The position numbers and the translations under genes were made by a program. Positions 1 to 64,000 of a stretch of 64,000 bases of DNA are shown one piece after another. The stretch's first letter is position 1, and each line of letters opens with the position of its first letter. The notes beneath the pieces are model-generated. The model did not search any database. It saw only the letters and a program-made list of their open reading frames with translations, and was not told the DNA's origin. This stretch comes from Jiangella gansuensis DSM 44835 (GTDB lineage: Bacteria; Actinomycetota; Actinomycetes; Jiangellales; Jiangellaceae). The DNA lies in the NCBI RefSeq assembly GCF_000515395.1, contig NZ_KI911782.1, positions 3,160,606 to 3,224,605 of the forward strand, given 5' to 3'.

Positions 1-14
1 TTCTCGCGATGATC

Positions 15-118
15 TGAGACCGACGCCACAACGTCAGCCTGTACGGGGCACCCTACGTCGCGCTCGCCCAACGCTACGGCCGCCCGCCACCGAGAAGATC
101 GGTGAGCCGTTCGCGCCG
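15..118 (+). pseudogene. Remnant of a PIN-domain (VapC-like) ribonuclease
   Basis: A frame with no start codon reads RHNVSLYGAPYVALAQRYG directly after a stop codon at 15-17. This resembles the segment near the C-terminus of VapC toxins, usually NVxxYDAxYVALAEALG, in which the Asp is catalytic. Here that Asp is Gly and the following active-site stretch is replaced by an arginine-rich tail. I read it as a decayed toxin fragment. The match is short, so identity is moderate; the lack of an intact gene is clear. Confidence 0.45.
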
Positions 119-121
119 TGC

Positions 122-685
122 TCAGGCCTCGAGCTCGCCCTCCAGCAGGCTCATGAGGACCATGTCGTGCCAGCGGCCCTTGCGGCGCAGGGTGTCGCGT
201 GCGCGGCCTTCTTCGACGAAACCCACCTTCTGGTACACGCGGATGGCGGCCGTGTTCTCGTCCGCCACCCAGAGCTGAATGCGGTGCAGGCGCAGCGCGT
301 CGAAGCCGTAACGGCAGATCAGCCGGGTGGCCTCCGTGCCGTAGCCCTGGCTCCAGCAGTCCTTCTCGCCGATGTAGATGTCGAGTTCGGCGGCTCCGGT
401 CTCGGGCTCGGCGCCGCTGAGGGCGACCAGGCCGATCAGTCGGCCGTCGGCGGTGGTCTCGATGCCCAGGACGACGCGGTCGTAGGAGTTCTTCGGACGG
501 CCGGCGTACTCGGCGGCGAATCGCTCACTACTGGTGGGGTAGCTGTGGGCGAACCACTGCATGACCTCGGGGTCGTGATTCCAACGGTGGTGGGCCGCCG
601 CGTCGCTGGGTTCCATGGGTCGCAGCCGTACGAGGTCTCCGCTGAGCAAACCGTGCGCTCCGTTCGTCCGTGGGGAACCGTGCAC
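122..685 (-). CDS. GNAT family N-acetyltransferase (RimJ/RimL type)
   Basis: 187-residue acetyltransferase that would transfer acetyl from acetyl-CoA to an amine (a protein N-terminus or small amine; substrate unknown). The RimJ/RimL pattern is complete: early strand GDLVRLRPMEPSDA, the pyrophosphate-binding loop QGYGTEA at about 113-119, and the tail ENTAAIRVYQKVGFVEEG. Length is normal. The start used is GTG with no good ribosome site, so the true start may be slightly downstream near LLSGDLVRLR. It is transcribed away from the first LAL regulator and shares no operon with it. Confidence 0.88.
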   Translation of the reverse strand: MHGSPRTNGAHGLLSGDLVRLRPMEPSDAAAHHRWNHDPEVMQWFAHSYPTSSERFAAEYAGRPKNSYDRVVLGIETTADGRLIGLVALSGAEPETGAAELDIYIGEKDCWSQGYGTEATRLICRYGFDALRLHRIQLWVADENTAAIRVYQKVGFVEEGRARDTLRRKGRWHDMVLMSLLEGELEA

Positions 686-819
686 TCACGAAAGCAGCCG
701 GGACACATCGCCGGCAACAGGTTTTCGATCAACCCCGGCCATCGCGTCATGGTGCGGCGGGCGGGCCGTCTGGTGGTTGACGCCACCCGACCGCCCGGAC
801 GATCGAGGACCCACGCAGA

Positions 820-3423
820 ATGATGGACGACATGCCGACGCCGCCAGAGGACCCCCGGGACGACGATGTGCCGCGGCAGGTCGTCCACGGGGTCCCGCGA
901 CTGTCGCGGGCGCACCTGAGCCGGCCCCGGTTGGTCGAGGCCCTCGACGGCGACGTCGCGCTGCGGGTCGTGCGGGCACCGGCCGGCTACGGCAAGACGT
1001 CGCTGCTGGCGGAGTGGGCGCGCCTGGTACGTGACGGTGCCACCCTGTGGGTGAGCGTCGACGACGACTGCCGGACCCGCCTCGGGTTCTGGGGCCGGGT
1101 GGTGGCGCTGCTGAACGCCACCGGGGTGGCCGGGGGCAGCGGTCTGGAAGGGCTCGCCGTCACCCGGGACGTCGCCACGAACCTGCCGGCGCTTCTCCTG
1201 CACGGTTTCGGGACGCTCCGGCAACCGCTCACCCTCGTGGTCGACGGCTTCGAGAACGTCACCGACCCCGAGGTGGAGGCCGACCTGCTCCGGCTGGTGC
1301 GGCACGCCGCCAGCCTGTACCTCGTGGTCGGCACCAGGACCGCAACCGCGCTCGCCGCGACGGAGACGATGCTCTCGCTCGACGCCGTCGTGCTGGACGC
1401 ACACCAGCTCGCCTTCACCCCGAACGAGGTCACGCAGCTGGGCATTCACGTCGGCAGCTCGCTCACGGCGGGGCAGCTCACCGCGCTGCACGACGCCAGC
1501 GCCGGCTGGCCGCTCGCGGTCCGCGCCGGCGTGCAGGCTCCCCGCGAGAACCCGTGGCCGGCGCCCGGTGAACGCGACACCGTCTCGCGGGTCCAGCGGA
1601 TGCTCATCGACGACCTCGCCGGAGTGCCCGGATTCGACGACCTGGTGACGATGTCCGTCGTCGACGGGTTCACGGTCGAGCATGCACAGCTGCTGGGCGC
1701 CGACGTGACGAGCGGGCCCATCCTGGCCGAGGTCGAGGCGCGTGGCCTGGGCGGCTGGGAGGACGGCGTCGCCGGGACGCGGTTCCGGTTGCAGCCGCTG
1801 GTCCGGCAGGCGCTGTACGCGCGGCTGGGCGAGACCGCCCGGCGGCGGGCCCACCAGGTGCTCGCCTCCTGGTACGAGCGGAGCGGCGAATACGGCCACG
1901 CGTTCGAGTCGGCGCTGATCGCGCAGGACTGGCCGCTGGCCCGCCGGCTCGTCACGACGTCGCTGCACCAGGTGTTCGCGGGCCTCGACCGCGGCTGGAT
2001 GCGCCGGGTGGAGGTGCCGCGACAGGTCCTGCACGCGCAGCCCGTGCTCGCCCTGGTGGTCGCCGTCGGTCACTACGCGCGCGGCGACGTCGGCAAGGCG
2101 ATCCGGACGGTGACGGCCGGGGTGGCGAACGTGGAGTGGAAGCGGCTGGCCGACCACAGGCAGGTCAGCGTCGACCACCTGTGGTTCCAGGGCATCCTCG
2201 CGGTCGGGTTCCGGTTCGCCGGCCGGGACGAGCTGGTCCAGCCCGCGCTGCGTCGCCTGAACGGGATGTTGCCGCGCGCCACCGGCGCACCGGCGGAACT
2301 GCGGTACTTCACCAGTGTCTACGCCACTCAGGCCGCGAGCACCTACCTGCTGCTGGACCGTGTCGACGATGCCGCGGACGTGCTGGCCGACCGGCCTCCG
2401 CCGAGTGAGGCGAGCGGCACCCGCGACTGGTACCCGGAGTCGCTCACCGTGCTGGCGCACGCCTCGGCGGGACGGATCGGGCTGGCGCGGGAGGCCCTGG
2501 CCGAGTTCGTCGATGCGGCCCTCCCACGCTTCTTCAACGCCGGCTTCTACGCCGTTCCCAAACACGTCGGCGCCGCGTATGTCCATCTGGAGGACCACCG
2601 GCCCGACGCGGCGGACGACGAGCTGGCGCAGATCGACCCGCATTGGCCGACGGTGGAGTGGTGGCCGCTGGTCCTGCATGCGCGGGTGCTCCAGCGCTGG
2701 CATGCCGCCGGACCAGCTGCGGGGCTGCGGGCACTGGAGTCCGGGATGGCCGAGAAGCGGCAGAAGCCGCTGGGTGGGGCGATGCGGGCGATGCTGACGG
2801 CGTTGCGTGCCGAACTCCTGCTGGCGGCCGGCCGCCCGGCCGAGGCGCGGCAGCTTCTTCCGGCCCGCCGGACCCGCACTCACCCACGACTGGCCGTGGC
2901 GAAGGCGCGCGGACTGCTCATGGACGGCGACCTCGGCCGGGCTCTCGCCCTCGCCGCCGCACCGGACCACCAGCAGCGCACCACGCCGCGGATCCGGCTC
3001 GACCTGCGGCTCATCGCGGCGTCGGCCCGGTTGCGCTCCGGCGACGAAACCGCGGCGGCCCATGCGTTCGACGACGCCGTCCAGCTCGCCGTGCAGACGG
3101 GGTTGCGCAGTCCGTTCGCCGCGATGCCCCGGGAGGATTTCGCCGTACTGGTCGCTGCCGTCGCCGGAAGCGACGAACTACGCGCCGACGTCGACCGGCT
3201 GCCGGTGCTGTTCCCCGAGCCGGAGGTGCTCGTCCCGCTCACCCGCCGCGAACTGGTGGTGCTCGCCGAGCTCGCCACCCCGGACTCCCTCCCGGTCATT
3301 GCCGGCCGGCTCTCCGTGGCCGTCAGCACGGTGAAGACGCAGTGCCGCGCCATCTACCGCAAACTCGGCGTGCCGGGCCGCGAGGCCGCCGTCGCCGAAT
3401 CCCGCCGGCGCGGCATTCTCTAG
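820..3423 (+). CDS. LAL-type LuxR family transcriptional regulator (MalT-like ATPase)
   Basis: 867 residues: an N-terminal STAND/MalT-like ATPase with Walker A APAGYGKTSL (53-62) and Walker B LTLVVDGFEN (about 137-146), a long helical repeat region (about 350-790) that probably senses a ligand or partner, and a C-terminal LuxR helix-turn-helix (about 805-867, recognition helix SVAVSTVKTQCRAIYRKLG). Proteins of this design are ATP- and effector-dependent activators. It is followed after 41 bp by a second regulator of the same design, so the two probably share a transcript. The target genes are unknown; the MFS transporter downstream is one candidate. Confidence 0.9.
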   Translation: MMDDMPTPPEDPRDDDVPRQVVHGVPRLSRAHLSRPRLVEALDGDVALRVVRAPAGYGKTSLLAEWARLVRDGATLWVSVDDDCRTRLGFWGRVVALLNATGVAGGSGLEGLAVTRDVATNLPALLLHGFGTLRQPLTLVVDGFENVTDPEVEADLLRLVRHAASLYLVVGTRTATALAATETMLSLDAVVLDAHQLAFTPNEVTQLGIHVGSSLTAGQLTALHDASAGWPLAVRAGVQAPRENPWPAPGERDTVSRVQRMLIDDLAGVPGFDDLVTMSVVDGFTVEHAQLLGADVTSGPILAEVEARGLGGWEDGVAGTRFRLQPLVRQALYARLGETARRRAHQVLASWYERSGEYGHAFESALIAQDWPLARRLVTTSLHQVFAGLDRGWMRRVEVPRQVLHAQPVLALVVAVGHYARGDVGKAIRTVTAGVANVEWKRLADHRQVSVDHLWFQGILAVGFRFAGRDELVQPALRRLNGMLPRATGAPAELRYFTSVYATQAASTYLLLDRVDDAADVLADRPPPSEASGTRDWYPESLTVLAHASAGRIGLAREALAEFVDAALPRFFNAGFYAVPKHVGAAYVHLEDHRPDAADDELAQIDPHWPTVEWWPLVLHARVLQRWHAAGPAAGLRALESGMAEKRQKPLGGAMRAMLTALRAELLLAAGRPAEARQLLPARRTRTHPRLAVAKARGLLMDGDLGRALALAAAPDHQQRTTPRIRLDLRLIAASARLRSGDETAAAHAFDDAVQLAVQTGLRSPFAAMPREDFAVLVAAVAGSDELRADVDRLPVLFPEPEVLVPLTRRELVVLAELATPDSLPVIAGRLSVAVSTVKTQCRAIYRKLGVPGREAAVAESRRRGIL

Positions 3424-3464
3424 ACCAGGGGGAGAAACCGGGGGGATAACCCCGACACCGTCGC

Positions 3465-6044
3465 GTGGACGCGTCGCGGCCCCGGCGTCGCGGTGGTCCG
3501 ATCGGATCGATGGATCTTCCGCGGCTACCTCCCGACCACGTCCCACGTGGCCGGTTGCTGGCCCGTCTGGACCGGCTGGCCGCGCTCACAGTCGTCGCGG
3601 CCCTGCCGGGCTCCGGGAAGACCGCCCTCGTGGCCGACTGGGCGAGACGACGCCGCGAGGACGGCGACGTCGTCGCCTGGATCGACGCGAGCGGTCCGGA
3701 CGGTACGGGGGACGAGCTGCGCGCACGGGTCGACGCTGCCGTCGAGGCGGGCGCGGGCCGGACCACGATCGTCGTCGTCGACAACGCCGATGCCGCCGAC
3801 GACGCACTGTGTTCCGTGGTGAGCGCCTCGCCGTGGCTCCACGTGGTGGTCTGCAGCCGCGGCTGGCACCCGCTCGTCGCCTCGGCATGGCGCCGCGGCA
3901 TCAGTGTCGACACCCTCACCGGGCCGGACCTCATGATGACCGCCGACGAGCTCGACGTCATCGCCGCCGGGTGGGGCCACGGCGGCCGCGACCGCCTGGC
4001 CGGCGTCCACGCGCTGACCGCGGGCTGGATGCTCCCGACCCGGATGGTCCTCGACGCCGCGTCCGTCGCCGCCGGGCAGGAGACCGCCAGCAGCTACCTG
4101 CGCACGTCCGTCCTCGCGGCCGTGTCCGACGCCGTGACCCGCACCGCGGCGATGCGGCTGGCCCTGGCCCCGTCCGTGACGCCGGTCCACCTCGCGGCGG
4201 TCACGGCGGCGATCACCAACGACCACGACGACCGGCCACCCACCGTGGACGACACGCTGGGCCGGCTGCTGCGTGCCGGCCTGCTCATGCCCGGCCGCGG
4301 CCGCGAGACCTGGGAGATCGTGCCCGTACTGCGCTCGGCGTTGGCGGCCGGTTACGCGTCGGAGGCGGCAGCCGAGGCCGCCGAATGGCACCGCCGCTTC
4401 GCCCACGCACTGTGGGATGCGGGCACCGATCTGGGCACCGCCGCCCGGCATGCCCGGGCCGCCGAGGACTGGGTGTCACTGGTTCGGTTGTGGGACGCGG
4501 CGGGCCTCGGCCTGACCGTCGAGCACGCTGACGACGTCGTGGCCGCCTACGGTCGCCTCCACGCCCGGGTCCTCGCCGAGCACCCGGCGCTGCGGGTGCC
4601 GGCCGAGGTCGCGCGGGCGCTGCTCGAGCAGCCACGCGGCGTCCGCACCCCGGACGTGATCGCGCGGGCCGTCCTCCGAGCCGGGGAGCCGGTCCTGCGG
4701 GCGGAGGGGGTGGGACGGCCGAGCCACCTGCGGGTCCTGGTGCGGTCGGCGGGCGTCGTCGCCGACCGCCTCGACGGCCGGTACGAGCGGGCGATCGCCG
4801 GTGCGGCGTCGCTCGACCGCGAACTCACCGAGCGTGACCGCGAGCTGGCGCCAGGCCCGTGGACGATCGACCGCGCCTGGGTGTCGCACCAGCGGGCGCG
4901 CAGCCTGCTCCTCGCGGGTGACATCGCCGCCGCCCTGGACGTCGCGACCAGCGCCTTCGCAACGGGTCGCGACGGCGACAGGCCTGCCCTCACCGCGGGC
5001 ATCGCCGCCGACATCGCCCTGATGCACGCTGTCGGTGGCGACACCGCCGATGCCGCGCACTGGCTCGAGGTCCACGCCGGATACGACGAGTCCGGCCGAT
5101 GGGCGAGCGACGTCGCCAGGCACTCGATACACATCGCCGGTGCGCTGCTGGCTTTGGACCGGCTGGACCGGGAGACAGCGGAACTGCACCTCGCGGGTGC
5201 TGACGAGGAGCCGGAACCGGCCGAACTGTGGCCGTTCCTCGTCCTCGCCATCACCCAGCACGCGCTGCTCTTCGGCGATCCGGCCGCGGCGCTCGCCGTC
5301 ATCGAGCGCCACGAACGGCTCGACGCGAGGGCCGCCGCGGCGGGCGGAGCAGCCACCCAGGTCCTCCACCGGTGCCGAGCCGACGCGTACCTGGCGCTGG
5401 GCGAGGTAAACCCGGCAGGGAGGGTGCTCCAGGACGCGGGGCGCGACGTCCCGTGGTTGCGCGCCGCGCGGGCCAGGTTCCACCTGATCAGCGGCGACGA
5501 CGCGCGAGCCGTGCGGGTCGCCGCGGCCGGCGTACGGCAGACCACGACCACCACACGCGACCGGATCGATCTGCTCGCGGTCGAGGCCGCGGCCCACGAA
5601 GCGCTCGGCGACACCGCGGCCGCCGACCGTGCCTTCGCCCGCGTGAGCGTCCTGGCCACTCGTCTCGGCGCCGTTCGGCCGTACACGCTGATCGACACCG
5701 ACACCCGCGAACTGCTGCTCAAACGGTCCGGCCTCACCCTCTCTCCCAACGCCCTGGCCCGGGTCGACCGTGCCCGCCGGGTGTTCCCCGCGCGTGCCGA
5801 CCTCGTCCTGCTGACCGATCGCGAACTGGCCGTGCTCTACGAGCTCACCCGCCATCGGAGCTGGTCCGGCATCGCCGCGGCCCTCGTCGTGGCCCCGAGC
5901 ACCGTGAAGAAGCAGATCCTGGCCATTTACACGAAGCTCGGCGTCCACGACCGGGAGGCCGCCCTGCTGCGCGCCACCGCCCTCGGCTTCCTCCCCGAAC
6001 CCGAGGCCGAGCCCGAGCCACCTCCGCGCGGCTTGGTCACCTGA
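3465..6044 (+). CDS. Second LAL-type LuxR family regulator
   Basis: 859 residues from a GTG start; an ATG 15 codons later (3510) is an alternative. Same plan as the preceding gene: Walker A ALPGSGKTAL near residue 46, central helical repeats, and a LuxR helix-turn-helix at about 783-843 (VVAPSTVKKQILAIYTKLG) followed by a short Glu/Pro-rich tail. Overall divergence from its neighbour suggests an old duplication. Its last codons and stop lie inside the left arm of a 35-bp inverted repeat, so the repeat may double as its terminator or mark a past insertion that altered the C-terminus. Confidence 0.88.
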   Translation: MDASRPRRRGGPIGSMDLPRLPPDHVPRGRLLARLDRLAALTVVAALPGSGKTALVADWARRRREDGDVVAWIDASGPDGTGDELRARVDAAVEAGAGRTTIVVVDNADAADDALCSVVSASPWLHVVVCSRGWHPLVASAWRRGISVDTLTGPDLMMTADELDVIAAGWGHGGRDRLAGVHALTAGWMLPTRMVLDAASVAAGQETASSYLRTSVLAAVSDAVTRTAAMRLALAPSVTPVHLAAVTAAITNDHDDRPPTVDDTLGRLLRAGLLMPGRGRETWEIVPVLRSALAAGYASEAAAEAAEWHRRFAHALWDAGTDLGTAARHARAAEDWVSLVRLWDAAGLGLTVEHADDVVAAYGRLHARVLAEHPALRVPAEVARALLEQPRGVRTPDVIARAVLRAGEPVLRAEGVGRPSHLRVLVRSAGVVADRLDGRYERAIAGAASLDRELTERDRELAPGPWTIDRAWVSHQRARSLLLAGDIAAALDVATSAFATGRDGDRPALTAGIAADIALMHAVGGDTADAAHWLEVHAGYDESGRWASDVARHSIHIAGALLALDRLDRETAELHLAGADEEPEPAELWPFLVLAITQHALLFGDPAAALAVIERHERLDARAAAAGGAATQVLHRCRADAYLALGEVNPAGRVLQDAGRDVPWLRAARARFHLISGDDARAVRVAAAGVRQTTTTTRDRIDLLAVEAAAHEALGDTAAADRAFARVSVLATRLGAVRPYTLIDTDTRELLLKRSGLTLSPNALARVDRARRVFPARADLVLLTDRELAVLYELTRHRSWSGIAAALVVAPSTVKKQILAIYTKLGVHDREAALLRATALGFLPEPEAEPEPPPRGLVT

Positions 6045-6264
6045 TCTCCGATGTGTCACCTGATCGTTCTCTTCGGGGCGATCAGGTGACGCGGCCCGGG
6101 AACACCGCAGACCGATGCGGCAGGACGTGCACCTGATCACTTCCAGCATGCGGACGGGAAACGATCAGGTGCACGGAACGCGCGGAAGTGGCCGGTTACG
6201 TCGTCTGATCGTGACCTGTCCACATGGTGGAGACGATCAGGTGGCACATCGGAGATCAGGTGAC
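6036..6264. repeat. 229-bp element bounded by 35-bp inverted repeats, with nested hairpins
   Basis: The left arm 6036-6071 and right arm 6230-6264 are reverse complements apart from one substitution and one 1-nt indel. The shared unit GTCACCTGATC recurs inside: a hairpin at 6055-6090 (12-bp stem) and a second at 6127-6138/6163-6174 (arms GTGCACCTGATC). No ORF of note lies between the arms. This could be a miniature inverted-repeat element, a recombination or regulator-binding array, or a strong terminator after the LAL pair. Structure is seen directly; function is unknown. Confidence 0.75.
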
Positions 6265-6379
6265 GCCACCACCCTCGGTGATGGGGTGTCTCGTCCGGCG
6301 GGATCCTCGAGTTGCGGACCGGTGGTTCCGCGTTCATGATCGGCCTCGGCGATCACGGCCTGTACCGCGCAGCCGCCCC

Positions 6380-7690
6380 ATGCTGCCCCAAGGCGCCGCC
6401 GTTTCCGCCGCACCCGACGACGTACGACGAGACGAGACGATCATCACCGCGCTGGACGTGCCGAGCCGTTCTCGGGCTCGATCCCGGCTGTTGCTGCCGC
6501 TGCTGGCGGTCGTGATGTTCACCGTCGTCGCGAACTACGCCGCTCTGCTCTCGGTGCTGCTGCCGAACCAGGTCGAGGCCCTCGACGCTGAGAACAAGGT
6601 CAGGAACCTGGCGGTCGTGACGTCGGTGTCGTTCGGATTCACGATTCTGGCCCAGCCGCTGGTGGGCGCGCTGAGCGACCGCACCCGCAGCCGGTGGGGG
6701 CGCCGCGGGCCGTGGATGCTCGCGGGCGGCGTCGTGGCCGCCGCGTTCCTCTTCGGGCTGGGCGGACTCGGGTCGGTGGCCTGGATCTGCGTGTTCTGGG
6801 TCGTCATCCAGTTCGCGCTCAACGCAACCGACATCGCGGCCTCGGCGACGCTGGCCGACCGCGTCCCGCGGGAACGACGAGGGCGGGCATCCGCCGTCGT
6901 CGCGGGGGCCGGTATGGCCGGAGCTGCGGCCGGGACGGTGTTCGCGGGCCCGCTTGCCTCGGACCACCGGCCGGTGGCCTACACCGTGCTGGGCGTCGCC
7001 GTCGTTCTTGCCGCGGCGGCGTTCGTGGCCGTCGACCGTGAGCGTCCCGACGCGGGTGGCCCGCCGCCGCGGTTCCGGTGGCGGACACTCGTGCGTGGTT
7101 TCGTCGTGAACCCCCGCGAGCACGCGGACTTCGCCCGGGCGTTCGGTTCGCGGCTGCTGTTCGTCCTGGGCTATTCGCTGATCCTCGCCTACCAGCTGTA
7201 CATCCTCACCGACTACGTCGGGCTCACCCGGCATGACGCCAACCGGCTCATCGGGCTGCTCACCGTGGCTGGATTCACCACGACCGTGGTCGGCATCGTC
7301 GCCGGGGGCTGGTGGAGCGACCGTATCGGCCGCCGCAAGATCTTCCTGGTCGCCGCGGCCGCCGTCCTGGTCGTGGCGTTGGCCGTCCCGCTCCTCGAGG
7401 CGTCGCTGTGGTCGGTGGCGGTCTTCGCCGTCGTGCAGGGACTGGCCGGCGGTCTGTACCTCTCGTGCGGGAACGCCCTGGCCATCGACGTGTTGCCGGA
7501 CCGGACGGCGGGCGCCGGCAAGGACCTGGGCCTGTTCAACGTCGCCGTCAACGTTCCGCAGACCGTGGCTCCCGCCCTCGCCGCGCTGGTGATCCACGCC
7601 TTCGACGGGTACCGCGCGCTGTTCGCGGTGGCGTTGCTCAGCGTCGCAGCGTCCGCCGTCCTGGTCTCCCGTATCCGCACGGTCCGCTGA
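6380..7690 (+). CDS. MFS transporter (GPH/sugar-type permease)
   Basis: 436 residues from ATG 6380, about 12 predicted membrane helices. The loop between helices 2 and 3, PLVGALSDRTRSRWGRRGPW, is typical of sugar/cation symporter-like MFS proteins, and the second half carries the matching DRIGRRK loop. Substrate unknown. The frame is open further upstream to 6224, but that part overlaps the inverted-repeat element and is Arg/Pro-rich, so I reject it; no strong ribosome site supports any start. It sits between LAL regulators, which may control it. Confidence 0.85.
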   Translation: MLPQGAAVSAAPDDVRRDETIITALDVPSRSRARSRLLLPLLAVVMFTVVANYAALLSVLLPNQVEALDAENKVRNLAVVTSVSFGFTILAQPLVGALSDRTRSRWGRRGPWMLAGGVVAAAFLFGLGGLGSVAWICVFWVVIQFALNATDIAASATLADRVPRERRGRASAVVAGAGMAGAAAGTVFAGPLASDHRPVAYTVLGVAVVLAAAAFVAVDRERPDAGGPPPRFRWRTLVRGFVVNPREHADFARAFGSRLLFVLGYSLILAYQLYILTDYVGLTRHDANRLIGLLTVAGFTTTVVGIVAGGWWSDRIGRRKIFLVAAAAVLVVALAVPLLEASLWSVAVFAVVQGLAGGLYLSCGNALAIDVLPDRTAGAGKDLGLFNVAVNVPQTVAPALAALVIHAFDGYRALFAVALLSVAASAVLVSRIRTVR

Positions 7691-7712
7691 CGCCGGCGCC
7701 GGCGCCGGCGTC
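7689..7712. terminator. 24-nt perfect palindrome at the MFS stop codon
   Basis: The sequence from the stop codon of the MFS gene onward is self-complementary over 24 nt, built of repeated GCCGGC. It could fold into a GC-rich hairpin on either strand. No U-tract follows, so any terminator role is inferred from position. Confidence 0.4.
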
Positions 7713-7804
7713 CTGAGGTACCGGCCGGGGTTCCGGTCGAGGTACCGGCTGTCGCCGAACGCACCCGCTTCCCGCTGTGAGAACGATCCCCTGGTCGAGG
7801 GGGC

Positions 7805-7840
7805 GCCGCTCCCCGCTCCGTGCGCGGAGCGGGGAGCGGC
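7805..7840. terminator. 16-bp perfect-stem hairpin between MFS and third LAL gene
   Basis: Arms 7805-7820 (GCCGCTCCCCGCTCCG) and 7825-7840 pair perfectly around a TGCG tetraloop. It lies 26 nt upstream of the next start, so it can be the MFS terminator or a 5' leader structure that affects translation of the LAL gene. Confidence 0.65.
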
Positions 7841-7866
7841 CACCGCGACTCAGGGGGAGAGCACTG

Positions 7867-10710
7867 GTGCGGTCGACGCGACCGATGGAGCACGGGCTGA
7901 TCGGCCGGGAGCCCGAGCGGAGTTGGCTGCGGCGGCTCGTCGCGGACGTGGCGTCCGGGCAGGGCGGAGCCGTGGTCGTCACCGGGCCGGCAGGGATCGG
8001 CAAGACGGCGCTCCTGCGCGACACCGCGGCCGTGGCCGCGGTCGGCCCCGACGGCGCCGCCGTCGCCGAACCGGACGGCGCCGCCGTCGCCGAACCGGGC
8101 GGCGACGCCGGCGACGCACCGGTCCGGGTGGCCCAGGTCGCGGCGGCAGTGTCGGAGCAGGAGTGGCCGTTGTCGGGCCTGCACCTGGTGCTGTCCGGGC
8201 TGCGGGCCGTGCAGGCCCTCGGCGGGGACGACGAACCGATGCCGGCCGCACCCGCCTCGCCCGGCGACCGGCACGGCCACGGCGGTGACGACGTGGACAC
8301 GTACGACGTGGCGCGGCGGACCCTCGACCTGCTCCAGCAGGTGAAGGAGCCGGTGCTGCTCCTCGTCGACGACGCCCACCACCTCGACCCGCGGTCGCAG
8401 GAGGTGCTCGGCTTCGTGGCCCGGCGGCTGGCCGCGGTCCCCTTGTTGTTGGTCCTGGCGACCGGCTCGACCGACTTGACCGGCGCGACCGACGCGGCCG
8501 CCCCCGTCGTGCCGCTGCGTGGCCTGCACACGCTGGAGCTGGCCGAGCTGTCGAAGCCGGACGCGACCGATCTGGCCGAGTTGGCCGGCGGGCCTATCAT
8601 GCTGCGTGCCGTCGCGGCGCGGATCGCCGAGCGCGTCGGCGGCAATCCGCGGGCGCTGCTGGACGTCGTCGGGCGCATACCGGACGCCCAGCGGATGGGC
8701 CAGGTCGAACTGGACCGGTACCTGCCGCCGTCGCCGGTGCTGCAGGCCCTGCATCTGCCTGAGCTGGACGACCTGGACGAGGAACAACGGTTCGCGCTCC
8801 TCGTGGCCACCGGCGACGAGGGCGGCCGGCTGGCGCCGGTGTTGCGGGCCCTGGCAGATCGCGACGCTTCCACCACCAGGTGGCTCCTCGCGGAACACCT
8901 GGTGCCGTCCGACGCTGACGTCGTGTTGCGGCGACCGGCCGTCCGGTCGGTCATCTGGCAGGCCGCGACACCGGCCGAGCGGGCACTGGCACACGAGGCC
9001 CTGGCGGACGCATACGCCGGCGTCGACCGCGGCCAGCAGCTGTGGCACCTCGCCCAGGCCCGGCAGGAGGACAGTGCATTGGCCGCCGACCTGCACCACC
9101 TCGCGGCCGAGCTGACGGAGCGGGGGCAGCTGGAACGGGCCGCGGCGCTCGCCCGCGAGGCCGTGCGCCTGACCCCGGCGGTTGACGCGGACGGTATCGA
9201 TCGGCTGCTCCTGGCGGGTGAGCTCGCGATGCTCACCGGGCGCCTCGACACGGCGGTGCAGCTGGCCCGGGAGCGGTTCCGGAGAGACACCACGGTGGAG
9301 CAACGGGCTGACCTCGCGCTGCTGGAGGTGCGCGCCCGGGACGTGCTCGGCGGGGAGGTGGCGACGGGTCTGGTCACCCGGCACGCCGCGGAAGTCGCCG
9401 AGGCGGATCCAGGCCGCGCGGCGAGCCTTGCGCTGGCCGCCGCCATCGGCCTCGCGGGCCGCATGGAGGAGGCCGAGGCCGCCCGGTTCGTCGCGCTCGC
9501 GGAGCTGCTAGCGGGACGGTACGAGCCGCCGGTCGGGGACCTTCATCGCCGCGCGGCAGCCCTGGTGGCGTCCGTCAGCGGAGATCTGCGGCGGGCGGTC
9601 GGGCTCGTCGATGCCGACACGGAGCCGTCGCATGCCTTCACGGAGGCCGACAGGAACATCCGTCACGCGCAGGTGCTGATTCGCGCCGAGCGCTTCGACC
9701 GGGCTCGCCGGCTCCTCGAGGCCACCACGGTCGACGGACGGTTCGCGGAGTCGCCATTGCTGCTGGGCGCGGCGTATTCGGTGCTGAGTGAGCTCGAACT
9801 GCGGGCCGGCCGGATCACCGAAGCCCGGGCGGCCGTGTCGTCATGGGACCGCGTCGTCTCCGGCCGGATGGTCCGCGCGGTCGTCCCGGCGCACTTCGTG
9901 AGGATCCACGCACTGTCCGGAGAGTACGAAGCGGCATGGGAATGGCGCCGTCGTTCGGTCGAGAGCGCCCGCCGGCACGGCGACTCGTGGGCCGCGGCCA
10001 TGACCCAGGCGGAGACCGGCGCGATGCTGCTGACGCTGGGCCGCTTCGACGAGGCGGTGTCCGGCCTCGATCATGCCCGCCGGTACGCGCTGCAGCACGC
10101 CGATCCGGCGGCCATGGCGATCGAGCCGGACTACGTCGAGGCGTGCCTTCGCGTCGGGGAGACGGAGCACGCTCGTCGCGCTCTCGCCGAGTTCGAGACC
10201 AGGGCGTTGCGGGTGCCGACGGCCTGGGCGCGCCATGCTGTGCAGCGCTGCCGCGCCTTGGTGAGCGATGGCGAGGACGCGGTCTCGGTCCTGGAAGCGG
10301 CCGCGGAGGACCCGGTGTCACCGGTGGAACTCACCCGCACCCGGCTCTGGCTGGCCGAGTGGCTGCGCCGGCTGGGCCGGCGCTCGGAGGCGCGCCAGTG
10401 GCTCCAGCGGGCACGGACCCTGGCGCAGAGCACCGGCGCGATGGCCCTGGCCGCACGCGCTGAGGATGAGCTGCGTGGCGCCGGCGGCCCCGGATCCGCC
10501 ACCGTGGAGCTCGGCGACCTCACCGACGCGGAACGGCGGATCGCCGTGCTGGTCGCCGCCGGCCGCCGCAACCGCGAGATCGCCGCCGAGCTGTTCGTGT
10601 CCGTCCGCACCATCGAAGCGCACCTCGGCCGCATCTTCCGCAAGGCCGGGGTACGGTCGCGGACCGAGCTCGCCAGGGCCGTCGTCGCCGCCGGCTCGGA
10701 CGACGGCTGA
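7867..10710 (+). CDS. Third LAL-type LuxR family regulator
   Basis: 947 residues from GTG 7867, chosen because GGGGGA lies about 8 nt upstream; the longer frame to 7777 crosses the hairpin. It starts with the IGREPER motif of AAA/STAND regulators, then Walker A VVTGPAGIGKTALL, Walker B VLLLVDDAHHLD, a TPR-like middle and a LuxR helix-turn-helix at about 885-947 (RNREIAAELFVSVRTIEAHL). It belongs to the LAL subgroup with an IGRE start, unlike the MalT-like pair upstream. Between the Walker motifs two perfect copies of a 24-bp unit (8050-8097) encode DGAAVAEP twice. Confidence 0.9.
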   Translation: MRSTRPMEHGLIGREPERSWLRRLVADVASGQGGAVVVTGPAGIGKTALLRDTAAVAAVGPDGAAVAEPDGAAVAEPGGDAGDAPVRVAQVAAAVSEQEWPLSGLHLVLSGLRAVQALGGDDEPMPAAPASPGDRHGHGGDDVDTYDVARRTLDLLQQVKEPVLLLVDDAHHLDPRSQEVLGFVARRLAAVPLLLVLATGSTDLTGATDAAAPVVPLRGLHTLELAELSKPDATDLAELAGGPIMLRAVAARIAERVGGNPRALLDVVGRIPDAQRMGQVELDRYLPPSPVLQALHLPELDDLDEEQRFALLVATGDEGGRLAPVLRALADRDASTTRWLLAEHLVPSDADVVLRRPAVRSVIWQAATPAERALAHEALADAYAGVDRGQQLWHLAQARQEDSALAADLHHLAAELTERGQLERAAALAREAVRLTPAVDADGIDRLLLAGELAMLTGRLDTAVQLARERFRRDTTVEQRADLALLEVRARDVLGGEVATGLVTRHAAEVAEADPGRAASLALAAAIGLAGRMEEAEAARFVALAELLAGRYEPPVGDLHRRAAALVASVSGDLRRAVGLVDADTEPSHAFTEADRNIRHAQVLIRAERFDRARRLLEATTVDGRFAESPLLLGAAYSVLSELELRAGRITEARAAVSSWDRVVSGRMVRAVVPAHFVRIHALSGEYEAAWEWRRRSVESARRHGDSWAAAMTQAETGAMLLTLGRFDEAVSGLDHARRYALQHADPAAMAIEPDYVEACLRVGETEHARRALAEFETRALRVPTAWARHAVQRCRALVSDGEDAVSVLEAAAEDPVSPVELTRTRLWLAEWLRRLGRRSEARQWLQRARTLAQSTGAMALAARAEDELRGAGGPGSATVELGDLTDAERRIAVLVAAGRRNREIAAELFVSVRTIEAHLGRIFRKAGVRSRTELARAVVAAGSDDG
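8050..8097 (+). repeat. Two perfect 24-bp tandem copies inside the LAL ATPase domain
   Basis: The unit encodes DGAAVAEP and is repeated exactly, keeping the frame. It lies in a Pro/Ala-rich loop after Walker A and probably arose by replication slippage; a copy-number change would lengthen or shorten the loop without breaking the gene. Confidence 0.8.
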
Positions 10711-10814
10711 CCGCGAGACTCCCGACGGGCCGGCTACGGAGCCGGACGGCATGACGCCGAAGCCGCCGCGGTACGACTCGTTCGCTCACGGCTGGGTATG
10801 GCAGGCTTGCCCAG

Positions 10815-11264
<450 letters not shown>

Positions 11265-11269
11265 CCGCC

Positions 11270-11680
11270 ATGGACATCAGCATTCACTACGCGTTCCTCC
11301 CGCACACCGACGCCGACGCCGCGCTGGGCTTCTACCGCGACACGCTCGGCTTCGAGGTCCGCAACGACGTCGGGTACGACGGCATGCGCTGGATCACCGT
11401 CGGCCCGGTCAACCAGCCGGGCACGTCCATCGTCCTGCACCCGCCGGCCGTGGACCCGGGCATCACCGAGGACGAGCGCCGCACCGTCCTGGAGATGATC
11501 GCCAAGGGCACGTACACCGCCATCACGCTGGCCACTGACGACCTCGACGGCCTCTTCGGCCGGTTGCAGGCCAGCGGCGCCGACGTCGTCCAGGAGCCGA
11601 CGGACCAGCCGTACGGCGTCCGCGACTGCGCCTTCCGCGACCCCGCGGGCAACCTGATCCGCATCAACCAACTGGGCTGA
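11270..11680 (+). CDS. VOC superfamily protein (glyoxalase/bleomycin-resistance fold)
   Basis: 136 residues from ATG 11270; an in-frame GTG at 11261 is possible. Paired beta-alpha-beta modules are visible: DADAALGFYRDTLGFEVRND at the start and GVRDCAFRDPAGNLIRINQ at the end, the usual VOC signatures. Members bind metal and act as dioxygenases, isomerases or drug-sequestering proteins. Its place between the AraC gene and the UvrA-like ATPase suggests a protective role against a toxic small molecule; no substrate can be named. Confidence 0.85.
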   Translation: MDISIHYAFLPHTDADAALGFYRDTLGFEVRNDVGYDGMRWITVGPVNQPGTSIVLHPPAVDPGITEDERRTVLEMIAKGTYTAITLATDDLDGLFGRLQASGADVVQEPTDQPYGVRDCAFRDPAGNLIRINQLG

Positions 11681-11739
11681 GCCGACCGGCCGCCGAGGGG
11701 GCCGCGACTGCGGCCCGGAACGCACACGATGGAGAAACG

Positions 11740-14130
<2,391 letters not shown>

Positions 14131-14136
14131 CGGGGT

Positions 14137-14175
14137 GCCCGCGTCCGGCGGCCGCCGTGGCCACCGGACGCGGGC
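14137..14175. terminator. Bidirectional hairpin between convergent genes
   Basis: Arms GCCCGCGTCCGG (14137-14148) and 14164-14175 pair perfectly over 12 bp with a 15-nt loop. It lies between the ends of the UvrA-like gene and the minus-strand small gene and probably terminates both. Confidence 0.65.
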
Positions 14176-14199
14176 GTCTACGTTGGGTTCCGCCCGCTG

Positions 14200-14466
14200 T
14201 CAGTCGCCGGGCGGCTCGGCGGGCAGGCCGCTGCGGTACTCCGCCCACGTCGGAAGCGGCTGGGCCGGTTCGTCCAGACGGACCCGCACGCTCTGGAACT
14301 CGTAGGCCAGCCGGCGTCGCCGCAGCTCCTCGGCGGCTTCGTCGGCGGCGGCGCGGGCGGACGCGGCGTCGGGATACTGCCGTTCGTCGATGGCGAAGGC
14401 CGCGGCGGGGCCGTCGTCGGTGGTCACGTAGCCGATCCAGACCCATGCGTGGTTGGTGCCGGTCAC
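14200..14466 (-). CDS. Small protein of unknown function, partner of the RelA/SpoT-domain protein
   Basis: 88 residues from a GTG that overlaps the stop of the upstream gene (GTGA), with AGGAG 8 nt before it, so translation is coupled. It opens with strands (HAWVWIGYVTT), has an Ala/Glu-rich helix (about 35-55) and an acidic end (PAEPPGD). No known domain is recognised. Coupling to a gene with a nucleotide-synthetase domain makes an antitoxin/immunity role the leading guess, but nothing in the sequence proves this. Confidence 0.6.
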   Translation of the reverse strand: MTGTNHAWVWIGYVTTDDGPAAAFAIDERQYPDAASARAAADEAAEELRRRRLAYEFQSVRVRLDEPAQPLPTWAEYRSGLPAEPPGD

Positions 14467-15779
14467 CGTTGCTCGCTCCTGGTCTCGTCCTGGTCGAGAG
14501 CGGCCGCCTCGGCCTGCATGCCACGCACCCGGTCCCGCTCGCCGTCGCCGACAGGCACGTACGGCTTGTAGACGGTGTTGTGCTCCAGGTCCGAGGCGAT
14601 CGAGGCGCGCCGCGTGCACAACTGTATTTCGAACGTGTAGGGAAGGCCGTCGAGGCTCGCCCCGATGATGAACGGAACCACGCGGTAGGCCGGGTTGTGC
14701 CGCTTGGGTTCGGCGTACATGTTCTCCATGTCCAGCACGTTTCCGCCGTCGCCGACGCCGTAGCGGTTCACGACGGCGGTGACGACGCCGGCCAGTTCGG
14801 CGGTGTCGCCGACGGTGATGCGCGCGCCGACCGCGTCGACGACCTCGCCGACGCGGTAGTCGGGCCGGCCGGGACGGTCGGCGCTGCCGGAAGACATGCG
14901 CTGGACCTTGTCGATGATCCCTTCGGTGTCCTTGACCCGCAGACTCACAGCGGCGTCGTCGAACGGCGCGGCCAGCGCTTCGAGTTCGGCGCGCACATAC
15001 GGCTGGACCTGCCGGCTCAGGCGTCGCACATAGTCGTCGAGCAGGGCACGCTCCTCACGCGTGGGTTCGGCCCCGATGGCGCGGGCGGGGTCGAGGTCGC
15101 GGGCGTGGGCGAGGAAGAGCTTCTTGCGGGATCGGCCGTCCGCGGTGGTGAGGGCCTCGGCCGGCACGGGTTCGAACAGCGGGCCGCGGCCGGGGTTCTC
15201 GGCGCGGTACTGCTCGAGCGTGCGTCCGGCGAGCGCACGGCCGTCGGCGAGTTCGCTCAGCATTGCGAGTGTGTGGTGACGCCGGCGCGGGTCGGCCAGC
15301 GCGCGGGTGAGGTCCAGCGGATGCGCCACGTCGGCGACGAGGCGCGCGACCAGCGCGGCGACGTCTGGGTGCGCCTCACCCAACGCGCCCTCGACGGCGG
15401 CGGCGACGTCGTCCGGCTCGGTCCGGCCGGCGGGCGTCGTGCCGGTTACCGCGGGCGTGCCGGCTGCCGTGGGCGTCTCGGGCGTGCCCGGCGCGCCCTC
15501 CAGCAGCGCGGTGAGGTCACGGACCTCGCCCGCGACCACGGCCGCGATGTCGCCGGACAGTCCGCGCACGATGTCGGCCATGGCCCTCCCGCCCCGGTCG
15601 ATCTCGTCCGGCAGCCCGCGTAGCGGCTGGTCGCGTACCGTTCGCAGCGGCGTGGTGATGCCGCCGGTCAGCCTCGTGATCTCGGCGGCCAGCGCGTCGG
15701 CTGCCGCCTCGGTCTCGCCGGGCAGCGCCGCCAGCGCCTCGGCCGCGGCGCGGATGGACCGGTCGGACACCCTGCTCAC
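14463..15779 (-). CDS. RelA/SpoT-domain nucleotide pyrophosphokinase-like protein (toxSAS or polymorphic-toxin candidate)
   Basis: 438 residues. Residues 1-95 are Ala-rich helices, 96-125 a Pro/Thr/Ala linker, and about 250-410 match the (p)ppGpp synthetase fold: RVKDTEGIIDKVQRM (281-295, with R281, K283, K291), VVDAVGARI (D315, R320), the loop NPAYR (Y365), FEIQLCT (E384, Q386) and DLEHNTVYKP. These correspond to the ATP-binding Arg/Lys set, metal Asp, G-loop Tyr and second metal Glu of RelA-family synthetases. No hydrolase, TGS or ACT domain exists, unlike housekeeping Rel. A helical N-terminus, linker and coupled small gene suggest a toxin. GTG start; a GTG three codons later is also possible. 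Confidence 0.75.
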   Translation of the reverse strand: MSRVSDRSIRAAAEALAALPGETEAAADALAAEITRLTGGITTPLRTVRDQPLRGLPDEIDRGGRAMADIVRGLSGDIAAVVAGEVRDLTALLEGAPGTPETPTAAGTPAVTGTTPAGRTEPDDVAAAVEGALGEAHPDVAALVARLVADVAHPLDLTRALADPRRRHHTLAMLSELADGRALAGRTLEQYRAENPGRGPLFEPVPAEALTTADGRSRKKLFLAHARDLDPARAIGAEPTREERALLDDYVRRLSRQVQPYVRAELEALAAPFDDAAVSLRVKDTEGIIDKVQRMSSGSADRPGRPDYRVGEVVDAVGARITVGDTAELAGVVTAVVNRYGVGDGGNVLDMENMYAEPKRHNPAYRVVPFIIGASLDGLPYTFEIQLCTRRASIASDLEHNTVYKPYVPVGDGERDRVRGMQAEAAALDQDETRSEQR

Positions 15780-15881
15780 CCCTCACCGCCGGCGACGCGA
15801 GCCGACATGAACGTAGGTGCCCGCCCGGTGCGTTCTGTGACACTCGGTGGCCATTGTGATGATCAAGAGCGGGGGTGCTGG

Positions 15882-16829
15882 TCAGCCGATGTCGACGACC
15901 GCTTTGACGAACCCGTCGGGCTTGGACCGCAGCGCCTCGAAGGCCTCGTCGATCTGGTCGAACCGGAAGCGGTGCGTGACCAGCCGGCCCACGTCGATGC
16001 GACCGGCGGCCAGGAGGCCCAGCGCGGCCTCCGTGCTGGCGCGCAGCATGGCCCGGTCACGGACGTGGGCGTTGACGACATCGAGGGCCTTCCAGTTCCA
16101 CGCGCGCACGTCGACCCGGCGGGTGGTCTGGTGGTAGCCGAGGATCGAGATCGCGCCGTGCGCGCGGACGAGCCTGGTTGCGAGGTCGAGCCCCGGTTGG
16201 GACCCGGACGCCTCCACGACCACGTCGAACCCGTGACCGGCGGGCGCATCATCGTCTGCGTACGCATGGCCGGGCACCTCTGCTGGTGAGTGGGCGGCGT
16301 CCGCACCGCTGGCCATCGCCGCGTGCCGGGCGTCCTCGCGGGGGTCGATCGCGATCAGCTGGGCTACTCCGGCGTTGCGCAGGAACTGGGTCATGAGCAG
16401 TCCCATGAAGCCGAGCCCGACGACGGCGACGCGCGCGCCGATCGGCACCGGGGTGCGCCGTAACCCTTCCGCGACGCATCCGAGCGGCTCGGGCAGCGCG
16501 GCCGCCGGATCCACCCCGGACGGGACGACCACGACGTCCTGCACGTCGGCGAGGGCCAGTTCGGCGAACGAGTGCGCGATCCGGCCCCCGACCAGGGTGT
16601 TCGGCGCGATCGTGACGCCCGGCCCGGCGGCGACGACCTCGCCCACGGGTTCGTGGCCCAGCCGGAGCGGCACCGTGCCGGTCGGGTTCGCCCAGGCCGG
16701 TAGGTCGCTCGCGCACACGCCGTTGGTGAGGACGCGTAGCAGTACCTGGCCGGGGCCGGGTTCGTCGACGTCGACGGTGGCGAGCTCGCCTCCGCCGGGT
16801 GCGGTGACGGTGTAGGCGCGAGTTCTCAT
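15882..16829 (-). CDS. Zinc-type medium-chain alcohol/polyol dehydrogenase
   Basis: 315 residues. The GroES-like half has the catalytic zinc ligands in GVCASDLPAW and GHEPVGEV; the Rossmann half has VAVVGLGFMG. The four-Cys structural zinc lobe is absent and the protein is about 30 residues shorter than typical family members. As last gene of the ROK-controlled sugar operon, starting in an ATGA overlap with the permease gene, it probably oxidises the imported polyol or sugar with NAD(P). The substrate cannot be read from sequence. Confidence 0.85.
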   Translation of the reverse strand: MRTRAYTVTAPGGGELATVDVDEPGPGQVLLRVLTNGVCASDLPAWANPTGTVPLRLGHEPVGEVVAAGPGVTIAPNTLVGGRIAHSFAELALADVQDVVVVPSGVDPAAALPEPLGCVAEGLRRTPVPIGARVAVVGLGFMGLLMTQFLRNAGVAQLIAIDPREDARHAAMASGADAAHSPAEVPGHAYADDDAPAGHGFDVVVEASGSQPGLDLATRLVRAHGAISILGYHQTTRRVDVRAWNWKALDVVNAHVRDRAMLRASTEAALGLLAAGRIDVGRLVTHRFRFDQIDEAFEALRSKPDGFVKAVVDIG

Positions 16830-17647
16830 TTGGTGGCTCCTGCGGTCAGGCCGGCGACGAACTGCCGGTTGAAGATCAGGTAGATGATCACGACGGGCAG
16901 TGAGGCGATGGTCGTGCCCGCGGCGAGCACGGCGGTGTCGGTGGTGAAGCGCCCCTGAAAGAACGTGAGGCCGATCGGCAGAGTGCGGACGTCGTCGGTC
17001 TGCAGGAAGAACAGCGGCACGATGAGCTCGTTCCACGACGTCATGAACTGGAAGACGACTATCGCGCCGAGCGCCGGTACCGCGAGCGGGCGTACCACGG
17101 ACCACATCAGCCGCAGGTCGCCGGCGCCGTCGATGCGCCCCGCCTCGATCAGCTCCCGGGGCAATGCGCGCAGGTTGGCTCGGAGCAGGAAGATCGCGAA
17201 CGGCAGGCCGAGTGCCGCCTCGACCAGGATCGCGCCGGTCAGTGTGTTCACAAGACCCAGGGAACGCATTTGGTGGAAGAGCGGGATGATGATCGACCAG
17301 ATCGGGATCATCAGTCCTAGCAGGAAGAGCATGAACGTCGCGTCCGCCCAGCGCACCCTGAGCACGGCGAGCGCATACGCGGCAGGGAAGGCCAGCGCGA
17401 CCACCAGCGCGACCGTCCCGGCGGCGACGATCGTGCTGTTGAGCAGGTAGTCGGCGAACCTTCCGGCGTTCCAGGCCGTGACGTAGTTCTCGAACCGCAA
17501 CGGCCACTCGAGCCCGAACGGGTTGGCGGCCGTCGCACTGGAGGTGCGCAGCGACTGCGCCCAGATCCAGACCAAAGGGACGATTGAGACGAGGGCCATC
17601 ACGACGAGCGCCGTGTGGATGCTCATCCGTTGCAGGGCGCGGTTCAC
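16826..17647 (-). CDS. ABC sugar transporter permease, MalG type
   Basis: 273 residues from a GTG that overlaps the stop of the partner permease (GTGA), with GGGAG about 5 nt upstream. Six membrane segments are apparent; the cytoplasmic EAA loop reads LIEAGRIDGAGDLRLMWSVVRPLAVP, which docks on the ATPase. No ATPase gene exists in this operon, so a shared MsiK-like ATPase encoded elsewhere is expected, as is usual in actinomycetes. Confidence 0.92.
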   Translation of the reverse strand: MNRALQRMSIHTALVVMALVSIVPLVWIWAQSLRTSSATAANPFGLEWPLRFENYVTAWNAGRFADYLLNSTIVAAGTVALVVALAFPAAYALAVLRVRWADATFMLFLLGLMIPIWSIIIPLFHQMRSLGLVNTLTGAILVEAALGLPFAIFLLRANLRALPRELIEAGRIDGAGDLRLMWSVVRPLAVPALGAIVVFQFMTSWNELIVPLFFLQTDDVRTLPIGLTFFQGRFTTDTAVLAAGTTIASLPVVIIYLIFNRQFVAGLTAGATK

Positions 17648-18597
17648 GGACGCTCCCTCTCTCGTACGCGGAGGAAGATCACGGTGATGATCAGGATGAT
17701 GACGGTGAGGACGACAGCGGCGGCCGCCGCATAACCCACGCGGTGGGTGACGAACGCCAATGCGTAGATGTAGTAGGCGACGACCTCGGTCGTGTGGCCA
17801 GGTCCTCCGTTGGTCATGACGTAGACCAAGTCGAAGGTCTTCAGGGTGTTGATGAAGGAGACAACGAGCAGGAGGGTGATGTGGTTGCGCAGGCCGGGCA
17901 CCGTGATGTGGCGGAACCGCTGCCGGGCGCCTGCGCCGTCGAGCGCAGCGGCCTCGTAGAGGTGAGGGTCGATGTTCTGCATGCCGCCGAGCAGGATCAC
18001 CATCGCGAACCCGTAGTAGGTCCAGTTCGCGGTCGCGATGACGGCGGCCATCGCGGTGCCGGACTCCGACAGCCAGCCCCGGGTGAGTGACTCCAGCCCG
18101 ATGCCCTCCAGCGCGACGTTCAGCAGGCCGGACGTGGGCTGGTAGATCTGGTCCCAGGCGATGCCGACGATGACGAGGGCCATCGTCGCCGGGATGAACA
18201 GCAGGGTGCGGAACAACGTCCGGCCGCGGATCCACGACACCGACAGCATGGCCGCGAGCAGCAGCCCGAGTCCCTGCGCGAGCCAGCTGCCGGCTACCCA
18301 GAGCAGGTTGTTGCCCAGTGATCCGAGGAAGCGGTCGTCCCCGGCGAGGCGCCGGTAGTTGTCCAGCCCCGTCCACGTGGGAGAAGCGGTGAGTCCGTTC
18401 CAGTCGGTGAGGCTGAGCCAGGCGGTCTGCCCGATCGGCCACAGCAGGAATCCTGCGTAGAGGGTGAGCGCCGGCAGGACGAGCCAGTACCCGCGCCATC
18501 CCCGCCCACCGCGGCGGGTGCCGCTGGACCGGGATGCTCCGGCGGGCGCGCGCGTGCGTGCAGTCGGCCGGCCGGCGGTGACGGCGGACGTCGTCAC
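17644..18597 (-). CDS. ABC sugar transporter permease, MalF type
   Basis: 317 residues with a basic, Arg/Thr-rich cytoplasmic N-terminus (1-35) followed by six membrane segments. The EAA motif is present as LYEAAALDGAGARQRFRHI. The GTG start overlaps the stop of the binding-protein gene (GTGA). It pairs with the MalG-type permease to form the channel of a carbohydrate importer. Confidence 0.92.
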   Translation of the reverse strand: MTTSAVTAGRPTARTRAPAGASRSSGTRRGGRGWRGYWLVLPALTLYAGFLLWPIGQTAWLSLTDWNGLTASPTWTGLDNYRRLAGDDRFLGSLGNNLLWVAGSWLAQGLGLLLAAMLSVSWIRGRTLFRTLLFIPATMALVIVGIAWDQIYQPTSGLLNVALEGIGLESLTRGWLSESGTAMAAVIATANWTYYGFAMVILLGGMQNIDPHLYEAAALDGAGARQRFRHITVPGLRNHITLLLVVSFINTLKTFDLVYVMTNGGPGHTTEVVAYYIYALAFVTHRVGYAAAAAVVLTVIILIITVIFLRVRERERP

Positions 18598-19946
18598 CGC
18601 GCCGCGTCCCTGGCCTCGTCGAGAGCGTCGTCGAGTGACCTGGTGAAGGTTGCCGCCTCGATCTCGCCGGTGAGGAAGGCCTGGGCGGCGCCGTTCCAGG
18701 CGTCGGTCACGAGGGGGCTGGAGCTGAACGCGGTCCAGCGCCCGATCCCGCCACCGTCGTTAGCTGCCCGGACGACCTCCAGGTTCTGCCGCAGCAGGGC
18801 CGGGACGTCCGCGTCGGTGCCGTCGTAGTCGGTGGTGGGCAGGACACCTGCCTCCAGCCACCGGCGTTCGGCCTCTGCGGAGAAGTGGACGAAGTCGATC
18901 CAGTCCGCGGCGATGTCCGCGACCGTGGAGGACGATGAGATCGCCCAGGACCCGCCGGCGCCTCCGGCTGCCTGCTGCTCCAGCGACGTGTCGATCATCG
19001 GGAACGGCACGAAGCGGATGGGGGAGTCGGGGCCGAGCGTGGCCAGCAGGTCCGGTGTGACCCCGGTACCTTCGATGAACATGCCGGCTTCGCCGTTCAT
19101 GAAGGCCTTCACCGAATCGTCGAAGCTGACGCCGTTGAAGTCGGGGGTGACGAATCCGCGCGCGACCCAGTCACGGGCGATGTCGAATGCTTCCTGGACG
19201 TTCCGTGCGCTGTAGGTCCCGTCCGAGTCGAGAGACTCATGCGCGACGATCTCGTCGGCCGGGACCGCCGCGTGCACGGCGGCTCCGACGAGGTGCGACG
19301 ACGGCCACTGGTCCTTGTTGCCGAAGGCGATCGGAGTCACCCCGGCCTGCGCCAGGGTCCGAGCCGCGGTCAGGAATGCCTCGTAGTCGGTAGGAACCGG
19401 CGCTCCGGTCTCGGTGAACAGGGCTTCGTTGTAGAACAGTCCGATCGCCTCGCTGGAGCGGGGGACCGCGTAGAACGTGTCGTCGAACGTCGCGCGTTCC
19501 ACGATGGACTCCGGCAGTCGGTCGAACCATCCGTACCGGTCGGCGTAGTCCTCCAGCGGGCGGACCAGTCCGTTGGTGGCCAGGACCCCGAGAGTGCTCT
19601 CGGACGCGTCGTAGTCGAAGACGTCGGGTGCCGAGCCCGACGCCAGGGCCGTTGGCAGTGTCTTCTGCAGGTCGTCGTAGCTGAGGTACTGGATGTCGAC
19701 CTGCACCTCCGGGTGCTCGCGTTCCCAGTCAGCGCTGAGTGCCTCCAACACCGGTTGCAGAGCAGGCGTGTCGCCGAACTGGCTGACGATCGTCAGCGTC
19801 GCCTCCTCACCGAGGGTGACGCTCTGGGTGTCCTCGGGTTGGGTACCGCCGACGCATGAGGCCGGGACGAGTGCAGCGGCCGCTGTCAGGGCGAGGATCG
19901 GTACCGGCCGGCGGCCGAGCCGGTGACGGGTGGTGGCGATGGGCAT
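18594..19946 (-). CDS. Extracellular sugar-binding lipoprotein of an ABC importer
   Basis: 450 residues from ATG 19946, chosen for AGGAGG 5 nt upstream; an upstream in-frame ATG at 20012 lacks this. A basic N-region, hydrophobic stretch and Cys (ALVPASCVGG) mark a lipoprotein signal, although the lipobox is not canonical. The mature part is a family-1 solute-binding protein (EATLTIVSQFGDTP; later WPSSHLVGAA and FMNGEAGMFIEGTG). It would capture a sugar outside the membrane and deliver it to the two permeases. Confidence 0.9.
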   Translation of the reverse strand: MPIATTRHRLGRRPVPILALTAAAALVPASCVGGTQPEDTQSVTLGEEATLTIVSQFGDTPALQPVLEALSADWEREHPEVQVDIQYLSYDDLQKTLPTALASGSAPDVFDYDASESTLGVLATNGLVRPLEDYADRYGWFDRLPESIVERATFDDTFYAVPRSSEAIGLFYNEALFTETGAPVPTDYEAFLTAARTLAQAGVTPIAFGNKDQWPSSHLVGAAVHAAVPADEIVAHESLDSDGTYSARNVQEAFDIARDWVARGFVTPDFNGVSFDDSVKAFMNGEAGMFIEGTGVTPDLLATLGPDSPIRFVPFPMIDTSLEQQAAGGAGGSWAISSSSTVADIAADWIDFVHFSAEAERRWLEAGVLPTTDYDGTDADVPALLRQNLEVVRAANDGGGIGRWTAFSSSPLVTDAWNGAAQAFLTGEIEAATFTRSLDDALDEARDAAR

Positions 19947-19998
19947 CGTTGCCTCCTGGACGTGGGCCGCGGCTGCGGCATCGAGGGTCTGGCCGGGA

Positions 19999-21072
19999 TC
20001 AGCCGGCGTCACGGTCCTCCGCCCTCGCGGGCCGGGTGATCAGCCGCCGCGCCGCCGCATCCACGAGCGCGACGTGCCGGGCGGCGTCGGTGAAGGACGG
20101 CAGTGGTGTCGTGCTCTTCGTTGCCGTTCCGAGCAGTGGCCCGTAGAACGCGCCGAACAGCGCGGTGATCCTCGCGTCGGCGTCGACCGGGGTGCGCCAG
20201 AGTCGGCTCACCCGGTGCGGGTTCGCGTGGCCGTCCAGGCGCAGTCGCCGCGCGTCGGCGGCGCGTACGAGCTCGAGCGTCTCTCGGTCGCCGAGCTCCC
20301 AGCCGGCGGTGCCCTCGTCGCCGTCGACCTCGACAGCGAGCGTGTTCATGTGTCCCGGTGACACCTGAGACAACGTCAGCGAGATCACGCCGCCGCCGCT
20401 GAGGCGGGCCAGGGCGATGCAGACGTCGTCGGCGCCGGAGCGGAGGGTGGTTGCGCGCAAGGTGAGGAAGTCGGCCTCGATCGAGGTGATCCACTGGCCC
20501 GTCATGACCTCGACCAGGTCCATCACGTGGCTGCCGATGTCGGCGAGCACGCGCGATCCGCCGGACCGCGCCGGATCGGTTCGCCAGGACTCCTCGGCGC
20601 CGAGCTGCCAGTTCTGCAGGTAGTGCGCCCGGACGCTGTGCACCTTGCCGAGCAGGCCGGACCGGACCAGTCCGGCGAGTCGCTCCGCCAGCGGCGCGTA
20701 CCGGTAGTGCTACCCGACCGTCGAGGCGGTGGCCGAGGCCCGCGCCAGGGCGGCGAGGCCTGCCGCGTCAGCAGCGGTGGTGGCCAGGGGTTTCTCGCAG
20801 ACTACGTGCAGGCCGGCTGCAAAGGCCGCTCGCGCGGCCGGGACGTGCCGGTCGTTGGGCGTGCAGAGATGGATCGCGTCCAGCTCACCCGCGTCGATGA
20901 GCTCGTGCTCCGAGGCGAACGCGGCCGGTACGTCGAGCCTTTTTGCGGCGCGCGCGGCCGACTCACGGGTGGAGCCGCTCACCGCGACCACCTCGACGCC
21001 CGCAATCCGCCGCAATGCGGCGACGTGTGCGGCCCCGACGCCCGATGCGCCGGCCACGCCTACCCGGATCAC
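19999..21072 (-). pseudogene. Gfo/Idh/MocA family oxidoreductase with an in-frame amber codon
   Basis: The frame from GTG 21072 encodes a Rossmann domain (VIRVGVAGASGVGAAHVAALRR, VVCEKPLATT), then hits TAG at 20710-20712. Immediately after it the same frame continues HYRYAPLAERLAGLVRSGLLGKVHSV and on through the C-terminal domain to 19999. Family members often have Tyr or Phe at this point, so one base change (TAC/TAT to TAG) is the simplest explanation. Without readthrough only a truncated N-domain forms, though re-initiation at GTG 20643 is conceivable. It is the second gene of the ROK operon, in a GTGA overlap with the regulator. Confidence 0.85.
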
Positions 21073-22295
21073 TCGGCGCCCACCGTCGTGGTGGTGGACG
21101 TGCGCAGCCGGGTGAGGGTGTCGCCGAGCGCCGCGGGAGTGGTGAGCTCCTCGACGGTCATGACGGCGGCGCCGAGGATCGCCGCGTCGGGGCCCAGCTC
21201 GGACGGCACGATCCGCAGGTCGCGGGTGGCCAGTGCCAGGGAACGCCGGTAGATGGTCTCGCGGATTCGGGCGAGGAAAGCGTCGCCGCCGCTTGCCACG
21301 CCCCCGGTCACGACGAGGACCGCAGGGTTGAAGAAGTCGACGAGAACCGACAGGACGGTCCCGATGTCCTCGGCCGCCTCGCCGAGGATCCGCCGGCAGT
21401 CCTCGTCGCCCAGCTGTGCGAGCTGGGCCACGAGTTGGGCGGTGATCGGTCCCTCCGCGGCGGCGGCGGCCAAGCCGGTGCTCTGACCGCTGATGGCCAG
21501 CAGTTCCGCGCGCGCGGCGATGTCGTCGCCACCCGCAGTGGTGACGAGGCTCCCGGCGCTTCCCTGCGCGCCACGGTGCAGCCGGCCGTTGGAGATCAGG
21601 CCGGCCCCGACCCACGACCCGATCTTCACCACGAGGGAGTCCGCGACCTTTGCACCGGCTCCCTGGTGCTGCTCGGCCAGTGCCATCAGGTTGACCTCGT
21701 TGTCTGCCCAGGCCGGCACGCCGAACCGCACGGCGAGGCGGTCCCGGACCGGCTGGTCGTGCCAGTCGGGGTGCACGGGCGGCTGGACGGTGCGGCCAGT
21801 CGCGAATTCAACGGGGCCGGCGATCCCGGCGCCGATGCCGCACAGGGCCAACGCGTCTCCTGCGGCCTCCTGCGCGCGATTCAGCTGCCGTTCCACGAGC
21901 GTCTCCAACGTGGCCAACACCGGCTCCGGCCCCTGCCGCATCGACAGGGGGAGCTTCTCGTCGGCCAGGATCCGACCGGTGAGAGTGACCACGGCGGCCC
22001 GGACATGAGTCATCGCGACCTCCGCGGCGACGACCACCAGGTTGGAGCGGAACCGGATCCGGGTGGCGCGCCGTCCGCCGGTGCTGCCGAATGCGCCCGC
22101 CTCCTCCAGCAGCCCTGCGCCGACGAGGGATCGGATCCGCTCGGAGACGACGGCCTTACTCAGGCCGGTGGCCGCGCCGATCTCCGCCCGGGAGGCTCCG
22201 TCCTGCGACGAGCGGATGACGCCGACCATCGCGGCCGCGCTGGCGATGGCTCCACCATCGTTCTTCGTCGGCCGGACCGGCCGTGGATCGCTCAT
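21069..22295 (-). CDS. ROK family transcriptional repressor
   Basis: 408 residues: N-terminal winged helix (about 20-80, SRAEIGAATGLSKAVVSERIR), then a sugar-kinase-like ROK domain with GIGAGIAGPV and VVTGGVASGGDAF. The CxCGxxGCxE zinc motif of classical ROK kinases is missing; the matching stretch is HRGAQGSAGSLVTT, so a sensing rather than kinase role is likely. First gene of the minus-strand sugar operon and presumably its repressor, released by the imported sugar. Confidence 0.9.
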   Translation of the reverse strand: MSDPRPVRPTKNDGGAIASAAAMVGVIRSSQDGASRAEIGAATGLSKAVVSERIRSLVGAGLLEEAGAFGSTGGRRATRIRFRSNLVVVAAEVAMTHVRAAVVTLTGRILADEKLPLSMRQGPEPVLATLETLVERQLNRAQEAAGDALALCGIGAGIAGPVEFATGRTVQPPVHPDWHDQPVRDRLAVRFGVPAWADNEVNLMALAEQHQGAGAKVADSLVVKIGSWVGAGLISNGRLHRGAQGSAGSLVTTAGGDDIAARAELLAISGQSTGLAAAAAEGPITAQLVAQLAQLGDEDCRRILGEAAEDIGTVLSVLVDFFNPAVLVVTGGVASGGDAFLARIRETIYRRSLALATRDLRIVPSELGPDAAILGAAVMTVEELTTPAALGDTLTRLRTSTTTTVGAE

Positions 22296-22306
22296 CGCAC
22301 ACCTTA

Positions 22307-22342
22307 GTCTGTTGATCGGATTACTTCGATCGTAAAACAGTC
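22307..22342 (-). promoter_or_regulatory. Candidate ROK operator/promoter
   Basis: An AT-rich island directly upstream of the ROK gene holds an imperfect inverted repeat with arms CTGTT (22309-22313) and AACAG (22336-22340) enclosing GATCGG and CGATCG. On the minus strand TTGACT could be a -35 element. Autoregulation by the ROK protein is inferred. Confidence 0.4.
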
Positions 22343-22441
22343 AAAGCCTCAGCGCAACTCTCGTCGGCGTCATGCCGCCGGTTTGCCGGATTCGGGCGCT
22401 AGCGTCGGGAGGTCTGCCCGTCCCATCGAGGAGGAGCGCCA

Positions 22442-22791
22442 GTGCAGCTCGGGCCCACAGTGGTGGTCACCGATCACGAGATCCCGTCGAGGCGCCGCCG
22501 CTGCGGATCACGCCCGGCGAACAGGTGCGGGTTGGTGAGCACGACACCACCTGGCCGGCGTTCGTCTTCGTGACTTTTGAGGGCGGCAGCGGCTGCGTGC
22601 CCGAACGCCACCTCGACGCCGCCCGGCCGGTGGCGACGGTGCTGCGCGGTTACACCACGCAGGAGCTGCCGGCTGTCGCGGGCGCTGAGGTTACCGTGCT
22701 GGAGGACGACCCCGAGTCGGGCTGGAGCTGGTGCGAGGACGCCGAGGGCCGGACCGGGTGGGTGCCGCACAGCTGCTTTCGTCCGGCCTGA
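22442..22791 (+). pseudogene. SH3-like ligand-binding protein gene, probably frameshifted
   Basis: A GTG at 22442 sits 6 nt after GAGGAGGA and begins VQLGPTVVVTDHE, but this frame soon becomes arginine-rich and stops. One frame over, from about 22481, the sequence reads DPVEAPPLRITPGEQVRVGE, then WPAFVFVTFEGG and SGWSWCEDAEGRTGWVPHSC, a two-repeat SH3-like protein. Inserting one base at the GAG/ATCCC junction joins both parts into one normal protein. Either a 1-nt deletion inactivated the gene or the assembly has an error there. Confidence 0.65.
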
Positions 22792-22923
22792 CCTGATCAT
22801 GGCGCTTTTCTCGTCGCCATAGCCGTACACATCGCGCCGTGATCAATGGGGCGACCTCTTGACCAAACCGGCCACCATGCGCGAATCTGCTCGGATCATT
22901 CATCGTCCGATCAGGAGTAGGCA

Positions 22924-25725
22924 ATGAGTCGAGGTTTGCGCACCATGCTCGCTCTGGCCGCCGTCGTGGTCACCTCCGCTGCCGTCCTGCCATCCGGCTC
23001 GGCACCCGCGTCAGCGGCGACCGGCTCAGCCGCCGTCGACGCCGGACCCGTGCTGTGGCTGCCGACGGGGTCGTTCGCCAGCTCGTCGTTCGTCCGGGTG
23101 GAGCGCGACGCCGGCCCCGGCGCGCCGGTCCGGAACGGCGAGGCCCTCCGGCTGGAGTCCCCGGCCGGCGGGCGCGGCTCCGCTCAGCTCGCGGTGCACG
23201 CTCCGGACGGGCTCGCCGGGCTGTCCGTGTCGGTGGGCCAGTTGCGTTCCCGGCACGGCGGTGCGCTGCCTGCCGGCGCCGTCCAGGTGCGGTACCCGCA
23301 GTTCATCCCGTTCGACTCCGGTGGTGTCGTGGCCGACCCCTTGCGGGAGACCGACGCCGTCGACGTGCCCGAGAACGCGAACCAGCCGATCTGGTTCACG
23401 GTCGACATTCCAGGCGATGCCGCGCCGGGGGCCTATACGGCCACCGTGGAGGTCGCCGCCGACGGCGCTGAGCTCGGCCGGTGGCCGCTGCAGGTGATCG
23501 TCGCCGACGCCGCCGTGGAGCCGATGGTCGACCGGCCGTTCATGTTGGACCTCTGGGCGCACCCGGACGCCGTCGCCGACCAGACAGGCACCGCACTGTG
23601 GAGCGAGGAGCACTGGGCGGCACTGCGTCCGTACCTGCGTGACCTCGCGGTTCACGGCCAGCGGGTGGTCAACGTCGCCGTCACCGAGGACCCGTGGATG
23701 GTGGACCACCAGGGCCAGTGGCGGCCACAGACGTGGAGTCACTTCGCCTCCACGGTCGAGTGGCGCTGGGACGGCGAGCGGTTCGACTTCGACTTCAGCG
23801 TGTTCGACCGCTACGTGGAGGAGTCCCGGGCGGCCGGCATCGGAGAACGCATCCACGCCTTCGCGATGCTCCAGTTCGACCACCGCGAGCGTTTCGTCTA
23901 CACCGACACCCGAACGGGCGAGCGGGTGGTCGAGGAGGTCGACCTCGGCGACGAGCGCTACCGGGACGGCTGGGGCCAGTTCCTGGACGCGTTCACCGAG
24001 CACCTGACCGAGCGCGGCTGGTTCGACGACGCGTCGCTCGGCTTCGACGAGCGGCCGGCGAACGAGATGGAAGTGGTGTTCGACGTCCTCGCCGACGAGG
24101 CGCCGCAGTGGCTGGACAAGGTCGCGATCGCCGCCAACAGCCTGGACGTGCAGGACTTCGCCGAGTACGTCAGCTACAACTACTCGTTCCTGGACAGCGT
24201 GCCGGACGAGGACATCGCCCAGCGCCGGGCCGAGGGCAAGCCGACCCTGTTCTACACCTACTTCAACCCGCTGCGGCCCAACACGGTGACCGCCTCGCCG
24301 CCGGTCTCGGCGCGGGTACTGGGCTGGGTGGTCGCACAGAAGAACCTCGACGGCTACCTGCGCTGGACCTACAACTCGTGGCCCGAGGACGTCTACGCCG
24401 ACCCCAGCTTCCGCTACGGCCAGGGCGACGAGTATATCGTCTACCCGGGCGAGGACGGGCCGGTCTCGTCGATCCGCTGGGAGACGTTCACCGACGGCCT
24501 GGACGACGCCGAGCTGCTGCGGCTCTACGCCGAGCGTTACGGCCGCGACGACCCGCTGTTCACCCAGGTCCTCGACGCGATCGACCCGCGGGCGGAGAGC
24601 AGCGCGCCGGCGTGGTCGGCGATGCTGCTGGGCCGGCACGCCGTCGTCGACGGGCTGCGTCCGGACGGAGACCTGACCGTCGCCGTGTCCCGGCCGGACT
24701 CCGAAGTGGTCACGGGCGACACCGTCGAGTTGACCGTCACCGCGACGGCCAGCGGTGAGCGTCCGGTGCCGTCGCCCCGACTGGACCTGCCCGACCAGCC
24801 CGGCTGGTCCGCGCAGGTGGTGTCCGCGCCGCGGCCGGGTGCGCTGCTGCCGGGAGAGCAGGCCAGCTGGACCGTGCGGGTCACCGTCGACGACGACGCC
24901 GGCGGCTACCTGTACCTCGGTGGCGCGGTGACCGACCCGGGCGGGCGGACCCGCGCGGACTTCGCGACCGACCTGACGGTCCGGCCGCCGGTGGAGCTGA
25001 CCGGCCCGCCGGCCGCCTCGCCCGCCAGCTCGCCGGACGCGACGGCCCCGGTCACCGTGACGGTGCCGGTGGCCAACGCGTCGAGCCAGGAGCAGGCCGT
25101 CGACCTGGTCGTGGGCAACCTCGGGTTCTGGCAGACCGACACGCCGACGTCGCGGGTGACGGTCCCGCCGGGGGAGACCGTGGACGCGACGGTGGAACTG
25201 CGGCCGGAGGGCCGGACCGGGTGGACCACCGTCACGGCCGAGATCCGGCACGGTGGCGCCACCATCGGCAGCGGCCGGGTCGACATCGTCTCCGGCGGGC
25301 GGCACGTGTCCGAGTGGGAATGGGCGTCGGAGACGAACGGCTGGGGACCGGCCGAACGCAACACCAGCAACGGCGAGGATCAGCCCGGCGACGGCGCCCG
25401 GATGACCATCAACGGCCGCGAGTACGGCGTCGGCGTCGGGGTCCACGCGCCGTCGCGGATCACCCTGGACCTGGCCGGCAGCTGCACCCGGTTCCAGACC
25501 GACATCGGTCTCGACGACGAGGTGGCCGGCGGGAGCATCCGGTTCCGGGTCGAGGCCGACGGCCGGGAGATCTTCGCCTCGCCGGTCATGACGCAGACCT
25601 CGGCCGCGCGCTGGGTCGACCTGGACGTGACCGGCGTGCGGGAGCTGGCTCTCGTCGTCGACGACGGCGGCGACGGCGTCGCGCGCGACCACGGCAACTG
25701 GGCCGGCGCCTGGCTGCGCTGCTGA
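22924..25725 (+). CDS. Secreted multidomain glycoside hydrolase (GH123/DUF4091-like catalytic region, C-terminal NPCBM domain)
   Basis: 933 residues with a signal peptide (about 1-32, ending SAPASA). Residues 35-195 form a beta-rich N-domain; about 200-560 a TIM-barrel region with MLDLWAHPDAV, GFDERPANEM and YLRWTYNSWPEDVYADP, resembling GH123-like enzymes; two beta-sandwich segments follow (about 590-790). The last ~130 residues (GRMTINGREYGVGVGVHAPS-like) match NPCBM galactose-binding domains. In GH123 adjacent acids drive substrate-assisted hydrolysis; DE in GFDER could serve but this is inferred. AGGAG precedes the ATG. It probably attacks N-acetyl-galactosaminyl or related surface glycans. 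Confidence 0.75.
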   Translation: MSRGLRTMLALAAVVVTSAAVLPSGSAPASAATGSAAVDAGPVLWLPTGSFASSSFVRVERDAGPGAPVRNGEALRLESPAGGRGSAQLAVHAPDGLAGLSVSVGQLRSRHGGALPAGAVQVRYPQFIPFDSGGVVADPLRETDAVDVPENANQPIWFTVDIPGDAAPGAYTATVEVAADGAELGRWPLQVIVADAAVEPMVDRPFMLDLWAHPDAVADQTGTALWSEEHWAALRPYLRDLAVHGQRVVNVAVTEDPWMVDHQGQWRPQTWSHFASTVEWRWDGERFDFDFSVFDRYVEESRAAGIGERIHAFAMLQFDHRERFVYTDTRTGERVVEEVDLGDERYRDGWGQFLDAFTEHLTERGWFDDASLGFDERPANEMEVVFDVLADEAPQWLDKVAIAANSLDVQDFAEYVSYNYSFLDSVPDEDIAQRRAEGKPTLFYTYFNPLRPNTVTASPPVSARVLGWVVAQKNLDGYLRWTYNSWPEDVYADPSFRYGQGDEYIVYPGEDGPVSSIRWETFTDGLDDAELLRLYAERYGRDDPLFTQVLDAIDPRAESSAPAWSAMLLGRHAVVDGLRPDGDLTVAVSRPDSEVVTGDTVELTVTATASGERPVPSPRLDLPDQPGWSAQVVSAPRPGALLPGEQASWTVRVTVDDDAGGYLYLGGAVTDPGGRTRADFATDLTVRPPVELTGPPAASPASSPDATAPVTVTVPVANASSQEQAVDLVVGNLGFWQTDTPTSRVTVPPGETVDATVELRPEGRTGWTTVTAEIRHGGATIGSGRVDIVSGGRHVSEWEWASETNGWGPAERNTSNGEDQPGDGARMTINGREYGVGVGVHAPSRITLDLAGSCTRFQTDIGLDDEVAGGSIRFRVEADGREIFASPVMTQTSAARWVDLDVTGVRELALVVDDGGDGVARDHGNWAGAWLRC

Positions 25726-25731
25726 GCGTCC

Positions 25732-25793
25732 CACTTCTGGAGGCTTATGCACCCTTCCGGGCCCCCTTCAGGGTGCATGAGTCTCCAGAAGTG
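25732..25793. terminator. Long hairpin between convergent genes
   Basis: Arms 25732-25755 and 25770-25793 pair over 24 positions with only two G-T-type mismatches around a C-rich 14-nt loop. Placed between converging genes, it probably terminates both; its length also recalls dispersed palindromic repeats. Confidence 0.7.
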
Positions 25794-25810
25794 CGTGGCG
25801 GGGCGACGGT

Positions 25811-26608
25811 TCAGCCTGTGACCGCGGAACTCTCCCGGACGAAACGGGCCAGCTCCGTGGCCATGGGCGCGGATTCCCAGGTGTGATGCGCGCCGGGCAG
25901 CTCCGTCTTCGTGGCAGTGGGGATGGCGTCGACGACGGAGTCGGCGGCGACGTACATCTCCGGGAAGGTCTCGGTGCCCATCATGAACCGCACCGGCACC
26001 GTGATGCCGGCGAACAGTTCCCGGTGCGGCGCGGAGTCGGCCCACACCAGCGACTCCCCGTCGGCCCGGTAGCTGACGACCTGGGCGACGAACTGCGGGT
26101 ACATGGGGTCCTTGCGGGACTCCTCGAGCCACTCCGGCGGCATGTCCTTCATGTAGTGGGCGAGCGCGCCGTCGAGGTCGCCGGCGTCCATGCGCCGCTC
26201 GACCTCGGCGATCCATGCCGCGGCGGTTCCGGTCGGCGCGATGGGCGCCTCCCAGAGCGCCAGGCCGTCGACCGGCAGGCCGGCGTCGGCGGCGGCGAGC
26301 GCGATCGAGCAGCCGGAGGAGTGGCCGCACAGCACCGCCCGGCCGCCGAGCACGTCGATCAGTGCCGACAGTGCCGCGAACTCGCGGTCGAGGCCGATGT
26401 TGCCCTCGGCGTGGCTCTCGCCGCGGCCGAGCCGGTCGTAGACCACGGTGGCGATACCCTCCCGGGCAGCCAGTTCCGCGGTCTCGGTGGTCACCGGGTC
26501 GATGGCCCGGAAGGGTCCGGCGCCGGCGATGAAGATCAGGCCGGGGCCCTCGCCGTAGCGGTCGTAGGCGACGCGGTCGCCGAGCGCGGTGGTGACGAAT
26601 TCGGTCAT
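25811..26608 (-). CDS. Alpha/beta hydrolase
   Basis: 265 residues from ATG 26608 with GGAG 7 nt upstream. Nucleophile elbow GHSSGCS (Ser97), oxyanion region GAGPFR and a late His in PGAHHTWES complete the expected triad. Similar to small actinobacterial hydrolases of unknown substrate. It follows the DUF1905 gene by 19 bp in a two-gene unit divergent from a TetR gene, which presumably represses it. Confidence 0.88.
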   Translation of the reverse strand: MTEFVTTALGDRVAYDRYGEGPGLIFIAGAGPFRAIDPVTTETAELAAREGIATVVYDRLGRGESHAEGNIGLDREFAALSALIDVLGGRAVLCGHSSGCSIALAAADAGLPVDGLALWEAPIAPTGTAAAWIAEVERRMDAGDLDGALAHYMKDMPPEWLEESRKDPMYPQFVAQVVSYRADGESLVWADSAPHRELFAGITVPVRFMMGTETFPEMYVAADSVVDAIPTATKTELPGAHHTWESAPMATELARFVRESSAVTG

Positions 26609-26627
26609 GGTGCGGCTCCGATCGAGG

Positions 26628-26924
26628 TCAGCTGAGTCGTTGGTCGAGGTGGACAGCGACCTCGTCGCCGCTGCCTTTGCCGGTGGCCGCCCGCAGCGCG
26701 GCTCGGATGGGGAGCATGTGCGTGCCGTCGCCCTGGGGCAGCAGGGTGGCCTGGAACGCCTGCCCGTCGAGCGTCCCGGTGACCTTGACCGGCCGGCGGG
26801 TGCCGAAGAGCTCACCCGAGGCGGGCACTGTCACGACGGCCCATCCGCCGGGGGTGTCGTCCTGCCGGATGGTCGCGGTGAACCTCACGTCGATGCTGCC
26901 GACGGTGATCGCGGTGCTGGTCAT
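26628..26924 (-). CDS. DUF1905 domain protein
   Basis: 98 residues from ATG 26924 (GAGGAG upstream). Carries DUF1905 motifs: FTATIRQDDTPGGWAVVTVP, FGTRRPVKVTGTLDGQAF and LPQGDGTHMLPI. The family is a small beta-barrel of unknown role, often fused to YdeI-like proteins. First gene after the TetR operator region; a paralogue lies at 33760-34053. Confidence 0.85.
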   Translation of the reverse strand: MTSTAITVGSIDVRFTATIRQDDTPGGWAVVTVPASGELFGTRRPVKVTGTLDGQAFQATLLPQGDGTHMLPIRAALRAATGKGSGDEVAVHLDQRLS

Positions 26925-26943
26925 GGCTTCGCTCCTCAAGCAA

Positions 26944-26987
26944 ACTGGACGGTCCAGTCCAGTGACACTAGACTGGCCCGTCCAGTC
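26944..26987. promoter_or_regulatory. Paired palindromic TetR operators in the divergent intergenic region
   Basis: ACTGGACGGTCCAGT (26944-26958) is a perfect palindrome around one central base, and GACTGG-N5-CCAGTC (26971-26987) repeats the same half-site 27 bp later. Both lie between the DUF1905/hydrolase unit and the TetR gene, so the regulator probably represses both directions. Confidence 0.75.
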
Positions 26988-27043
26988 AGGTCAAGCGGCG
27001 GCCGGCGTGCGTTGGACGCGGCCCGCCCGCGAAGGGAGCGGTC

Positions 27044-27703
27044 ATGGCCGACGCCACCCCACCGTCCAGAACGAGGTCGCAGGAGAAGCGCCGTGCGATC
27101 CTCCAGGCCGCGCAGGAGGTCTTCCTCAGTCAGGGCTATCTGGGCACCAACATGGACCTGGTCGCGTCCCGGTCCGGCGTCTCCAAGCAGACCGTGTACG
27201 CGCACTTCGGCAACAAGGAGGCGCTGTTCATCGAGATCGTCACCTCGATGACGGACGCCGCCGGCGACCGCGTGCACCACGACCGGCCCGACCTCGTCGA
27301 CGAGGCCGTCCTCGAGATCTACCTGCGCGACTACGCCGAGCGGCAGTTGCTCACCGTCATGCAGCCGAGCCTGCTGCAACTGCGCCGGCTGGTCATCGGG
27401 GAGGTGGCGAGGTTCCCCGACCTGGCCAGGGTGCTCTACGAACGCGGCCCACGCCGCGCGATCACCCAGATCGCGCAGACCTTCGACACGCTGCGCGAGC
27501 GGGGCCTGCTCCGGGCCGACGACGCCGAGGCCGCGGCGGAATGGTTCAACTGGCTGGTCATGGCCGCGCCGTTGAACCGCGCCATGATGCTCGGCGACGC
27601 CGCGGTGCCCGGCCGCGACGAGCTGCGCCGGCACGCCGCCGAAGCGGTGCGCATCTTCCTGGTCGCCTTCGGGGCCGCTCCCGGCCGGCCCGCCCTCCCA
27701 TGA
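27044..27703 (+). CDS. TetR family transcriptional repressor
   Basis: 219 residues, with GGGAG before ATG. Helix-turn-helix at about 18-62: ILQAAQEVFLSQGYLGTNMDLVA, then SGVSKQTVYAHFGNKEALF. The C-terminal domain resembles TetR_C regions found in AcrR-like repressors (MQPSLLQLRRLVIGEVARFPDL). It probably binds the adjacent paired palindromes and controls the divergent hydrolase genes plus itself. The stop codon lies inside a dispersed palindromic repeat. Confidence 0.92.
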   Translation: MADATPPSRTRSQEKRRAILQAAQEVFLSQGYLGTNMDLVASRSGVSKQTVYAHFGNKEALFIEIVTSMTDAAGDRVHHDRPDLVDEAVLEIYLRDYAERQLLTVMQPSLLQLRRLVIGEVARFPDLARVLYERGPRRAITQIAQTFDTLRERGLLRADDAEAAAEWFNWLVMAAPLNRAMMLGDAAVPGRDELRRHAAEAVRIFLVAFGAAPGRPALP

Positions 27704-27754
27704 TCATCAAGACTTGACCCGGCTATGACCGGGCCAACTCTTGATGATCATGGG
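27697..27754. repeat. Dispersed palindromic repeat, copy 1
   Basis: Arms of about 26 nt begin CCCATGATCATCAAGA and end with its complement; the loop is short. It spans the stop codon of the TetR gene. Near-identical copies occur at 32517-32574 and 34844-34901, always at a gene end, so it may serve as a terminator and behaves like a REP-type element. Confidence 0.85.
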
Positions 27755-27800
27755 ATGGTCGGAGGGCCCGGGGAATGTCTGCCGCGCTGGCGGGGGTTAG

Positions 27801-27815
27801 TGAAAGTGATTCGCA
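27801..27815 (+). promoter_or_regulatory. Candidate Zur box
   Basis: TGAAAGTGATTCGCA resembles the actinobacterial Zur operator TGAAAATGATTTTCA. It stands just upstream of genes for a CobW fragment and zinc-independent ribosomal proteins L36 and L33, which are classic Zur targets. Inference from motif plus context. Confidence 0.6.
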
Positions 27816-27827
27816 ATAGCTAGAGAG

Positions 27828-28055
27828 GTGGCGGCCGGCGGTCAGCTCAGTATCGGAGCGGTGCGCGGCTGCGGCACCCCGCGGCCGGTCACCCGGATCG
27901 TCGTCACCGGACTCGACGACGGCCGGGACGAGGTCGCCGGCGCCTTCGAGCAGTGCCTGCTCGACGACGCCGAAGCCGCCAGGAGAGGAACCCGGTGGGA
28001 GGTCTCGGGCGCCGGTTTCGAGTCCTGGCTCGGTGCCGTTCGCCGGGCCGCGTGA
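27828..28055 (+). pseudogene. C-terminal remnant of a CobW/COG0523 zinc metallochaperone
   Basis: 75 codons from GTG 27828. [21 protein letters not shown], then [12 protein letters not shown] and [12 protein letters not shown] match the end of CobW-family GTPases (the CobW C-terminal domain). The GTPase domain, Walker A and metal motif are all missing, and the Zur-like promoter lies directly upstream, so about 300 codons appear deleted between promoter and tail. It may still be translated as a small peptide. Confidence 0.65.
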
Positions 28056-28071
28056 ACGAAGGGAGACCCCG

Positions 28072-28308
28072 ATGAAGGTCCGCAACTCGCTGAAGTCGCT
28101 GAAGAGGGCGCCCGGCTCGCAGGTGGTGCGCCGCCGTGGCGGCGTCTTCGTCATCAACATGCAGAACCCGCGCCTCCAGGCCCGCCAGGGCCGATTCCCG
28201 CGAAAGGAGGGCCGCCATGGCCCGAACCGACCTGCGTCCGGTGGTCAAGCTGCGCTCGACCGCAGGCACCGGCTACACGTATGTGACCCGCAAGAACCGC
28301 CGCAATGA
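28072..28308 (+). CDS. rpmJ: Zinc-independent 50S ribosomal protein L36 paralogue with an abnormal C-terminal extension
   Basis: Residues 1-40 ([19 protein letters not shown] through NPRLQARQG) are a complete L36 of the Cys-free type used under zinc shortage. Normal L36 ends at RQG, but here no stop follows: the frame runs 38 more codons ([14 protein letters not shown]...) and overlaps the L33 gene out of phase. Loss of the original stop is the likely cause; the tail is probably non-functional. GGGAG lies upstream of the ATG. Confidence 0.8.
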
Positions 28309-28381
28309 CCCCGACCGCATGATGCTGCGCAAGTACGACCCCGTAGCCCGGCGGCACGTGGAGTTCCGCGAGGAACGCTGA
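28217..28381 (+). CDS. rpmG: Zinc-independent 50S ribosomal protein L33 paralogue
   Basis: 54 residues, complete: [20 protein letters not shown], then [18 protein letters not shown]. The four zinc-binding Cys of the zinc form are absent. AAAGGAGG precedes the ATG. Such paralogues replace the zinc forms under Zur control to free zinc. Usual companions (L28, S14, S18) are missing here, so the cluster looks reduced. Confidence 0.92.
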
Positions 28382-28584
28382 CGGCGGCCACGTCGACAAT
28401 CAGCGCGGCCATGTGTGGTCTGCGACGCCGGCGCCGTCTACGAAGTCCACGGCACCGGGGACCTGGCCGACCTGGGTCGATGACATCGCGACACCCGGTC
28501 GCAACGTGCTGAAACCCGCTCGACATCTGGCTCGACGTACGTTCGGACCTGTCAGCGCGGCGCCACAGCACGAAGGTGAACCAG
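28382..28584. other. Intergenic region without a supported gene
   Basis: Contains short open stretches only. One frame reads RPCVVCDAGAVYEVHG before a stop at about 28480, with a CxxC-like pair but no start codon or recognised family. It may hold the promoter of the downstream acetyltransferase. Confidence 0.4.
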
Positions 28585-29040
28585 ATGAGGATCGCGGTCG
28601 ACGACCTGACCGGCCCGGAGATCGCCGGCTTCCTCGATGAACACGTCCAGCAGATGCTCTCCATCACTCCGCCGGAGAGCAAGCACGCCCTCGACCTGGA
28701 CGGGTTGCGGCGGCCGGAGGTCACCTTCTGGACGGCCACGGAGGCCGGACGGGTCGTCGGCTGCGGTGCGATCAAGCGCCTTGACGCCCAGCACGCCGAG
28801 CTCAAGTCCATGCGGACGGCGCCCGCCCGGCAGCGCGGCGGCATCGCCTCCCGGCTGCTGGAGCACATCCTCGGCGAGGCGCGGACGGTGGGCTTCGTCC
28901 GGATCAGCCTGGAGACCGGCTCGGACGCGTTCTTCCTGCCCGCCCGGCGGCTCTACGAGAAGTTCGGGTTCGGCTACTGCGAACCCTTCGCCGACTACCG
29001 GCCGGACCCGCTCAGCGTCTTCATGACCCGCACCCTGTGA
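28585..29040 (+). CDS. GNAT family N-acetyltransferase
   Basis: 151 residues from ATG 28585 (GAAGG about 8 nt upstream). Acetyl-CoA loop RQRGGIASRLLEHIL, preceding strand AELKSMRTAP and the end ARRLYEKFGFGYCEPFADY place it with YsnE-like GNAT proteins. Substrate unknown. It stands alone between the L33 gene and a toxin-antitoxin pair. Confidence 0.9.
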   Translation: MRIAVDDLTGPEIAGFLDEHVQQMLSITPPESKHALDLDGLRRPEVTFWTATEAGRVVGCGAIKRLDAQHAELKSMRTAPARQRGGIASRLLEHILGEARTVGFVRISLETGSDAFFLPARRLYEKFGFGYCEPFADYRPDPLSVFMTRTL

Positions 29041-29093
29041 TCGGCAGCGCGGGGAGCCAGGAAATGTCCCACAACTTCGTGGTACCTTTCGTC

Positions 29094-29393
29094 ATGGTTG
29101 CTGTCTCGATCCGGGAGCTGTCTCATGAGACCTCTCGCGTCCTGCGCCGGGTCAAGGCGGGTGAGACGGTGGAGATCACCGAGCGTGGACGGGTTATCGG
29201 GCGCATCGTGCCTGCGCGCGACTCTGACGACACGCGTGCCCGATTGACTGCTCAGGGTCGCCTCGAGGTCGCGACGGGTGATCGTCGTGCACTGTTGGCC
29301 ACGCTGGAGCGTCGATCAGCGTCGGAGCCGGTGGACGCCGAGAACGCTGGGTCGGCTGTGCTGCGTGCGATGCGGGACGATGAGAGGTACTGA
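29094..29393 (+). CDS. Phd/YefM-type antitoxin
   Basis: 99 residues from ATG 29094. VAVSIRELSHETSRVLRRVK and GETVEITERGRVIGRIVPA are the Phd/YefM DNA-binding fold; the C-terminus (about 60-99) is flexible and would bind the toxin. TACCTT 9 nt upstream could be a -10 element, giving a leaderless message; an upstream ATG at 29064 with GGGGAG is the alternative. It precedes a PIN toxin by 3 bp, the usual antitoxin-first order, and should autorepress. Confidence 0.85.
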   Translation: MVAVSIRELSHETSRVLRRVKAGETVEITERGRVIGRIVPARDSDDTRARLTAQGRLEVATGDRRALLATLERRSASEPVDAENAGSAVLRAMRDDERY

Positions 29394-29396
29394 GCA

Positions 29397-29786
29397 TTGC
29401 TCTACCTCGACACCTCCGCCCTGGTGAAGCTGTGTCGCATCGAGGTGGAGACCAAGGCGCTGATCGACTGGCTGGCGAAGGCGCCCGGTGATTGGGTGAC
29501 GTCAGGCCTGTCCGAGGTCGAGCTGACGCGGGCAATCTCCCTGGCGGACCCAGCCGCATTGACTCATGTCCCAGGTGTGCTGGCGCAGTGCGACCGGTTG
29601 GAACTCGATCGGCAGGTACGTGCCGACGCCGCCGCGCTGCGCCCGCCGGCGCTGCGAACTCTTGATGCTCTGCACCTGGCGACGGCGCTGGAGCTTGCCC
29701 CGGATCTGGAGGCTTTCGTGACCTACGACGAGCGGCTGGCCGCCGCCGTGCGTGGCAACGGCCTGGCTGTCGTCGCGCCGTCCTGA
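29397..29786 (+). CDS. vapC: VapC-type PIN-domain ribonuclease toxin
   Basis: 129 residues from TTG 29397. PIN acidic residues are in place: Asp5 (LYLDTSALVKL), Glu40/Glu42 (LSEVEL), Asp90 (TLDALHLA) and Asp111 (TYDERL). These coordinate Mg/Mn and cut RNA, often tRNA or rRNA. Pairing of a PIN toxin with a Phd-type antitoxin is common in actinomycetes. All catalytic residues are present, so the module looks active, unlike the fragment at the window start. Confidence 0.9.
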   Translation: MLYLDTSALVKLCRIEVETKALIDWLAKAPGDWVTSGLSEVELTRAISLADPAALTHVPGVLAQCDRLELDRQVRADAAALRPPALRTLDALHLATALELAPDLEAFVTYDERLAAAVRGNGLAVVAPS

Positions 29787-30012
29787 TCGGCGCAAGGGTT
29801 TAGTCGCCGCCGCCCCGGCGTCGCCGCGACATCCCGGCTGGCCGCATCACGGCCGGGCGACAACGAGCCCTGGTCCCCCCGTCGTCAGCGCCAGCCCGGT
29901 CGCGGGGTCCGAGCCGCCGCCCGAGGCGGGTCGCCGTGCGATCGCCCGCGGCATCCGATGCGGACGTTTTCATACCGCCGGTAACCCTGATGACCTGTCC
30001 TTAAAGCTGTTC
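29787..30012. other. Intergenic region with no supported gene
   Basis: GC-rich and without a plausible ORF. On the minus strand a short stretch reads GLALTTGGPGLVVARP before a stop, possibly the tail of a lost gene, but it is too short to assign. Confidence 0.4.
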
Positions 30013-30040
30013 GTGCATCGATTGGTAGGATCGTTTGCAC
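30013..30040 (+). promoter_or_regulatory. Candidate LacI-family operator and promoter
   Basis: GTGCA (30013-30017) and TGCAC (30036-30040) form an inverted pair around TAGGAT (30026-30031), a possible -10 hexamer. The right half GATCGTTTGCAC is like LacI-family half-sites. It lies 25 bp before the LacI gene start, so autoregulation is likely. Confidence 0.45.
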
Positions 30041-30064
30041 TACTGCCGTCCAGGGAGGCCACGG

Positions 30065-31066
30065 TTGGTCACCGTTCACGACGTCGCGCGAGCCGCCGGC
30101 GTCTCCATCTCCACCGTCTCCCGGGCGCTCGCGGCGCCGGAGCGGGTTGCCGAGGGCACGCGTACCCGGGTGGTCGTCGCCGCGCGGGAGCTGGGATACC
30201 GGCCGAACTCGGCGGCCAGCCGGCTGCGAGCCGGCCGTACCGACGCCGTCGGCTTCGTGGTTCCCGACCTGGAGAACCCCTACTTCGCCTCGCTCACCAA
30301 GGGCGCGCAGGCGCGGGCCCGGGCCACCGGCTACGCGGTCCTGGTCGCCGACACCGGTGAGGACCCCGAGCTCGAGGTGGACCTCGTGCGCGGCATGTGC
30401 CCCCAGGTCGACGGCCTGGTGCTGTGCTCGCCGCGGGCGGCCGAACACGACCTCGAGGCCGCTGGTGATCTGCCGCTGGTGCTGGTCAACCGCGAGCTCG
30501 GAACCAGCGCGTCGGTCGTCGCCGACGACGCCTCCGGCGTGCGGCAGGCCGTCGAGCACCTGCGTGCCTTGGGACATCGCCGTATCGCCTATGTCGGCGG
30601 CCCGGACCGCGCGTGGTCGGACGGGCGCCGCCGCGACGGCCTCGACCGTGCCGCCCGTGAGCTTCCTGACGTGCGCATCGTCCAGCTGGGTGCCTTCCGC
30701 CCGCACGTCGCCGGCGGGCACGCCGCCGCGGACCTCGTCGTCGCCTCCGGCGCCACCGCGGTGGTGGCGTACAACGACCTCGTCGCCATCGGGCTCATCG
30801 AACGGTTCCGGGCTCGCGGGCTCGACGTGCCCCGCGATCTCAGCGTCGTGGGCTGGGACGACACCTTCGTGGCCACGCTGGCCTCCCCGGCGTTGACCAG
30901 CGTCGGTGCCGACTTGCGCGCCTTGGGCGCCGCTGCCACGGACGTCGTGCTCGAGGCCGTGCGGCAGTCCCGGCGCACCGCCGCCGCGGGGCCTTCCGAC
31001 GACGGCGGCCGGCTGCGGGTTCCCGTGGAACTCGTGGTGCGGGCGTCCACCGGGGTCGCGCCGTGA
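30065..31066 (+). CDS. LacI family transcriptional repressor
   Basis: 333 residues from TTG 30065, supported by AGGGAGG 6 nt upstream and by the usual family start VTVHDVARAAGVSISTVSRAL. Helix-turn-helix 3-25, hinge with YRPNSAASRLRAG, then a periplasmic-binding-like effector domain (GFVVPDLENPYFASL; SVVGWDDTFVATLASPALTSV). It overlaps the dehydrogenase gene by GTGA, so it probably regulates sugar-acid or polyol use by that enzyme. Confidence 0.93.
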   Translation: MVTVHDVARAAGVSISTVSRALAAPERVAEGTRTRVVVAARELGYRPNSAASRLRAGRTDAVGFVVPDLENPYFASLTKGAQARARATGYAVLVADTGEDPELEVDLVRGMCPQVDGLVLCSPRAAEHDLEAAGDLPLVLVNRELGTSASVVADDASGVRQAVEHLRALGHRRIAYVGGPDRAWSDGRRRDGLDRAARELPDVRIVQLGAFRPHVAGGHAAADLVVASGATAVVAYNDLVAIGLIERFRARGLDVPRDLSVVGWDDTFVATLASPALTSVGADLRALGAAATDVVLEAVRQSRRTAAAGPSDDGGRLRVPVELVVRASTGVAP

Positions 31067-32523
31067 CCGGCCGGCTGGGCGGCGACTGGCTGACGGCCGG
31101 AGCCGACACCGCGGACGTCACCCGGCCGCCGGTGCGCCCGGAGCGGGTGGGCATCGTGCACCTCGGCATCGGTGCCTTCCACCGCGCCCACCAGGCCGTC
31201 TTCACCGAGGACGCGCTGCTCGCCACCGGCGACACCCGCTGGGGCATCCTCGGGGTCACGCAGCGCTCGGCCACGGTCCGCGACCAGTTGCGCCCGCAGG
31301 ACGGCCTGTTCGGGGTTCTGACGCTCGGCACGGACGAGTCGTCGCTGCGCGTGGTCGGGTCGGTGCTCGACGTCGCCTTCCCGGCCGAGGAGGCCGCCCG
31401 GGTGCTCGCCGCCGTCGCCGCGCCCGACACGCACGTGATCACGCTCACCGTCACCGAGCAGGGGTACGCCCGCACCCCCGACGGCACCCTCGACGTGGCC
31501 GCCGTCCGGGCCGACCTCGACGCCCTTGCGAAAGAGCACGAGGGCGACACCGGCGATCACCCGGCCGGCAGTGCCATCGGGCTCCTGGTGCGCGGACTCG
31601 CGGCCCGGCACCGGGCCGGTGGTGCACCGATCACCGTGCTGTCGTGCGACAACCTCGCGGAGAACGGCCACGTCCTGGAACGGCTGGTGCGCGAGGCGGT
31701 GACCGCGGCGCTGCCGGGCGATGCCGCGGCGCCGCTGCTGTCGTGGCTGGACACCGCGGTCACGTTCCCGGCCAGCATGGTCGACCGGCTGGTTCCGGCC
31801 ACCACCGACGAGCACCTCGCCGACGTCGCCGCCCGGCTCGGTGTGCGCGACGATGGCGTGGTGGTGGCCGAGCCGTTCCGGCAGTGGGTCGTCGAGGACC
31901 GGTTCGCCGGGCCCCGGCCGGCCTGGGAACGGGCCGGCGCGGTGTTCACCGACGACGTGCGGCCCTGGGAACGCGCCAAGCTGCGGCTGCTCAACGGCAC
32001 CCACTCGTTGATCGCCTACGCCGGCGCGGTCGCCGGGCACACCACCATCTCCGCCGCGGTGGCCGACCCGGCCATCGCCGCACGCGCCCGCACGTACCTG
32101 TTCGACGACGCGCTGCCCACGCTGACCGCCCCGCCCGGGCTCGACCTGGCCGCATACGGCGAACAGATCCTCGGCCGGTTCGCCAACCCGCACCTGCGCC
32201 ACACCACGGAGAAGGTCGCCACGGACGGCACCCAGAAGATCCCGCAGCGGTGGGGCGAGGTGCTGACGCACCGCCTGGCCGCAGGCGTCGTGCCCGAGGG
32301 CGCGGCCTACGGGCTGGCCGCGTGGATCGCGTTCGTGCTGCGACGCGTCCGCGACGACGCCCCGCTGCCCGACCCGCGGGCGGACGAGCTGCGCGCCGCC
32401 GCCACGGCCTCCGGCGACCCGGTGTCGCGGCTGCTCGCGCTTCCCGGGCTGCTGCCCGCCGAGGCGGCCCGGTCGGCGTCGCTCACGTCCGCGGTGAGCA
32501 CCGCCGTCGGCCAGTTCCCATGA
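31063..32523 (+). CDS. Mannitol dehydrogenase family protein (mannitol 2-dehydrogenase / fructuronate reductase)
   Basis: 486 residues, GTG start in a GTGA overlap with the LacI gene. Long-chain polyol dehydrogenase hallmarks: NAD motif GIVHLGIGAFHRAHQAVF, TVLSCDNLAENGHVLERLV, and the catalytic KLRLLNGTHS with Lys. These enzymes interconvert mannitol/fructose or fructuronate/mannonate with NAD(H). Which substrate applies cannot be fixed from sequence; no transporter or kinase is linked. The stop codon lies in a dispersed palindrome. Confidence 0.9.
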   Translation: MTGRLGGDWLTAGADTADVTRPPVRPERVGIVHLGIGAFHRAHQAVFTEDALLATGDTRWGILGVTQRSATVRDQLRPQDGLFGVLTLGTDESSLRVVGSVLDVAFPAEEAARVLAAVAAPDTHVITLTVTEQGYARTPDGTLDVAAVRADLDALAKEHEGDTGDHPAGSAIGLLVRGLAARHRAGGAPITVLSCDNLAENGHVLERLVREAVTAALPGDAAAPLLSWLDTAVTFPASMVDRLVPATTDEHLADVAARLGVRDDGVVVAEPFRQWVVEDRFAGPRPAWERAGAVFTDDVRPWERAKLRLLNGTHSLIAYAGAVAGHTTISAAVADPAIAARARTYLFDDALPTLTAPPGLDLAAYGEQILGRFANPHLRHTTEKVATDGTQKIPQRWGEVLTHRLAAGVVPEGAAYGLAAWIAFVLRRVRDDAPLPDPRADELRAAATASGDPVSRLLALPGLLPAEAARSASLTSAVSTAVGQFP

Positions 32524-32574
32524 TCATCAAGACTTGACCCGGTCATAGGCGGGTCAAGTCTTGATGATCAAGGG
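32517..32574. repeat. Dispersed palindromic repeat, copy 2
   Basis: Same 58-bp palindrome as at 27697; arms pair at 24 of 25 positions. It covers the stop codon of the dehydrogenase and faces the end of a minus-strand pseudogene, so it can act as a bidirectional terminator. Confidence 0.85.
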
Positions 32575-32586
32575 AGTGTCCGTCCG

Positions 32587-33085
32587 TCACTGGAACAGGT
32601 GCCGGTTCGCCTCGCTCCAGGCGACCCGGGACCGCAGTTCGTCGAGGTGGCCGGCCGCCACCCAGTCCGCGTGCGGCTGCCGGCCGGCCGCGGCCAGCCT
32701 CCGCACCTGCTCGATGGTGTCGCACTGGACCTCGATGACAGCATCGACCAGCCCAGCCGTGGAGGTCAGGCCGTAGGCGGCGGCGAAGACCTCGATGCGG
32801 CGCCGGCGGTCGGGCGGCTCCGGATAGCGCCAGCGCAGACATTCGGCGTCGTCGCGGAAGGGTGCCGAGTACTCGAGGGCGTACGCGACGTCGTGCCTAG
32901 CTGAGCACTTCGCGGCCGTGCTCGTCGAGGCCGAGGAATCGCGGAGCGTACGGAAAGCCGACGGCTTCCAGATGCAACAGCAGTGCCTGCACGGCCGCGG
33001 ACCACGGCATGACCGGCCGGCGCACGGTTTCGCCGACGCGCACCACCCGGCGGTGCGGATCGGCTTGCAGCACCTCCTCGGCCAT
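32587..33085 (-). pseudogene. Phosphotransferase (APH-like) gene with a large internal deletion
   Basis: The 5' part (ATG 33085) reads VVRVGETVRRPVMPWSAAVQ through APRFLGLDEHGREVLS and meets TAG near 32898. In another frame the 3' part continues HDVAYALEYSAPFRDDAECL, then WVAAGHLDELRSRVAWSEAN to a stop at 32587. Both ends belong to actinobacterial phosphotransferase-family (APH) proteins, but the middle, including the HGD catalytic loop and DFG-like metal site, is absent. About 100 or more codons were lost at one junction. No activity is expected. Confidence 0.75.
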
Positions 33086-33188
33086 GCCGCGAATCCGACC
33101 AGCCCCGGCGCGGAGGCGACACCGGTTTTCCCCGGCGGCCTAAGCTGGGTTCGCGGCGCGCGCGCCCTCGAGCGGAAGTGACGAGACC

Positions 33189-33686
33189 ATGAGCCTGCTG
33201 TCGTATCCCGAGTCCCGCTACCACGGTGACGGCGGCGAGGTGAGCGCTACCTTCCGGCCGGCCGGGCAACGACCGGACCTCACCTATCCGTCCTCCGGCG
33301 TCACCATCGACTACCTCGCGACCGGCGCCTCCAGCGACGGCGACTTCGGCCTGTACCGCTGGACGGCCGGGCCGACCGAGTCCGGGCCGGCGCCGCATTT
33401 CCACCGGACCATCTCCGAGTCGTTCTTCATCCTCGACGGCACCATGCGCATCTACACCGGCACCGAATGGATCGAGACCCACGCCGGCGACTACGTGTAC
33501 GTGCCACCCGGCGGCCTGCACGGCTTCCGCAGCGTCACCGGCGTTCCGGCGTCGATGCTCCTGCTGTTCACACCGGGTGCACCGCGCGAGGGCTACTTCG
33601 AGGGCCTGATCGAGGTCGCGGGCGGGCAGCTCAGCGATGAGCAGAAGAGCGCCTTCTACGAGCGCCACGACAACCACTGGGCCTGA
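33189..33686 (+). CDS. Cupin domain protein
   Basis: 165 residues. Cupin motif 1 is visible around PAPHFHRTISESFFILDGTM (His, His, Glu metal ligands) and motif 2 around GDYVYVPPGGLHGFRS. Single-domain cupins of this type bind a metal and may be dioxygenases or small sensors; the substrate is unknown. Stands alone, followed 73 bp later by a DUF1905 gene. Confidence 0.88.
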   Translation: MSLLSYPESRYHGDGGEVSATFRPAGQRPDLTYPSSGVTIDYLATGASSDGDFGLYRWTAGPTESGPAPHFHRTISESFFILDGTMRIYTGTEWIETHAGDYVYVPPGGLHGFRSVTGVPASMLLLFTPGAPREGYFEGLIEVAGGQLSDEQKSAFYERHDNHWA

Positions 33687-33759
33687 GCGCCCGCCGTCTC
33701 GATGAGTTCCGGGACCGTCGCCGGTCATAACCCACGAGAGCACGACGAGGAGGGCGACC

Positions 33760-34053
33760 ATGACGAACCCGACCCGCGCCGGTGAACTCGACACGGAGTT
33801 CACCGCACCCCTGCTGAAGAGCCCGGCCCAGGGCGGCTGGACCTACGTGAAGATGCCCGGCTCCGCCGAGTACTTCGGCACCCGCGGCCTGGTGAAGGTG
33901 CGCGGCACCATTGACGGCCACCCGTTCCGCAGTTCCTTCATGGCGATCGGCGACGGCACCCACAAGCTGCCGGTGAAGGCCGACGTCCGCAAGCTCCTGG
34001 GCAAGAACCCCGGCGACGACGTCACCGTGCACCTACTCGAACGTCTCGCCTGA
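33760..34053 (+). CDS. DUF1905 domain protein (second copy)
   Basis: 97 residues with GAGGAGGG before ATG. Clear DUF1905: [50 protein letters not shown]. Paralogue of the gene at 26628-26924 but with a lysine-rich C-terminal half. No YdeI domain is fused. Function unknown. Confidence 0.85.
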
Positions 34054-34089
34054 TCCGCCCCCTGAGATTGATCACGTTCGGCATGGGTG

Positions 34090-34129
34090 CTCACGCTTCA
34101 CCATGAATGCTTGCCTGGTGAGGCGTGAG
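34090..34129. terminator. 14-bp hairpin after the DUF1905 gene
   Basis: CTCACGCTTCACCA (34090-34103) pairs with 34116-34129 at 13 of 14 positions around a 12-nt loop. It separates the DUF1905 gene from the next transcription unit. Confidence 0.55.
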
Positions 34130-34215
34130 AACGCCTGGGCCAGCTATCGAAGGGGTTCTTGCGAAAGGACCCTTTCGAGCGCTACCGTCGAGCCTTCCGA
34201 CGGGAGGGGCGGCGC

Positions 34216-34875
34216 GTGGGCACAGGCGGTGACGAGCGCAGCGGCGCGGGGGAGGGCGGCGACCGGCCGGACGTGCCGGTTCGGCAGCTGCGCGATCCGG
34301 CCGAACTGCGGGCGCTCGCACATCCGGTGCGGCTGGCCATTCTCGACCTGCTGGTCCAGCTCGGTCCGGCCACCGCGACGGAGCTGGCCACGGAGCTGCA
34401 GACGGAGTCTCCGGCCAACTGCTCCTGGCATCTGCGGCAGCTGGCGCGTTACGGGTTCGTCGAGGAGGCCGGGACGGGGCCGGGCCGGACCCGGCGCTGG
34501 CGCCTGATCGATGAGGCCCGGGTGTTCGGAACCGGCGACGAGCCGCCCGAGCTGGCCCGTGCGGTCCATGCCGTCCAGGAGGTCATGCTCGATCGGCAGG
34601 TGCGCTCACTCGCGGCGTGGCGGCAGGCCAAGGCGTCCGAGCCGGACGAGTGGCGCACGGCCGCAGTGGAGTCGGAGAGCCAGGTGTGGCTCACCGCCGA
34701 CGAGCTCGCCGAGCTGTATGCCGAATACGGGCGGATTCTGGAGCGCCATGTCAGGCCGCGGATGGTTCGCAACGATCCGCAGCAGCGGCCGCCGGGCGCC
34801 CGGATGGTCCGCCTGGTCGCCTGGATGTTCCCCACCTCTCCGTCCCATGATCATCAAGAGTTGTCCCGGCCATGA
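34216..34875 (+). CDS. ArsR/winged-helix transcriptional regulator
   Basis: 219 residues from GTG 34216, preceded by GGAGGGG; a TTG at 34159 would add 19 residues. Winged helix at about 28-90: LRALAHPVRLAILDLLVQLG, ATELATELQTESPANCSWHL. The C-terminal part (LTADELAELYAEYGRILERH) is typical of HTH_20-type regulators. The last ~10 residues (HDHQELSRP) are encoded by the dispersed palindrome, so its insertion rewrote the C-terminus. Targets unknown. Confidence 0.85.
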   Translation: MGTGGDERSGAGEGGDRPDVPVRQLRDPAELRALAHPVRLAILDLLVQLGPATATELATELQTESPANCSWHLRQLARYGFVEEAGTGPGRTRRWRLIDEARVFGTGDEPPELARAVHAVQEVMLDRQVRSLAAWRQAKASEPDEWRTAAVESESQVWLTADELAELYAEYGRILERHVRPRMVRNDPQQRPPGARMVRLVAWMFPTSPSHDHQELSRP

Positions 34876-34901
34876 CCGGAACAACTCTTGATGATCATGG
34901 G
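34844..34901. repeat. Dispersed palindromic repeat, copy 3
   Basis: Arms pair at 25 of 26 positions. Unlike the other copies it begins inside coding sequence and supplies the end of the ArsR-like gene (stop at 34873-34875), showing that the element can insert and be tolerated at gene ends. Confidence 0.85.
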
Positions 34902-35073
34902 AGCAGGGTCGCGTAGCCGCCACTACCGCGCCGAGGAGCTGCTGGCCGTGCTCGGCCCCGAGGAACACGGGCCGCGGGTTCGGCTGGAGCTCACCCGCGA
35001 CTATCACCGCTGGCTCCAGGACGTGCACCGTCAACTCCCCGAGCGGTGGTTGGAGCGCAGCAAGGAGCCGTAG
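34897..35073 (+). CDS. Short ORF of unknown function, possibly a gene fragment
   Basis: 58 codons in the same frame as the ArsR-like gene, beginning in the right arm of the palindrome: RAEELLAVLGPEEHGPRVRL, then YHRWLQDVHRQLPERWLERS. The composition is protein-like and charged, but I do not recognise a family. No ribosome site or proper start is evident. It may be the 3' end of a gene whose front was lost when the repeat arrived. Confidence 0.3.
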   Translation: MGAGSRSRHYRAEELLAVLGPEEHGPRVRLELTRDYHRWLQDVHRQLPERWLERSKEP

Positions 35074-35122
35074 AAGAAGTTTCTTCTCAACTATTGAGTT
35101 CGCCATCATTTATTTCTACACT
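35072..35122 (+). promoter_or_regulatory. Promoter and candidate RpiR operators of the P450/sugar operon
   Basis: TTGAGT (35095-35100) and TACACT (35117-35122) are spaced 16 bp. Between them the reverse strand reads TGTAGAAATAAATGATG (35104-35120), matching at 15 of 20 positions a motif at 48301-48320 before the sialidase-like gene. A separate inverted repeat AGAAGAA-GT-TTCTTCT lies at 35072-35087. The RpiR regulator in this operon is the obvious candidate binder. Confidence 0.55.
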
Positions 35123-35152
35123 CGCCTCACTGCGACCGAGGAGGGCGAGTCA

Positions 35153-36382
35153 GTGACCGTGCGGAGCGCGCTGGAGCAGAACGGGAGCCTGCCGGGCTTC
35201 CCGATGCCGCGAGAGAACCCGTTCCACCCGCCGGCGGCCTACGCGCAGCTGCGTGCGACCGCCCCGGTCGCCCGGGTCCGGCTGTGGGACGGGAGCACGG
35301 CATGGCTCGTCACCGGGTACGAGGAGGCGCGTGCGGTCCTCGCCGACCCGCGGGTCAGCTCGCGCCGGCAGCACCCCGGTCACCCGTTCGCCACGGCCGC
35401 TCGAGCCGCGGCCGAACGCACGGAACGGGCCTTCATCTCGCAGGATCCGCCGGACCACGGCCGGCTGCGCAAGATGGTGACGAAGTACTTCACGGTGAAG
35501 CGCATCGAGTCCATGCGCCCGGTCGTGCAGGAGATCGTCGACGGCGTCATCGACCGGGCCGAGCGCTCCGGGCCGCCCATCGACCTGGTCGAGCGGGTCG
35601 CGCTGGAGGTTCCGGCCCGCACCATCTGCCACCTGTTCGGCATCCCGGCCGAGGAGCGGTTCTTCTTCCAGAGCCGCGACCACGCCCGCAACGCGCTCGA
35701 CTCGTCGCCCGACGACGTCGTGCACGCCACGAGCGAGATGCTGGCGTACGTCGACGCACTGGTCGCAACGAAGGAGCGCGAGCCGGGCGACGACATCGTC
35801 AGCGAACTGATCCGCGACCAGCTGCGCACCGGCGCCGTCGACCGCGATCAGCTGGTCGCGATTCTCCGGCACCTGCTGGCCGCCGGCCACGACACGACGG
35901 CGAACATGATCGCCCTGGGCGTTCTGGTGCTGCTGCGGCATCCGGAGCAACTGGCCGAGCTGCGGGCCGCGCCGGACCTGTGGCCGGACGCCGTCGAGGA
36001 GCTGCTCCGCTACATCAGCGTCTTCCAGATCTCGCCGAACCGGGTCGCCACCGAGGACATCGAGCTCGCCGGGGTGGTGATCGAGGCCGGCGACGGCATC
36101 ATCACCCCGCTCGCCGCCGCGAACCGGGACCCGCGGGCGTTTCCCGACCCGGACACCCTGGACATCCACCGCGGTGCCCGCCACCACGTCGCCTTTGCCT
36201 ACGGCGTGCACCAGTGCCTGGGCCAGCCGCTGGCCCGGTTGGAGCTCGGCGTCGTGTACGAGACCCTGTTCCGGCGCCTGCCCGGACTCGCGCTCGCGGT
36301 GGACCCCGACGAGCTGACCGTCCGCCAGTACCTGCTGTCCAGCCTGGCGGAGTTGCCGGTGACCTGGCAGGTGGCCCGATGA
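35153..36382 (+). CDS. Cytochrome P450 (CYP105-like)
   Basis: 409 residues, GTG start with GAGGAGGG upstream. I-helix AGHDTTA (about 244-250), ERR-type helix VEELLRY, and heme loop FAYGVHQCLGQPLAR with Cys355. A soluble class I P450 fed by ferredoxin; the next two genes encode the ferredoxin and reductase in coupled overlaps. It heads a sugar-uptake operon, which is unusual. By analogy with P450s that remove O-methyl groups from marine methyl-galactose, it may oxidise a modified sugar; this is inference. Confidence 0.93.
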   Translation: MTVRSALEQNGSLPGFPMPRENPFHPPAAYAQLRATAPVARVRLWDGSTAWLVTGYEEARAVLADPRVSSRRQHPGHPFATAARAAAERTERAFISQDPPDHGRLRKMVTKYFTVKRIESMRPVVQEIVDGVIDRAERSGPPIDLVERVALEVPARTICHLFGIPAEERFFFQSRDHARNALDSSPDDVVHATSEMLAYVDALVATKEREPGDDIVSELIRDQLRTGAVDRDQLVAILRHLLAAGHDTTANMIALGVLVLLRHPEQLAELRAAPDLWPDAVEELLRYISVFQISPNRVATEDIELAGVVIEAGDGIITPLAAANRDPRAFPDPDTLDIHRGARHHVAFAYGVHQCLGQPLARLELGVVYETLFRRLPGLALAVDPDELTVRQYLLSSLAELPVTWQVAR

Positions 36383-36579
36383 CACGGATCGTGGTGGACG
36401 TGGACGCGTGCGTGGGCGGCGGCCAGTGCGTCCTGGCGGCACCGGACGTGTTCGACCAGGACGACGACACCGGCACCGTCGTGCTGCTCGACGCCGACCC
36501 TGGCAGTGAGCACGACGACGCCGTCCGGCAGGCGGTGCGGCTCTGCCCGGCCGTCGCGATCACGGTGGTGCAGCCGTGA
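36379..36579 (+). CDS. Ferredoxin, probable [3Fe-4S] type
   Basis: 66 residues, ATG overlapping the P450 stop (ATGA). CVGGGQC near the start and LCP near the end supply three Cys, with Gly at the position of the fourth ligand, the pattern of P450-partner [3Fe-4S] ferredoxins. It passes electrons from the reductase encoded next to the P450. Confidence 0.9.
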   Translation: MTRIVVDVDACVGGGQCVLAAPDVFDQDDDTGTVVLLDADPGSEHDDAVRQAVRLCPAVAITVVQP

Positions 36580-37817
36580 GCGGGCCGCGCCGGGTGGTGG
36601 TGGTCGGCGCGTCGGCGGCCGGTCTGACGGTGGCCGACGCGTTGCGCGACGGCGGCTTCCCGGGCGACCTGACACTCGTCGGTGCCGAGCCGCACGCACC
36701 GTACGACCGGCCGCCGCTGTCCAAGGAGGTGCTTGCGGGCCGGCGCGACCCGGCGGCGACGGCGCTGCGCGACCCGGGACATTACGCCTCCACGGGCATC
36801 GACCTGCGGCTCGGCTCGCCCGCGGCGGCAGTGGACCGCACGGACCAGGCCGTCGTCCTCGCCGATGGCCACCGGCTGCCGTACGACGCTCTCGTCATCG
36901 CCACCGGAGTGACGCCGCGGCGGCTGCCGGGGGCCGACCGGCTGGCCGGCGTCCATGTGCTGCGAACCGTCGACGACGTCGTGGGCTTCCGCGCCGATGT
37001 GGCGGCGGCCCGCAGGGTGCTCGTCGTCGGCGCCGGCTTCCTCGGGACCGAGGTGGCCGCCACCTGCCGTGAGCTGGGCATATCGGTGACCCTCATCGAC
37101 CCGCGCCCGGTGCCCGCCGAGGCCGCGCTCGGCGCCGTCGTCGGCGGCGCCCTCACCGCCCTCCACGCCGAGAACGGCGTCGACCTGCGGCTGGGCACCG
37201 GCATCCGGAACCTCGAGTCCGAACACGGGCGCGTCACGAGCGCCGTACTCACCGACGGCAGCCGGATCGCCGCCGACACCGTACTCGTCGCGATCGGCGC
37301 CCGCCCGGCGACCGACTGGCTGGCCGGCAGCGGTCTCCCGGTCGGCGACGGCGTCGAGTGCGACACCGCCGGCCGGGCGGCCGCCGACGTGTACGCCGCC
37401 GGCGACGTCGCGTCCTGGCGGCACCCAGACCACGGCCGGATGCGGGTCGAGCACCGCACCAACGCCACCGAGCAGGCCGAGCATGTCGCCGCCGGCATCC
37501 TCGGCGCACCCACGCCGTTCCGGCCGGTGCCGTACGTGTGGAGCGATCAGTACGGGGTCCGGCTCCAGGCCTGGGGCGTGACGAGCGCCGCCCACGACGT
37601 CGCTGTCGTGGCCGGGAGCATCGAGGAACGCCGGTTCGTCGCGCTCTACGGACGCGGCGGACGCGTCACCGGCGCCGTCGGCTGGCGGATGCCGAAAGCG
37701 CTGCGGCAGGCACGCGAGCTGGTGACCGCCGGCGCGCCATGGGCCGAGGCGGTCCGCGCCGGGCCCACCATCGACCGACCGTCACCCCCGCGCACCTCGG
37801 CCGCAGCGCACACGTAG
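36576..37817 (+). CDS. NAD(P)H-dependent ferredoxin reductase (FAD)
   Basis: 413 residues; GTG overlaps the ferredoxin stop (GTGA). FAD-binding VVVVGASAAGLTVADALR, NAD(P)-binding RVLVVGAGFLGTEVAA, and VYAAGDVASW closing the FAD site; the end (VPYVWSDQYGVRLQ) is the reductase C-domain of rubredoxin/putidaredoxin-reductase-like enzymes. It completes a three-part class I P450 system. Confidence 0.93.
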   Translation: MSGPRRVVVVGASAAGLTVADALRDGGFPGDLTLVGAEPHAPYDRPPLSKEVLAGRRDPAATALRDPGHYASTGIDLRLGSPAAAVDRTDQAVVLADGHRLPYDALVIATGVTPRRLPGADRLAGVHVLRTVDDVVGFRADVAAARRVLVVGAGFLGTEVAATCRELGISVTLIDPRPVPAEAALGAVVGGALTALHAENGVDLRLGTGIRNLESEHGRVTSAVLTDGSRIAADTVLVAIGARPATDWLAGSGLPVGDGVECDTAGRAAADVYAAGDVASWRHPDHGRMRVEHRTNATEQAEHVAAGILGAPTPFRPVPYVWSDQYGVRLQAWGVTSAAHDVAVVAGSIEERRFVALYGRGGRVTGAVGWRMPKALRQARELVTAGAPWAEAVRAGPTIDRPSPPRTSAAAHT

Positions 37818-37828
37818 AGGAGAACCCC

Positions 37829-38779
37829 GTGACAGAGACACCATCCCACCCGTCGCGCGAGCCCGGCGACGCCGAGACCCGGTCGGCGCCGCCGTGCCTG
37901 GACCGGCTGCGTCAGGCCCGGCCGGAGCTGAGCGGTGCCCGCGCGCGGGTCGCCGACACCGTCCTCACCGACCCGTGGAAGGTGCGTGGCGCCTCCATCC
38001 AGGTGCTGGCGCAGATGGCCGGCGTCTCAGAGAACGCGGTCAGCCGGTTCACCCACGCGCTCGGCTACAGCGGGTACCGCGAGTTCGCCCAGGCACTGTC
38101 ACTGGACCTGGGCAAGACGCTCGGTCTGTACCACTCGCACCCCGTTGACCTGGCGCTGGAGTCGCGCTCCGGACTCGGTGGGCCGCTGGACCTCGTGCAG
38201 CGGGTCATGGCACTCGAGGTGGAGTGCATGCAGGACACGCTGGCGAACCTCTCCGAGCCGGCGCTGCGGCACGTGGTCCACCGGCTGGCCGCGGCGCCCG
38301 CCGTGCTGCTGGTCGGCACGGGCACGGCCGCGCCGCTGTGCCAGATGCTCGCCTACCGCCTGGCCAGCGTCGGGGTGCCGGTCACCTGGACCGCCGATCC
38401 GATGATGATGCTCGCGCACGTGACCCGGCTGAGCCCGGGTGACCTGGTGTTCGGCATCTCGTACTCCGGCCGGTCGCGGGACACCGTCCAGGCGCTGATG
38501 TACGCCAAGGAGCGCGGCGTGGAGACCGTCGGGCTGACCGCCAACCCGCAGTCGCCCATCGGCGACGTCACCGACGCGTCGCTCACCATCTTCAGTTCCG
38601 CGGTCTCCCGCGGCACCGCCCAGTTCGGCGCCCGGGTGGCCGGTCTCGCCCTCCTCGAAGCCATCGCGACCGCGGTGTCGGAGGAGAAGGGCGGCGGCTC
38701 CACGCACGAGCTGGAGGAGCTCGGCGCCACCCAGGCCCGGTTCAACGACCTGCCGTCGGACTGGCGGGGCGAGTCGTGA
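37829..38779 (+). CDS. RpiR/MurR family regulator with SIS domain
   Basis: 316 residues from GTG 37829 (GAGGAG 6 nt upstream). N-terminal helix-turn-helix (about 35-100, SIQVLAQMAGVSENAVSRFTHALGYSGY) and a SIS sugar-phosphate-binding domain (about 140-290, VLLVGTGTAAPLCQMLAYRL, FGISYSGRSRDT). Such regulators sense phosphosugars. It sits between the P450 system and the transport genes, with a GTGA overlap to the next gene, so it probably controls the whole operon and perhaps the sialidase-like gene. Confidence 0.93.
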   Translation: MTETPSHPSREPGDAETRSAPPCLDRLRQARPELSGARARVADTVLTDPWKVRGASIQVLAQMAGVSENAVSRFTHALGYSGYREFAQALSLDLGKTLGLYHSHPVDLALESRSGLGGPLDLVQRVMALEVECMQDTLANLSEPALRHVVHRLAAAPAVLLVGTGTAAPLCQMLAYRLASVGVPVTWTADPMMMLAHVTRLSPGDLVFGISYSGRSRDTVQALMYAKERGVETVGLTANPQSPIGDVTDASLTIFSSAVSRGTAQFGARVAGLALLEAIATAVSEEKGGGSTHELEELGATQARFNDLPSDWRGES

Positions 38780-39822
38780 CCGACGCCGCGCTGCGGATGA
38801 GTATCGCCGGGGTCGGGCACTGGCACGCGCCGCGGCACGTCGAGGCGTTCGTCGCCGCCGGCGCCACCGTCGTCGCGGTGCAGGACGACGCCGCCGCCAC
38901 CGCCGAGCGCTGGGCGGTCAGGCTGGCCTGTGCGGCCGAACCGACCCTGGACGACCTGCTCGAGCGTCACGACGTCGACCTGGTGCTCGCCATGCCCCGC
39001 CACCGCGGCGCCCCGTCCGTCGTCGGCCGGCTCGTCGAGCACGGAACGCCGTTCGTGGTGGAGAAGCCCGCCGCCGCGAGCGCCGCGGACCTGTGGCCCC
39101 TGGTGCACGCCGCCGAAGCGGCCGGCCGGTTCGCCGCGGTGCCGCTGATCAACCGGTACAGCTCGTTCTGGGAGCAGGTCCAGCGGCTGCGGGGCGAGGG
39201 GCTGCTCGACCCCACCACGGTCGCGCGCTTCCGCATTGTCAACGGGTCACCGGACCGCTACGTCGAGGACGACGTGGGCTGGGTGCTCGACCCGGACGTC
39301 AGCGGCGGGGGAGCGCTGCGCAACCTCGGCCCGCATCCAGTGGATGCCTTCCTGTCGCTGGCCGCCGGCGAGGTCAGCGTGCTCGGCGCGGCGCTGTCGC
39401 ACCGGCAGCACGCGTTGCCGGTCGAGGAACACGCCGTCGCCCTGCTGCGTGACGAGGCGGGGCTCATCGGGCTGGTGGAAGTGGGCTACAGCGGCCCCGA
39501 CCGTGACGGCACCGACCACGAGTGGGCGCTGACCGGCGCCGGCTCGTCCGTGCGTGAGCTGCACGACGTCGTCGAGGTCAGCACCGGCTCGGGCACCGTC
39601 ACGATCGCGTCGCCGTCGGTGATGCAGCGCTACCAGATCTTCGCCGCCGACGTCGTCGACCGGCTCCGTACCGGCCGCCCCGCGCCGGTCACCCTGCGCG
39701 AGGCGTGCCGCGCCCTCGACGTCATCGATCGCATCTACGCCGCGGCCGCCACCACGACCGGTACCGCGGTGCCGGCCCTGACACCGGCCGCACCAGGCCC
39801 CAACGAAGGAGAGATCCCATGA
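38776..39822 (+). CDS. Gfo/Idh/MocA family NAD(P)-dependent oxidoreductase
   Basis: 348 residues. N-terminal Rossmann domain (MSIAGVGHWHAPRHVEAF), the conserved FVVEKPAAAS with the catalytic Lys, and C-terminal GALRNLGPHPVDAFLSL with the active-site His. These enzymes oxidise sugar hydroxyls. Unlike the homologous gene of the ROK operon this one is intact. It is coupled to the RpiR gene upstream and the binding-protein gene downstream by 4-bp overlaps. Confidence 0.92.
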   Translation: MTDAALRMSIAGVGHWHAPRHVEAFVAAGATVVAVQDDAAATAERWAVRLACAAEPTLDDLLERHDVDLVLAMPRHRGAPSVVGRLVEHGTPFVVEKPAAASAADLWPLVHAAEAAGRFAAVPLINRYSSFWEQVQRLRGEGLLDPTTVARFRIVNGSPDRYVEDDVGWVLDPDVSGGGALRNLGPHPVDAFLSLAAGEVSVLGAALSHRQHALPVEEHAVALLRDEAGLIGLVEVGYSGPDRDGTDHEWALTGAGSSVRELHDVVEVSTGSGTVTIASPSVMQRYQIFAADVVDRLRTGRPAPVTLREACRALDVIDRIYAAAATTTGTAVPALTPAAPGPNEGEIP

Positions 39823-41183
39823 CCAGGAGTGTCAACGGCGCGCCCCTGAGCAGACGAACATTCGTCCGCGGCGTGCTCGGTGCCGCAGCGGTCGGCACCA
39901 TCGGCGGAGCACTGTCCAGCTGCGGCTCGGACGAGGCGTCCTCCGGCGACGGCAACGGCCGGCTCGTGTTCTGGCACAACTACACCCAGGAAGCGCGCGT
40001 CAACTTCATGCGCGACGTCGCCGACCGGTTCGAGGCCGCCCACCCGGGCACCACCGTCGAGATCGAGGTCGTGCCGTTCCCGCAGTTCCCGACGAAGTGG
40101 CCGGCCGCGCAGGCGGCCGGTTCGCTGCCCGACGTCACCACCGTGCTGCCGGAGCAGGCGGTCTCGATGTGGCACGCGGGGGCGCTGCACCCGATGGCAC
40201 CGGTGCTGGACGAACTGGGCGGCGCCTCGGCGTTCGCGCCCGGCCTGGTCGACAAGATCGGGCGGTACCAGGACGAGCAGATCGTGCTGCCGCACTATGT
40301 GCACAACCGGCTGCTGGCGCACCGGCGCGACCTCCTGGACGCCGCCGGCGTCACCCTCCCAGAGCGGCCGACCTGGGACGAGGTGCTGACCGCCGCGCAG
40401 GCGGCGACCCGCGAACCGGACCAGTACGGCTGGATGCTCAAGCTGTCCGCGGCCGACACCGGCGGCGGCTACCTGCTCTACATGCTCACGCACTCCGCCG
40501 GCGGCCGGCTGTTCAGCTCGGACGGCACGGCGCTGCTGGACAGCCCCGAGGTCAAGCGGGCCACGGAGTACCTGGTCGAGATCGGCCGCACCGCCAGCGG
40601 CCCGGGCCAGGTCAACTACAACATCAACGACAACTTCTCCCTGATCAATGCCGGCACGACGGTGCTCGCCGAGGTGTCCGGGGCGGAGATCGGGACCGCG
40701 GCGATCGAGGCGCCCGACGTGGCGGCCCAGCTGACCACGACGTTCATGCCGACCGACGTGGTGCCGGGGCACCTCATCGGCGCCATCTCCGTCGCGCTGC
40801 CGAAGGGGCGCAATCCCACCCTGGCGCAGGAGTTCGCGGCGTTCCTCTACGCGGAGGAGAACTACGTGCCGTTCCTGCACACGATCCCGCTGTTCATGTT
40901 CCCGTCGCTGGCCGCGGCGAACGGCCCGGCGTTCTTCGACCACCCCACCATCGCCCAGTACGAGGCGACCGCGCGGCAGACCATGACCGGCATCGAGGAG
41001 GGCTTCGCGCCGGGCTTCGAGGACGGCCCGAGCCCGTACGCCGGCCCGGTGTTCTCCAGCCACGTGATCGAGCAGGCGCTGCAGTCGATCCTGGTCGGCG
41101 GTGCCGACGTGGACGGTGCGCTCGCCGCGGCCAACCAGACGCTCCAGGCGACCCTCGACGATGTCTCCGCTCGCCTCGGCTGA
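39819..41183 (+). CDS. Extracellular sugar-binding protein (Tat lipoprotein)
   Basis: 454 residues, ATGA overlap. The N-terminus has a twin-arginine motif (SRRTFVRG) followed by a lipobox LSSC near residue 35, so it is probably exported folded and lipid-anchored. The mature domain is a family-1 solute-binding protein (LVFWHNYTQEARVNFMRDVA). It delivers the substrate to the following two permeases. Confidence 0.92.
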   Translation: MTRSVNGAPLSRRTFVRGVLGAAAVGTIGGALSSCGSDEASSGDGNGRLVFWHNYTQEARVNFMRDVADRFEAAHPGTTVEIEVVPFPQFPTKWPAAQAAGSLPDVTTVLPEQAVSMWHAGALHPMAPVLDELGGASAFAPGLVDKIGRYQDEQIVLPHYVHNRLLAHRRDLLDAAGVTLPERPTWDEVLTAAQAATREPDQYGWMLKLSAADTGGGYLLYMLTHSAGGRLFSSDGTALLDSPEVKRATEYLVEIGRTASGPGQVNYNINDNFSLINAGTTVLAEVSGAEIGTAAIEAPDVAAQLTTTFMPTDVVPGHLIGAISVALPKGRNPTLAQEFAAFLYAEENYVPFLHTIPLFMFPSLAAANGPAFFDHPTIAQYEATARQTMTGIEEGFAPGFEDGPSPYAGPVFSSHVIEQALQSILVGGADVDGALAAANQTLQATLDDVSARLG

Positions 41184-42141
41184 GCCGGCCGCGGAGCAGC
41201 GCCGGGCCGGGTCGCCGGTGGAGCCCGGCCGGCCCGGTGGACGCGCCGGGGTGGCGCGTCTTCTCCGCTGGGCCGACGGGCGCACGCACCTCCTGCTGGT
41301 GCTGCCCGGGGTGTTGCTGCTGCTGGCCGTGGTCGCCTACCCGATCGGCTTCAACCTCTGGAACAGCTTCACCAACCGCAACCTGAGCTTCCCCGTCACC
41401 AGCTGGGTGGGCCTGGAGAACTACCGGCGAGTCCTCGACGACCCGGCGTTCTACTCCGCCATCGGGAAGACCCTGGTGTGGACGTTCGCCTCCGTGGCCG
41501 GCCAGCTCCTGCTGGGGTTCGCCGGCGCGGTGGCCCTGCAGAACGTGCGCCGCGCGCAGACGCCGCTGCGGCTGGGCCTGATCGTTCCGTGGGCGTTCCC
41601 GTCCATCGTGCTGGCCTTCAGCTGGCGGTTCATGCTGGACCCGATCGTCGGTGTGGTCAACGACGTGCTGCTGGCCGTGGGCGTCATCGACGCCCCGGTG
41701 GCCTGGCTCGGTAACGAGTCGACCGCCATGCCGGCCATCGTGGCCATGAACATCTGGTTCGGCTTCCCGTTCATGATGGTGGCGCTGCTGGCAGGCCTGC
41801 AGACCATCCCCACCGAGCACTACGAGTCCGCCCGGGTCGACGGCGCGACGTTCTGGCAGGAGCTGCGCTACATCGTCGTCCCGGCGCTGCGGGCGCTCAT
41901 CGGAGCGCTCGTGGTGCTCCGGACGATCTGGGTCTTCAACAACTTCGACTTCGTGTACCTCGCGACGGCGGGTGGCCCGGCCGGAGCGACGGAGACCCTG
42001 GCCGTCTACGCGTTCCGGGTCGGCTGGTCCAGTTTCGAGATCGGCCGGATGGCGGCGGTCTCGGTGGCGATGCTCGCCGTGCTGGTCGTCATCGTCGCGG
42101 TCTACCTGCGGGTGCTGCGGCCGGACCGGGAGGAGGACTGA
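41161..42141 (+). CDS. ABC sugar permease, MalF type
   Basis: 326 residues from ATG 41161, which overlaps the binding-protein gene by 23 nt. Six membrane spans after a Pro/Ala-rich cytoplasmic leader; EAA loop HYESARVDGATFWQELRYIV. Channel half of the importer; its ATPase must be encoded elsewhere. Confidence 0.92.
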   Translation: MSPLASAEPAAEQRRAGSPVEPGRPGGRAGVARLLRWADGRTHLLLVLPGVLLLLAVVAYPIGFNLWNSFTNRNLSFPVTSWVGLENYRRVLDDPAFYSAIGKTLVWTFASVAGQLLLGFAGAVALQNVRRAQTPLRLGLIVPWAFPSIVLAFSWRFMLDPIVGVVNDVLLAVGVIDAPVAWLGNESTAMPAIVAMNIWFGFPFMMVALLAGLQTIPTEHYESARVDGATFWQELRYIVVPALRALIGALVVLRTIWVFNNFDFVYLATAGGPAGATETLAVYAFRVGWSSFEIGRMAAVSVAMLAVLVVIVAVYLRVLRPDREED

Positions 42142-43011
42142 ATGGCGACCGTGCTGACTCCGCGGCACCGGGTGCACAGCGCGTCCGGCCGCAGCCGCGG
42201 CGCGCGGATCGGGGCGGCGATCGTCCTGGTGCCGCTGATCGCGTTCGCGGTCTTCCCGCTGTTGTGGATGTTCCTGTCGTCGGTGAAGACCCCGGAACAG
42301 CTGTACTCCGGCGACGGCTGGCTGCCTGACGGCATTGACTGGGGCTTCTACCGCCGGGTGCTGGACGGGACGCCGTTCACGTCGTTCATGGTCAACAGCC
42401 TGGTGGTCGGGGTCGCCAGCACCGCGATCGTGGTCGTGCTCGCGGCGATGGCCGGATACGGCCTGGCCAGGGGCACGTTCCGGGGCCGTTCCCTGCTGTC
42501 GCGCGGTGTCCTGGTGGCGTACGTGTTCCCGACCATCCTGATCGTGATGCCGCTGTTCACCCTGGTCTCCGACCTCGGACTGGCGGGCACCTATCCCGGC
42601 ATCGTGCTGGTGCACGTGGTGTTCAACTTCCCGTTCTGCGTCTGGCTGATGGTGCAGTACTTCAGGACGCTGCCGCGCGAGATCGAGGAGGCCGGCCGGG
42701 TCGACGGGCTCAGCCACGTCGGGGTGTTCGTCCGCATCGCGGTGCCGCTGGCCGCGCCCGGCCTGGCCACCACGGCCATCTTCGGGTTCATCAACAGCTG
42801 GAACGAGTTCCTGCTGTCGTTCGTGATCCTCGGCAGCGGCGACCGGCGCACCCTGCCGGTGGGTGTCTACAACTTCGTCGGCAGTGAGGTCGCCGACTGG
42901 GGCCCGCTGATGGCGGCGACGACGCTGGCCGTCCTGCCGACGCTGGTGCTCTTCCTGCTGGTGCAGCGGCGCATCACCGGCGGCCTGACCGGTGGCGCGG
43001 TGAAGGGATGA
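42142..43011 (+). CDS. ABC sugar permease, MalG type
   Basis: 289 residues, starting on the base after the previous stop codon. Six membrane spans; EAA loop EIEEAGRVDGLSHVGVFVRI. Pairs with the MalF-type permease to form the membrane channel. Confidence 0.92.
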   Translation: MATVLTPRHRVHSASGRSRGARIGAAIVLVPLIAFAVFPLLWMFLSSVKTPEQLYSGDGWLPDGIDWGFYRRVLDGTPFTSFMVNSLVVGVASTAIVVVLAAMAGYGLARGTFRGRSLLSRGVLVAYVFPTILIVMPLFTLVSDLGLAGTYPGIVLVHVVFNFPFCVWLMVQYFRTLPREIEEAGRVDGLSHVGVFVRIAVPLAAPGLATTAIFGFINSWNEFLLSFVILGSGDRRTLPVGVYNFVGSEVADWGPLMAATTLAVLPTLVLFLLVQRRITGGLTGGAVKG

Positions 43012-43859
43012 CGGGAGGCACCGCCGGAGAGGGACGACGGCCGCTGTGGCTGCACTCCATGGCGACGCCGGAGACCGACGCCGTCGGCTGTCTGGAGGTG
43101 GCGCACCGGCTGGGGCTGGACGGCATCGAGCTGATCGTCGCCGGCGACTACCCGGCGGCGCTCCCGGAGACGGCGACGCCGGACCAGGTCGCCGCCGTCG
43201 TCGCCGCCGCCGACGGGCTGGGGTTGCGGGTCGGCGCGCTGTGTTCGTACGCCCGCGACATCGATGCGGAATCCGCGGCCGGGCGACGAGCGACGGCGGA
43301 CGCGTTGCGCCGCGCGGTCGACCTGGCCGCGGCGCTGGGCGCCGGCCATGTCCGGGTCCTGGCCGGCCACGACCGTCCCACGGGGGAGCGGCCCGACGCC
43401 GTCCGGCGCGCGGCCACGACTCTGCACGACGTGGCTGGGTTCGCGCACGCCGCCGGCGTCAGCCTGAACGTCGAGAACCACATGGACACGCTCGCCACCA
43501 GCGCCGCGGCCACCCGCGACCTGGTGCTCGCCACGGCGTCGCCGGCGGTGGGGGTGCTGTACGACCAGGCGAACCTCGCCATCATGGGCGCCGAGCCGGC
43601 CGCCGTCGCCGTCGAGCTGCAGCGGGAACTGATCCGGCACGTCCACGTGAAGAACTTCGTGCCGGCCGGCACCGACCGGCGGCCGGTGCCGCTGGCCGAC
43701 GGCGAGGTGGACTGGTCGACGACGCTGCGGCTGCTCGACGGCTACACCGGGGCGCTGACGTTCGAGTACGAGCGGCGCTGGTATCCCGGCGCACTGCCGC
43801 CGGCCGAGATCGGGCTGCCGGCGGACCGCGACTTCGCGCGGGCCCTACTGACCGGGTGA
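43008..43859 (+). CDS. Sugar phosphate isomerase/epimerase (xylose isomerase-like TIM barrel)
   Basis: 283 residues, ATGA overlap. AP-endonuclease-2 fold: GLDGIELIVAGDYP near the start, metal Glu in VSLNVENH, GVLYDQANL, IRHVHVKNF and TFEYERRW at the end, all supplying metal ligands. These enzymes isomerise or epimerise keto-sugars or process dehydro-sugars made by Gfo/Idh enzymes, and the two families often occur together. Last gene before an intra-operon hairpin. Confidence 0.9.
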   Translation: MTGGTAGEGRRPLWLHSMATPETDAVGCLEVAHRLGLDGIELIVAGDYPAALPETATPDQVAAVVAAADGLGLRVGALCSYARDIDAESAAGRRATADALRRAVDLAAALGAGHVRVLAGHDRPTGERPDAVRRAATTLHDVAGFAHAAGVSLNVENHMDTLATSAAATRDLVLATASPAVGVLYDQANLAIMGAEPAAVAVELQRELIRHVHVKNFVPAGTDRRPVPLADGEVDWSTTLRLLDGYTGALTFEYERRWYPGALPPAEIGLPADRDFARALLTG

Positions 43860-43908
43860 TCGGCAGGGCGCGGCCGCCCTCCGCGGGTCGTGGCGCCCTG
43901 TCGATCAC
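43856..43908. terminator. Hairpin between the isomerase and FAH genes
   Basis: GTGATCGGCAGGGCG (43856-43870) pairs with 43894-43908 at 14 of 15 positions, loop 23 nt. It overlaps the isomerase stop codon and may end or reduce transcription into the last two genes. Confidence 0.6.
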
Positions 43909-43941
43909 CGACGTACTGAGCACGGGAATGAGGCTGTACCG

Positions 43942-44868
43942 ATGCATCTGCTGAGCTTTCGTCGTCCGGGAACGACGACACCGACGTGGGGAGTCGCCGA
44001 CGTGCCGGACGGTGGCGTCGGCGACGACCCCGGCGCGCTGGCGGGTGTCAAGATCGTCGACGCGAGCGGCGCCGGCGGTCCGTACCCGCCGGACGTCGCG
44101 ACGCTGCTCGAGCTGCCCGCGGCCGAGCGGGACGCCGTGCTGGCCGGCCTCGCGACGCTGCCGGCCGGCCTCGCTCTGGGCGAGGTGGAGCTGCTGGCGC
44201 CGATCCCACGGCCGCGCCGCAACGTGTTCGCCGTCGGCGCCAACTACCGCGGCCACGTGGAGGAGTCCGAGCACTCGGCGGGCCCGCCGGCCAGCCCGAT
44301 CTTCTTCACCAAGGCCACCACGTCGGTGACCGGGCCCGGCGCCGTCGCCGTCGACCCGGCGCTGAGCACCCGGGTGGACTGGGAGGTCGAACTGGCCGTA
44401 GTGCTGGGCAGCGGCGGCCGGCACCTGTCGCGCCAGGAAGCCGCGGACGCCGTGTTCGGCTACACCACCGCCAACGATCTGTCCGCCCGCGACCAGCAAC
44501 ACGGCCGGCCGGAGGGACAGTGGTTCCTCGGCAAGAGCCTGGACGGGTTCTGCCCACTGGGCCCGTGGCTGGTCACCCGCGACGAGGTGCCCGACCCGGC
44601 CGCGCTGCGGCTCACCCTCACCGTCAACGGTGCGTTGAAGCAGGACTCCACCACCGCGGACATGGTCTTCGACGTCCCGGCCCTGATCGCGGAGCTGTCC
44701 CGGTTCGTGACACTGTGCCCCGGCGACATCCTGCTGACCGGCACGCCCTCCGGCGTGGGCGACGCGCGCACCCCGCCGGAGTACCTCGCGCCCGGCGACC
44801 GCGTGGTCGCCCACGTCGACGGTGTCGGACCGCTGGTCACGACCATCGTTGCCGCGGAGGGACGGTGA
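43942..44868 (+). CDS. Fumarylacetoacetate hydrolase (FAH) family protein
   Basis: 308 residues. FAH core: NVFAVGANYRGHVEESEH, PIFFTKATTSVTGPG, metal ligands in DWEVELAVVLG and FGYTTANDLSARD, then GDILLTGTPSGVG. Family members hydrolyse or decarboxylate 2,4-diketo acids, including 2,4-diketo-3-deoxy sugar acids. In this sugar operon it would act late in an oxidative sugar-acid route. Coupled to the dehydrogenase by GTGA. Confidence 0.92.
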   Translation: MHLLSFRRPGTTTPTWGVADVPDGGVGDDPGALAGVKIVDASGAGGPYPPDVATLLELPAAERDAVLAGLATLPAGLALGEVELLAPIPRPRRNVFAVGANYRGHVEESEHSAGPPASPIFFTKATTSVTGPGAVAVDPALSTRVDWEVELAVVLGSGGRHLSRQEAADAVFGYTTANDLSARDQQHGRPEGQWFLGKSLDGFCPLGPWLVTRDEVPDPAALRLTLTVNGALKQDSTTADMVFDVPALIAELSRFVTLCPGDILLTGTPSGVGDARTPPEYLAPGDRVVAHVDGVGPLVTTIVAAEGR

Positions 44869-45854
44869 GCGCCCGCGTCGTCGTCGTGATGAGTGACGAG
44901 TTGCGCCGCCGGGTCATCGCCGAGCGGGACTGGGATCGGCTGGCCGGCGTCGCCGACGTGACGTTGTTGCCCGACCCCGCGGCCGATCCGGCGACGCTGT
45001 TGGCCGCGCCGGTCTGCGTCACCGGCTGGGACACGCCGCCACTGCCGTCGTCGCTGTTCGACGGGACGCACGGGCCGCGGCTGCTCGCGCACACCGGGGG
45101 ATCGGTGCGGCACCTGGTGCCGGCGTCGGCCCTGGACCACGGGGTGCGCGTGACCCAGGTGTCGGCGGTCCTGGCCGAGGCGGTCGCCGAGTTCGCGGTC
45201 ATGTCGATCATCGCCGGCCTGCGCGACTTCGTGCCGTTCGCGTCGGCGATGCGAGCGGGCGAGCCGTGGCCTGCGCTCGCGGCCCGGCCACCGGGTCGGC
45301 TGCTGCGCGACCAGACCGTCGGCGTCGTCGGTGCCAGCCGCACCGGGCGGGCGACACTGCGCCGGCTGCGTCCGTTCGGCTGCCGCTGCCTCGTGTTCGA
45401 CCCGTACCTGGACGCCGGCGCGGCCGCCTCCCTGGGCGCCGAGCGCGCCGGCCTCCCGGAGTTGCTGCGCCGCTGCGACGTGGTGTCGCTGCACGCTCCG
45501 GTGCTGCCGTCGACGGTGGGGATGATCGGCGCGGCCGAGATCGCGATGCTGCGGCCTGGCGCGCTCGTGGTCAACACGGCGCGGTCGGCGCTGGTGGACA
45601 GCGCGGCGCTGCTGGCGGCCGCGGCCGCCGGCCGGGCCCGGGTCATGACGGACGTGTTCGACACCGAGCCGCTGCCCGCCGACGACCCGTGGCGCCGAGC
45701 CGACGGCGTCGTCGCCACCCCGCACATCGCCGCGCTGACCGCCGAGACGCTGCACGAGCAGGGCGCGGTGACCGTGGACGAGGTGCTCCGGTACCTCGGC
45801 GGGCAGCCCCTGGAGCACGAGATCAGCCCGTCAGCCTTCGCCGAATACGCGTGA
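44865..45854 (+). CDS. D-isomer-specific 2-hydroxyacid dehydrogenase
   Basis: 329 residues from GTG overlapping the FAH stop. The Rossmann domain reads TVGVVGASRTGRATLRRLRPF (GxSxxG in place of GxGxxG), with catalytic Arg in NTARSALVD, Asp/Glu in DVFDTEPLPADDP and His in TPHIAALT. Interconverts a 2-hydroxy acid and 2-keto acid with NAD(P). It fits reduction or oxidation of the keto acid made by the FAH-family step. A perfect hairpin follows. Confidence 0.92.
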   Translation: MSARVVVVMSDELRRRVIAERDWDRLAGVADVTLLPDPAADPATLLAAPVCVTGWDTPPLPSSLFDGTHGPRLLAHTGGSVRHLVPASALDHGVRVTQVSAVLAEAVAEFAVMSIIAGLRDFVPFASAMRAGEPWPALAARPPGRLLRDQTVGVVGASRTGRATLRRLRPFGCRCLVFDPYLDAGAAASLGAERAGLPELLRRCDVVSLHAPVLPSTVGMIGAAEIAMLRPGALVVNTARSALVDSAALLAAAAAGRARVMTDVFDTEPLPADDPWRRADGVVATPHIAALTAETLHEQGAVTVDEVLRYLGGQPLEHEISPSAFAEYA

Positions 45855-45887
45855 CCGGCGTGGCGCCCACCGCGGGCGCCACGCCGG
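45855..45887. terminator. Perfect 14-bp hairpin between convergent units
   Basis: CCGGCGTGGCGCCC (45855-45868) pairs fully with 45874-45887 around a 5-nt loop. It lies between the ends of the dehydrogenase and the minus-strand sialidase-like gene; a bidirectional terminator is likely. Confidence 0.75.
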
Positions 45888-45900
45888 CCGCGTCGTTCTG

Positions 45901-48132
45901 TCAGCGGATCTCGCAGGTCACCCGCATCCAGTCCATCTGGAACCCGGCGGTGTCGCCGTTGTTGCCGGCCGACCACAGCCGGACCGCGGGGTCGGTGTCA
46001 CGGTCCTGGATGGTCCATCGGGCACCGGTGTCCGCGCCGTTGCGGTAGAGCCGGGCCTCGCCGCCGCTGGCGGTGTCGACCCGCCACGACGCCAGTGCTC
46101 CGGCGTTGTTCAGCGCGTAGACGCGGCTCCAGGCGGTCTGGCCCTTCTTGATCGTGTAGACGCCGTCCTGCTGGATCGACAGCATCAGCCGCCGGCTCCG
46201 GTTGGTCACACTGACCGCCAGGCTGGTGCCGTGTCCGTTGGACGGGTTCAGCGCGGCGTAGTCGGTGACCTGGGCGCGGAAGTCCACCGAGAAGTCGCAC
46301 CGGTCGGGCAGCTGCTCGGTGACGGCGTTCTGGCCGGTCCCGGGGCTCTGGATGGTGAGGTGACCGGCCGGCGAGACGGTGCCACCACTGCCGAACGGTT
46401 CCCAGCCGACGAGATCGTCGAACGACGTGGAGACCAGGTTCTCCTCCACGCTGACCCAGTTCACCGAGGCGCCGGCGGGTGCCGCGCTGGTGCCGGACGT
46501 CGACACCGTCGTGCGGACCGGCGCGGAGCTGGGCGGCATCGACCACTCGACGCCGGTGTCGGCGGAGTCGAAGAACAGCCGGGCGGTGCCGTCGCTCTGC
46601 ACGACCACGCGGTACTGGTGGTCGTTGCCGTCGATCGCCTGCGTGAACACCCGCTGCCAGTTCGACTGTCCGGCGACCCGGGCGTACACGCCGTCGGACT
46701 GGGCCGTCAACGCCAGCTCCCGCGTCCCGTTCGCGACTCGCAGCGCCAGGTTGGCGCCCACGCCCGTCGTCGTGTTCAAGGTGGACGCGGTCGTGATCCG
46801 CCCGCTCATCGCGGCGACGAACGTCCCCTGGTACGCGTGGTTCTGGTGCACCGTCGTGGTGGTTCCGGCGGCGTTCGCCAGGTTGAGCCGGCCGCTGGTG
46901 ACCGTGGCGGTGCCGCCGTTCGCGGTCGTGGTCCACGGCGCGCCGGCGGCATCCCAGTTCTCGTTGATGCCGGTGAACGAGTCGGAGACGTCCAGCTTCA
47001 CGACCTTGATCGCCGAGGTGTCGTGCTCCCACACGACGAAGAACTTCCCGGGCGCGTACTCGTCGGCCATGGCGTAGGTGTCCCAGCCGGCGCTGTGCGG
47101 CCGGGCGACGATCGGCGGCCCGTCGGCCAGGAACCGTCCCGGGCCCCATGGCTGGTCCGGCTTCTTGACCTTGTAATTCAGGATCGAGCGCCAGTGCGGC
47201 GGACGGGTCTCGACGGGGCTGGGGAAGATGCCGCCCATCGTGTTGTAGATGGCCAGGAACTGCCCGGTCGAGTCGACCGTGACGTACCCCTTGGTGCCCA
47301 TGTTCGGGATGTTGCTGTCGAACGCCAGCGGCGACCAGGTGAGCCCGCCGTCGGTGCTCTCGGTCCTCGACATGTACACCGGGCCGGTGTTGTAGTCGTC
47401 GGCCGGCACCGCCACTCGGTTGAACATGATGAGCTTGCTGGGGTTCTGTGGGTCCACCACCAGCTGGTTCTCGCCGGACTTGGTGTTCAGCGGGTCCGGC
47501 GCGAACGCCCCGGGCGTCCAGGTGACCAGGTCGGTCGAGCGCATGACCGCGACCTGGCCGCCCTTCCAGAACGGTGCGATGTGGTAGTTGCCGTACTTCA
47601 GCGGCCGCCCGGCGATGACGAAGCTGGACGGGACCGCACCGAAGTTCGCCGTGTGATTGGTCCAGGTCTGGCCGCCGTCGGTGCTCTTCTTCATGAACGT
47701 GGTGACCGGCTGGCCGTTCCGGGAGTCGGCCGGCGTCCTGCCGAGGAAGGCGTACAGGTCGGTGCCGACGCGGTAGAAGATCACGTAGTGCCAGCCGTAG
47801 GTGGAGTCCTTCGGTGCCAGCGTGAGTGGGGCACTCCAGGTGTCTCCGCCGTCGGTGGAGTAGGCGTACTTGATGGCGCCGTTGTCGAACTGGTTCAGGG
47901 TGTTGCCCTCGCGCCAGGCGGCCACGACGTTGTCCGGGCTGGTCGAGATGATGTCCGGGGTGCGGATGCCGTCACCGTCGAGCAGGGTGAGGTCCGAATG
48001 GACCGTCACCTCGTCCGTGAAGCCCTCGGCTCGGGCCGGTGGGGTGGGTGCCAGGACAGCGATGATCAGGGCGAGGGCGGCGGCCACGACACCGATGACG
48101 GCGGGTGGGCGGGCCAGGCGTGGTGCATGCAT
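45901..48132 (-). CDS. Secreted BNR-repeat (sialidase-like) enzyme with duplicated C-terminal beta-sandwich
   Basis: 743 residues from ATG 48132 (GGAG 9 nt upstream; ATG 48147 possible). Signal peptide ends PTPPARA. A six-bladed propeller (about 40-380) shows Asp-boxes STDGGDTWS, STDGGQTWT and STDGGLTWS and an early Arg in IRTPDIIST, near the RIP position of sialidases. Two related beta-sandwich modules follow (about 390-560 and 575-743), sharing DGVY and WxRV motifs. Exo-sialidase activity is only one option. Convergent with the P450/sugar operon and sharing its promoter motif. Confidence 0.8.
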   Translation of the reverse strand: MHAPRLARPPAVIGVVAAALALIIAVLAPTPPARAEGFTDEVTVHSDLTLLDGDGIRTPDIISTSPDNVVAAWREGNTLNQFDNGAIKYAYSTDGGDTWSAPLTLAPKDSTYGWHYVIFYRVGTDLYAFLGRTPADSRNGQPVTTFMKKSTDGGQTWTNHTANFGAVPSSFVIAGRPLKYGNYHIAPFWKGGQVAVMRSTDLVTWTPGAFAPDPLNTKSGENQLVVDPQNPSKLIMFNRVAVPADDYNTGPVYMSRTESTDGGLTWSPLAFDSNIPNMGTKGYVTVDSTGQFLAIYNTMGGIFPSPVETRPPHWRSILNYKVKKPDQPWGPGRFLADGPPIVARPHSAGWDTYAMADEYAPGKFFVVWEHDTSAIKVVKLDVSDSFTGINENWDAAGAPWTTTANGGTATVTSGRLNLANAAGTTTTVHQNHAYQGTFVAAMSGRITTASTLNTTTGVGANLALRVANGTRELALTAQSDGVYARVAGQSNWQRVFTQAIDGNDHQYRVVVQSDGTARLFFDSADTGVEWSMPPSSAPVRTTVSTSGTSAAPAGASVNWVSVEENLVSTSFDDLVGWEPFGSGGTVSPAGHLTIQSPGTGQNAVTEQLPDRCDFSVDFRAQVTDYAALNPSNGHGTSLAVSVTNRSRRLMLSIQQDGVYTIKKGQTAWSRVYALNNAGALASWRVDTASGGEARLYRNGADTGARWTIQDRDTDPAVRLWSAGNNGDTAGFQMDWMRVTCEIR

Positions 48133-48269
48133 CTTCGGCGGCTCCATGCTCTGCGGAGGAACGTGAGCGCGCGGCACGGCTGGTGAGCGGCGCGGCGCGT
48201 GGGACCTGACCCGGTGCGACGACCGGGCCGGGACGTGGGGGTGATCGCTACTGCCAGCAGATGATCATG

Positions 48270-48320
48270 AGCGTAACAGTTAATACTGAAGTGCGGAAGA
48301 TGTCATAAATTACTTCTACA
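48270..48320 (-). promoter_or_regulatory. Promoter and RpiR-like operator of the sialidase-like gene
   Basis: On the minus strand TGTAGAAGTAATTTATGACA (48320-48301) is followed 15-16 nt later by TATTAA, a possible -10 box, so the motif overlaps the -35. It matches the motif in the P450 operon promoter and resembles TGT-N14-ACA operators of RpiR-family proteins such as HexR. The surrounding AT-rich stretch (to 48400) holds several ATGATCA palindromes but no gene. Confidence 0.5.
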
Positions 48321-48473
48321 TTGATCATGGCCTAGATCATGATCAACCGGCAAAGGATCACGACCAACTCCATGATCAACTCGGGTGGGGTGGGGTGCGG
48401 TTGACGGGGCGCGAGGCGCTGGCATAGCTTTCGAACTGGTGGTTGCGAGGGTTGAAACGGCGTGGAGGTGGGT

Positions 48474-49247
48474 GTGCGGGACGGTCGGCTGGCCGGGCGG
48501 ACGGCACTGGTGACAGGCGCGTCTCGCGGCATCGGGGCGGCCGTGGCCAGGTCGTACGCGGCCGAAGGGGCTGCCGTCGTTCTCGCCCACGAGCCCGACC
48601 CGGTGATGGCCACCCTGGCCGAGAAGCTGGCCGTCGAGCTGCGCGAATCCGGCGCCACGGCGGTCGCGCTGGGGGCCGATCTGGCCGATCCCGAGGCGGT
48701 CGAGGCGCTGGTGTCAGAGGCACGGCGCGAGGTCGGCCGGCTGGACGTCGTCGTCGCCAACGCCGCTGCCACCGGCAGGGCGCCCTGGCGGGAGATCGGG
48801 CTGGACCAGTGGGGCCTGGTCATGGACGTCAACCTGCGCGGCACGTGGCTGCTGGCCCGGGCCGCGCACCCGGACCTGGTGGCCAGCGGGCGCGGGTCGG
48901 TCATCACCGTCACCAGCGTCATGGTGGCCACCGGACAACCCGGCGCGCTGCACTACACCTCCAGCAAGGCCGGGATCATCGGGCTGACCCGGGCGCTGGC
49001 ACGCGAAGTCGGCCCGGACGGGGTCCGGGTCAACGCCGTCATGCCGGGAGCCATCCGCACCGAACACGAGGAGGAACTGGGCGCGGACGAGGACGAGGTC
49101 TTCGAGCACGTCACCGCGGCCCAGGCGCTCAAGCGGCGCGGTACCGCCGCCGACCTCGCCGGGACGTTCGTCTTCCTGGCCAGCGACGAGAGCTCGTTCA
49201 TCACCGGGCAGGTCATCAACGTCGACGGCGGCTGGGCGCATTGGTGA
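48474..49247 (+). CDS. SDR family oxidoreductase
   Basis: 257 residues from GTG 48474 with GGAGG 5 nt upstream; GTG 48462 is an alternative. Classical SDR: TALVTGASRGIGAAVA cofactor motif, VVVANAA, catalytic Tyr/Lys in LHYTSSKAGI (YxxxK), and the end FITGQVINVDGGWAHW. Likely NADP(H)-dependent ketone/alcohol enzyme. Substrate unknown; followed 25 bp later by a nucleotidyltransferase gene. Confidence 0.92.
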   Translation: MRDGRLAGRTALVTGASRGIGAAVARSYAAEGAAVVLAHEPDPVMATLAEKLAVELRESGATAVALGADLADPEAVEALVSEARREVGRLDVVVANAAATGRAPWREIGLDQWGLVMDVNLRGTWLLARAAHPDLVASGRGSVITVTSVMVATGQPGALHYTSSKAGIIGLTRALAREVGPDGVRVNAVMPGAIRTEHEEELGADEDEVFEHVTAAQALKRRGTAADLAGTFVFLASDESSFITGQVINVDGGWAHW

Positions 49248-49272
49248 TCCGGGCCTTCCGTAGGGTGACGGG

Positions 49273-50031
49273 ATGTTCACCGTTGCCGACCGGGAGGTAC
49301 TGCGCAGCCAGCTCGTGGCGGCCGCACGGGCCGATTCCCGCATCGTCGCCGCCGCACTGACCGGGTCCGCGGCGTCCGGTGCGCAGGACCGCTGGTCCGA
49401 CATCGACCTGGCGTTCGGCCTCGCGCCCGGTACCGATCAGGCCGCCGTCATCGCGGACTGGACCGCGGTCATGTACGCCGAGCACGCGGCCGTCGATCAC
49501 CTGGACGTACCCGTGCGCGGCATCGTCTTCCGGGTGTTCCTCCTGGCCAACACATTGCAGGTTGACCTCGCGTTCGCGCCGGACGGCGAGTACGGCCCGA
49601 CGGCGCCGACGTTCCGGCCGCTGTTCGGTGCGGCGCCCGAGCAGCCGCCGCCACCGCGCCAGGAGCCGTCGGCCCTGATCGGCATGGGCTGGTTGTACGC
49701 GCTGCACGCGCGGTCGAGCATCGCGCGCGGCCGGGTCTGGCAGGCCGAGTACATGATCAGCGGGATCCGCGACCACGTGCTCGCGCTGGCCTGCCTGCGG
49801 CACGGGTTGCCGGCGGTGCAGGGACGCGGCGTCGACCAGTTGCCGCCGGAGGTGCTGCGGGCGGCGGCCGGCACGCTGGTGGGTTCGCTCGGCGCGACGG
49901 AGCTCGCGAGGGCGTTCCGGGCCGCGGTCGAGACGTTGTTGACAGAGGCCCGGCACGTCGACCCGGACCGGGCCGGCCGTCTGGCCGCCGTGGTGCGAGA
50001 GCTCGTCCAGTACGCCGGCCCGGACGCATGA
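49273..50031 (+). CDS. Nucleotidyltransferase domain protein (pol-beta fold)
   Basis: 252 residues. The N-terminal motif LTGSAASGAQDRWSDIDLAF (about 29-48) is the GSxxxG...DxD metal site, with a third acid in LQVDLAFAP. The C-terminal half is helical, like aminoglycoside/lincosamide nucleotidyltransferases. It could adenylylate a small molecule; no resistance can be claimed from sequence. Confidence 0.85.
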   Translation: MFTVADREVLRSQLVAAARADSRIVAAALTGSAASGAQDRWSDIDLAFGLAPGTDQAAVIADWTAVMYAEHAAVDHLDVPVRGIVFRVFLLANTLQVDLAFAPDGEYGPTAPTFRPLFGAAPEQPPPPRQEPSALIGMGWLYALHARSSIARGRVWQAEYMISGIRDHVLALACLRHGLPAVQGRGVDQLPPEVLRAAAGTLVGSLGATELARAFRAAVETLLTEARHVDPDRAGRLAAVVRELVQYAGPDA

Positions 50032-50136
50032 TGCGTTCTCGACGGGCGACGCTGACGCCAACTTTCGGCCTGTACGTCACCCCCTGGGAGGGGCGCACCC
50101 CTGCGAGACCCGCGACGCGGCCAGGCCCCTAGGCGG

Positions 50137-50325
50137 TCAGTCTTCGCTACTGGACCGGCCGGCCAGGAACGCGGTCAGCTCCGGATCGGCCGACGTGACG
50201 CGGTCGACCTCCTCGCCGCCGTCGCACCGGCACAGCGCGACGACGGTTCCGGAGCTCGTGTGCGCGACCACCCGCCACATCCCGCCCGCGTCCTGCCAGC
50301 GCGTCAGCGCGTCCACGACGTCCAT
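50137..50325 (-). CDS. Small conserved-looking protein of unknown function
   Basis: 62 residues with AGGGTGG before ATG. MDVVDALTRWQDAGGMWRVV, then TVVALCRCDGGEEVDRVTS. Two Cys in CRC are notable. The compact strand-rich fold and acidic tail (SSSED) look like a real gene, but no domain is recognised. Lies between two unrelated units. Confidence 0.65.
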   Translation of the reverse strand: MDVVDALTRWQDAGGMWRVVAHTSSGTVVALCRCDGGEEVDRVTSADPELTAFLAGRSSSED

Positions 50326-50418
50326 GACGCCACCCTAGGGTCGATGCCGGGTACTGCGCGTGCGGGCCGGCCGTCATCAGTGATGGTGGCGCTTGACCGA
50401 GCAGCCAGGGGGCCTCGC

Positions 50419-51774
50419 TCAGCTCACGCCCAGGTGCGGGGCCGGGAACACGCCGCCGGGGTCGCGGACCTGCTTGATCGCGGCCAGCCGGTCGCGAGTC
50501 CCGGTACGGAACGCCTCGGGCGCCAGCACGGACGCGGCCGGACCGCCGACGAAGTTGAGAAACCGCAGGCCGGTGCCCCAGGGCGCCAACGCTGACAGCA
50601 CCGCGTCCCCGGCCGCCGGGCCCAGGCCGATAGCGGCCACGCTGAACGCGGCGTCGTCGTGGTCGAGGGCGTGAGGATGACGCGGCGGACGCGCCAGCGC
50701 CCCGCCCAGCTGCCGCACGCCGACCATGATCAGGCCGTCGGCTGACGCATCCGGTCCGGCCGCCGCGATCAGGGCGTCGGCGGCACCCTCGTCGAACGAG
50801 CTGAGCATCAGCGAGCGCTCGTCGTAAGCGATCGGCTCGGTCGGGTCGTCATAGACGGCGGCGATATCAGCCAGCGGCAGGCCCGCGACGGTGTCGACGA
50901 TCCGGGGGCCGATGTCGCGCAGCGGCCGCACCAGCTCCTCGCCCTCGTCGAAAGGGCCGGCGTACGCGATGCGGATGTGCACCGTGAGCCGTCCGCGCAA
51001 CGGCTCCGGGATGCCGGGCGCGTCCGGCATCCGGACCAGACCGGCCGACGAGTTCATCGCGTCCGGTAACCGCGCTGTCCAGTCCCGCCACGTGTGGACG
51101 ACATCGGCGGCCCGCTCGGCGGCGAAGACCAGCCCGCCGCCGTACAGCCCCGGCGGCACCACCAGATCGACCTCCATCGCCGTCACCACGCCGAAGCCTC
51201 CCTTGCCGCCGCGCAGTGCCCAGAACAGGTCGGCGTTCTGGTCCGGATCGGCGATGACCAGCTCACCGTCCGCGGTGACCACTTCCAGCCGCCGGACCTG
51301 GTCGGCGGCCCAGCCGAAAGTCCGGCCGAGCACCGGCAGTCCGCCACCGAGTGTGTAGGAGACCGCGCCGACCAGCGGTGACGATCCGCTCAACGGCGCC
51401 AGTCCGGAGGCCGCGGCCGGGTCGATGACCTGCCGCCACCGCACGCCTGCCTCGATCCGTGCCGTCCGCGCGCCCGGGTCGAGCTGCACGCCGTCCAGGC
51501 GCCGGGTGCTGATCAGCAGACCGCCCTCCAGCGGGACACCGACGCCGTGACCGGTCGCCTGGGCGACGACCTGGATGCCTTGGTCGGCGGCGAAGCGCAC
51601 CGCCGCGACCACATCCGCCGTGGACGCCGCGCCTACCACGACGTCCGGACGGTGCTCGCACGCGAGGTTGAAACCGGACCGCTCGTCGTCGTACCCGTTC
51701 TGGCCCGGCAGCAGGACGGGCCCCTCGATGCGGCGGGCCAGGCCGGCGACCGCCGGCTGCAGTGTCGTGTTCAT
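50419..51774 (-). CDS. FAD-linked oxidase (BBE/berberine-bridge-like)
   Basis: 451 residues from ATG 51774. FAD_binding_4 domain with RPDVVVGAASTADVVAAVRF and QATGHGVGVPLEGGLLISTR (His for FAD attachment), VGAVSYTLGGGLPVLGRTFG, and the BBE end VRDPGGVFPAPH. The second covalent Cys of bicovalent enzymes is not seen, so attachment is probably through His only. Oxidises an alcohol or sugar-like substrate; target unknown. Divergent from, and probably controlled by, the LysR gene. Confidence 0.9.
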   Translation of the reverse strand: MNTTLQPAVAGLARRIEGPVLLPGQNGYDDERSGFNLACEHRPDVVVGAASTADVVAAVRFAADQGIQVVAQATGHGVGVPLEGGLLISTRRLDGVQLDPGARTARIEAGVRWRQVIDPAAASGLAPLSGSSPLVGAVSYTLGGGLPVLGRTFGWAADQVRRLEVVTADGELVIADPDQNADLFWALRGGKGGFGVVTAMEVDLVVPPGLYGGGLVFAAERAADVVHTWRDWTARLPDAMNSSAGLVRMPDAPGIPEPLRGRLTVHIRIAYAGPFDEGEELVRPLRDIGPRIVDTVAGLPLADIAAVYDDPTEPIAYDERSLMLSSFDEGAADALIAAAGPDASADGLIMVGVRQLGGALARPPRHPHALDHDDAAFSVAAIGLGPAAGDAVLSALAPWGTGLRFLNFVGGPAASVLAPEAFRTGTRDRLAAIKQVRDPGGVFPAPHLGVS

Positions 51775-51832
51775 GTTCTCGATCCCACTGGAGCTCCGCC
51801 CCGCGTACCAGACGGAGATGCCACGTACAGTT

Positions 51833-51847
51833 ATCACTGATCGTGAT
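51833..51847. promoter_or_regulatory. LysR-type operator in the divergent intergenic region
   Basis: ATCAC-N5-GTGAT, a perfect 5-bp inverted repeat containing the T-N11-A motif of LysR binding sites, lies 26 bp before the LysR start and 59 bp before the oxidase start. Confidence 0.65.
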
Positions 51848-51872
51848 GAGTCCGGCCGGCTCGAGGAGGTCC

Positions 51873-52778
51873 GTGGAGCTGCGGCAGCTCGCATACTTCG
51901 TCGCCGTTGCCGACGAAGGGGGGTTCGCGCGCGCCGCGGAGTCCCTGCACGTCGGCCAGCCCGCCGTCAGCCAGCAGTTGCGCCGCTTGGAGCGGGAACT
52001 CGGCGTCGTGCTGTTCGACCGGACCACCCGGCGGGTCCGGCTCACCGCGGAGGGCGGCCGCCTGCTGCCCGAGGCGCGGGCCGTGCTCGCCGCGGCGGAG
52101 CGCACCCGGCGGCTGGCGGCCGAGCTCGCCGGTACCGGCTCGCTGCGGCTCGGCACCAGTCCAGCTCCCGGCCGCCGGCTACCCGACCTGCTCGCCGCGC
52201 TCGCGTCCCGGGCGCCGGAACTGCGCGTCCGGCTGAGCACGGTGAAGCTGGCCGAGCGGCTGGCGTCCGTGCGCTCCGGCGTGCTCGACGCCGCTCTGGT
52301 CCGCGACGTCGCCGACGCGCCGGGGCTGGAGCTGCTCGCGCTGTGGACCGATCCCGTCGTGGTCGCGCTACCGGCGGGGCACCCGCTCGCCGCACGCGAG
52401 ACGGTGCGGCTGCGCGACCTCGGCGGCCTGCCGGTCCGGCTTGCCCATCCACGCGCCAACCCGCCCTTCCACCGGCTGGTGGCCACGGCGTTCGAGGCGG
52501 CCGGTATCGACCCGCCGGCCGGCCCGCCGTTCACGTCGTTGCGTGAGACGCTCACCGATCTCGCTCACGCCGCCGCGTCGTGGACGCTGTTCTACGAGGT
52601 CGGCACGCCGCCGCCGATGCCGGGCGTCGCCTACCGCCGGCTCGCCGGGCTGGTCTCGACGACGTACCTCGCCGTACCCGCCGACCCACCGTCGCCGGCG
52701 ATCAGGCAGTTGCTGGCCGCCGCCCGCGACCTCGGGCGCGGCACGCCGGACCCTCCGCGACTCGCCGAGCTGGGCTGA
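51873..52778 (+). CDS. LysR family transcriptional regulator
   Basis: 301 residues from GTG 51873 (GAGGAGG 5 nt upstream). Canonical start VELRQLAYFVAVADEGGFARAAESL and helix AVSQQLRRLERELGVVLFDR; residues 90-295 are the effector-binding domain. Divergent to the FAD oxidase, a standard LysR arrangement. Confidence 0.93.
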   Translation: MELRQLAYFVAVADEGGFARAAESLHVGQPAVSQQLRRLERELGVVLFDRTTRRVRLTAEGGRLLPEARAVLAAAERTRRLAAELAGTGSLRLGTSPAPGRRLPDLLAALASRAPELRVRLSTVKLAERLASVRSGVLDAALVRDVADAPGLELLALWTDPVVVALPAGHPLAARETVRLRDLGGLPVRLAHPRANPPFHRLVATAFEAAGIDPPAGPPFTSLRETLTDLAHAAASWTLFYEVGTPPPMPGVAYRRLAGLVSTTYLAVPADPPSPAIRQLLAAARDLGRGTPDPPRLAELG

Positions 52779-52856
52779 GCGGCGACGACCGGGCACCTCG
52801 GCCGGGCGGTGCCGCGGGTTCACGCTCGCCCGGGCGTCGAGAGGGTGAGTGTCCGG

Positions 52857-52927
52857 TTGATCCAGAAATAACGGATGCGTAACACCTCGCTCACCCCTCT
52901 GGTGGTCGAGAAGTGTGAACGCTAACA
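52857..52927 (+). promoter_or_regulatory. Promoter and LacI-type operator of the furanose importer operon
   Basis: TTGATC (52857-52862) and TAACAC (52880-52885) have an ideal 17-bp spacing. TGTGAACGCTAACA (52914-52927) matches the LacI-family consensus TGTTAGCGCTAACA at 12 of 14 positions, just downstream of the likely start. The remaining leader to 53096 shows nothing else recognisable. Confidence 0.65.
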
Positions 52928-53096
52928 ATGGCGTAGTCCAATGTGGCATAGCACTGAGTGCTGGCCGCGGACAGGTAACAGAGCGTCGGCCGTGTGGTGC
53001 TAGCGGTGGCACCACAGGCCGTCAGGTGATTTCTCCTATCCGGCACGTGCCCGCGAATAGGTGGACAACCGTTCGATACCCAGGAGGGGTCAACAC

Positions 53097-54095
53097 ATGG
53101 GCATCAGGAAGCGGGTCACGCAGGCGATCTCCATCGCGGCGGGGGGCGTCCTCGCTCTCGGGCTCGCCGGCTGCTCGGGCGACGACAGCGGTGGCGACGG
53201 CGGTGGCGGCGACGGTCTCGTCACCGTCGGTTTCGTCGCGGTCGGACCCGAGGGCGCCTGGCGCGAGGCCAACGAGACCAACATCAGGGAGACGTTCACC
53301 GAGGAAGCAGGCTTCGACCTGCGGTACGCCCCGGCACGCAACCTCGACCAGACGTCGCAGATCGACGCGTTCACGTCGTTCGTCGACGAAGGCGTCGACG
53401 TCATCCTGCTCTCGGCCACCGAGGGCAGCGGTTGGGAGGACTCGCTGCGGCGGGCGCAGGAGGCGGAGATCCCCGTCATCCTCATCGACCGCGGCATCGA
53501 GCCGGACGACGACAGCCTCTACGTGACGCGGATCGCTCCGGACAACTACGAGGTGAGCCAGGGCGTAGCCGAGTGGGCGCTCAGCGCCTTCCCGGACGGC
53601 GCGAACTACTTCGTGCTCGAGGGGCCCCCTGGGGTCTCCGTCGTCAACGAGCGCAATGAGGGCTGGAACGACGTCATCGGTGAGCACCCCGAGTTCGTGA
53701 GCCTGGGTGCGCAGACGGCGAACTGGTCGACCGAGGAAGCCCGCAGCGTGTTCGAGACCGTGCTGCGCTCCAACAACAACGACGTGCAGATCGTCTTCGC
53801 GCAGAACGACGAGATGGGTCTCGGCGCGGCGCAGGCCGTCGAAGAGGCCGGCCTCACGCCTGGCGTCGATGTGCAGATCGCCACGATCGACGGTACCCGC
53901 GGTGCGCTCGAGGCGCTGGCGGACGGCCGGCTGAGTTTCGTCGCGGAGTACAACCCGCTCTTCGGTGAGACGGCGCTCGAGATGGTCAACCAGGCGCTGG
54001 AGGGCGAGGAGGTCGACTCGTACGTCATCGTGCCGAGCGGGACCTTCGACTCGCCCGAAGCGGCGACCGCGGCACTGCCGGATCGCAAGTACTGA
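53097..54095 (+). CDS. Sugar-binding lipoprotein (YtfQ-like) of a furanose importer
   Basis: 332 residues from ATG 53097 (AGGAGGGG upstream). Lipobox LAGC at about 23-26, acidic/Gly linker, then a periplasmic-binding-protein-1 domain (LVTVGFVAVGPEGAWREANE; IPVILIDRGIE; QIVFAQNDEMGLGAAQAV). The pattern GPEGxWR and VDVILLSATEGSGW resembles YtfQ, which binds galactofuranose and L-arabinofuranose. Stands first in an operon with ATPase and two permeases. Confidence 0.88.
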   Translation: MGIRKRVTQAISIAAGGVLALGLAGCSGDDSGGDGGGGDGLVTVGFVAVGPEGAWREANETNIRETFTEEAGFDLRYAPARNLDQTSQIDAFTSFVDEGVDVILLSATEGSGWEDSLRRAQEAEIPVILIDRGIEPDDDSLYVTRIAPDNYEVSQGVAEWALSAFPDGANYFVLEGPPGVSVVNERNEGWNDVIGEHPEFVSLGAQTANWSTEEARSVFETVLRSNNNDVQIVFAQNDEMGLGAAQAVEEAGLTPGVDVQIATIDGTRGALEALADGRLSFVAEYNPLFGETALEMVNQALEGEEVDSYVIVPSGTFDSPEAATAALPDRKY

Positions 54096-54120
54096 TCCCG
54101 GTTCGCCTGTCGTACCCGCC

Positions 54121-54158
54121 GACGTGTGGGCCGGTCCTACGACACCGGCCCACACGTC
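54121..54158 (+). terminator. Intra-operon hairpin between binding protein and ATPase genes
   Basis: GACGTGTGGGCCGGT (54121-54135) pairs perfectly with 54144-54158; five further pairs (CCGCC/GGCGG) can form below a bulge. Such hairpins often give more binding protein than ATPase by partial termination or mRNA protection. Confidence 0.75.
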
Positions 54159-54210
54159 CGGCGGATCGCCCGGTCCGCGCCCATCGCCGACGAAGACTTT
54201 GGACACTCGC

Positions 54211-55752
54211 ATGACTGGATCCCCACCGATCGTCGAGATGCACGGCATCTCCATCGCCTTCCCCGGCGTCAAGGCCCTGGACGGGGTGGACCTGCGCCTG
54301 TGGCCGGGTGAGGTGCACGCACTGATGGGCGAGAACGGCGCCGGGAAGTCGACCCTCATCAAGGCGCTCACCGGCGTCTACCAGATCGACGACGGCAAGA
54401 TCCTGATCGACGGACAGGACCTGCACCTCGGCGGCACGGCGGACGCGCAGGCGGCTGGGATCTCGACCGTCTACCAAGAGGTCAACCTCTGCACCAACCT
54501 GAGCATCGGTGAGAACGTCATGCTCGGACACGAGGTCCGCGGCCGGTTCGGCATCGACTGGAAGAAGACCCATCGAGCCGCGACAGACGCGCTGGAGGCC
54601 CTCGGTCTCGGGCACCTCGATCCGAAGCGGCCGCTGTCGAGCCTGTCGCTCGCGGTGCAGCAGCTCGTCGCGATCAGCCGGGCCATGGTGCGGCGGGCGA
54701 AGGTGCTCATCCTCGACGAGCCGACGTCGAGCCTCGACGCGAACGAGGTCGAGAATCTCTTCACGGTGATGCGGAGCCTTCGCGACCAAGGGGTGGCGAT
54801 CCTCTTCGTCTCGCACTTCCTCGACCAGGTGTACGCGATCAGCGACCGGCTCACCGTGCTCAGGAACGGCAGGCACGAGGGCGAGTACCTCACGACGGAG
54901 CTCGACCGGGCGCAGCTGATCTCCACGATGATCGGCAAGGACATCGCGACGCTCCGGTCGCTCGCATCGAGCCGCCACCCGGCCGGGCGAGACTCAGGCG
55001 CGGGCGCCGTCCTCGCCGCGAAGGGCATCGCCCGGCGTGGCTCGATCGAACCGACGGACCTGGAACTGCACCGTGGCGAGGTCGTCGGGTTCGCGGGCCT
55101 GCTCGGATCGGGACGCACGGAACTCGCCCGGCTGCTCTACGGCGGCGACAAGCCGGAGGCCGGCGTGATCGAGGTGCACGGCAAGGAGGTCGCGATCAAC
55201 TCGCCCGCCACGGCCCTGGCGAACCGCATCGCGTTCTCCAGTGAGAACCGGCGCGACGAGGGCATCGTCAAGGACCTGACGGTCCGGGAGAACCTCATAC
55301 TCGCGATCCAGGCCAAGCGCGGGTGGGCTCGCCGGCTGCCGCGGAAGGAGCAGAACGAGCTCGTCGCCAAGTACCTCGAGGCGTTCGACGTGCGTCCGGC
55401 GGATCCCGAGCAGCTCATGCGGAACCTGTCGGGCGGCAACCAGCAGAAGGTGCTCCTGGGCCGCTGGCTGGCGACACAGCCGGACGTGCTCATCCTCGAC
55501 GAGCCGACCCGCGGCATCGACGTCGGGGCGAAGGCGGACATCCAGCAGGCGGTGGTGGAGCTCGCCGAGCAGGGCGTGAGCGTGGTCTTCATCTCCTCGG
55601 AGCTGGAGGAGGTCGTACGGCTGAGCGATCGCATCGTCGTGCTCAAGGACCACCGCGTCATCGCCGAACTCGAGAACGGTCCGAACGTCAGCGCGGAGAC
55701 GATCGTGTCGCTCATCGCCGACGAGGGCGCGCAGGAGGAGATCGAGGTATGA
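54211..55752 (+). CDS. Sugar ABC transporter ATPase with two nucleotide-binding domains (YtfR/RbsA-like)
   Basis: 513 residues from ATG 54211; no clear ribosome site. First domain: Walker A GENGAGKST, VYQEVNLCTNLSIGENVMLG, Walker B VLILDEPTSSLD. The signature is SLAVQQ rather than LSGGQ, common in this family. Second domain: LLGSGRTELARLLYG (degenerate Walker A), LSGGNQQKV, VLILDEPTRGIDVG. YQEVNLCTNLS is typical of YtfR. Powers the furanose importer. Confidence 0.92.
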   Translation: MTGSPPIVEMHGISIAFPGVKALDGVDLRLWPGEVHALMGENGAGKSTLIKALTGVYQIDDGKILIDGQDLHLGGTADAQAAGISTVYQEVNLCTNLSIGENVMLGHEVRGRFGIDWKKTHRAATDALEALGLGHLDPKRPLSSLSLAVQQLVAISRAMVRRAKVLILDEPTSSLDANEVENLFTVMRSLRDQGVAILFVSHFLDQVYAISDRLTVLRNGRHEGEYLTTELDRAQLISTMIGKDIATLRSLASSRHPAGRDSGAGAVLAAKGIARRGSIEPTDLELHRGEVVGFAGLLGSGRTELARLLYGGDKPEAGVIEVHGKEVAINSPATALANRIAFSSENRRDEGIVKDLTVRENLILAIQAKRGWARRLPRKEQNELVAKYLEAFDVRPADPEQLMRNLSGGNQQKVLLGRWLATQPDVLILDEPTRGIDVGAKADIQQAVVELAEQGVSVVFISSELEEVVRLSDRIVVLKDHRVIAELENGPNVSAETIVSLIADEGAQEEIEV

Positions 55753-56816
55753 GCAGCCCCACCACGTCGGCGAGGGCGCGGGCCAGCACAGTTCTGCGGG
55801 CTCCGTACTTCTGGGGGATCGTCGCGATCGTCCTGCTCCTCGCCATCAACACGATCCGCGACCCCGGGTATCTCGCCATCTCGGTGCATCCCTCGACGGG
55901 GAACCTCGCGGGCAACCTCATCGACATCCTGCGCGCCTCCGCGCCGATCCTCATGATCGCGGTCGGCATGGCGCTCGTCGTCGCCACTCGCGGGATCGAC
56001 CTCTCGGTCGGGTCCGTCATGGTGGTGGCGGGGGCGGTGTCGATGGAGTTCATGAGCGCGCAGCAGTCGAACTCCGCCGGCACCGCGCTGGTGGCGCTGC
56101 TGCTGGCGCTGGGCATCAGCGCGGGGCTGGGTGCCGTCAACGGCGTGCTGGTGTCGGTCGTCGGGCTGCAGCCCTTCATCAGCACGCTGGTGATGATGCT
56201 CGCGGGCCGTGGCATCGCCAAGGTCATCACCGGTGGCCAGAACACGACCGCGTCGAACGACTCGTTCCGCTGGATCGCCAACGGCTACGTCCTCGGCATC
56301 CCGGTCGTGTTCGTCATCGCCGTGCTCATCGTCGTCGCGGTCGCGCTGCTCGTGCGGCGCAGCGCCCTCGGGCTCATGATCGAGTCGATCGGCATGGACC
56401 CCCAAGCCGCCCGGCTGGCGGGCATCAATCGCAGGGCGCTGTTGCTGACGGCGTACATCACCAGCGGTCTCCTCGCGGGCATCGCCGGCGTCTTCGCCAC
56501 CGCGACCGTCATGACGGTGGACGTGTCGCAGACCGGCTATCAACTGGAGCTCGACGCGATCCTGGCGGTCGTCGTCGGTGGTACGTCACTGGCCGGCGGC
56601 AAGTTCTCGATCGCGGGCGCGGCCGTCGGCGCGTTCCTCATCGCGACGCTCGACAAGACCGTGGTCTTCCTCGGCATCTCGTCGTCGGCGACGCCGGCGT
56701 TCAAGGCCGCCGTCATCGTCATCGTCTGCTTGCTCCAGTCCGAGCGCGTCCGCGCTCAGATCCCGAAACTCCGCATCGTGCCTCGGCGGGCACCGAAGGA
56801 GGTCGCCTCCGCATGA
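55749..56816 (+). CDS. Sugar ABC permease, YtfT-like
   Basis: 355 residues, ATGA overlap with the ATPase. RbsC-type permease: 8-10 membrane segments, MALVVATRGIDLSVGSVM, GLQPFISTLVMMLAGRGIAK, and AILAVVVGGTSLAGGKFSI. The pattern GGQNTTA and FLGISS fits YtfT. One half of the channel. Confidence 0.9.
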   Translation: MSSPTTSARARASTVLRAPYFWGIVAIVLLLAINTIRDPGYLAISVHPSTGNLAGNLIDILRASAPILMIAVGMALVVATRGIDLSVGSVMVVAGAVSMEFMSAQQSNSAGTALVALLLALGISAGLGAVNGVLVSVVGLQPFISTLVMMLAGRGIAKVITGGQNTTASNDSFRWIANGYVLGIPVVFVIAVLIVVAVALLVRRSALGLMIESIGMDPQAARLAGINRRALLLTAYITSGLLAGIAGVFATATVMTVDVSQTGYQLELDAILAVVVGGTSLAGGKFSIAGAAVGAFLIATLDKTVVFLGISSSATPAFKAAVIVIVCLLQSERVRAQIPKLRIVPRRAPKEVASA

Positions 56817-57853
56817 GCGCCATGCAAACGAAAACCCCACCGGCGCAGCCGCGCGGCGTAGCGCGCACGCTGGCAGCGGTGCAGCGCAAGGGCTACATGC
56901 AGGCGCTCCCGACCGTCGCCGCACTCGTGATCTTCCTCGGGATGCTCGTCTACGGCGAGATCGCGTACGGGCGCATCGTGCAGTTCAACACCCTCTCGAA
57001 TCTGCTCGTCAACAACGCGCACCTGGTGATCCTCGCGGTCGGGCTGACCTTCGTGATTTTGACCGGCGGCATCGACCTCTCGGTCGGCGCCGTCATCGCG
57101 TTCAGCAGCGTCGTGGGCGTGCTTCTCGTGAACGCGGGATGGAACCCCTGGCTGGTCGTCGCCGCCATGGTCGCCATCGGCTCGGCCTTCGGGCTCGTGT
57201 CCGGTGTGCTGGTCCAGTACTTCGGCGTGCAGCCCTTCATCGCCACGCTGGCGATGATGTTCCTGGGCCGGGGGCTGGCCTCGATCCTCAGCACCCAGCC
57301 GGAACGGCTCGCGGATGACTCCGGGTTCCGCTCGTTGGGCACGACCTGGAAGATCGTCGATGGCCCGAAGGTCAACGACCTCGTGATCAGTCCCGGTGTG
57401 GTGGCTGCGGTCGTCGTGGTTCTCGTCGGTCTCTTCCTGTTGCACCGCACGCGATTCGGACGCACCGTGTACGCCATCGGCGGCTCGGAGCAATCGGCGT
57501 CGCTCATGGGGCTCCCCGTGCCGCGGACGAAGGTCTGGGTCTATGTCATCAGCGGCACGCTGGCGGGGGTGGCCGCCGTCGTCTACACCGCCCGGCTCGG
57601 GATCGCCCAGAACATCACCGGTATCGGCTGGGAGCTCGACGCCATCGCGGCGGTCGTGATCGGTGGCACGCTCCTCACCGGTGGCGCCGGCTTCGTGCTG
57701 GGCTCGGTGGTCGGCGCGCTCGTGCTCGGGCTCATGACCGTGCTCATCACGAGGGACGGCGGGATTCCGCCGGAGACGACGACGATCATCACCGGCGGCA
57801 TCCTCTTCGTCTTCGTGCTGCTGCAACGCACCGTGGTGCGACAACGACGGTAG
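56813..57853 (+). CDS. Sugar ABC permease, YjfF-like
   Basis: 346 residues, ATGA overlap. RbsC fold with LTFVILTGGIDLSVGAVIAF, GVQPFIATLAMMFLGRGLAS and AAVVIGGTLLTGGAGFVLGS. The pairing of two different RbsC-type permeases is characteristic of the YtfQRT-YjfF furanose system. Confidence 0.9.
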   Translation: MSAMQTKTPPAQPRGVARTLAAVQRKGYMQALPTVAALVIFLGMLVYGEIAYGRIVQFNTLSNLLVNNAHLVILAVGLTFVILTGGIDLSVGAVIAFSSVVGVLLVNAGWNPWLVVAAMVAIGSAFGLVSGVLVQYFGVQPFIATLAMMFLGRGLASILSTQPERLADDSGFRSLGTTWKIVDGPKVNDLVISPGVVAAVVVVLVGLFLLHRTRFGRTVYAIGGSEQSASLMGLPVPRTKVWVYVISGTLAGVAAVVYTARLGIAQNITGIGWELDAIAAVVIGGTLLTGGAGFVLGSVVGALVLGLMTVLITRDGGIPPETTTIITGGILFVFVLLQRTVVRQRR

Positions 57854-57900
57854 CCCGCCACCGCGTGACCACCCCGGAAAGGAGTGATGCCAGCTCACCG

Positions 57901-57929
57901 TGTGAGCGCTCACATGCTGTGCCGGCACA
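57901..57929 (+). promoter_or_regulatory. LacI-type operator upstream of the GH127 gene
   Basis: TGTGAGCGCTCACA (57901-57914) is a perfect 14-bp palindrome of LacI-family type, closely similar to the site at 52914-52927. A second palindrome TGTGCCGGCACA follows at 57918-57929. Together they imply repression of the hydrolase by the regulator of the importer. Confidence 0.65.
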
Positions 57930-57980
57930 ACACGACGCGTTTCCAACGAGGGCCGAGCTCGAGCGAAGGGAAGTCAGACC

Positions 57981-60900
57981 ATGACCACGTCCGAGAAGCC
58001 AGGAGTGAGCCGCCGCACGTTCGTGCGCGCCTCCGCCATCGGGGTCGCGGTGGCCGCGACAGGCAAGGCACTACCGGCGGCCGCGGCGCAGACCACCGCC
58101 GCGGCGGACGCCGAGGCACTGGCGGAAATCCCGTACGTCGGTGCGGGAAGCAACACCGCCGTCCGGCCGTTCTGGCCGCACGACATCAGGATCGGCTCCG
58201 GGCTGCTGCAGGAGAAGCGCGACCGGATGAAGGCGTTCCTGCAGTCGTTCGACGAACGCCGCTTCCTCATTCTCTTCAACAACCAGGCCGGCCGGCCCAA
58301 CCCCCCGGGCCTGCAGGTGCCCGGAGGCTGGGAGAACGGTGGCCTGCTGAGCGGACACTGGGCCGGCCACTACCTGACAGCTCTCGCCCAGGCGTACGCG
58401 GACGAGGGCGAGCAGGTCTTCAAGGACAAGCTCGACTGGATGGTGGACGAGCTCGCCGAGTGCCAGGCAGCCATCACCGCCCGGATCGGCGGTGGCGGCG
58501 GTACGGACCCGGACCCCGAGCAGCCTGCCATCGGCCGCGTCGAGGGACGATTCGGCAGGGCGCTGAAGCTCAACGGCACGAGCAACGCACAGCACGTGCG
58601 CCTGCCGCAGGAGGCCGTCTCCCAGCTCACCGACTTCACCATCGCGACCTGGGTCAACCTCGCCGCGGCGCAGAACTGGTCGAGGGTGTTCGACTTCGGG
58701 TCGAGCACGACCGTCAACATGTTCCTCACCGCCCGCTCCGGCGTCTCCGGCAACGCGCCCCGGTTCGCCATCACCACCAGCGGCAGCGGCGGTGAGCAGC
58801 AGATCAACGGCACGTCAGCCGTCCCGACCGGCCAGTGGGTGCACCTCGCCGTCACCCTCGCGGGCGGCGTGGGCACGCTGTACGTCAACGGCGCCGTTGC
58901 CGGCACCAACACGGCCATGACGCTCAACCCGTCGGACCTCGGCGTGCCGGGCAACGTCTGGATCGGCCGGTCCCAGTACGGCGACCCGTACCTGGACGCG
59001 TCGATCGACGAGTTCCACATCTTCGACCGCGCCCTCGGTGCGGCGGAGGTGCAGTCGCTTCTCGACGCCCCGGCCGGAACGACCGGTGGCGGGAACATCG
59101 CCTGGTACCGGTTCGACGAAGAGAACGGCGCAACCCTGCTCGACTCGTCGTCGAACGGCCGCTCGGCCGGCGTCGTGCCCGTCTCGAGCGGCGGCGAGGA
59201 ACTCTGGACGCCGACCTACCCCGGCTATCTGGGCGCCATCCCGGAAGACGCCGTGATCCGGTTGGCGCCCCCGCGGTTCGCCGTCTACGGCGGCAACCTG
59301 GAGACCAACGTCTGGGCGCCGTGGTACACCCAGCACAAGATCATGCGGGGCCTGCTGGACGCCTACCTGCTGACCGGCAACGCGAAGGCTCTCGACATCG
59401 TCGTCAAGATGGCGGAATGGTCGCACCTCGCCCTGACCGTCGGCGACAAGAACCACCCGCAGTACGAGGGCCCGATCACCCGGGACGACCTCAACTACAT
59501 GTGGGACACCTACATCGCCGGGGAGTACGGCGGCGCCAACGAGGTGTTCCCGGAGATCTACGCCCTGACAGGTGACTCCAAGCACCTCGAGACGGCGAAG
59601 TTCTTCGACAACCGGGAGTCGCTCTTCGACGCCACCGTCGAGGACCGCGACATCCTCGTGGTGACCGACCCCGCCAGCCATGGCCGGCGCCGGCCCGCCC
59701 GGTTGCACGCCAACCAGCACGTGCCCAATTTCACCGGCTACCTGCGGATCTACGAGCAGACCGGCGAGGCGGACTACCTCCAGGCGGCGAAGAACTTCTA
59801 CGGCATGGTCGTCCCCCATCGCACGTTCGCCAACGGGGGCACCAGCGGCAACTATCCCGGTTCCAACAACAACATCGAGATGTTCCAGAACCGGGACAAC
59901 ATCGCCAACGCGATCGCCCAGGGCGGCGCGGAGACGTGCACCACCTACAACGTGGCCAAGCTGGCTCGCAACCTCTTCTTCCACACCGAAGACCCGGCGT
60001 ACATGGACTACTACGAGCGGGCGATCTTCAACCAGATCGCCGGATCGAGAGCCGACACGACCACCACCAGCAACCCGCAGGTGACCTACTTCCAGCCGCT
60101 GACACCGGGTGCGAACAAGGGCTACGGCAACACCGGTACCTGCTGCGGCGGAACCGGGTTGGAGAACCACACGAAGTACGAGGAAAGCGTGTACTTCAAG
60201 TCCGCCGACGGCTCCGCGCTCTGGGTCAACCTGTTCGTGCCGTCAACGCTGACCTGGGAGGAGAAGGGCCTGGTCGTCTCTCAGGAGACGGCGTTCCCGC
60301 GCGAGCAGAGCACCCGGATCACCATCCAGAGCGGCGGTGGCCTGTTCGACCTCAAGCTGCGGGTGCCGGCCTGGGCCGTGAGCGGGTTCACGGTGCGGGT
60401 CAACGGTCGTCCGGCGCCGATGCGGGCGGCCGACCCGGGCACGTACGCGACCCTGCGCCGCACCTGGCGCCCCGGCGATGTCGTCGACGTGTCGATGCCG
60501 TTCAGCATCCGGATCGAGCGCGCCATCGACCGGCCGGACACCCAGGCCATCTTCTGGGGACCGTTGCTCATGCCGATCCTCGGCAACCCCGGTGGCGGCA
60601 GCTACCGCGAGCTGACGCTGTACAGGTACCTCAAGCGGGACGGCGACTACTCGCGCGCGGCCATCACCCCGGCCGGTACGAGCGGGGCAGGGGACCAGCT
60701 CTTCACCACGCACGGGTTCACCCTGCGTCCGTGGTACGTCGGCGACACCCAGGCGCACTCGGCGTACTTCCGCCGGGTGGAGCCGCAGATCGTGTTCGGG
60801 ACCATCGACTCCGGCGTGCCCAACGTGAAGCGCAACGACGGGCTCCCCAACTACGACGTCCCCGTCCAGGGCGTCCCGTCGCCGGGTACGGACGGTCCGA

Positions 60901-61070
60901 CCTTCCTCGACGTGGTCTGGGACAACGCGCCGTTCGCGACGCACGGAGCGTTCGTGTCCACGGTGGCCCGGACGGCCGAGGAGTTCGTGGCGGCAGGGCT
61001 GCTGACCCGTGAGCAGAAGGACACGGTGGTCGCCTCCGCCGCGAGTGCGAAGGACGAGCTGGCACCCTGA
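57981..61070 (+). CDS. Secreted GH127-type beta-L-arabinofuranosidase with inserted LamG domain
   Basis: 1029 residues, AAGGGAAG before ATG. Tat signal SRRTFVRASA. The GH127 catalytic domain is in two pieces: about 50-170 (GGLLSGHWAGHYLTALAQAY) and about 405-1000, interrupted by a LamG-like concanavalin domain (about 180-400). The zinc site of GH127 is present: E651 and C653 (GGAETCTTYN) and C721-C722 (TCCGGTGLENHTKYEES), the first Cys of the pair being the expected nucleophile. It would release L-arabinofuranose outside the cell for the adjacent importer. Preceded by LacI-type operators. Confidence 0.88.
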   Translation: MTTSEKPGVSRRTFVRASAIGVAVAATGKALPAAAAQTTAAADAEALAEIPYVGAGSNTAVRPFWPHDIRIGSGLLQEKRDRMKAFLQSFDERRFLILFNNQAGRPNPPGLQVPGGWENGGLLSGHWAGHYLTALAQAYADEGEQVFKDKLDWMVDELAECQAAITARIGGGGGTDPDPEQPAIGRVEGRFGRALKLNGTSNAQHVRLPQEAVSQLTDFTIATWVNLAAAQNWSRVFDFGSSTTVNMFLTARSGVSGNAPRFAITTSGSGGEQQINGTSAVPTGQWVHLAVTLAGGVGTLYVNGAVAGTNTAMTLNPSDLGVPGNVWIGRSQYGDPYLDASIDEFHIFDRALGAAEVQSLLDAPAGTTGGGNIAWYRFDEENGATLLDSSSNGRSAGVVPVSSGGEELWTPTYPGYLGAIPEDAVIRLAPPRFAVYGGNLETNVWAPWYTQHKIMRGLLDAYLLTGNAKALDIVVKMAEWSHLALTVGDKNHPQYEGPITRDDLNYMWDTYIAGEYGGANEVFPEIYALTGDSKHLETAKFFDNRESLFDATVEDRDILVVTDPASHGRRRPARLHANQHVPNFTGYLRIYEQTGEADYLQAAKNFYGMVVPHRTFANGGTSGNYPGSNNNIEMFQNRDNIANAIAQGGAETCTTYNVAKLARNLFFHTEDPAYMDYYERAIFNQIAGSRADTTTTSNPQVTYFQPLTPGANKGYGNTGTCCGGTGLENHTKYEESVYFKSADGSALWVNLFVPSTLTWEEKGLVVSQETAFPREQSTRITIQSGGGLFDLKLRVPAWAVSGFTVRVNGRPAPMRAADPGTYATLRRTWRPGDVVDVSMPFSIRIERAIDRPDTQAIFWGPLLMPILGNPGGGSYRELTLYRYLKRDGDYSRAAITPAGTSGAGDQLFTTHGFTLRPWYVGDTQAHSAYFRRVEPQIVFGTIDSGVPNVKRNDGLPNYDVPVQGVPSPGTDGPTFLDVVWDNAPFATHGAFVSTVARTAEEFVAAGLLTREQKDTVVASAASAKDELAP

Positions 61071-61084
61071 GTCCGTTCGCCGGC

Positions 61085-61122
61085 GTGGAGCGTGCCGTGG
61101 CCCGGGTCGCGGCACGCTCCAC
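61085..61122 (+). terminator. Hairpin after the GH127 gene
   Basis: GTGGAGCGTGCC (61085-61096) pairs perfectly with 61111-61122, loop 14 nt. Probable terminator of the furanose unit. Confidence 0.6.
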
Positions 61123-61157
61123 AGCACGACTACAGATGACCTCATCGAAGGTGGCAC

Positions 61158-62348
61158 GTGACTGTCGACTTCAGGCCGTCGGAGTTGTGGGAGCCCGACA
61201 CCCGCCGCGACCCGCACGCGTTCTACGCGCGCGTGCGGGTCGCGGGCCGGCCGGTCCCGCAGTTCGACCCGGCCGGCAACCGGCTCTGGATCGTCGCGCG
61301 CTACGCCGACGTCCTCCACGGCCTCCAGCACCCGGCGATCGGGCACGAGCTGCCCGGACACCAGGTCGCGGGCCTGCCGGTCGCGCATCAGCCGAGCGAG
61401 GCGGAGCGGATCGCTGCCCGCCAGCTCATCCAACTGGACCCACCCGACCACACGCGGCTGCGCCGGCTCGTCAGCACCGCCTTCACGGCCCGGACGGTCG
61501 CCCGGCTCGAAACATGGATCGCCGGCGTCGCGGCCGACCTGGTCGCGCGGGCCTGCCGGCTGGGCCGCTTCGACGCCGTGGCGGACCTCGCCGATCCACT
61601 CCCGGTCAATGTCATCGCGCAGCTCGTGGGCGTCCCAGAGGAGGACCGGGCACGCTTCCGAGCGTGGTCGGCGACCATCGTCTCCGCGGCCGACCACGAC
61701 GGCTCGGCCACCCTGGCATTCGCTGCCTACATCGACGAGCTGGCCGCGCGCCGCAGGGCGGACCCCCAGGACGATCTGCTCTCGGAGCTCGTCGCGCTGG
61801 AGACCCAGGGCGACTCCCTCGATCGCGACGAGCTGGTCGCCATGGTGCAGCTGCTGCTCATCGCCGGACAGGAGACCACCGTCGACGTCATCGTCAACGG
61901 CATCCGGCTGCTGCTCACACATCCTGAACAGTGGCATGATCTCCTCGCCGACCCGTCGCTGGCGAGCGCGGTGGTCGAGGAGACCCTGCGCTTCCGCGGT
62001 CCGGTCGAGATCGTTCCACCGCGATACACCTTCCGCGACGTCGACATCGCGGGCGACACGATCCCGGCGTTCGAGCGCGTCGGGCTGTCCCTCTGGGGTG
62101 CCAACCGGGATCCCTCGGTCTTCTCCCACCCGGACACGTTCGACATCCACCGAACCGACGTCCGCCGGCACATCGCCTTCGGCCACGGGATCCACTTCTG
62201 CCTGGGCGCGGCCTTGGGCCGGCTCGAGGCCCGCATCATGCTGGACTGCATCGCCCGCGAGCTGCGCGACCTGCGGCTCGCGGTGGACCCGGCCGAACTG
62301 GACGCCTTCCGCCTGCACCACGGGGCCCTGCCGCTGCGGATCGCGTAG
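61158..62348 (+). CDS. Cytochrome P450 (second, unlinked to a redox partner)
   Basis: 396 residues from GTG 61158. I-helix AGQETTVD (Glu in place of the usual Asp before the Thr pair), ERR helix VEETLRF, and heme loop FGHGIHFCLGAALGR with Cys348. A complete class I P450; no ferredoxin or reductase gene is next to it, so it must borrow partners. Substrate unknown. Convergent with the GntR gene, 24 bp apart. Confidence 0.93.
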   Translation: MTVDFRPSELWEPDTRRDPHAFYARVRVAGRPVPQFDPAGNRLWIVARYADVLHGLQHPAIGHELPGHQVAGLPVAHQPSEAERIAARQLIQLDPPDHTRLRRLVSTAFTARTVARLETWIAGVAADLVARACRLGRFDAVADLADPLPVNVIAQLVGVPEEDRARFRAWSATIVSAADHDGSATLAFAAYIDELAARRRADPQDDLLSELVALETQGDSLDRDELVAMVQLLLIAGQETTVDVIVNGIRLLLTHPEQWHDLLADPSLASAVVEETLRFRGPVEIVPPRYTFRDVDIAGDTIPAFERVGLSLWGANRDPSVFSHPDTFDIHRTDVRRHIAFGHGIHFCLGAALGRLEARIMLDCIARELRDLRLAVDPAELDAFRLHHGALPLRIA

Positions 62349-62372
62349 GTTCGGCCGCCCGGCCCCGCTCGC

Positions 62373-63050
62373 CTACTCGGAGTCTCGGCCGGCCCACTCG
62401 CGCCGGATGTGGCCGATATGCGTGCGCATGAGGTCGCGCAGCTCCTCGGCCCGGCCGGCCTCGATGAGGTCGCACATCGTCTCGTGCTCCTGCGCGCTGG
62501 CGACCAGGCGGCCGGACGCGGCCAGCGCCGACAGCCCGTACAGCCGGGTCTGCGCGCGTAGCTCCTCGACGATGCGCACCAGGCGCTGGTTGCCCGAGGC
62601 GCCCAGCAGCCGAACGTGGAACTCGCGGTCGGCGTTGACGTAGTTGATCAGGTCGCTGCGCGCGGCGGCGTCGACGATGGCCGCGGACAGGTTGCGCAGC
62701 GCGGCCAGCTCCTTCTCGCTGATGAGCGTGACCGCCTGCGCGGCGATGGGCGGTTCGAGCAGCTCACGGATCTGCGTGATCTGGTCGAGGTCGCCCTCGG
62801 AGATGTCGGTGACCTTGAAGCCCTTGTTGCGGACGACCTCGACCAGGCCCTGCTTCACCAGGTCCAGCATGGCCTCGCGCACGGGGGTGGCCGAGATACC
62901 GAACCGCTCGGCCAGCCCTGGGGCGGAGTACAGCTCGCCGGGCTTCATCTCACCGGACACGATGGCGCCACGCAGGGCGTCCGCGACCTCTTCTCTGACG
63001 CTCATTCGCCGTGCGAAAGACGGCAGAGCCAACTGCCGTAGTTCAGCCAT
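62373..63050 (-). CDS. GntR family regulator (FadR subfamily, FCD domain)
   Basis: 225 residues from ATG 63050 (GGAAGG upstream). Winged helix at about 15-80 (VREEVADALRGAIVSGEMKP, APGLAERFGISATPVREAML) and an all-helical FCD domain with metal-type residues (NADREFHVRLL, EHETMCDLIEAG). Adjacent to a proline racemase-like gene on the same strand, so it probably controls hydroxyproline or related amino-acid use. Confidence 0.92.
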   Translation of the reverse strand: MAELRQLALPSFARRMSVREEVADALRGAIVSGEMKPGELYSAPGLAERFGISATPVREAMLDLVKQGLVEVVRNKGFKVTDISEGDLDQITQIRELLEPPIAAQAVTLISEKELAALRNLSAAIVDAAARSDLINYVNADREFHVRLLGASGNQRLVRIVEELRAQTRLYGLSALAASGRLVASAQEHETMCDLIEAGRAEELRDLMRTHIGHIRREWAGRDSE

Positions 63051-63130
63051 CCATGGTCCTTCCGATGAAGCACGGTGGCCGCACGTCGTAAGAGGCGCGC
63101 GCTCGTGCGTGATATCCCACCTGTTCAACC

Positions 63131-64000
63131 CTAGAGGAGAAAACCCTGTGGAAAGGGGTCTGTCGGGTCAAGGAAGTACTGCGCGGTTCCGGTCACCCAG
63201 GCCCGGCCGGTCACCGTCGGGATCACCGCGGGGACGCCGCCGACGGACGCCTCCTCGACCAGCCGCCCGACGAACCGGCTGCCGATCAGGGACTCGTTGA
63301 CGAAGTCGGTGTCCAGCGGCAGCTCGCCGCGGGCGTGCAACTGTGCCATCCGGGCCGACGTCCCGGTGCCGCAGGGGGAGCGATCGAACCAGCCCGGGTG
63401 GATGGCCATCGCGTGCCGGGAGCGGCGCGCGTCGGAGCCCGGGTCGACCAGCTGCACGTGGTGGCACACGTCGATCTCCGGGTTCTCCGGGTGGACCGGG
63501 CGGTCGTGCTCATTGATGGCGTCCATGATGGCCAGCCCCGCGTCGAGCAGCCGGTCCTTCTGTGCGACGTCGACGCGGAGGCCAAGTTGGCCGGCATCGA
63601 GGATGGCGTAGAAGTTGCCGCCGTAAGCGAGGTCGTACGTGACGGTTCCCCAGCCGGGCACGTCGACCTTCGCGTCCAGCCGGTCGACGAACGACGCGAC
63701 GTTGCGGATCGTGACCGACTCTGCGGCGCCGCCGGAGGTGGCGACCTCGGCGATGACCAGGCCGGCCGGAGTGTCCAGACGGATGGTGGTGACCGGCTCG
63801 GTGACCTCCACCATGCCGGTCTCCACCAGCACGGTCGCGACGCCGATGGTGCCGTGCCCGCACATGGGCAGGCAGCCGGAGACCTCGATGTAGAGCACGC
63901 CCCAGTCGGCGTCCGGCCGGGTGGGCGGCTGCAGGATCGCGCCGCTCATGGCCGAATGGCCGCGCGGCTCGAACATCAGCAGCTGGCGCAGATGGTCGGA
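63131..64000 (-). CDS. Proline racemase family enzyme (hydroxyproline epimerase type), cut by window edge
   Basis: The C-terminal 289 residues are present; the start lies beyond 64000. Both catalytic motifs are visible: MCGHGTIGVATVLVE with Cys and RSPCGTGTSARMAQLH with the second Cys, the pair that exchanges the alpha proton in proline racemase and 4-hydroxyproline 2-epimerase. Having Cys at both sites argues against a dehydratase. It precedes the GntR gene by 80 bp on the same strand. Confidence 0.9.
   Translation of the reverse strand, partial: SDHLRQLLMFEPRGHSAMSGAILQPPTRPDADWGVLYIEVSGCLPMCGHGTIGVATVLVETGMVEVTEPVTTIRLDTPAGLVIAEVATSGGAAESVTIRNVASFVDRLDAKVDVPGWGTVTYDLAYGGNFYAILDAGQLGLRVDVAQKDRLLDAGLAIMDAINEHDRPVHPENPEIDVCHHVQLVDPGSDARRSRHAMAIHPGWFDRSPCGTGTSARMAQLHARGELPLDTDFVNESLIGSRFVGRLVEEASVGGVPAVIPTVTGRAWVTGTAQYFLDPTDPFPQGFLL

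Follow-up and report, generated by a model that had tools for sequence, protein, structure and literature searches.

An in-frame amber codon, probably a recent nonsense mutation, in a Gfo/Idh/MocA oxidoreductase gene of Jiangella gansuensis

The window, a 64,000-nucleotide stretch of DNA from the soil bacterium Jiangella gansuensis, whose genome is a single contig, contains a Gfo/Idh/MocA oxidoreductase gene that is split by a single amber codon. This raises the question of whether the stop has inactivated the gene, whether it is an error of the assembly, or whether the cell finds a way around it. We compared the gene with its orthologues, examined the constraint acting on it and its operon, and looked at the assembly and at the decoding of amber codons in this genome.

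The interrupted frame and its operon

The Gfo/Idh frame lies on the minus strand between 21072 and 19999 and has 357 codons. It runs from a GTG at 21072, which overlaps the stop codon (TGA) of ROK, to a TGA at 20001-19999. There is one internal stop, the TAG at 20712-20710 (CTA on the plus strand), which is codon 121. A sequence-only reading of this DNA had described a single amber codon splitting the gene, with family-like sequence before and after it and no other damage, and all of this was confirmed. PF01408 was matched before the stop, PF22725 and PF02894 after it, and all three exceeded their curated Pfam cut-offs (24, 27 and 22.9 bits, respectively). When the frame is read through the stop, the matches span residues 2-120, 132-256 and 135-342. 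The stop is thus positioned at the boundary of the NAD-binding and C-terminal domains, directly after the end of the PF01408 match at residue 120. No second lesion was seen in the frame, so the inactivity of the gene would depend on the stop alone.

The other five frames across the same span contain 11, 4, 1, 4 and 8 stops. Since some of them also have few stops, openness by itself is not the main evidence for a gene. However, both halves match Pfam domains and the orthologues align without an internal stop, and the frame is therefore a real gene carrying one stop and not a chance open frame. Residues E93, K94 and P95, as well as D178 and H182, are unchanged in the window and in four congeners. 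We take the EKP motif and the D and H of the C-terminal domain to be the motif residues of the Gfo/Idh/MocA family. Both domains and the motif residues of the family are present, while the single uninterrupted frame is missing because of the TAG at codon 121.

Among solved chains, the best-scoring profile match of the product was the Gfo/Idh/MocA chain 4h3v, an oxidoreductase domain protein (positions 4-269 of 348, E 1.2e-38), followed by 3v5n and then 6a3f. In contrast to these solved oxidoreductases, the window gene has its reading frame broken at codon 121. The best NCBIfam match was levoglucosan dehydrogenase (NF052479), whose 114.7 bits are far under the curated equivalog cut-off of 650. 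The equivalog families gave only sub-cut-off matches from which to read a substrate.

The gene is the second of an operon with the order ROK regulator, Gfo/Idh, sugar-binding protein (SBP), permease 1, permease 2 and zinc-type (MDR) dehydrogenase (ADH). These genes stand together in four congeners (G006, G008, G010 and G001), where the ROK regulator is 81-84 % and the MDR dehydrogenase 74-77 % identical. In a genome of another genus (G016), a stretch of about 4 kb holds ROK, Gfo/Idh and SBP in the window order. The five other operon genes of the window are all open.

Table 1. Coordinates of the interrupted gene and of the other operon genes in the window.
Feature	Position	Strand	Evidence
ROK-family regulator, intact, first gene of the conserved operon	21069..22295	-	PF00480 116.2 bits
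Gfo/Idh codons 1-120, Rossmann NAD-binding domain	20713..21072	-	PF01408 79.6 bits, residues 2-120
In-frame TAG, codon 121 of Gfo/Idh	20710..20712	-	Tyr in 5/5 orthologues compared
Gfo/Idh codons 122-357 and TGA, C-terminal domain	19999..20709	-	PF22725 81.9 bits, PF02894 58.5 bits
ABC sugar-binding protein (SBP), intact	18594..19946	-	PF01547 100.6 bits, scanned as the longer frame 18594-20012
ABC permease 1, intact	17644..18597	-	PF00528 63.3 bits
ABC permease 2, intact	16826..17647	-	PF00528 62.4 bits
Zinc-type (MDR) dehydrogenase (ADH), intact, last operon gene	15882..16829	-	PF00107 44.2 bits, PF08240 38.2 bits

Several features of the neighbourhood were also recorded. The 3' end of the Gfo/Idh gene (19947-20040) has about 10 extra residues compared with three congeners, and the end in G010 is likewise extended. 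The gap between Gfo/Idh and SBP is 52 bases in the window versus 9-15 bases in G006, G008 and G001. A scan of 19900-20760 found nothing promoter-like, and its single terminator-like site was on the opposite strand, although such a scan is uninformative for an actinobacterium. A GH123-family glycosidase gene with an NPCBM domain (22924-25725, plus strand) is divergent upstream of the operon. Nothing in the stretches compared from the relatives matched it at E <= 1e-15; in G008 this covers under 1 kb on the upstream side of ROK, where the contig ends. A candidate open frame of 488 residues at 14157-15623 (plus strand) had no Pfam match at E <= 0.001.

Orthologues and selective constraint

The congener search covered 12 genomes of the genus, the window's own included. 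Orthologues were found in G006, G008, G010 and G001 (78, 76, 75 and 74 % identical, respectively), and they aligned over residues 1-345 or 1-346 with one gap position each. The remaining seven of the 11 other genomes had no orthologue, and their best-scoring Gfo/Idh matches, among the matches listed, were 35-37 % identical. When 22 genomes of the family were searched with a profile at E <= 1e-60, we obtained six loci, namely the window gene, the four congeners and G016, whose orthologue is 58 % identical with two gap positions and no internal stop. The nearest named loci belong to J. muralis (76 %) and J. endophytica (77 %). J. gansuensis itself is represented by one strain, compared with congeners.

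All five orthologues are free of internal stops. The tyrosine at codon 121 is encoded by TAC in four of them and by TAT in one. Codon 120 of the window gene, beside the stop, also differs from all five. An apparent conservation of the amber codon in G006 was dismissed, as the one TAG counted there, at codon 349, is where that gene normally terminates, and the gene has no internal stop.

We calculated dN/dS with a Nei-Gojobori script for window-congener and congener-congener pairs. The Gfo/Idh gene gave 0.25-0.30 against 0.17-0.29 among congeners, and ADH gave 0.28-0.33 against 0.18-0.22. The corresponding ranges were 0.24-0.29 and 0.24-0.31 for SBP and 0.15-0.18 and 0.10-0.20 for ROK, while the window-congener values of permeases 1 and 2 were 0.19-0.22 and 0.13-0.15. 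Next to this, we counted changes at deeply conserved residues, defined as those invariant in the four congeners and G016, with codon 121 excluded for Gfo/Idh. The window had changed 11 of 192 such residues in Gfo/Idh, one of them codon 120 adjoining the stop. The corresponding counts were 14/280 for ROK (p=0.83) and 14/265 for SBP (p=0.84). At these sites there was no excess change, and hence no sign of decay around the stop, relative to the intact ROK and SBP genes.

When invariance was required in the four congeners alone, again without codon 121, the window had changed 51 of 300 residues in Gfo/Idh versus 35 of 344 in ROK (p=0.014). The difference from SBP (43/367) was marginal (p=0.057), and the intact ADH gene was the same as Gfo/Idh (46/267, p=1.0). 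Changes before and after the stop were alike (16/106 and 35/194, p=0.63). Together with the dN/dS values, the excess over ROK hints at a slightly relaxed constraint on Gfo/Idh, and this relaxation may be common to Gfo/Idh and ADH. The data fit a gene kept under selection through almost the whole history of its lineage, with a stop that arose late or is absent in the cell. The lack of detectable erosion at the deep sites is what would be expected if the inactivation is recent.

Assembly error and the decoding of the amber codon

The main alternative is that the Illumina-based ALLPATHS assembly has a wrong consensus base at the TAG and that the gene of the living strain is intact. A gene without extra erosion at deeply conserved sites would fit this as well. 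Codon 121 lies within a 5-bp inverted repeat, and inverted repeats are a source of Illumina errors. However, stems of at least 5 bp cover 16 % of the gene positions and a stem of 5 remains with another base substituted, so the repeat is weak evidence. The stop might also have been created when the polymerase switched templates at an imperfect palindrome, as it sits in this stem of 5 bp and, of six bases, three depart from those in most orthologues. But given these stem results, and since at least three changes occur in 29 of the 426 six-base windows that cover congener-identical sites of the gene, this origin was rejected as not significant.

The genome was sequenced on Illumina/454 platforms and assembled with ALLPATHS, and the genome report gives the fold coverage as 'Unknown' and the finishing quality as 'Non-contiguous Finished', which leaves room for an error, while the roughly 4 Gb sequenced for a genome of 5.5 Mb speak against it (PMC5292007). 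Genome completeness is 99.93 %. Among the matches listed, no internal stop was present in the matched stretches of the genome's 150 matches to the permease domain PF00528 (150 of 174 first-look candidates were scored) or of its 51 matches to PF00106, the short-chain dehydrogenases, and among the best of the 29 Gfo/Idh matches solely this gene had a stop. A base error would also have to adjoin another difference, codon 120, which is unlike all five orthologues. We therefore regard a base-calling error as unlikely, and less likely than a recent mutation. Elsewhere in the genome, outside the window, a short-chain dehydrogenase is found in two same-strand pieces 54 bases apart (G000:C1:4038933-4039526), which suggests an insertion in its domain.

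A regulated full-length enzyme would result if codon 121 were read through, either in a programmed way or by a suppressor tRNA, and a lone stop at a domain boundary in otherwise preserved coding sequence is what such readthrough would leave. But the stop is shared by none of the five orthologues compared. None of the 46 tRNA matches of the genome, read with ARAGORN, has a CUA anticodon (the tRNA reported with anticodon 'tag' is tRNA-Leu), PylS had no match in the genome, and release factor 1 (RF1) is present at C1:1567425-1568492, over the cut-off and with no internal stop. With neither a conserved stop nor a CUA tRNA or PylS decoder, the gene does not resemble a readthrough gene, and we find this explanation extremely improbable.

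The stop directly after the PF01408 match and an in-frame GTG at codon 144 (20643) could also indicate two cistrons, an NAD-binding half and a restarted C-terminal half, possibly forming a working split enzyme. No Shine-Dalgarno-like sequence was seen by inspection before this GTG, a restart there would drop residues 122-143, and the five orthologues compared are all unsplit, which makes two cistrons the least probable of the explanations considered. It is very unlikely, too, that a low level of readthrough or restart still supplies working enzyme and so makes the boundary amber tolerable, the stop then being a down-tuner of expression and not a null.

The same reading had proposed that a homologue in the P450 operon (38776-39822) might compensate for the loss. 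Its 29 % identity over just 157 residues argues against this. Compensation by a close paralogue was also rejected, as the genome's two top-scoring paralogues, among the matches listed, are 34 % and 36 % identical. Since similar-scoring matches occur in other genomes of the genus, these paralogues are probably older, separate genes.

Proposed origin and consequences of the stop

Of the three origins that had been offered, recent mutation is the best supported, with the stop absent from five orthologues and no erosion at deep sites; sequencing error is less likely and readthrough found no support. We consider it likely, with a probability of roughly 0.8, that a recent single-codon nonsense mutation inactivated the Gfo/Idh gene of a conserved six-gene carbohydrate operon in J. 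gansuensis. Of the 71 one-step nonsense changes possible in this gene, 44 yield TAG. RF1 would end translation at codon 121, and the product would be an inactive NAD-binding fragment of 120 residues that lacks the C-terminal domain. Codons 122-357 are expected to stay untranslated. Between the stop and the start codon of SBP (19946), 763 nt of mRNA would go untranslated, which makes a polar reduction of the transporter genes plausible and their polar loss possible. The gene is probably dispensable and its loss tolerated, because most congeners examined have no Gfo/Idh orthologue.

Ordinary bacterial nonsense pseudogenes resemble the window gene in having one unshared in-frame stop, intact copies elsewhere and a pseudogene-bearing genome. 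The window gene differs from them in showing no erosion at deep sites, and would be very young if real. We read the feature as a nonsense allele of the ordinary kind, probably of recent date, in a carbohydrate gene that is probably dispensable. A search of the available literature found no paper on nonsense pseudogenes in Jiangella or on amber codons in J. gansuensis. For J. gansuensis YIM 002T, the genome report gives 5,585,780 bp with 149 pseudogenes, and a genome size below that of other species of Jiangella (PMC5292007). The probable loss of one carbohydrate-pathway step in J. gansuensis fits this published reduced genome. If real, the interrupted gene would show in clean form what a very young pseudogene looks like, which is of use for annotation.
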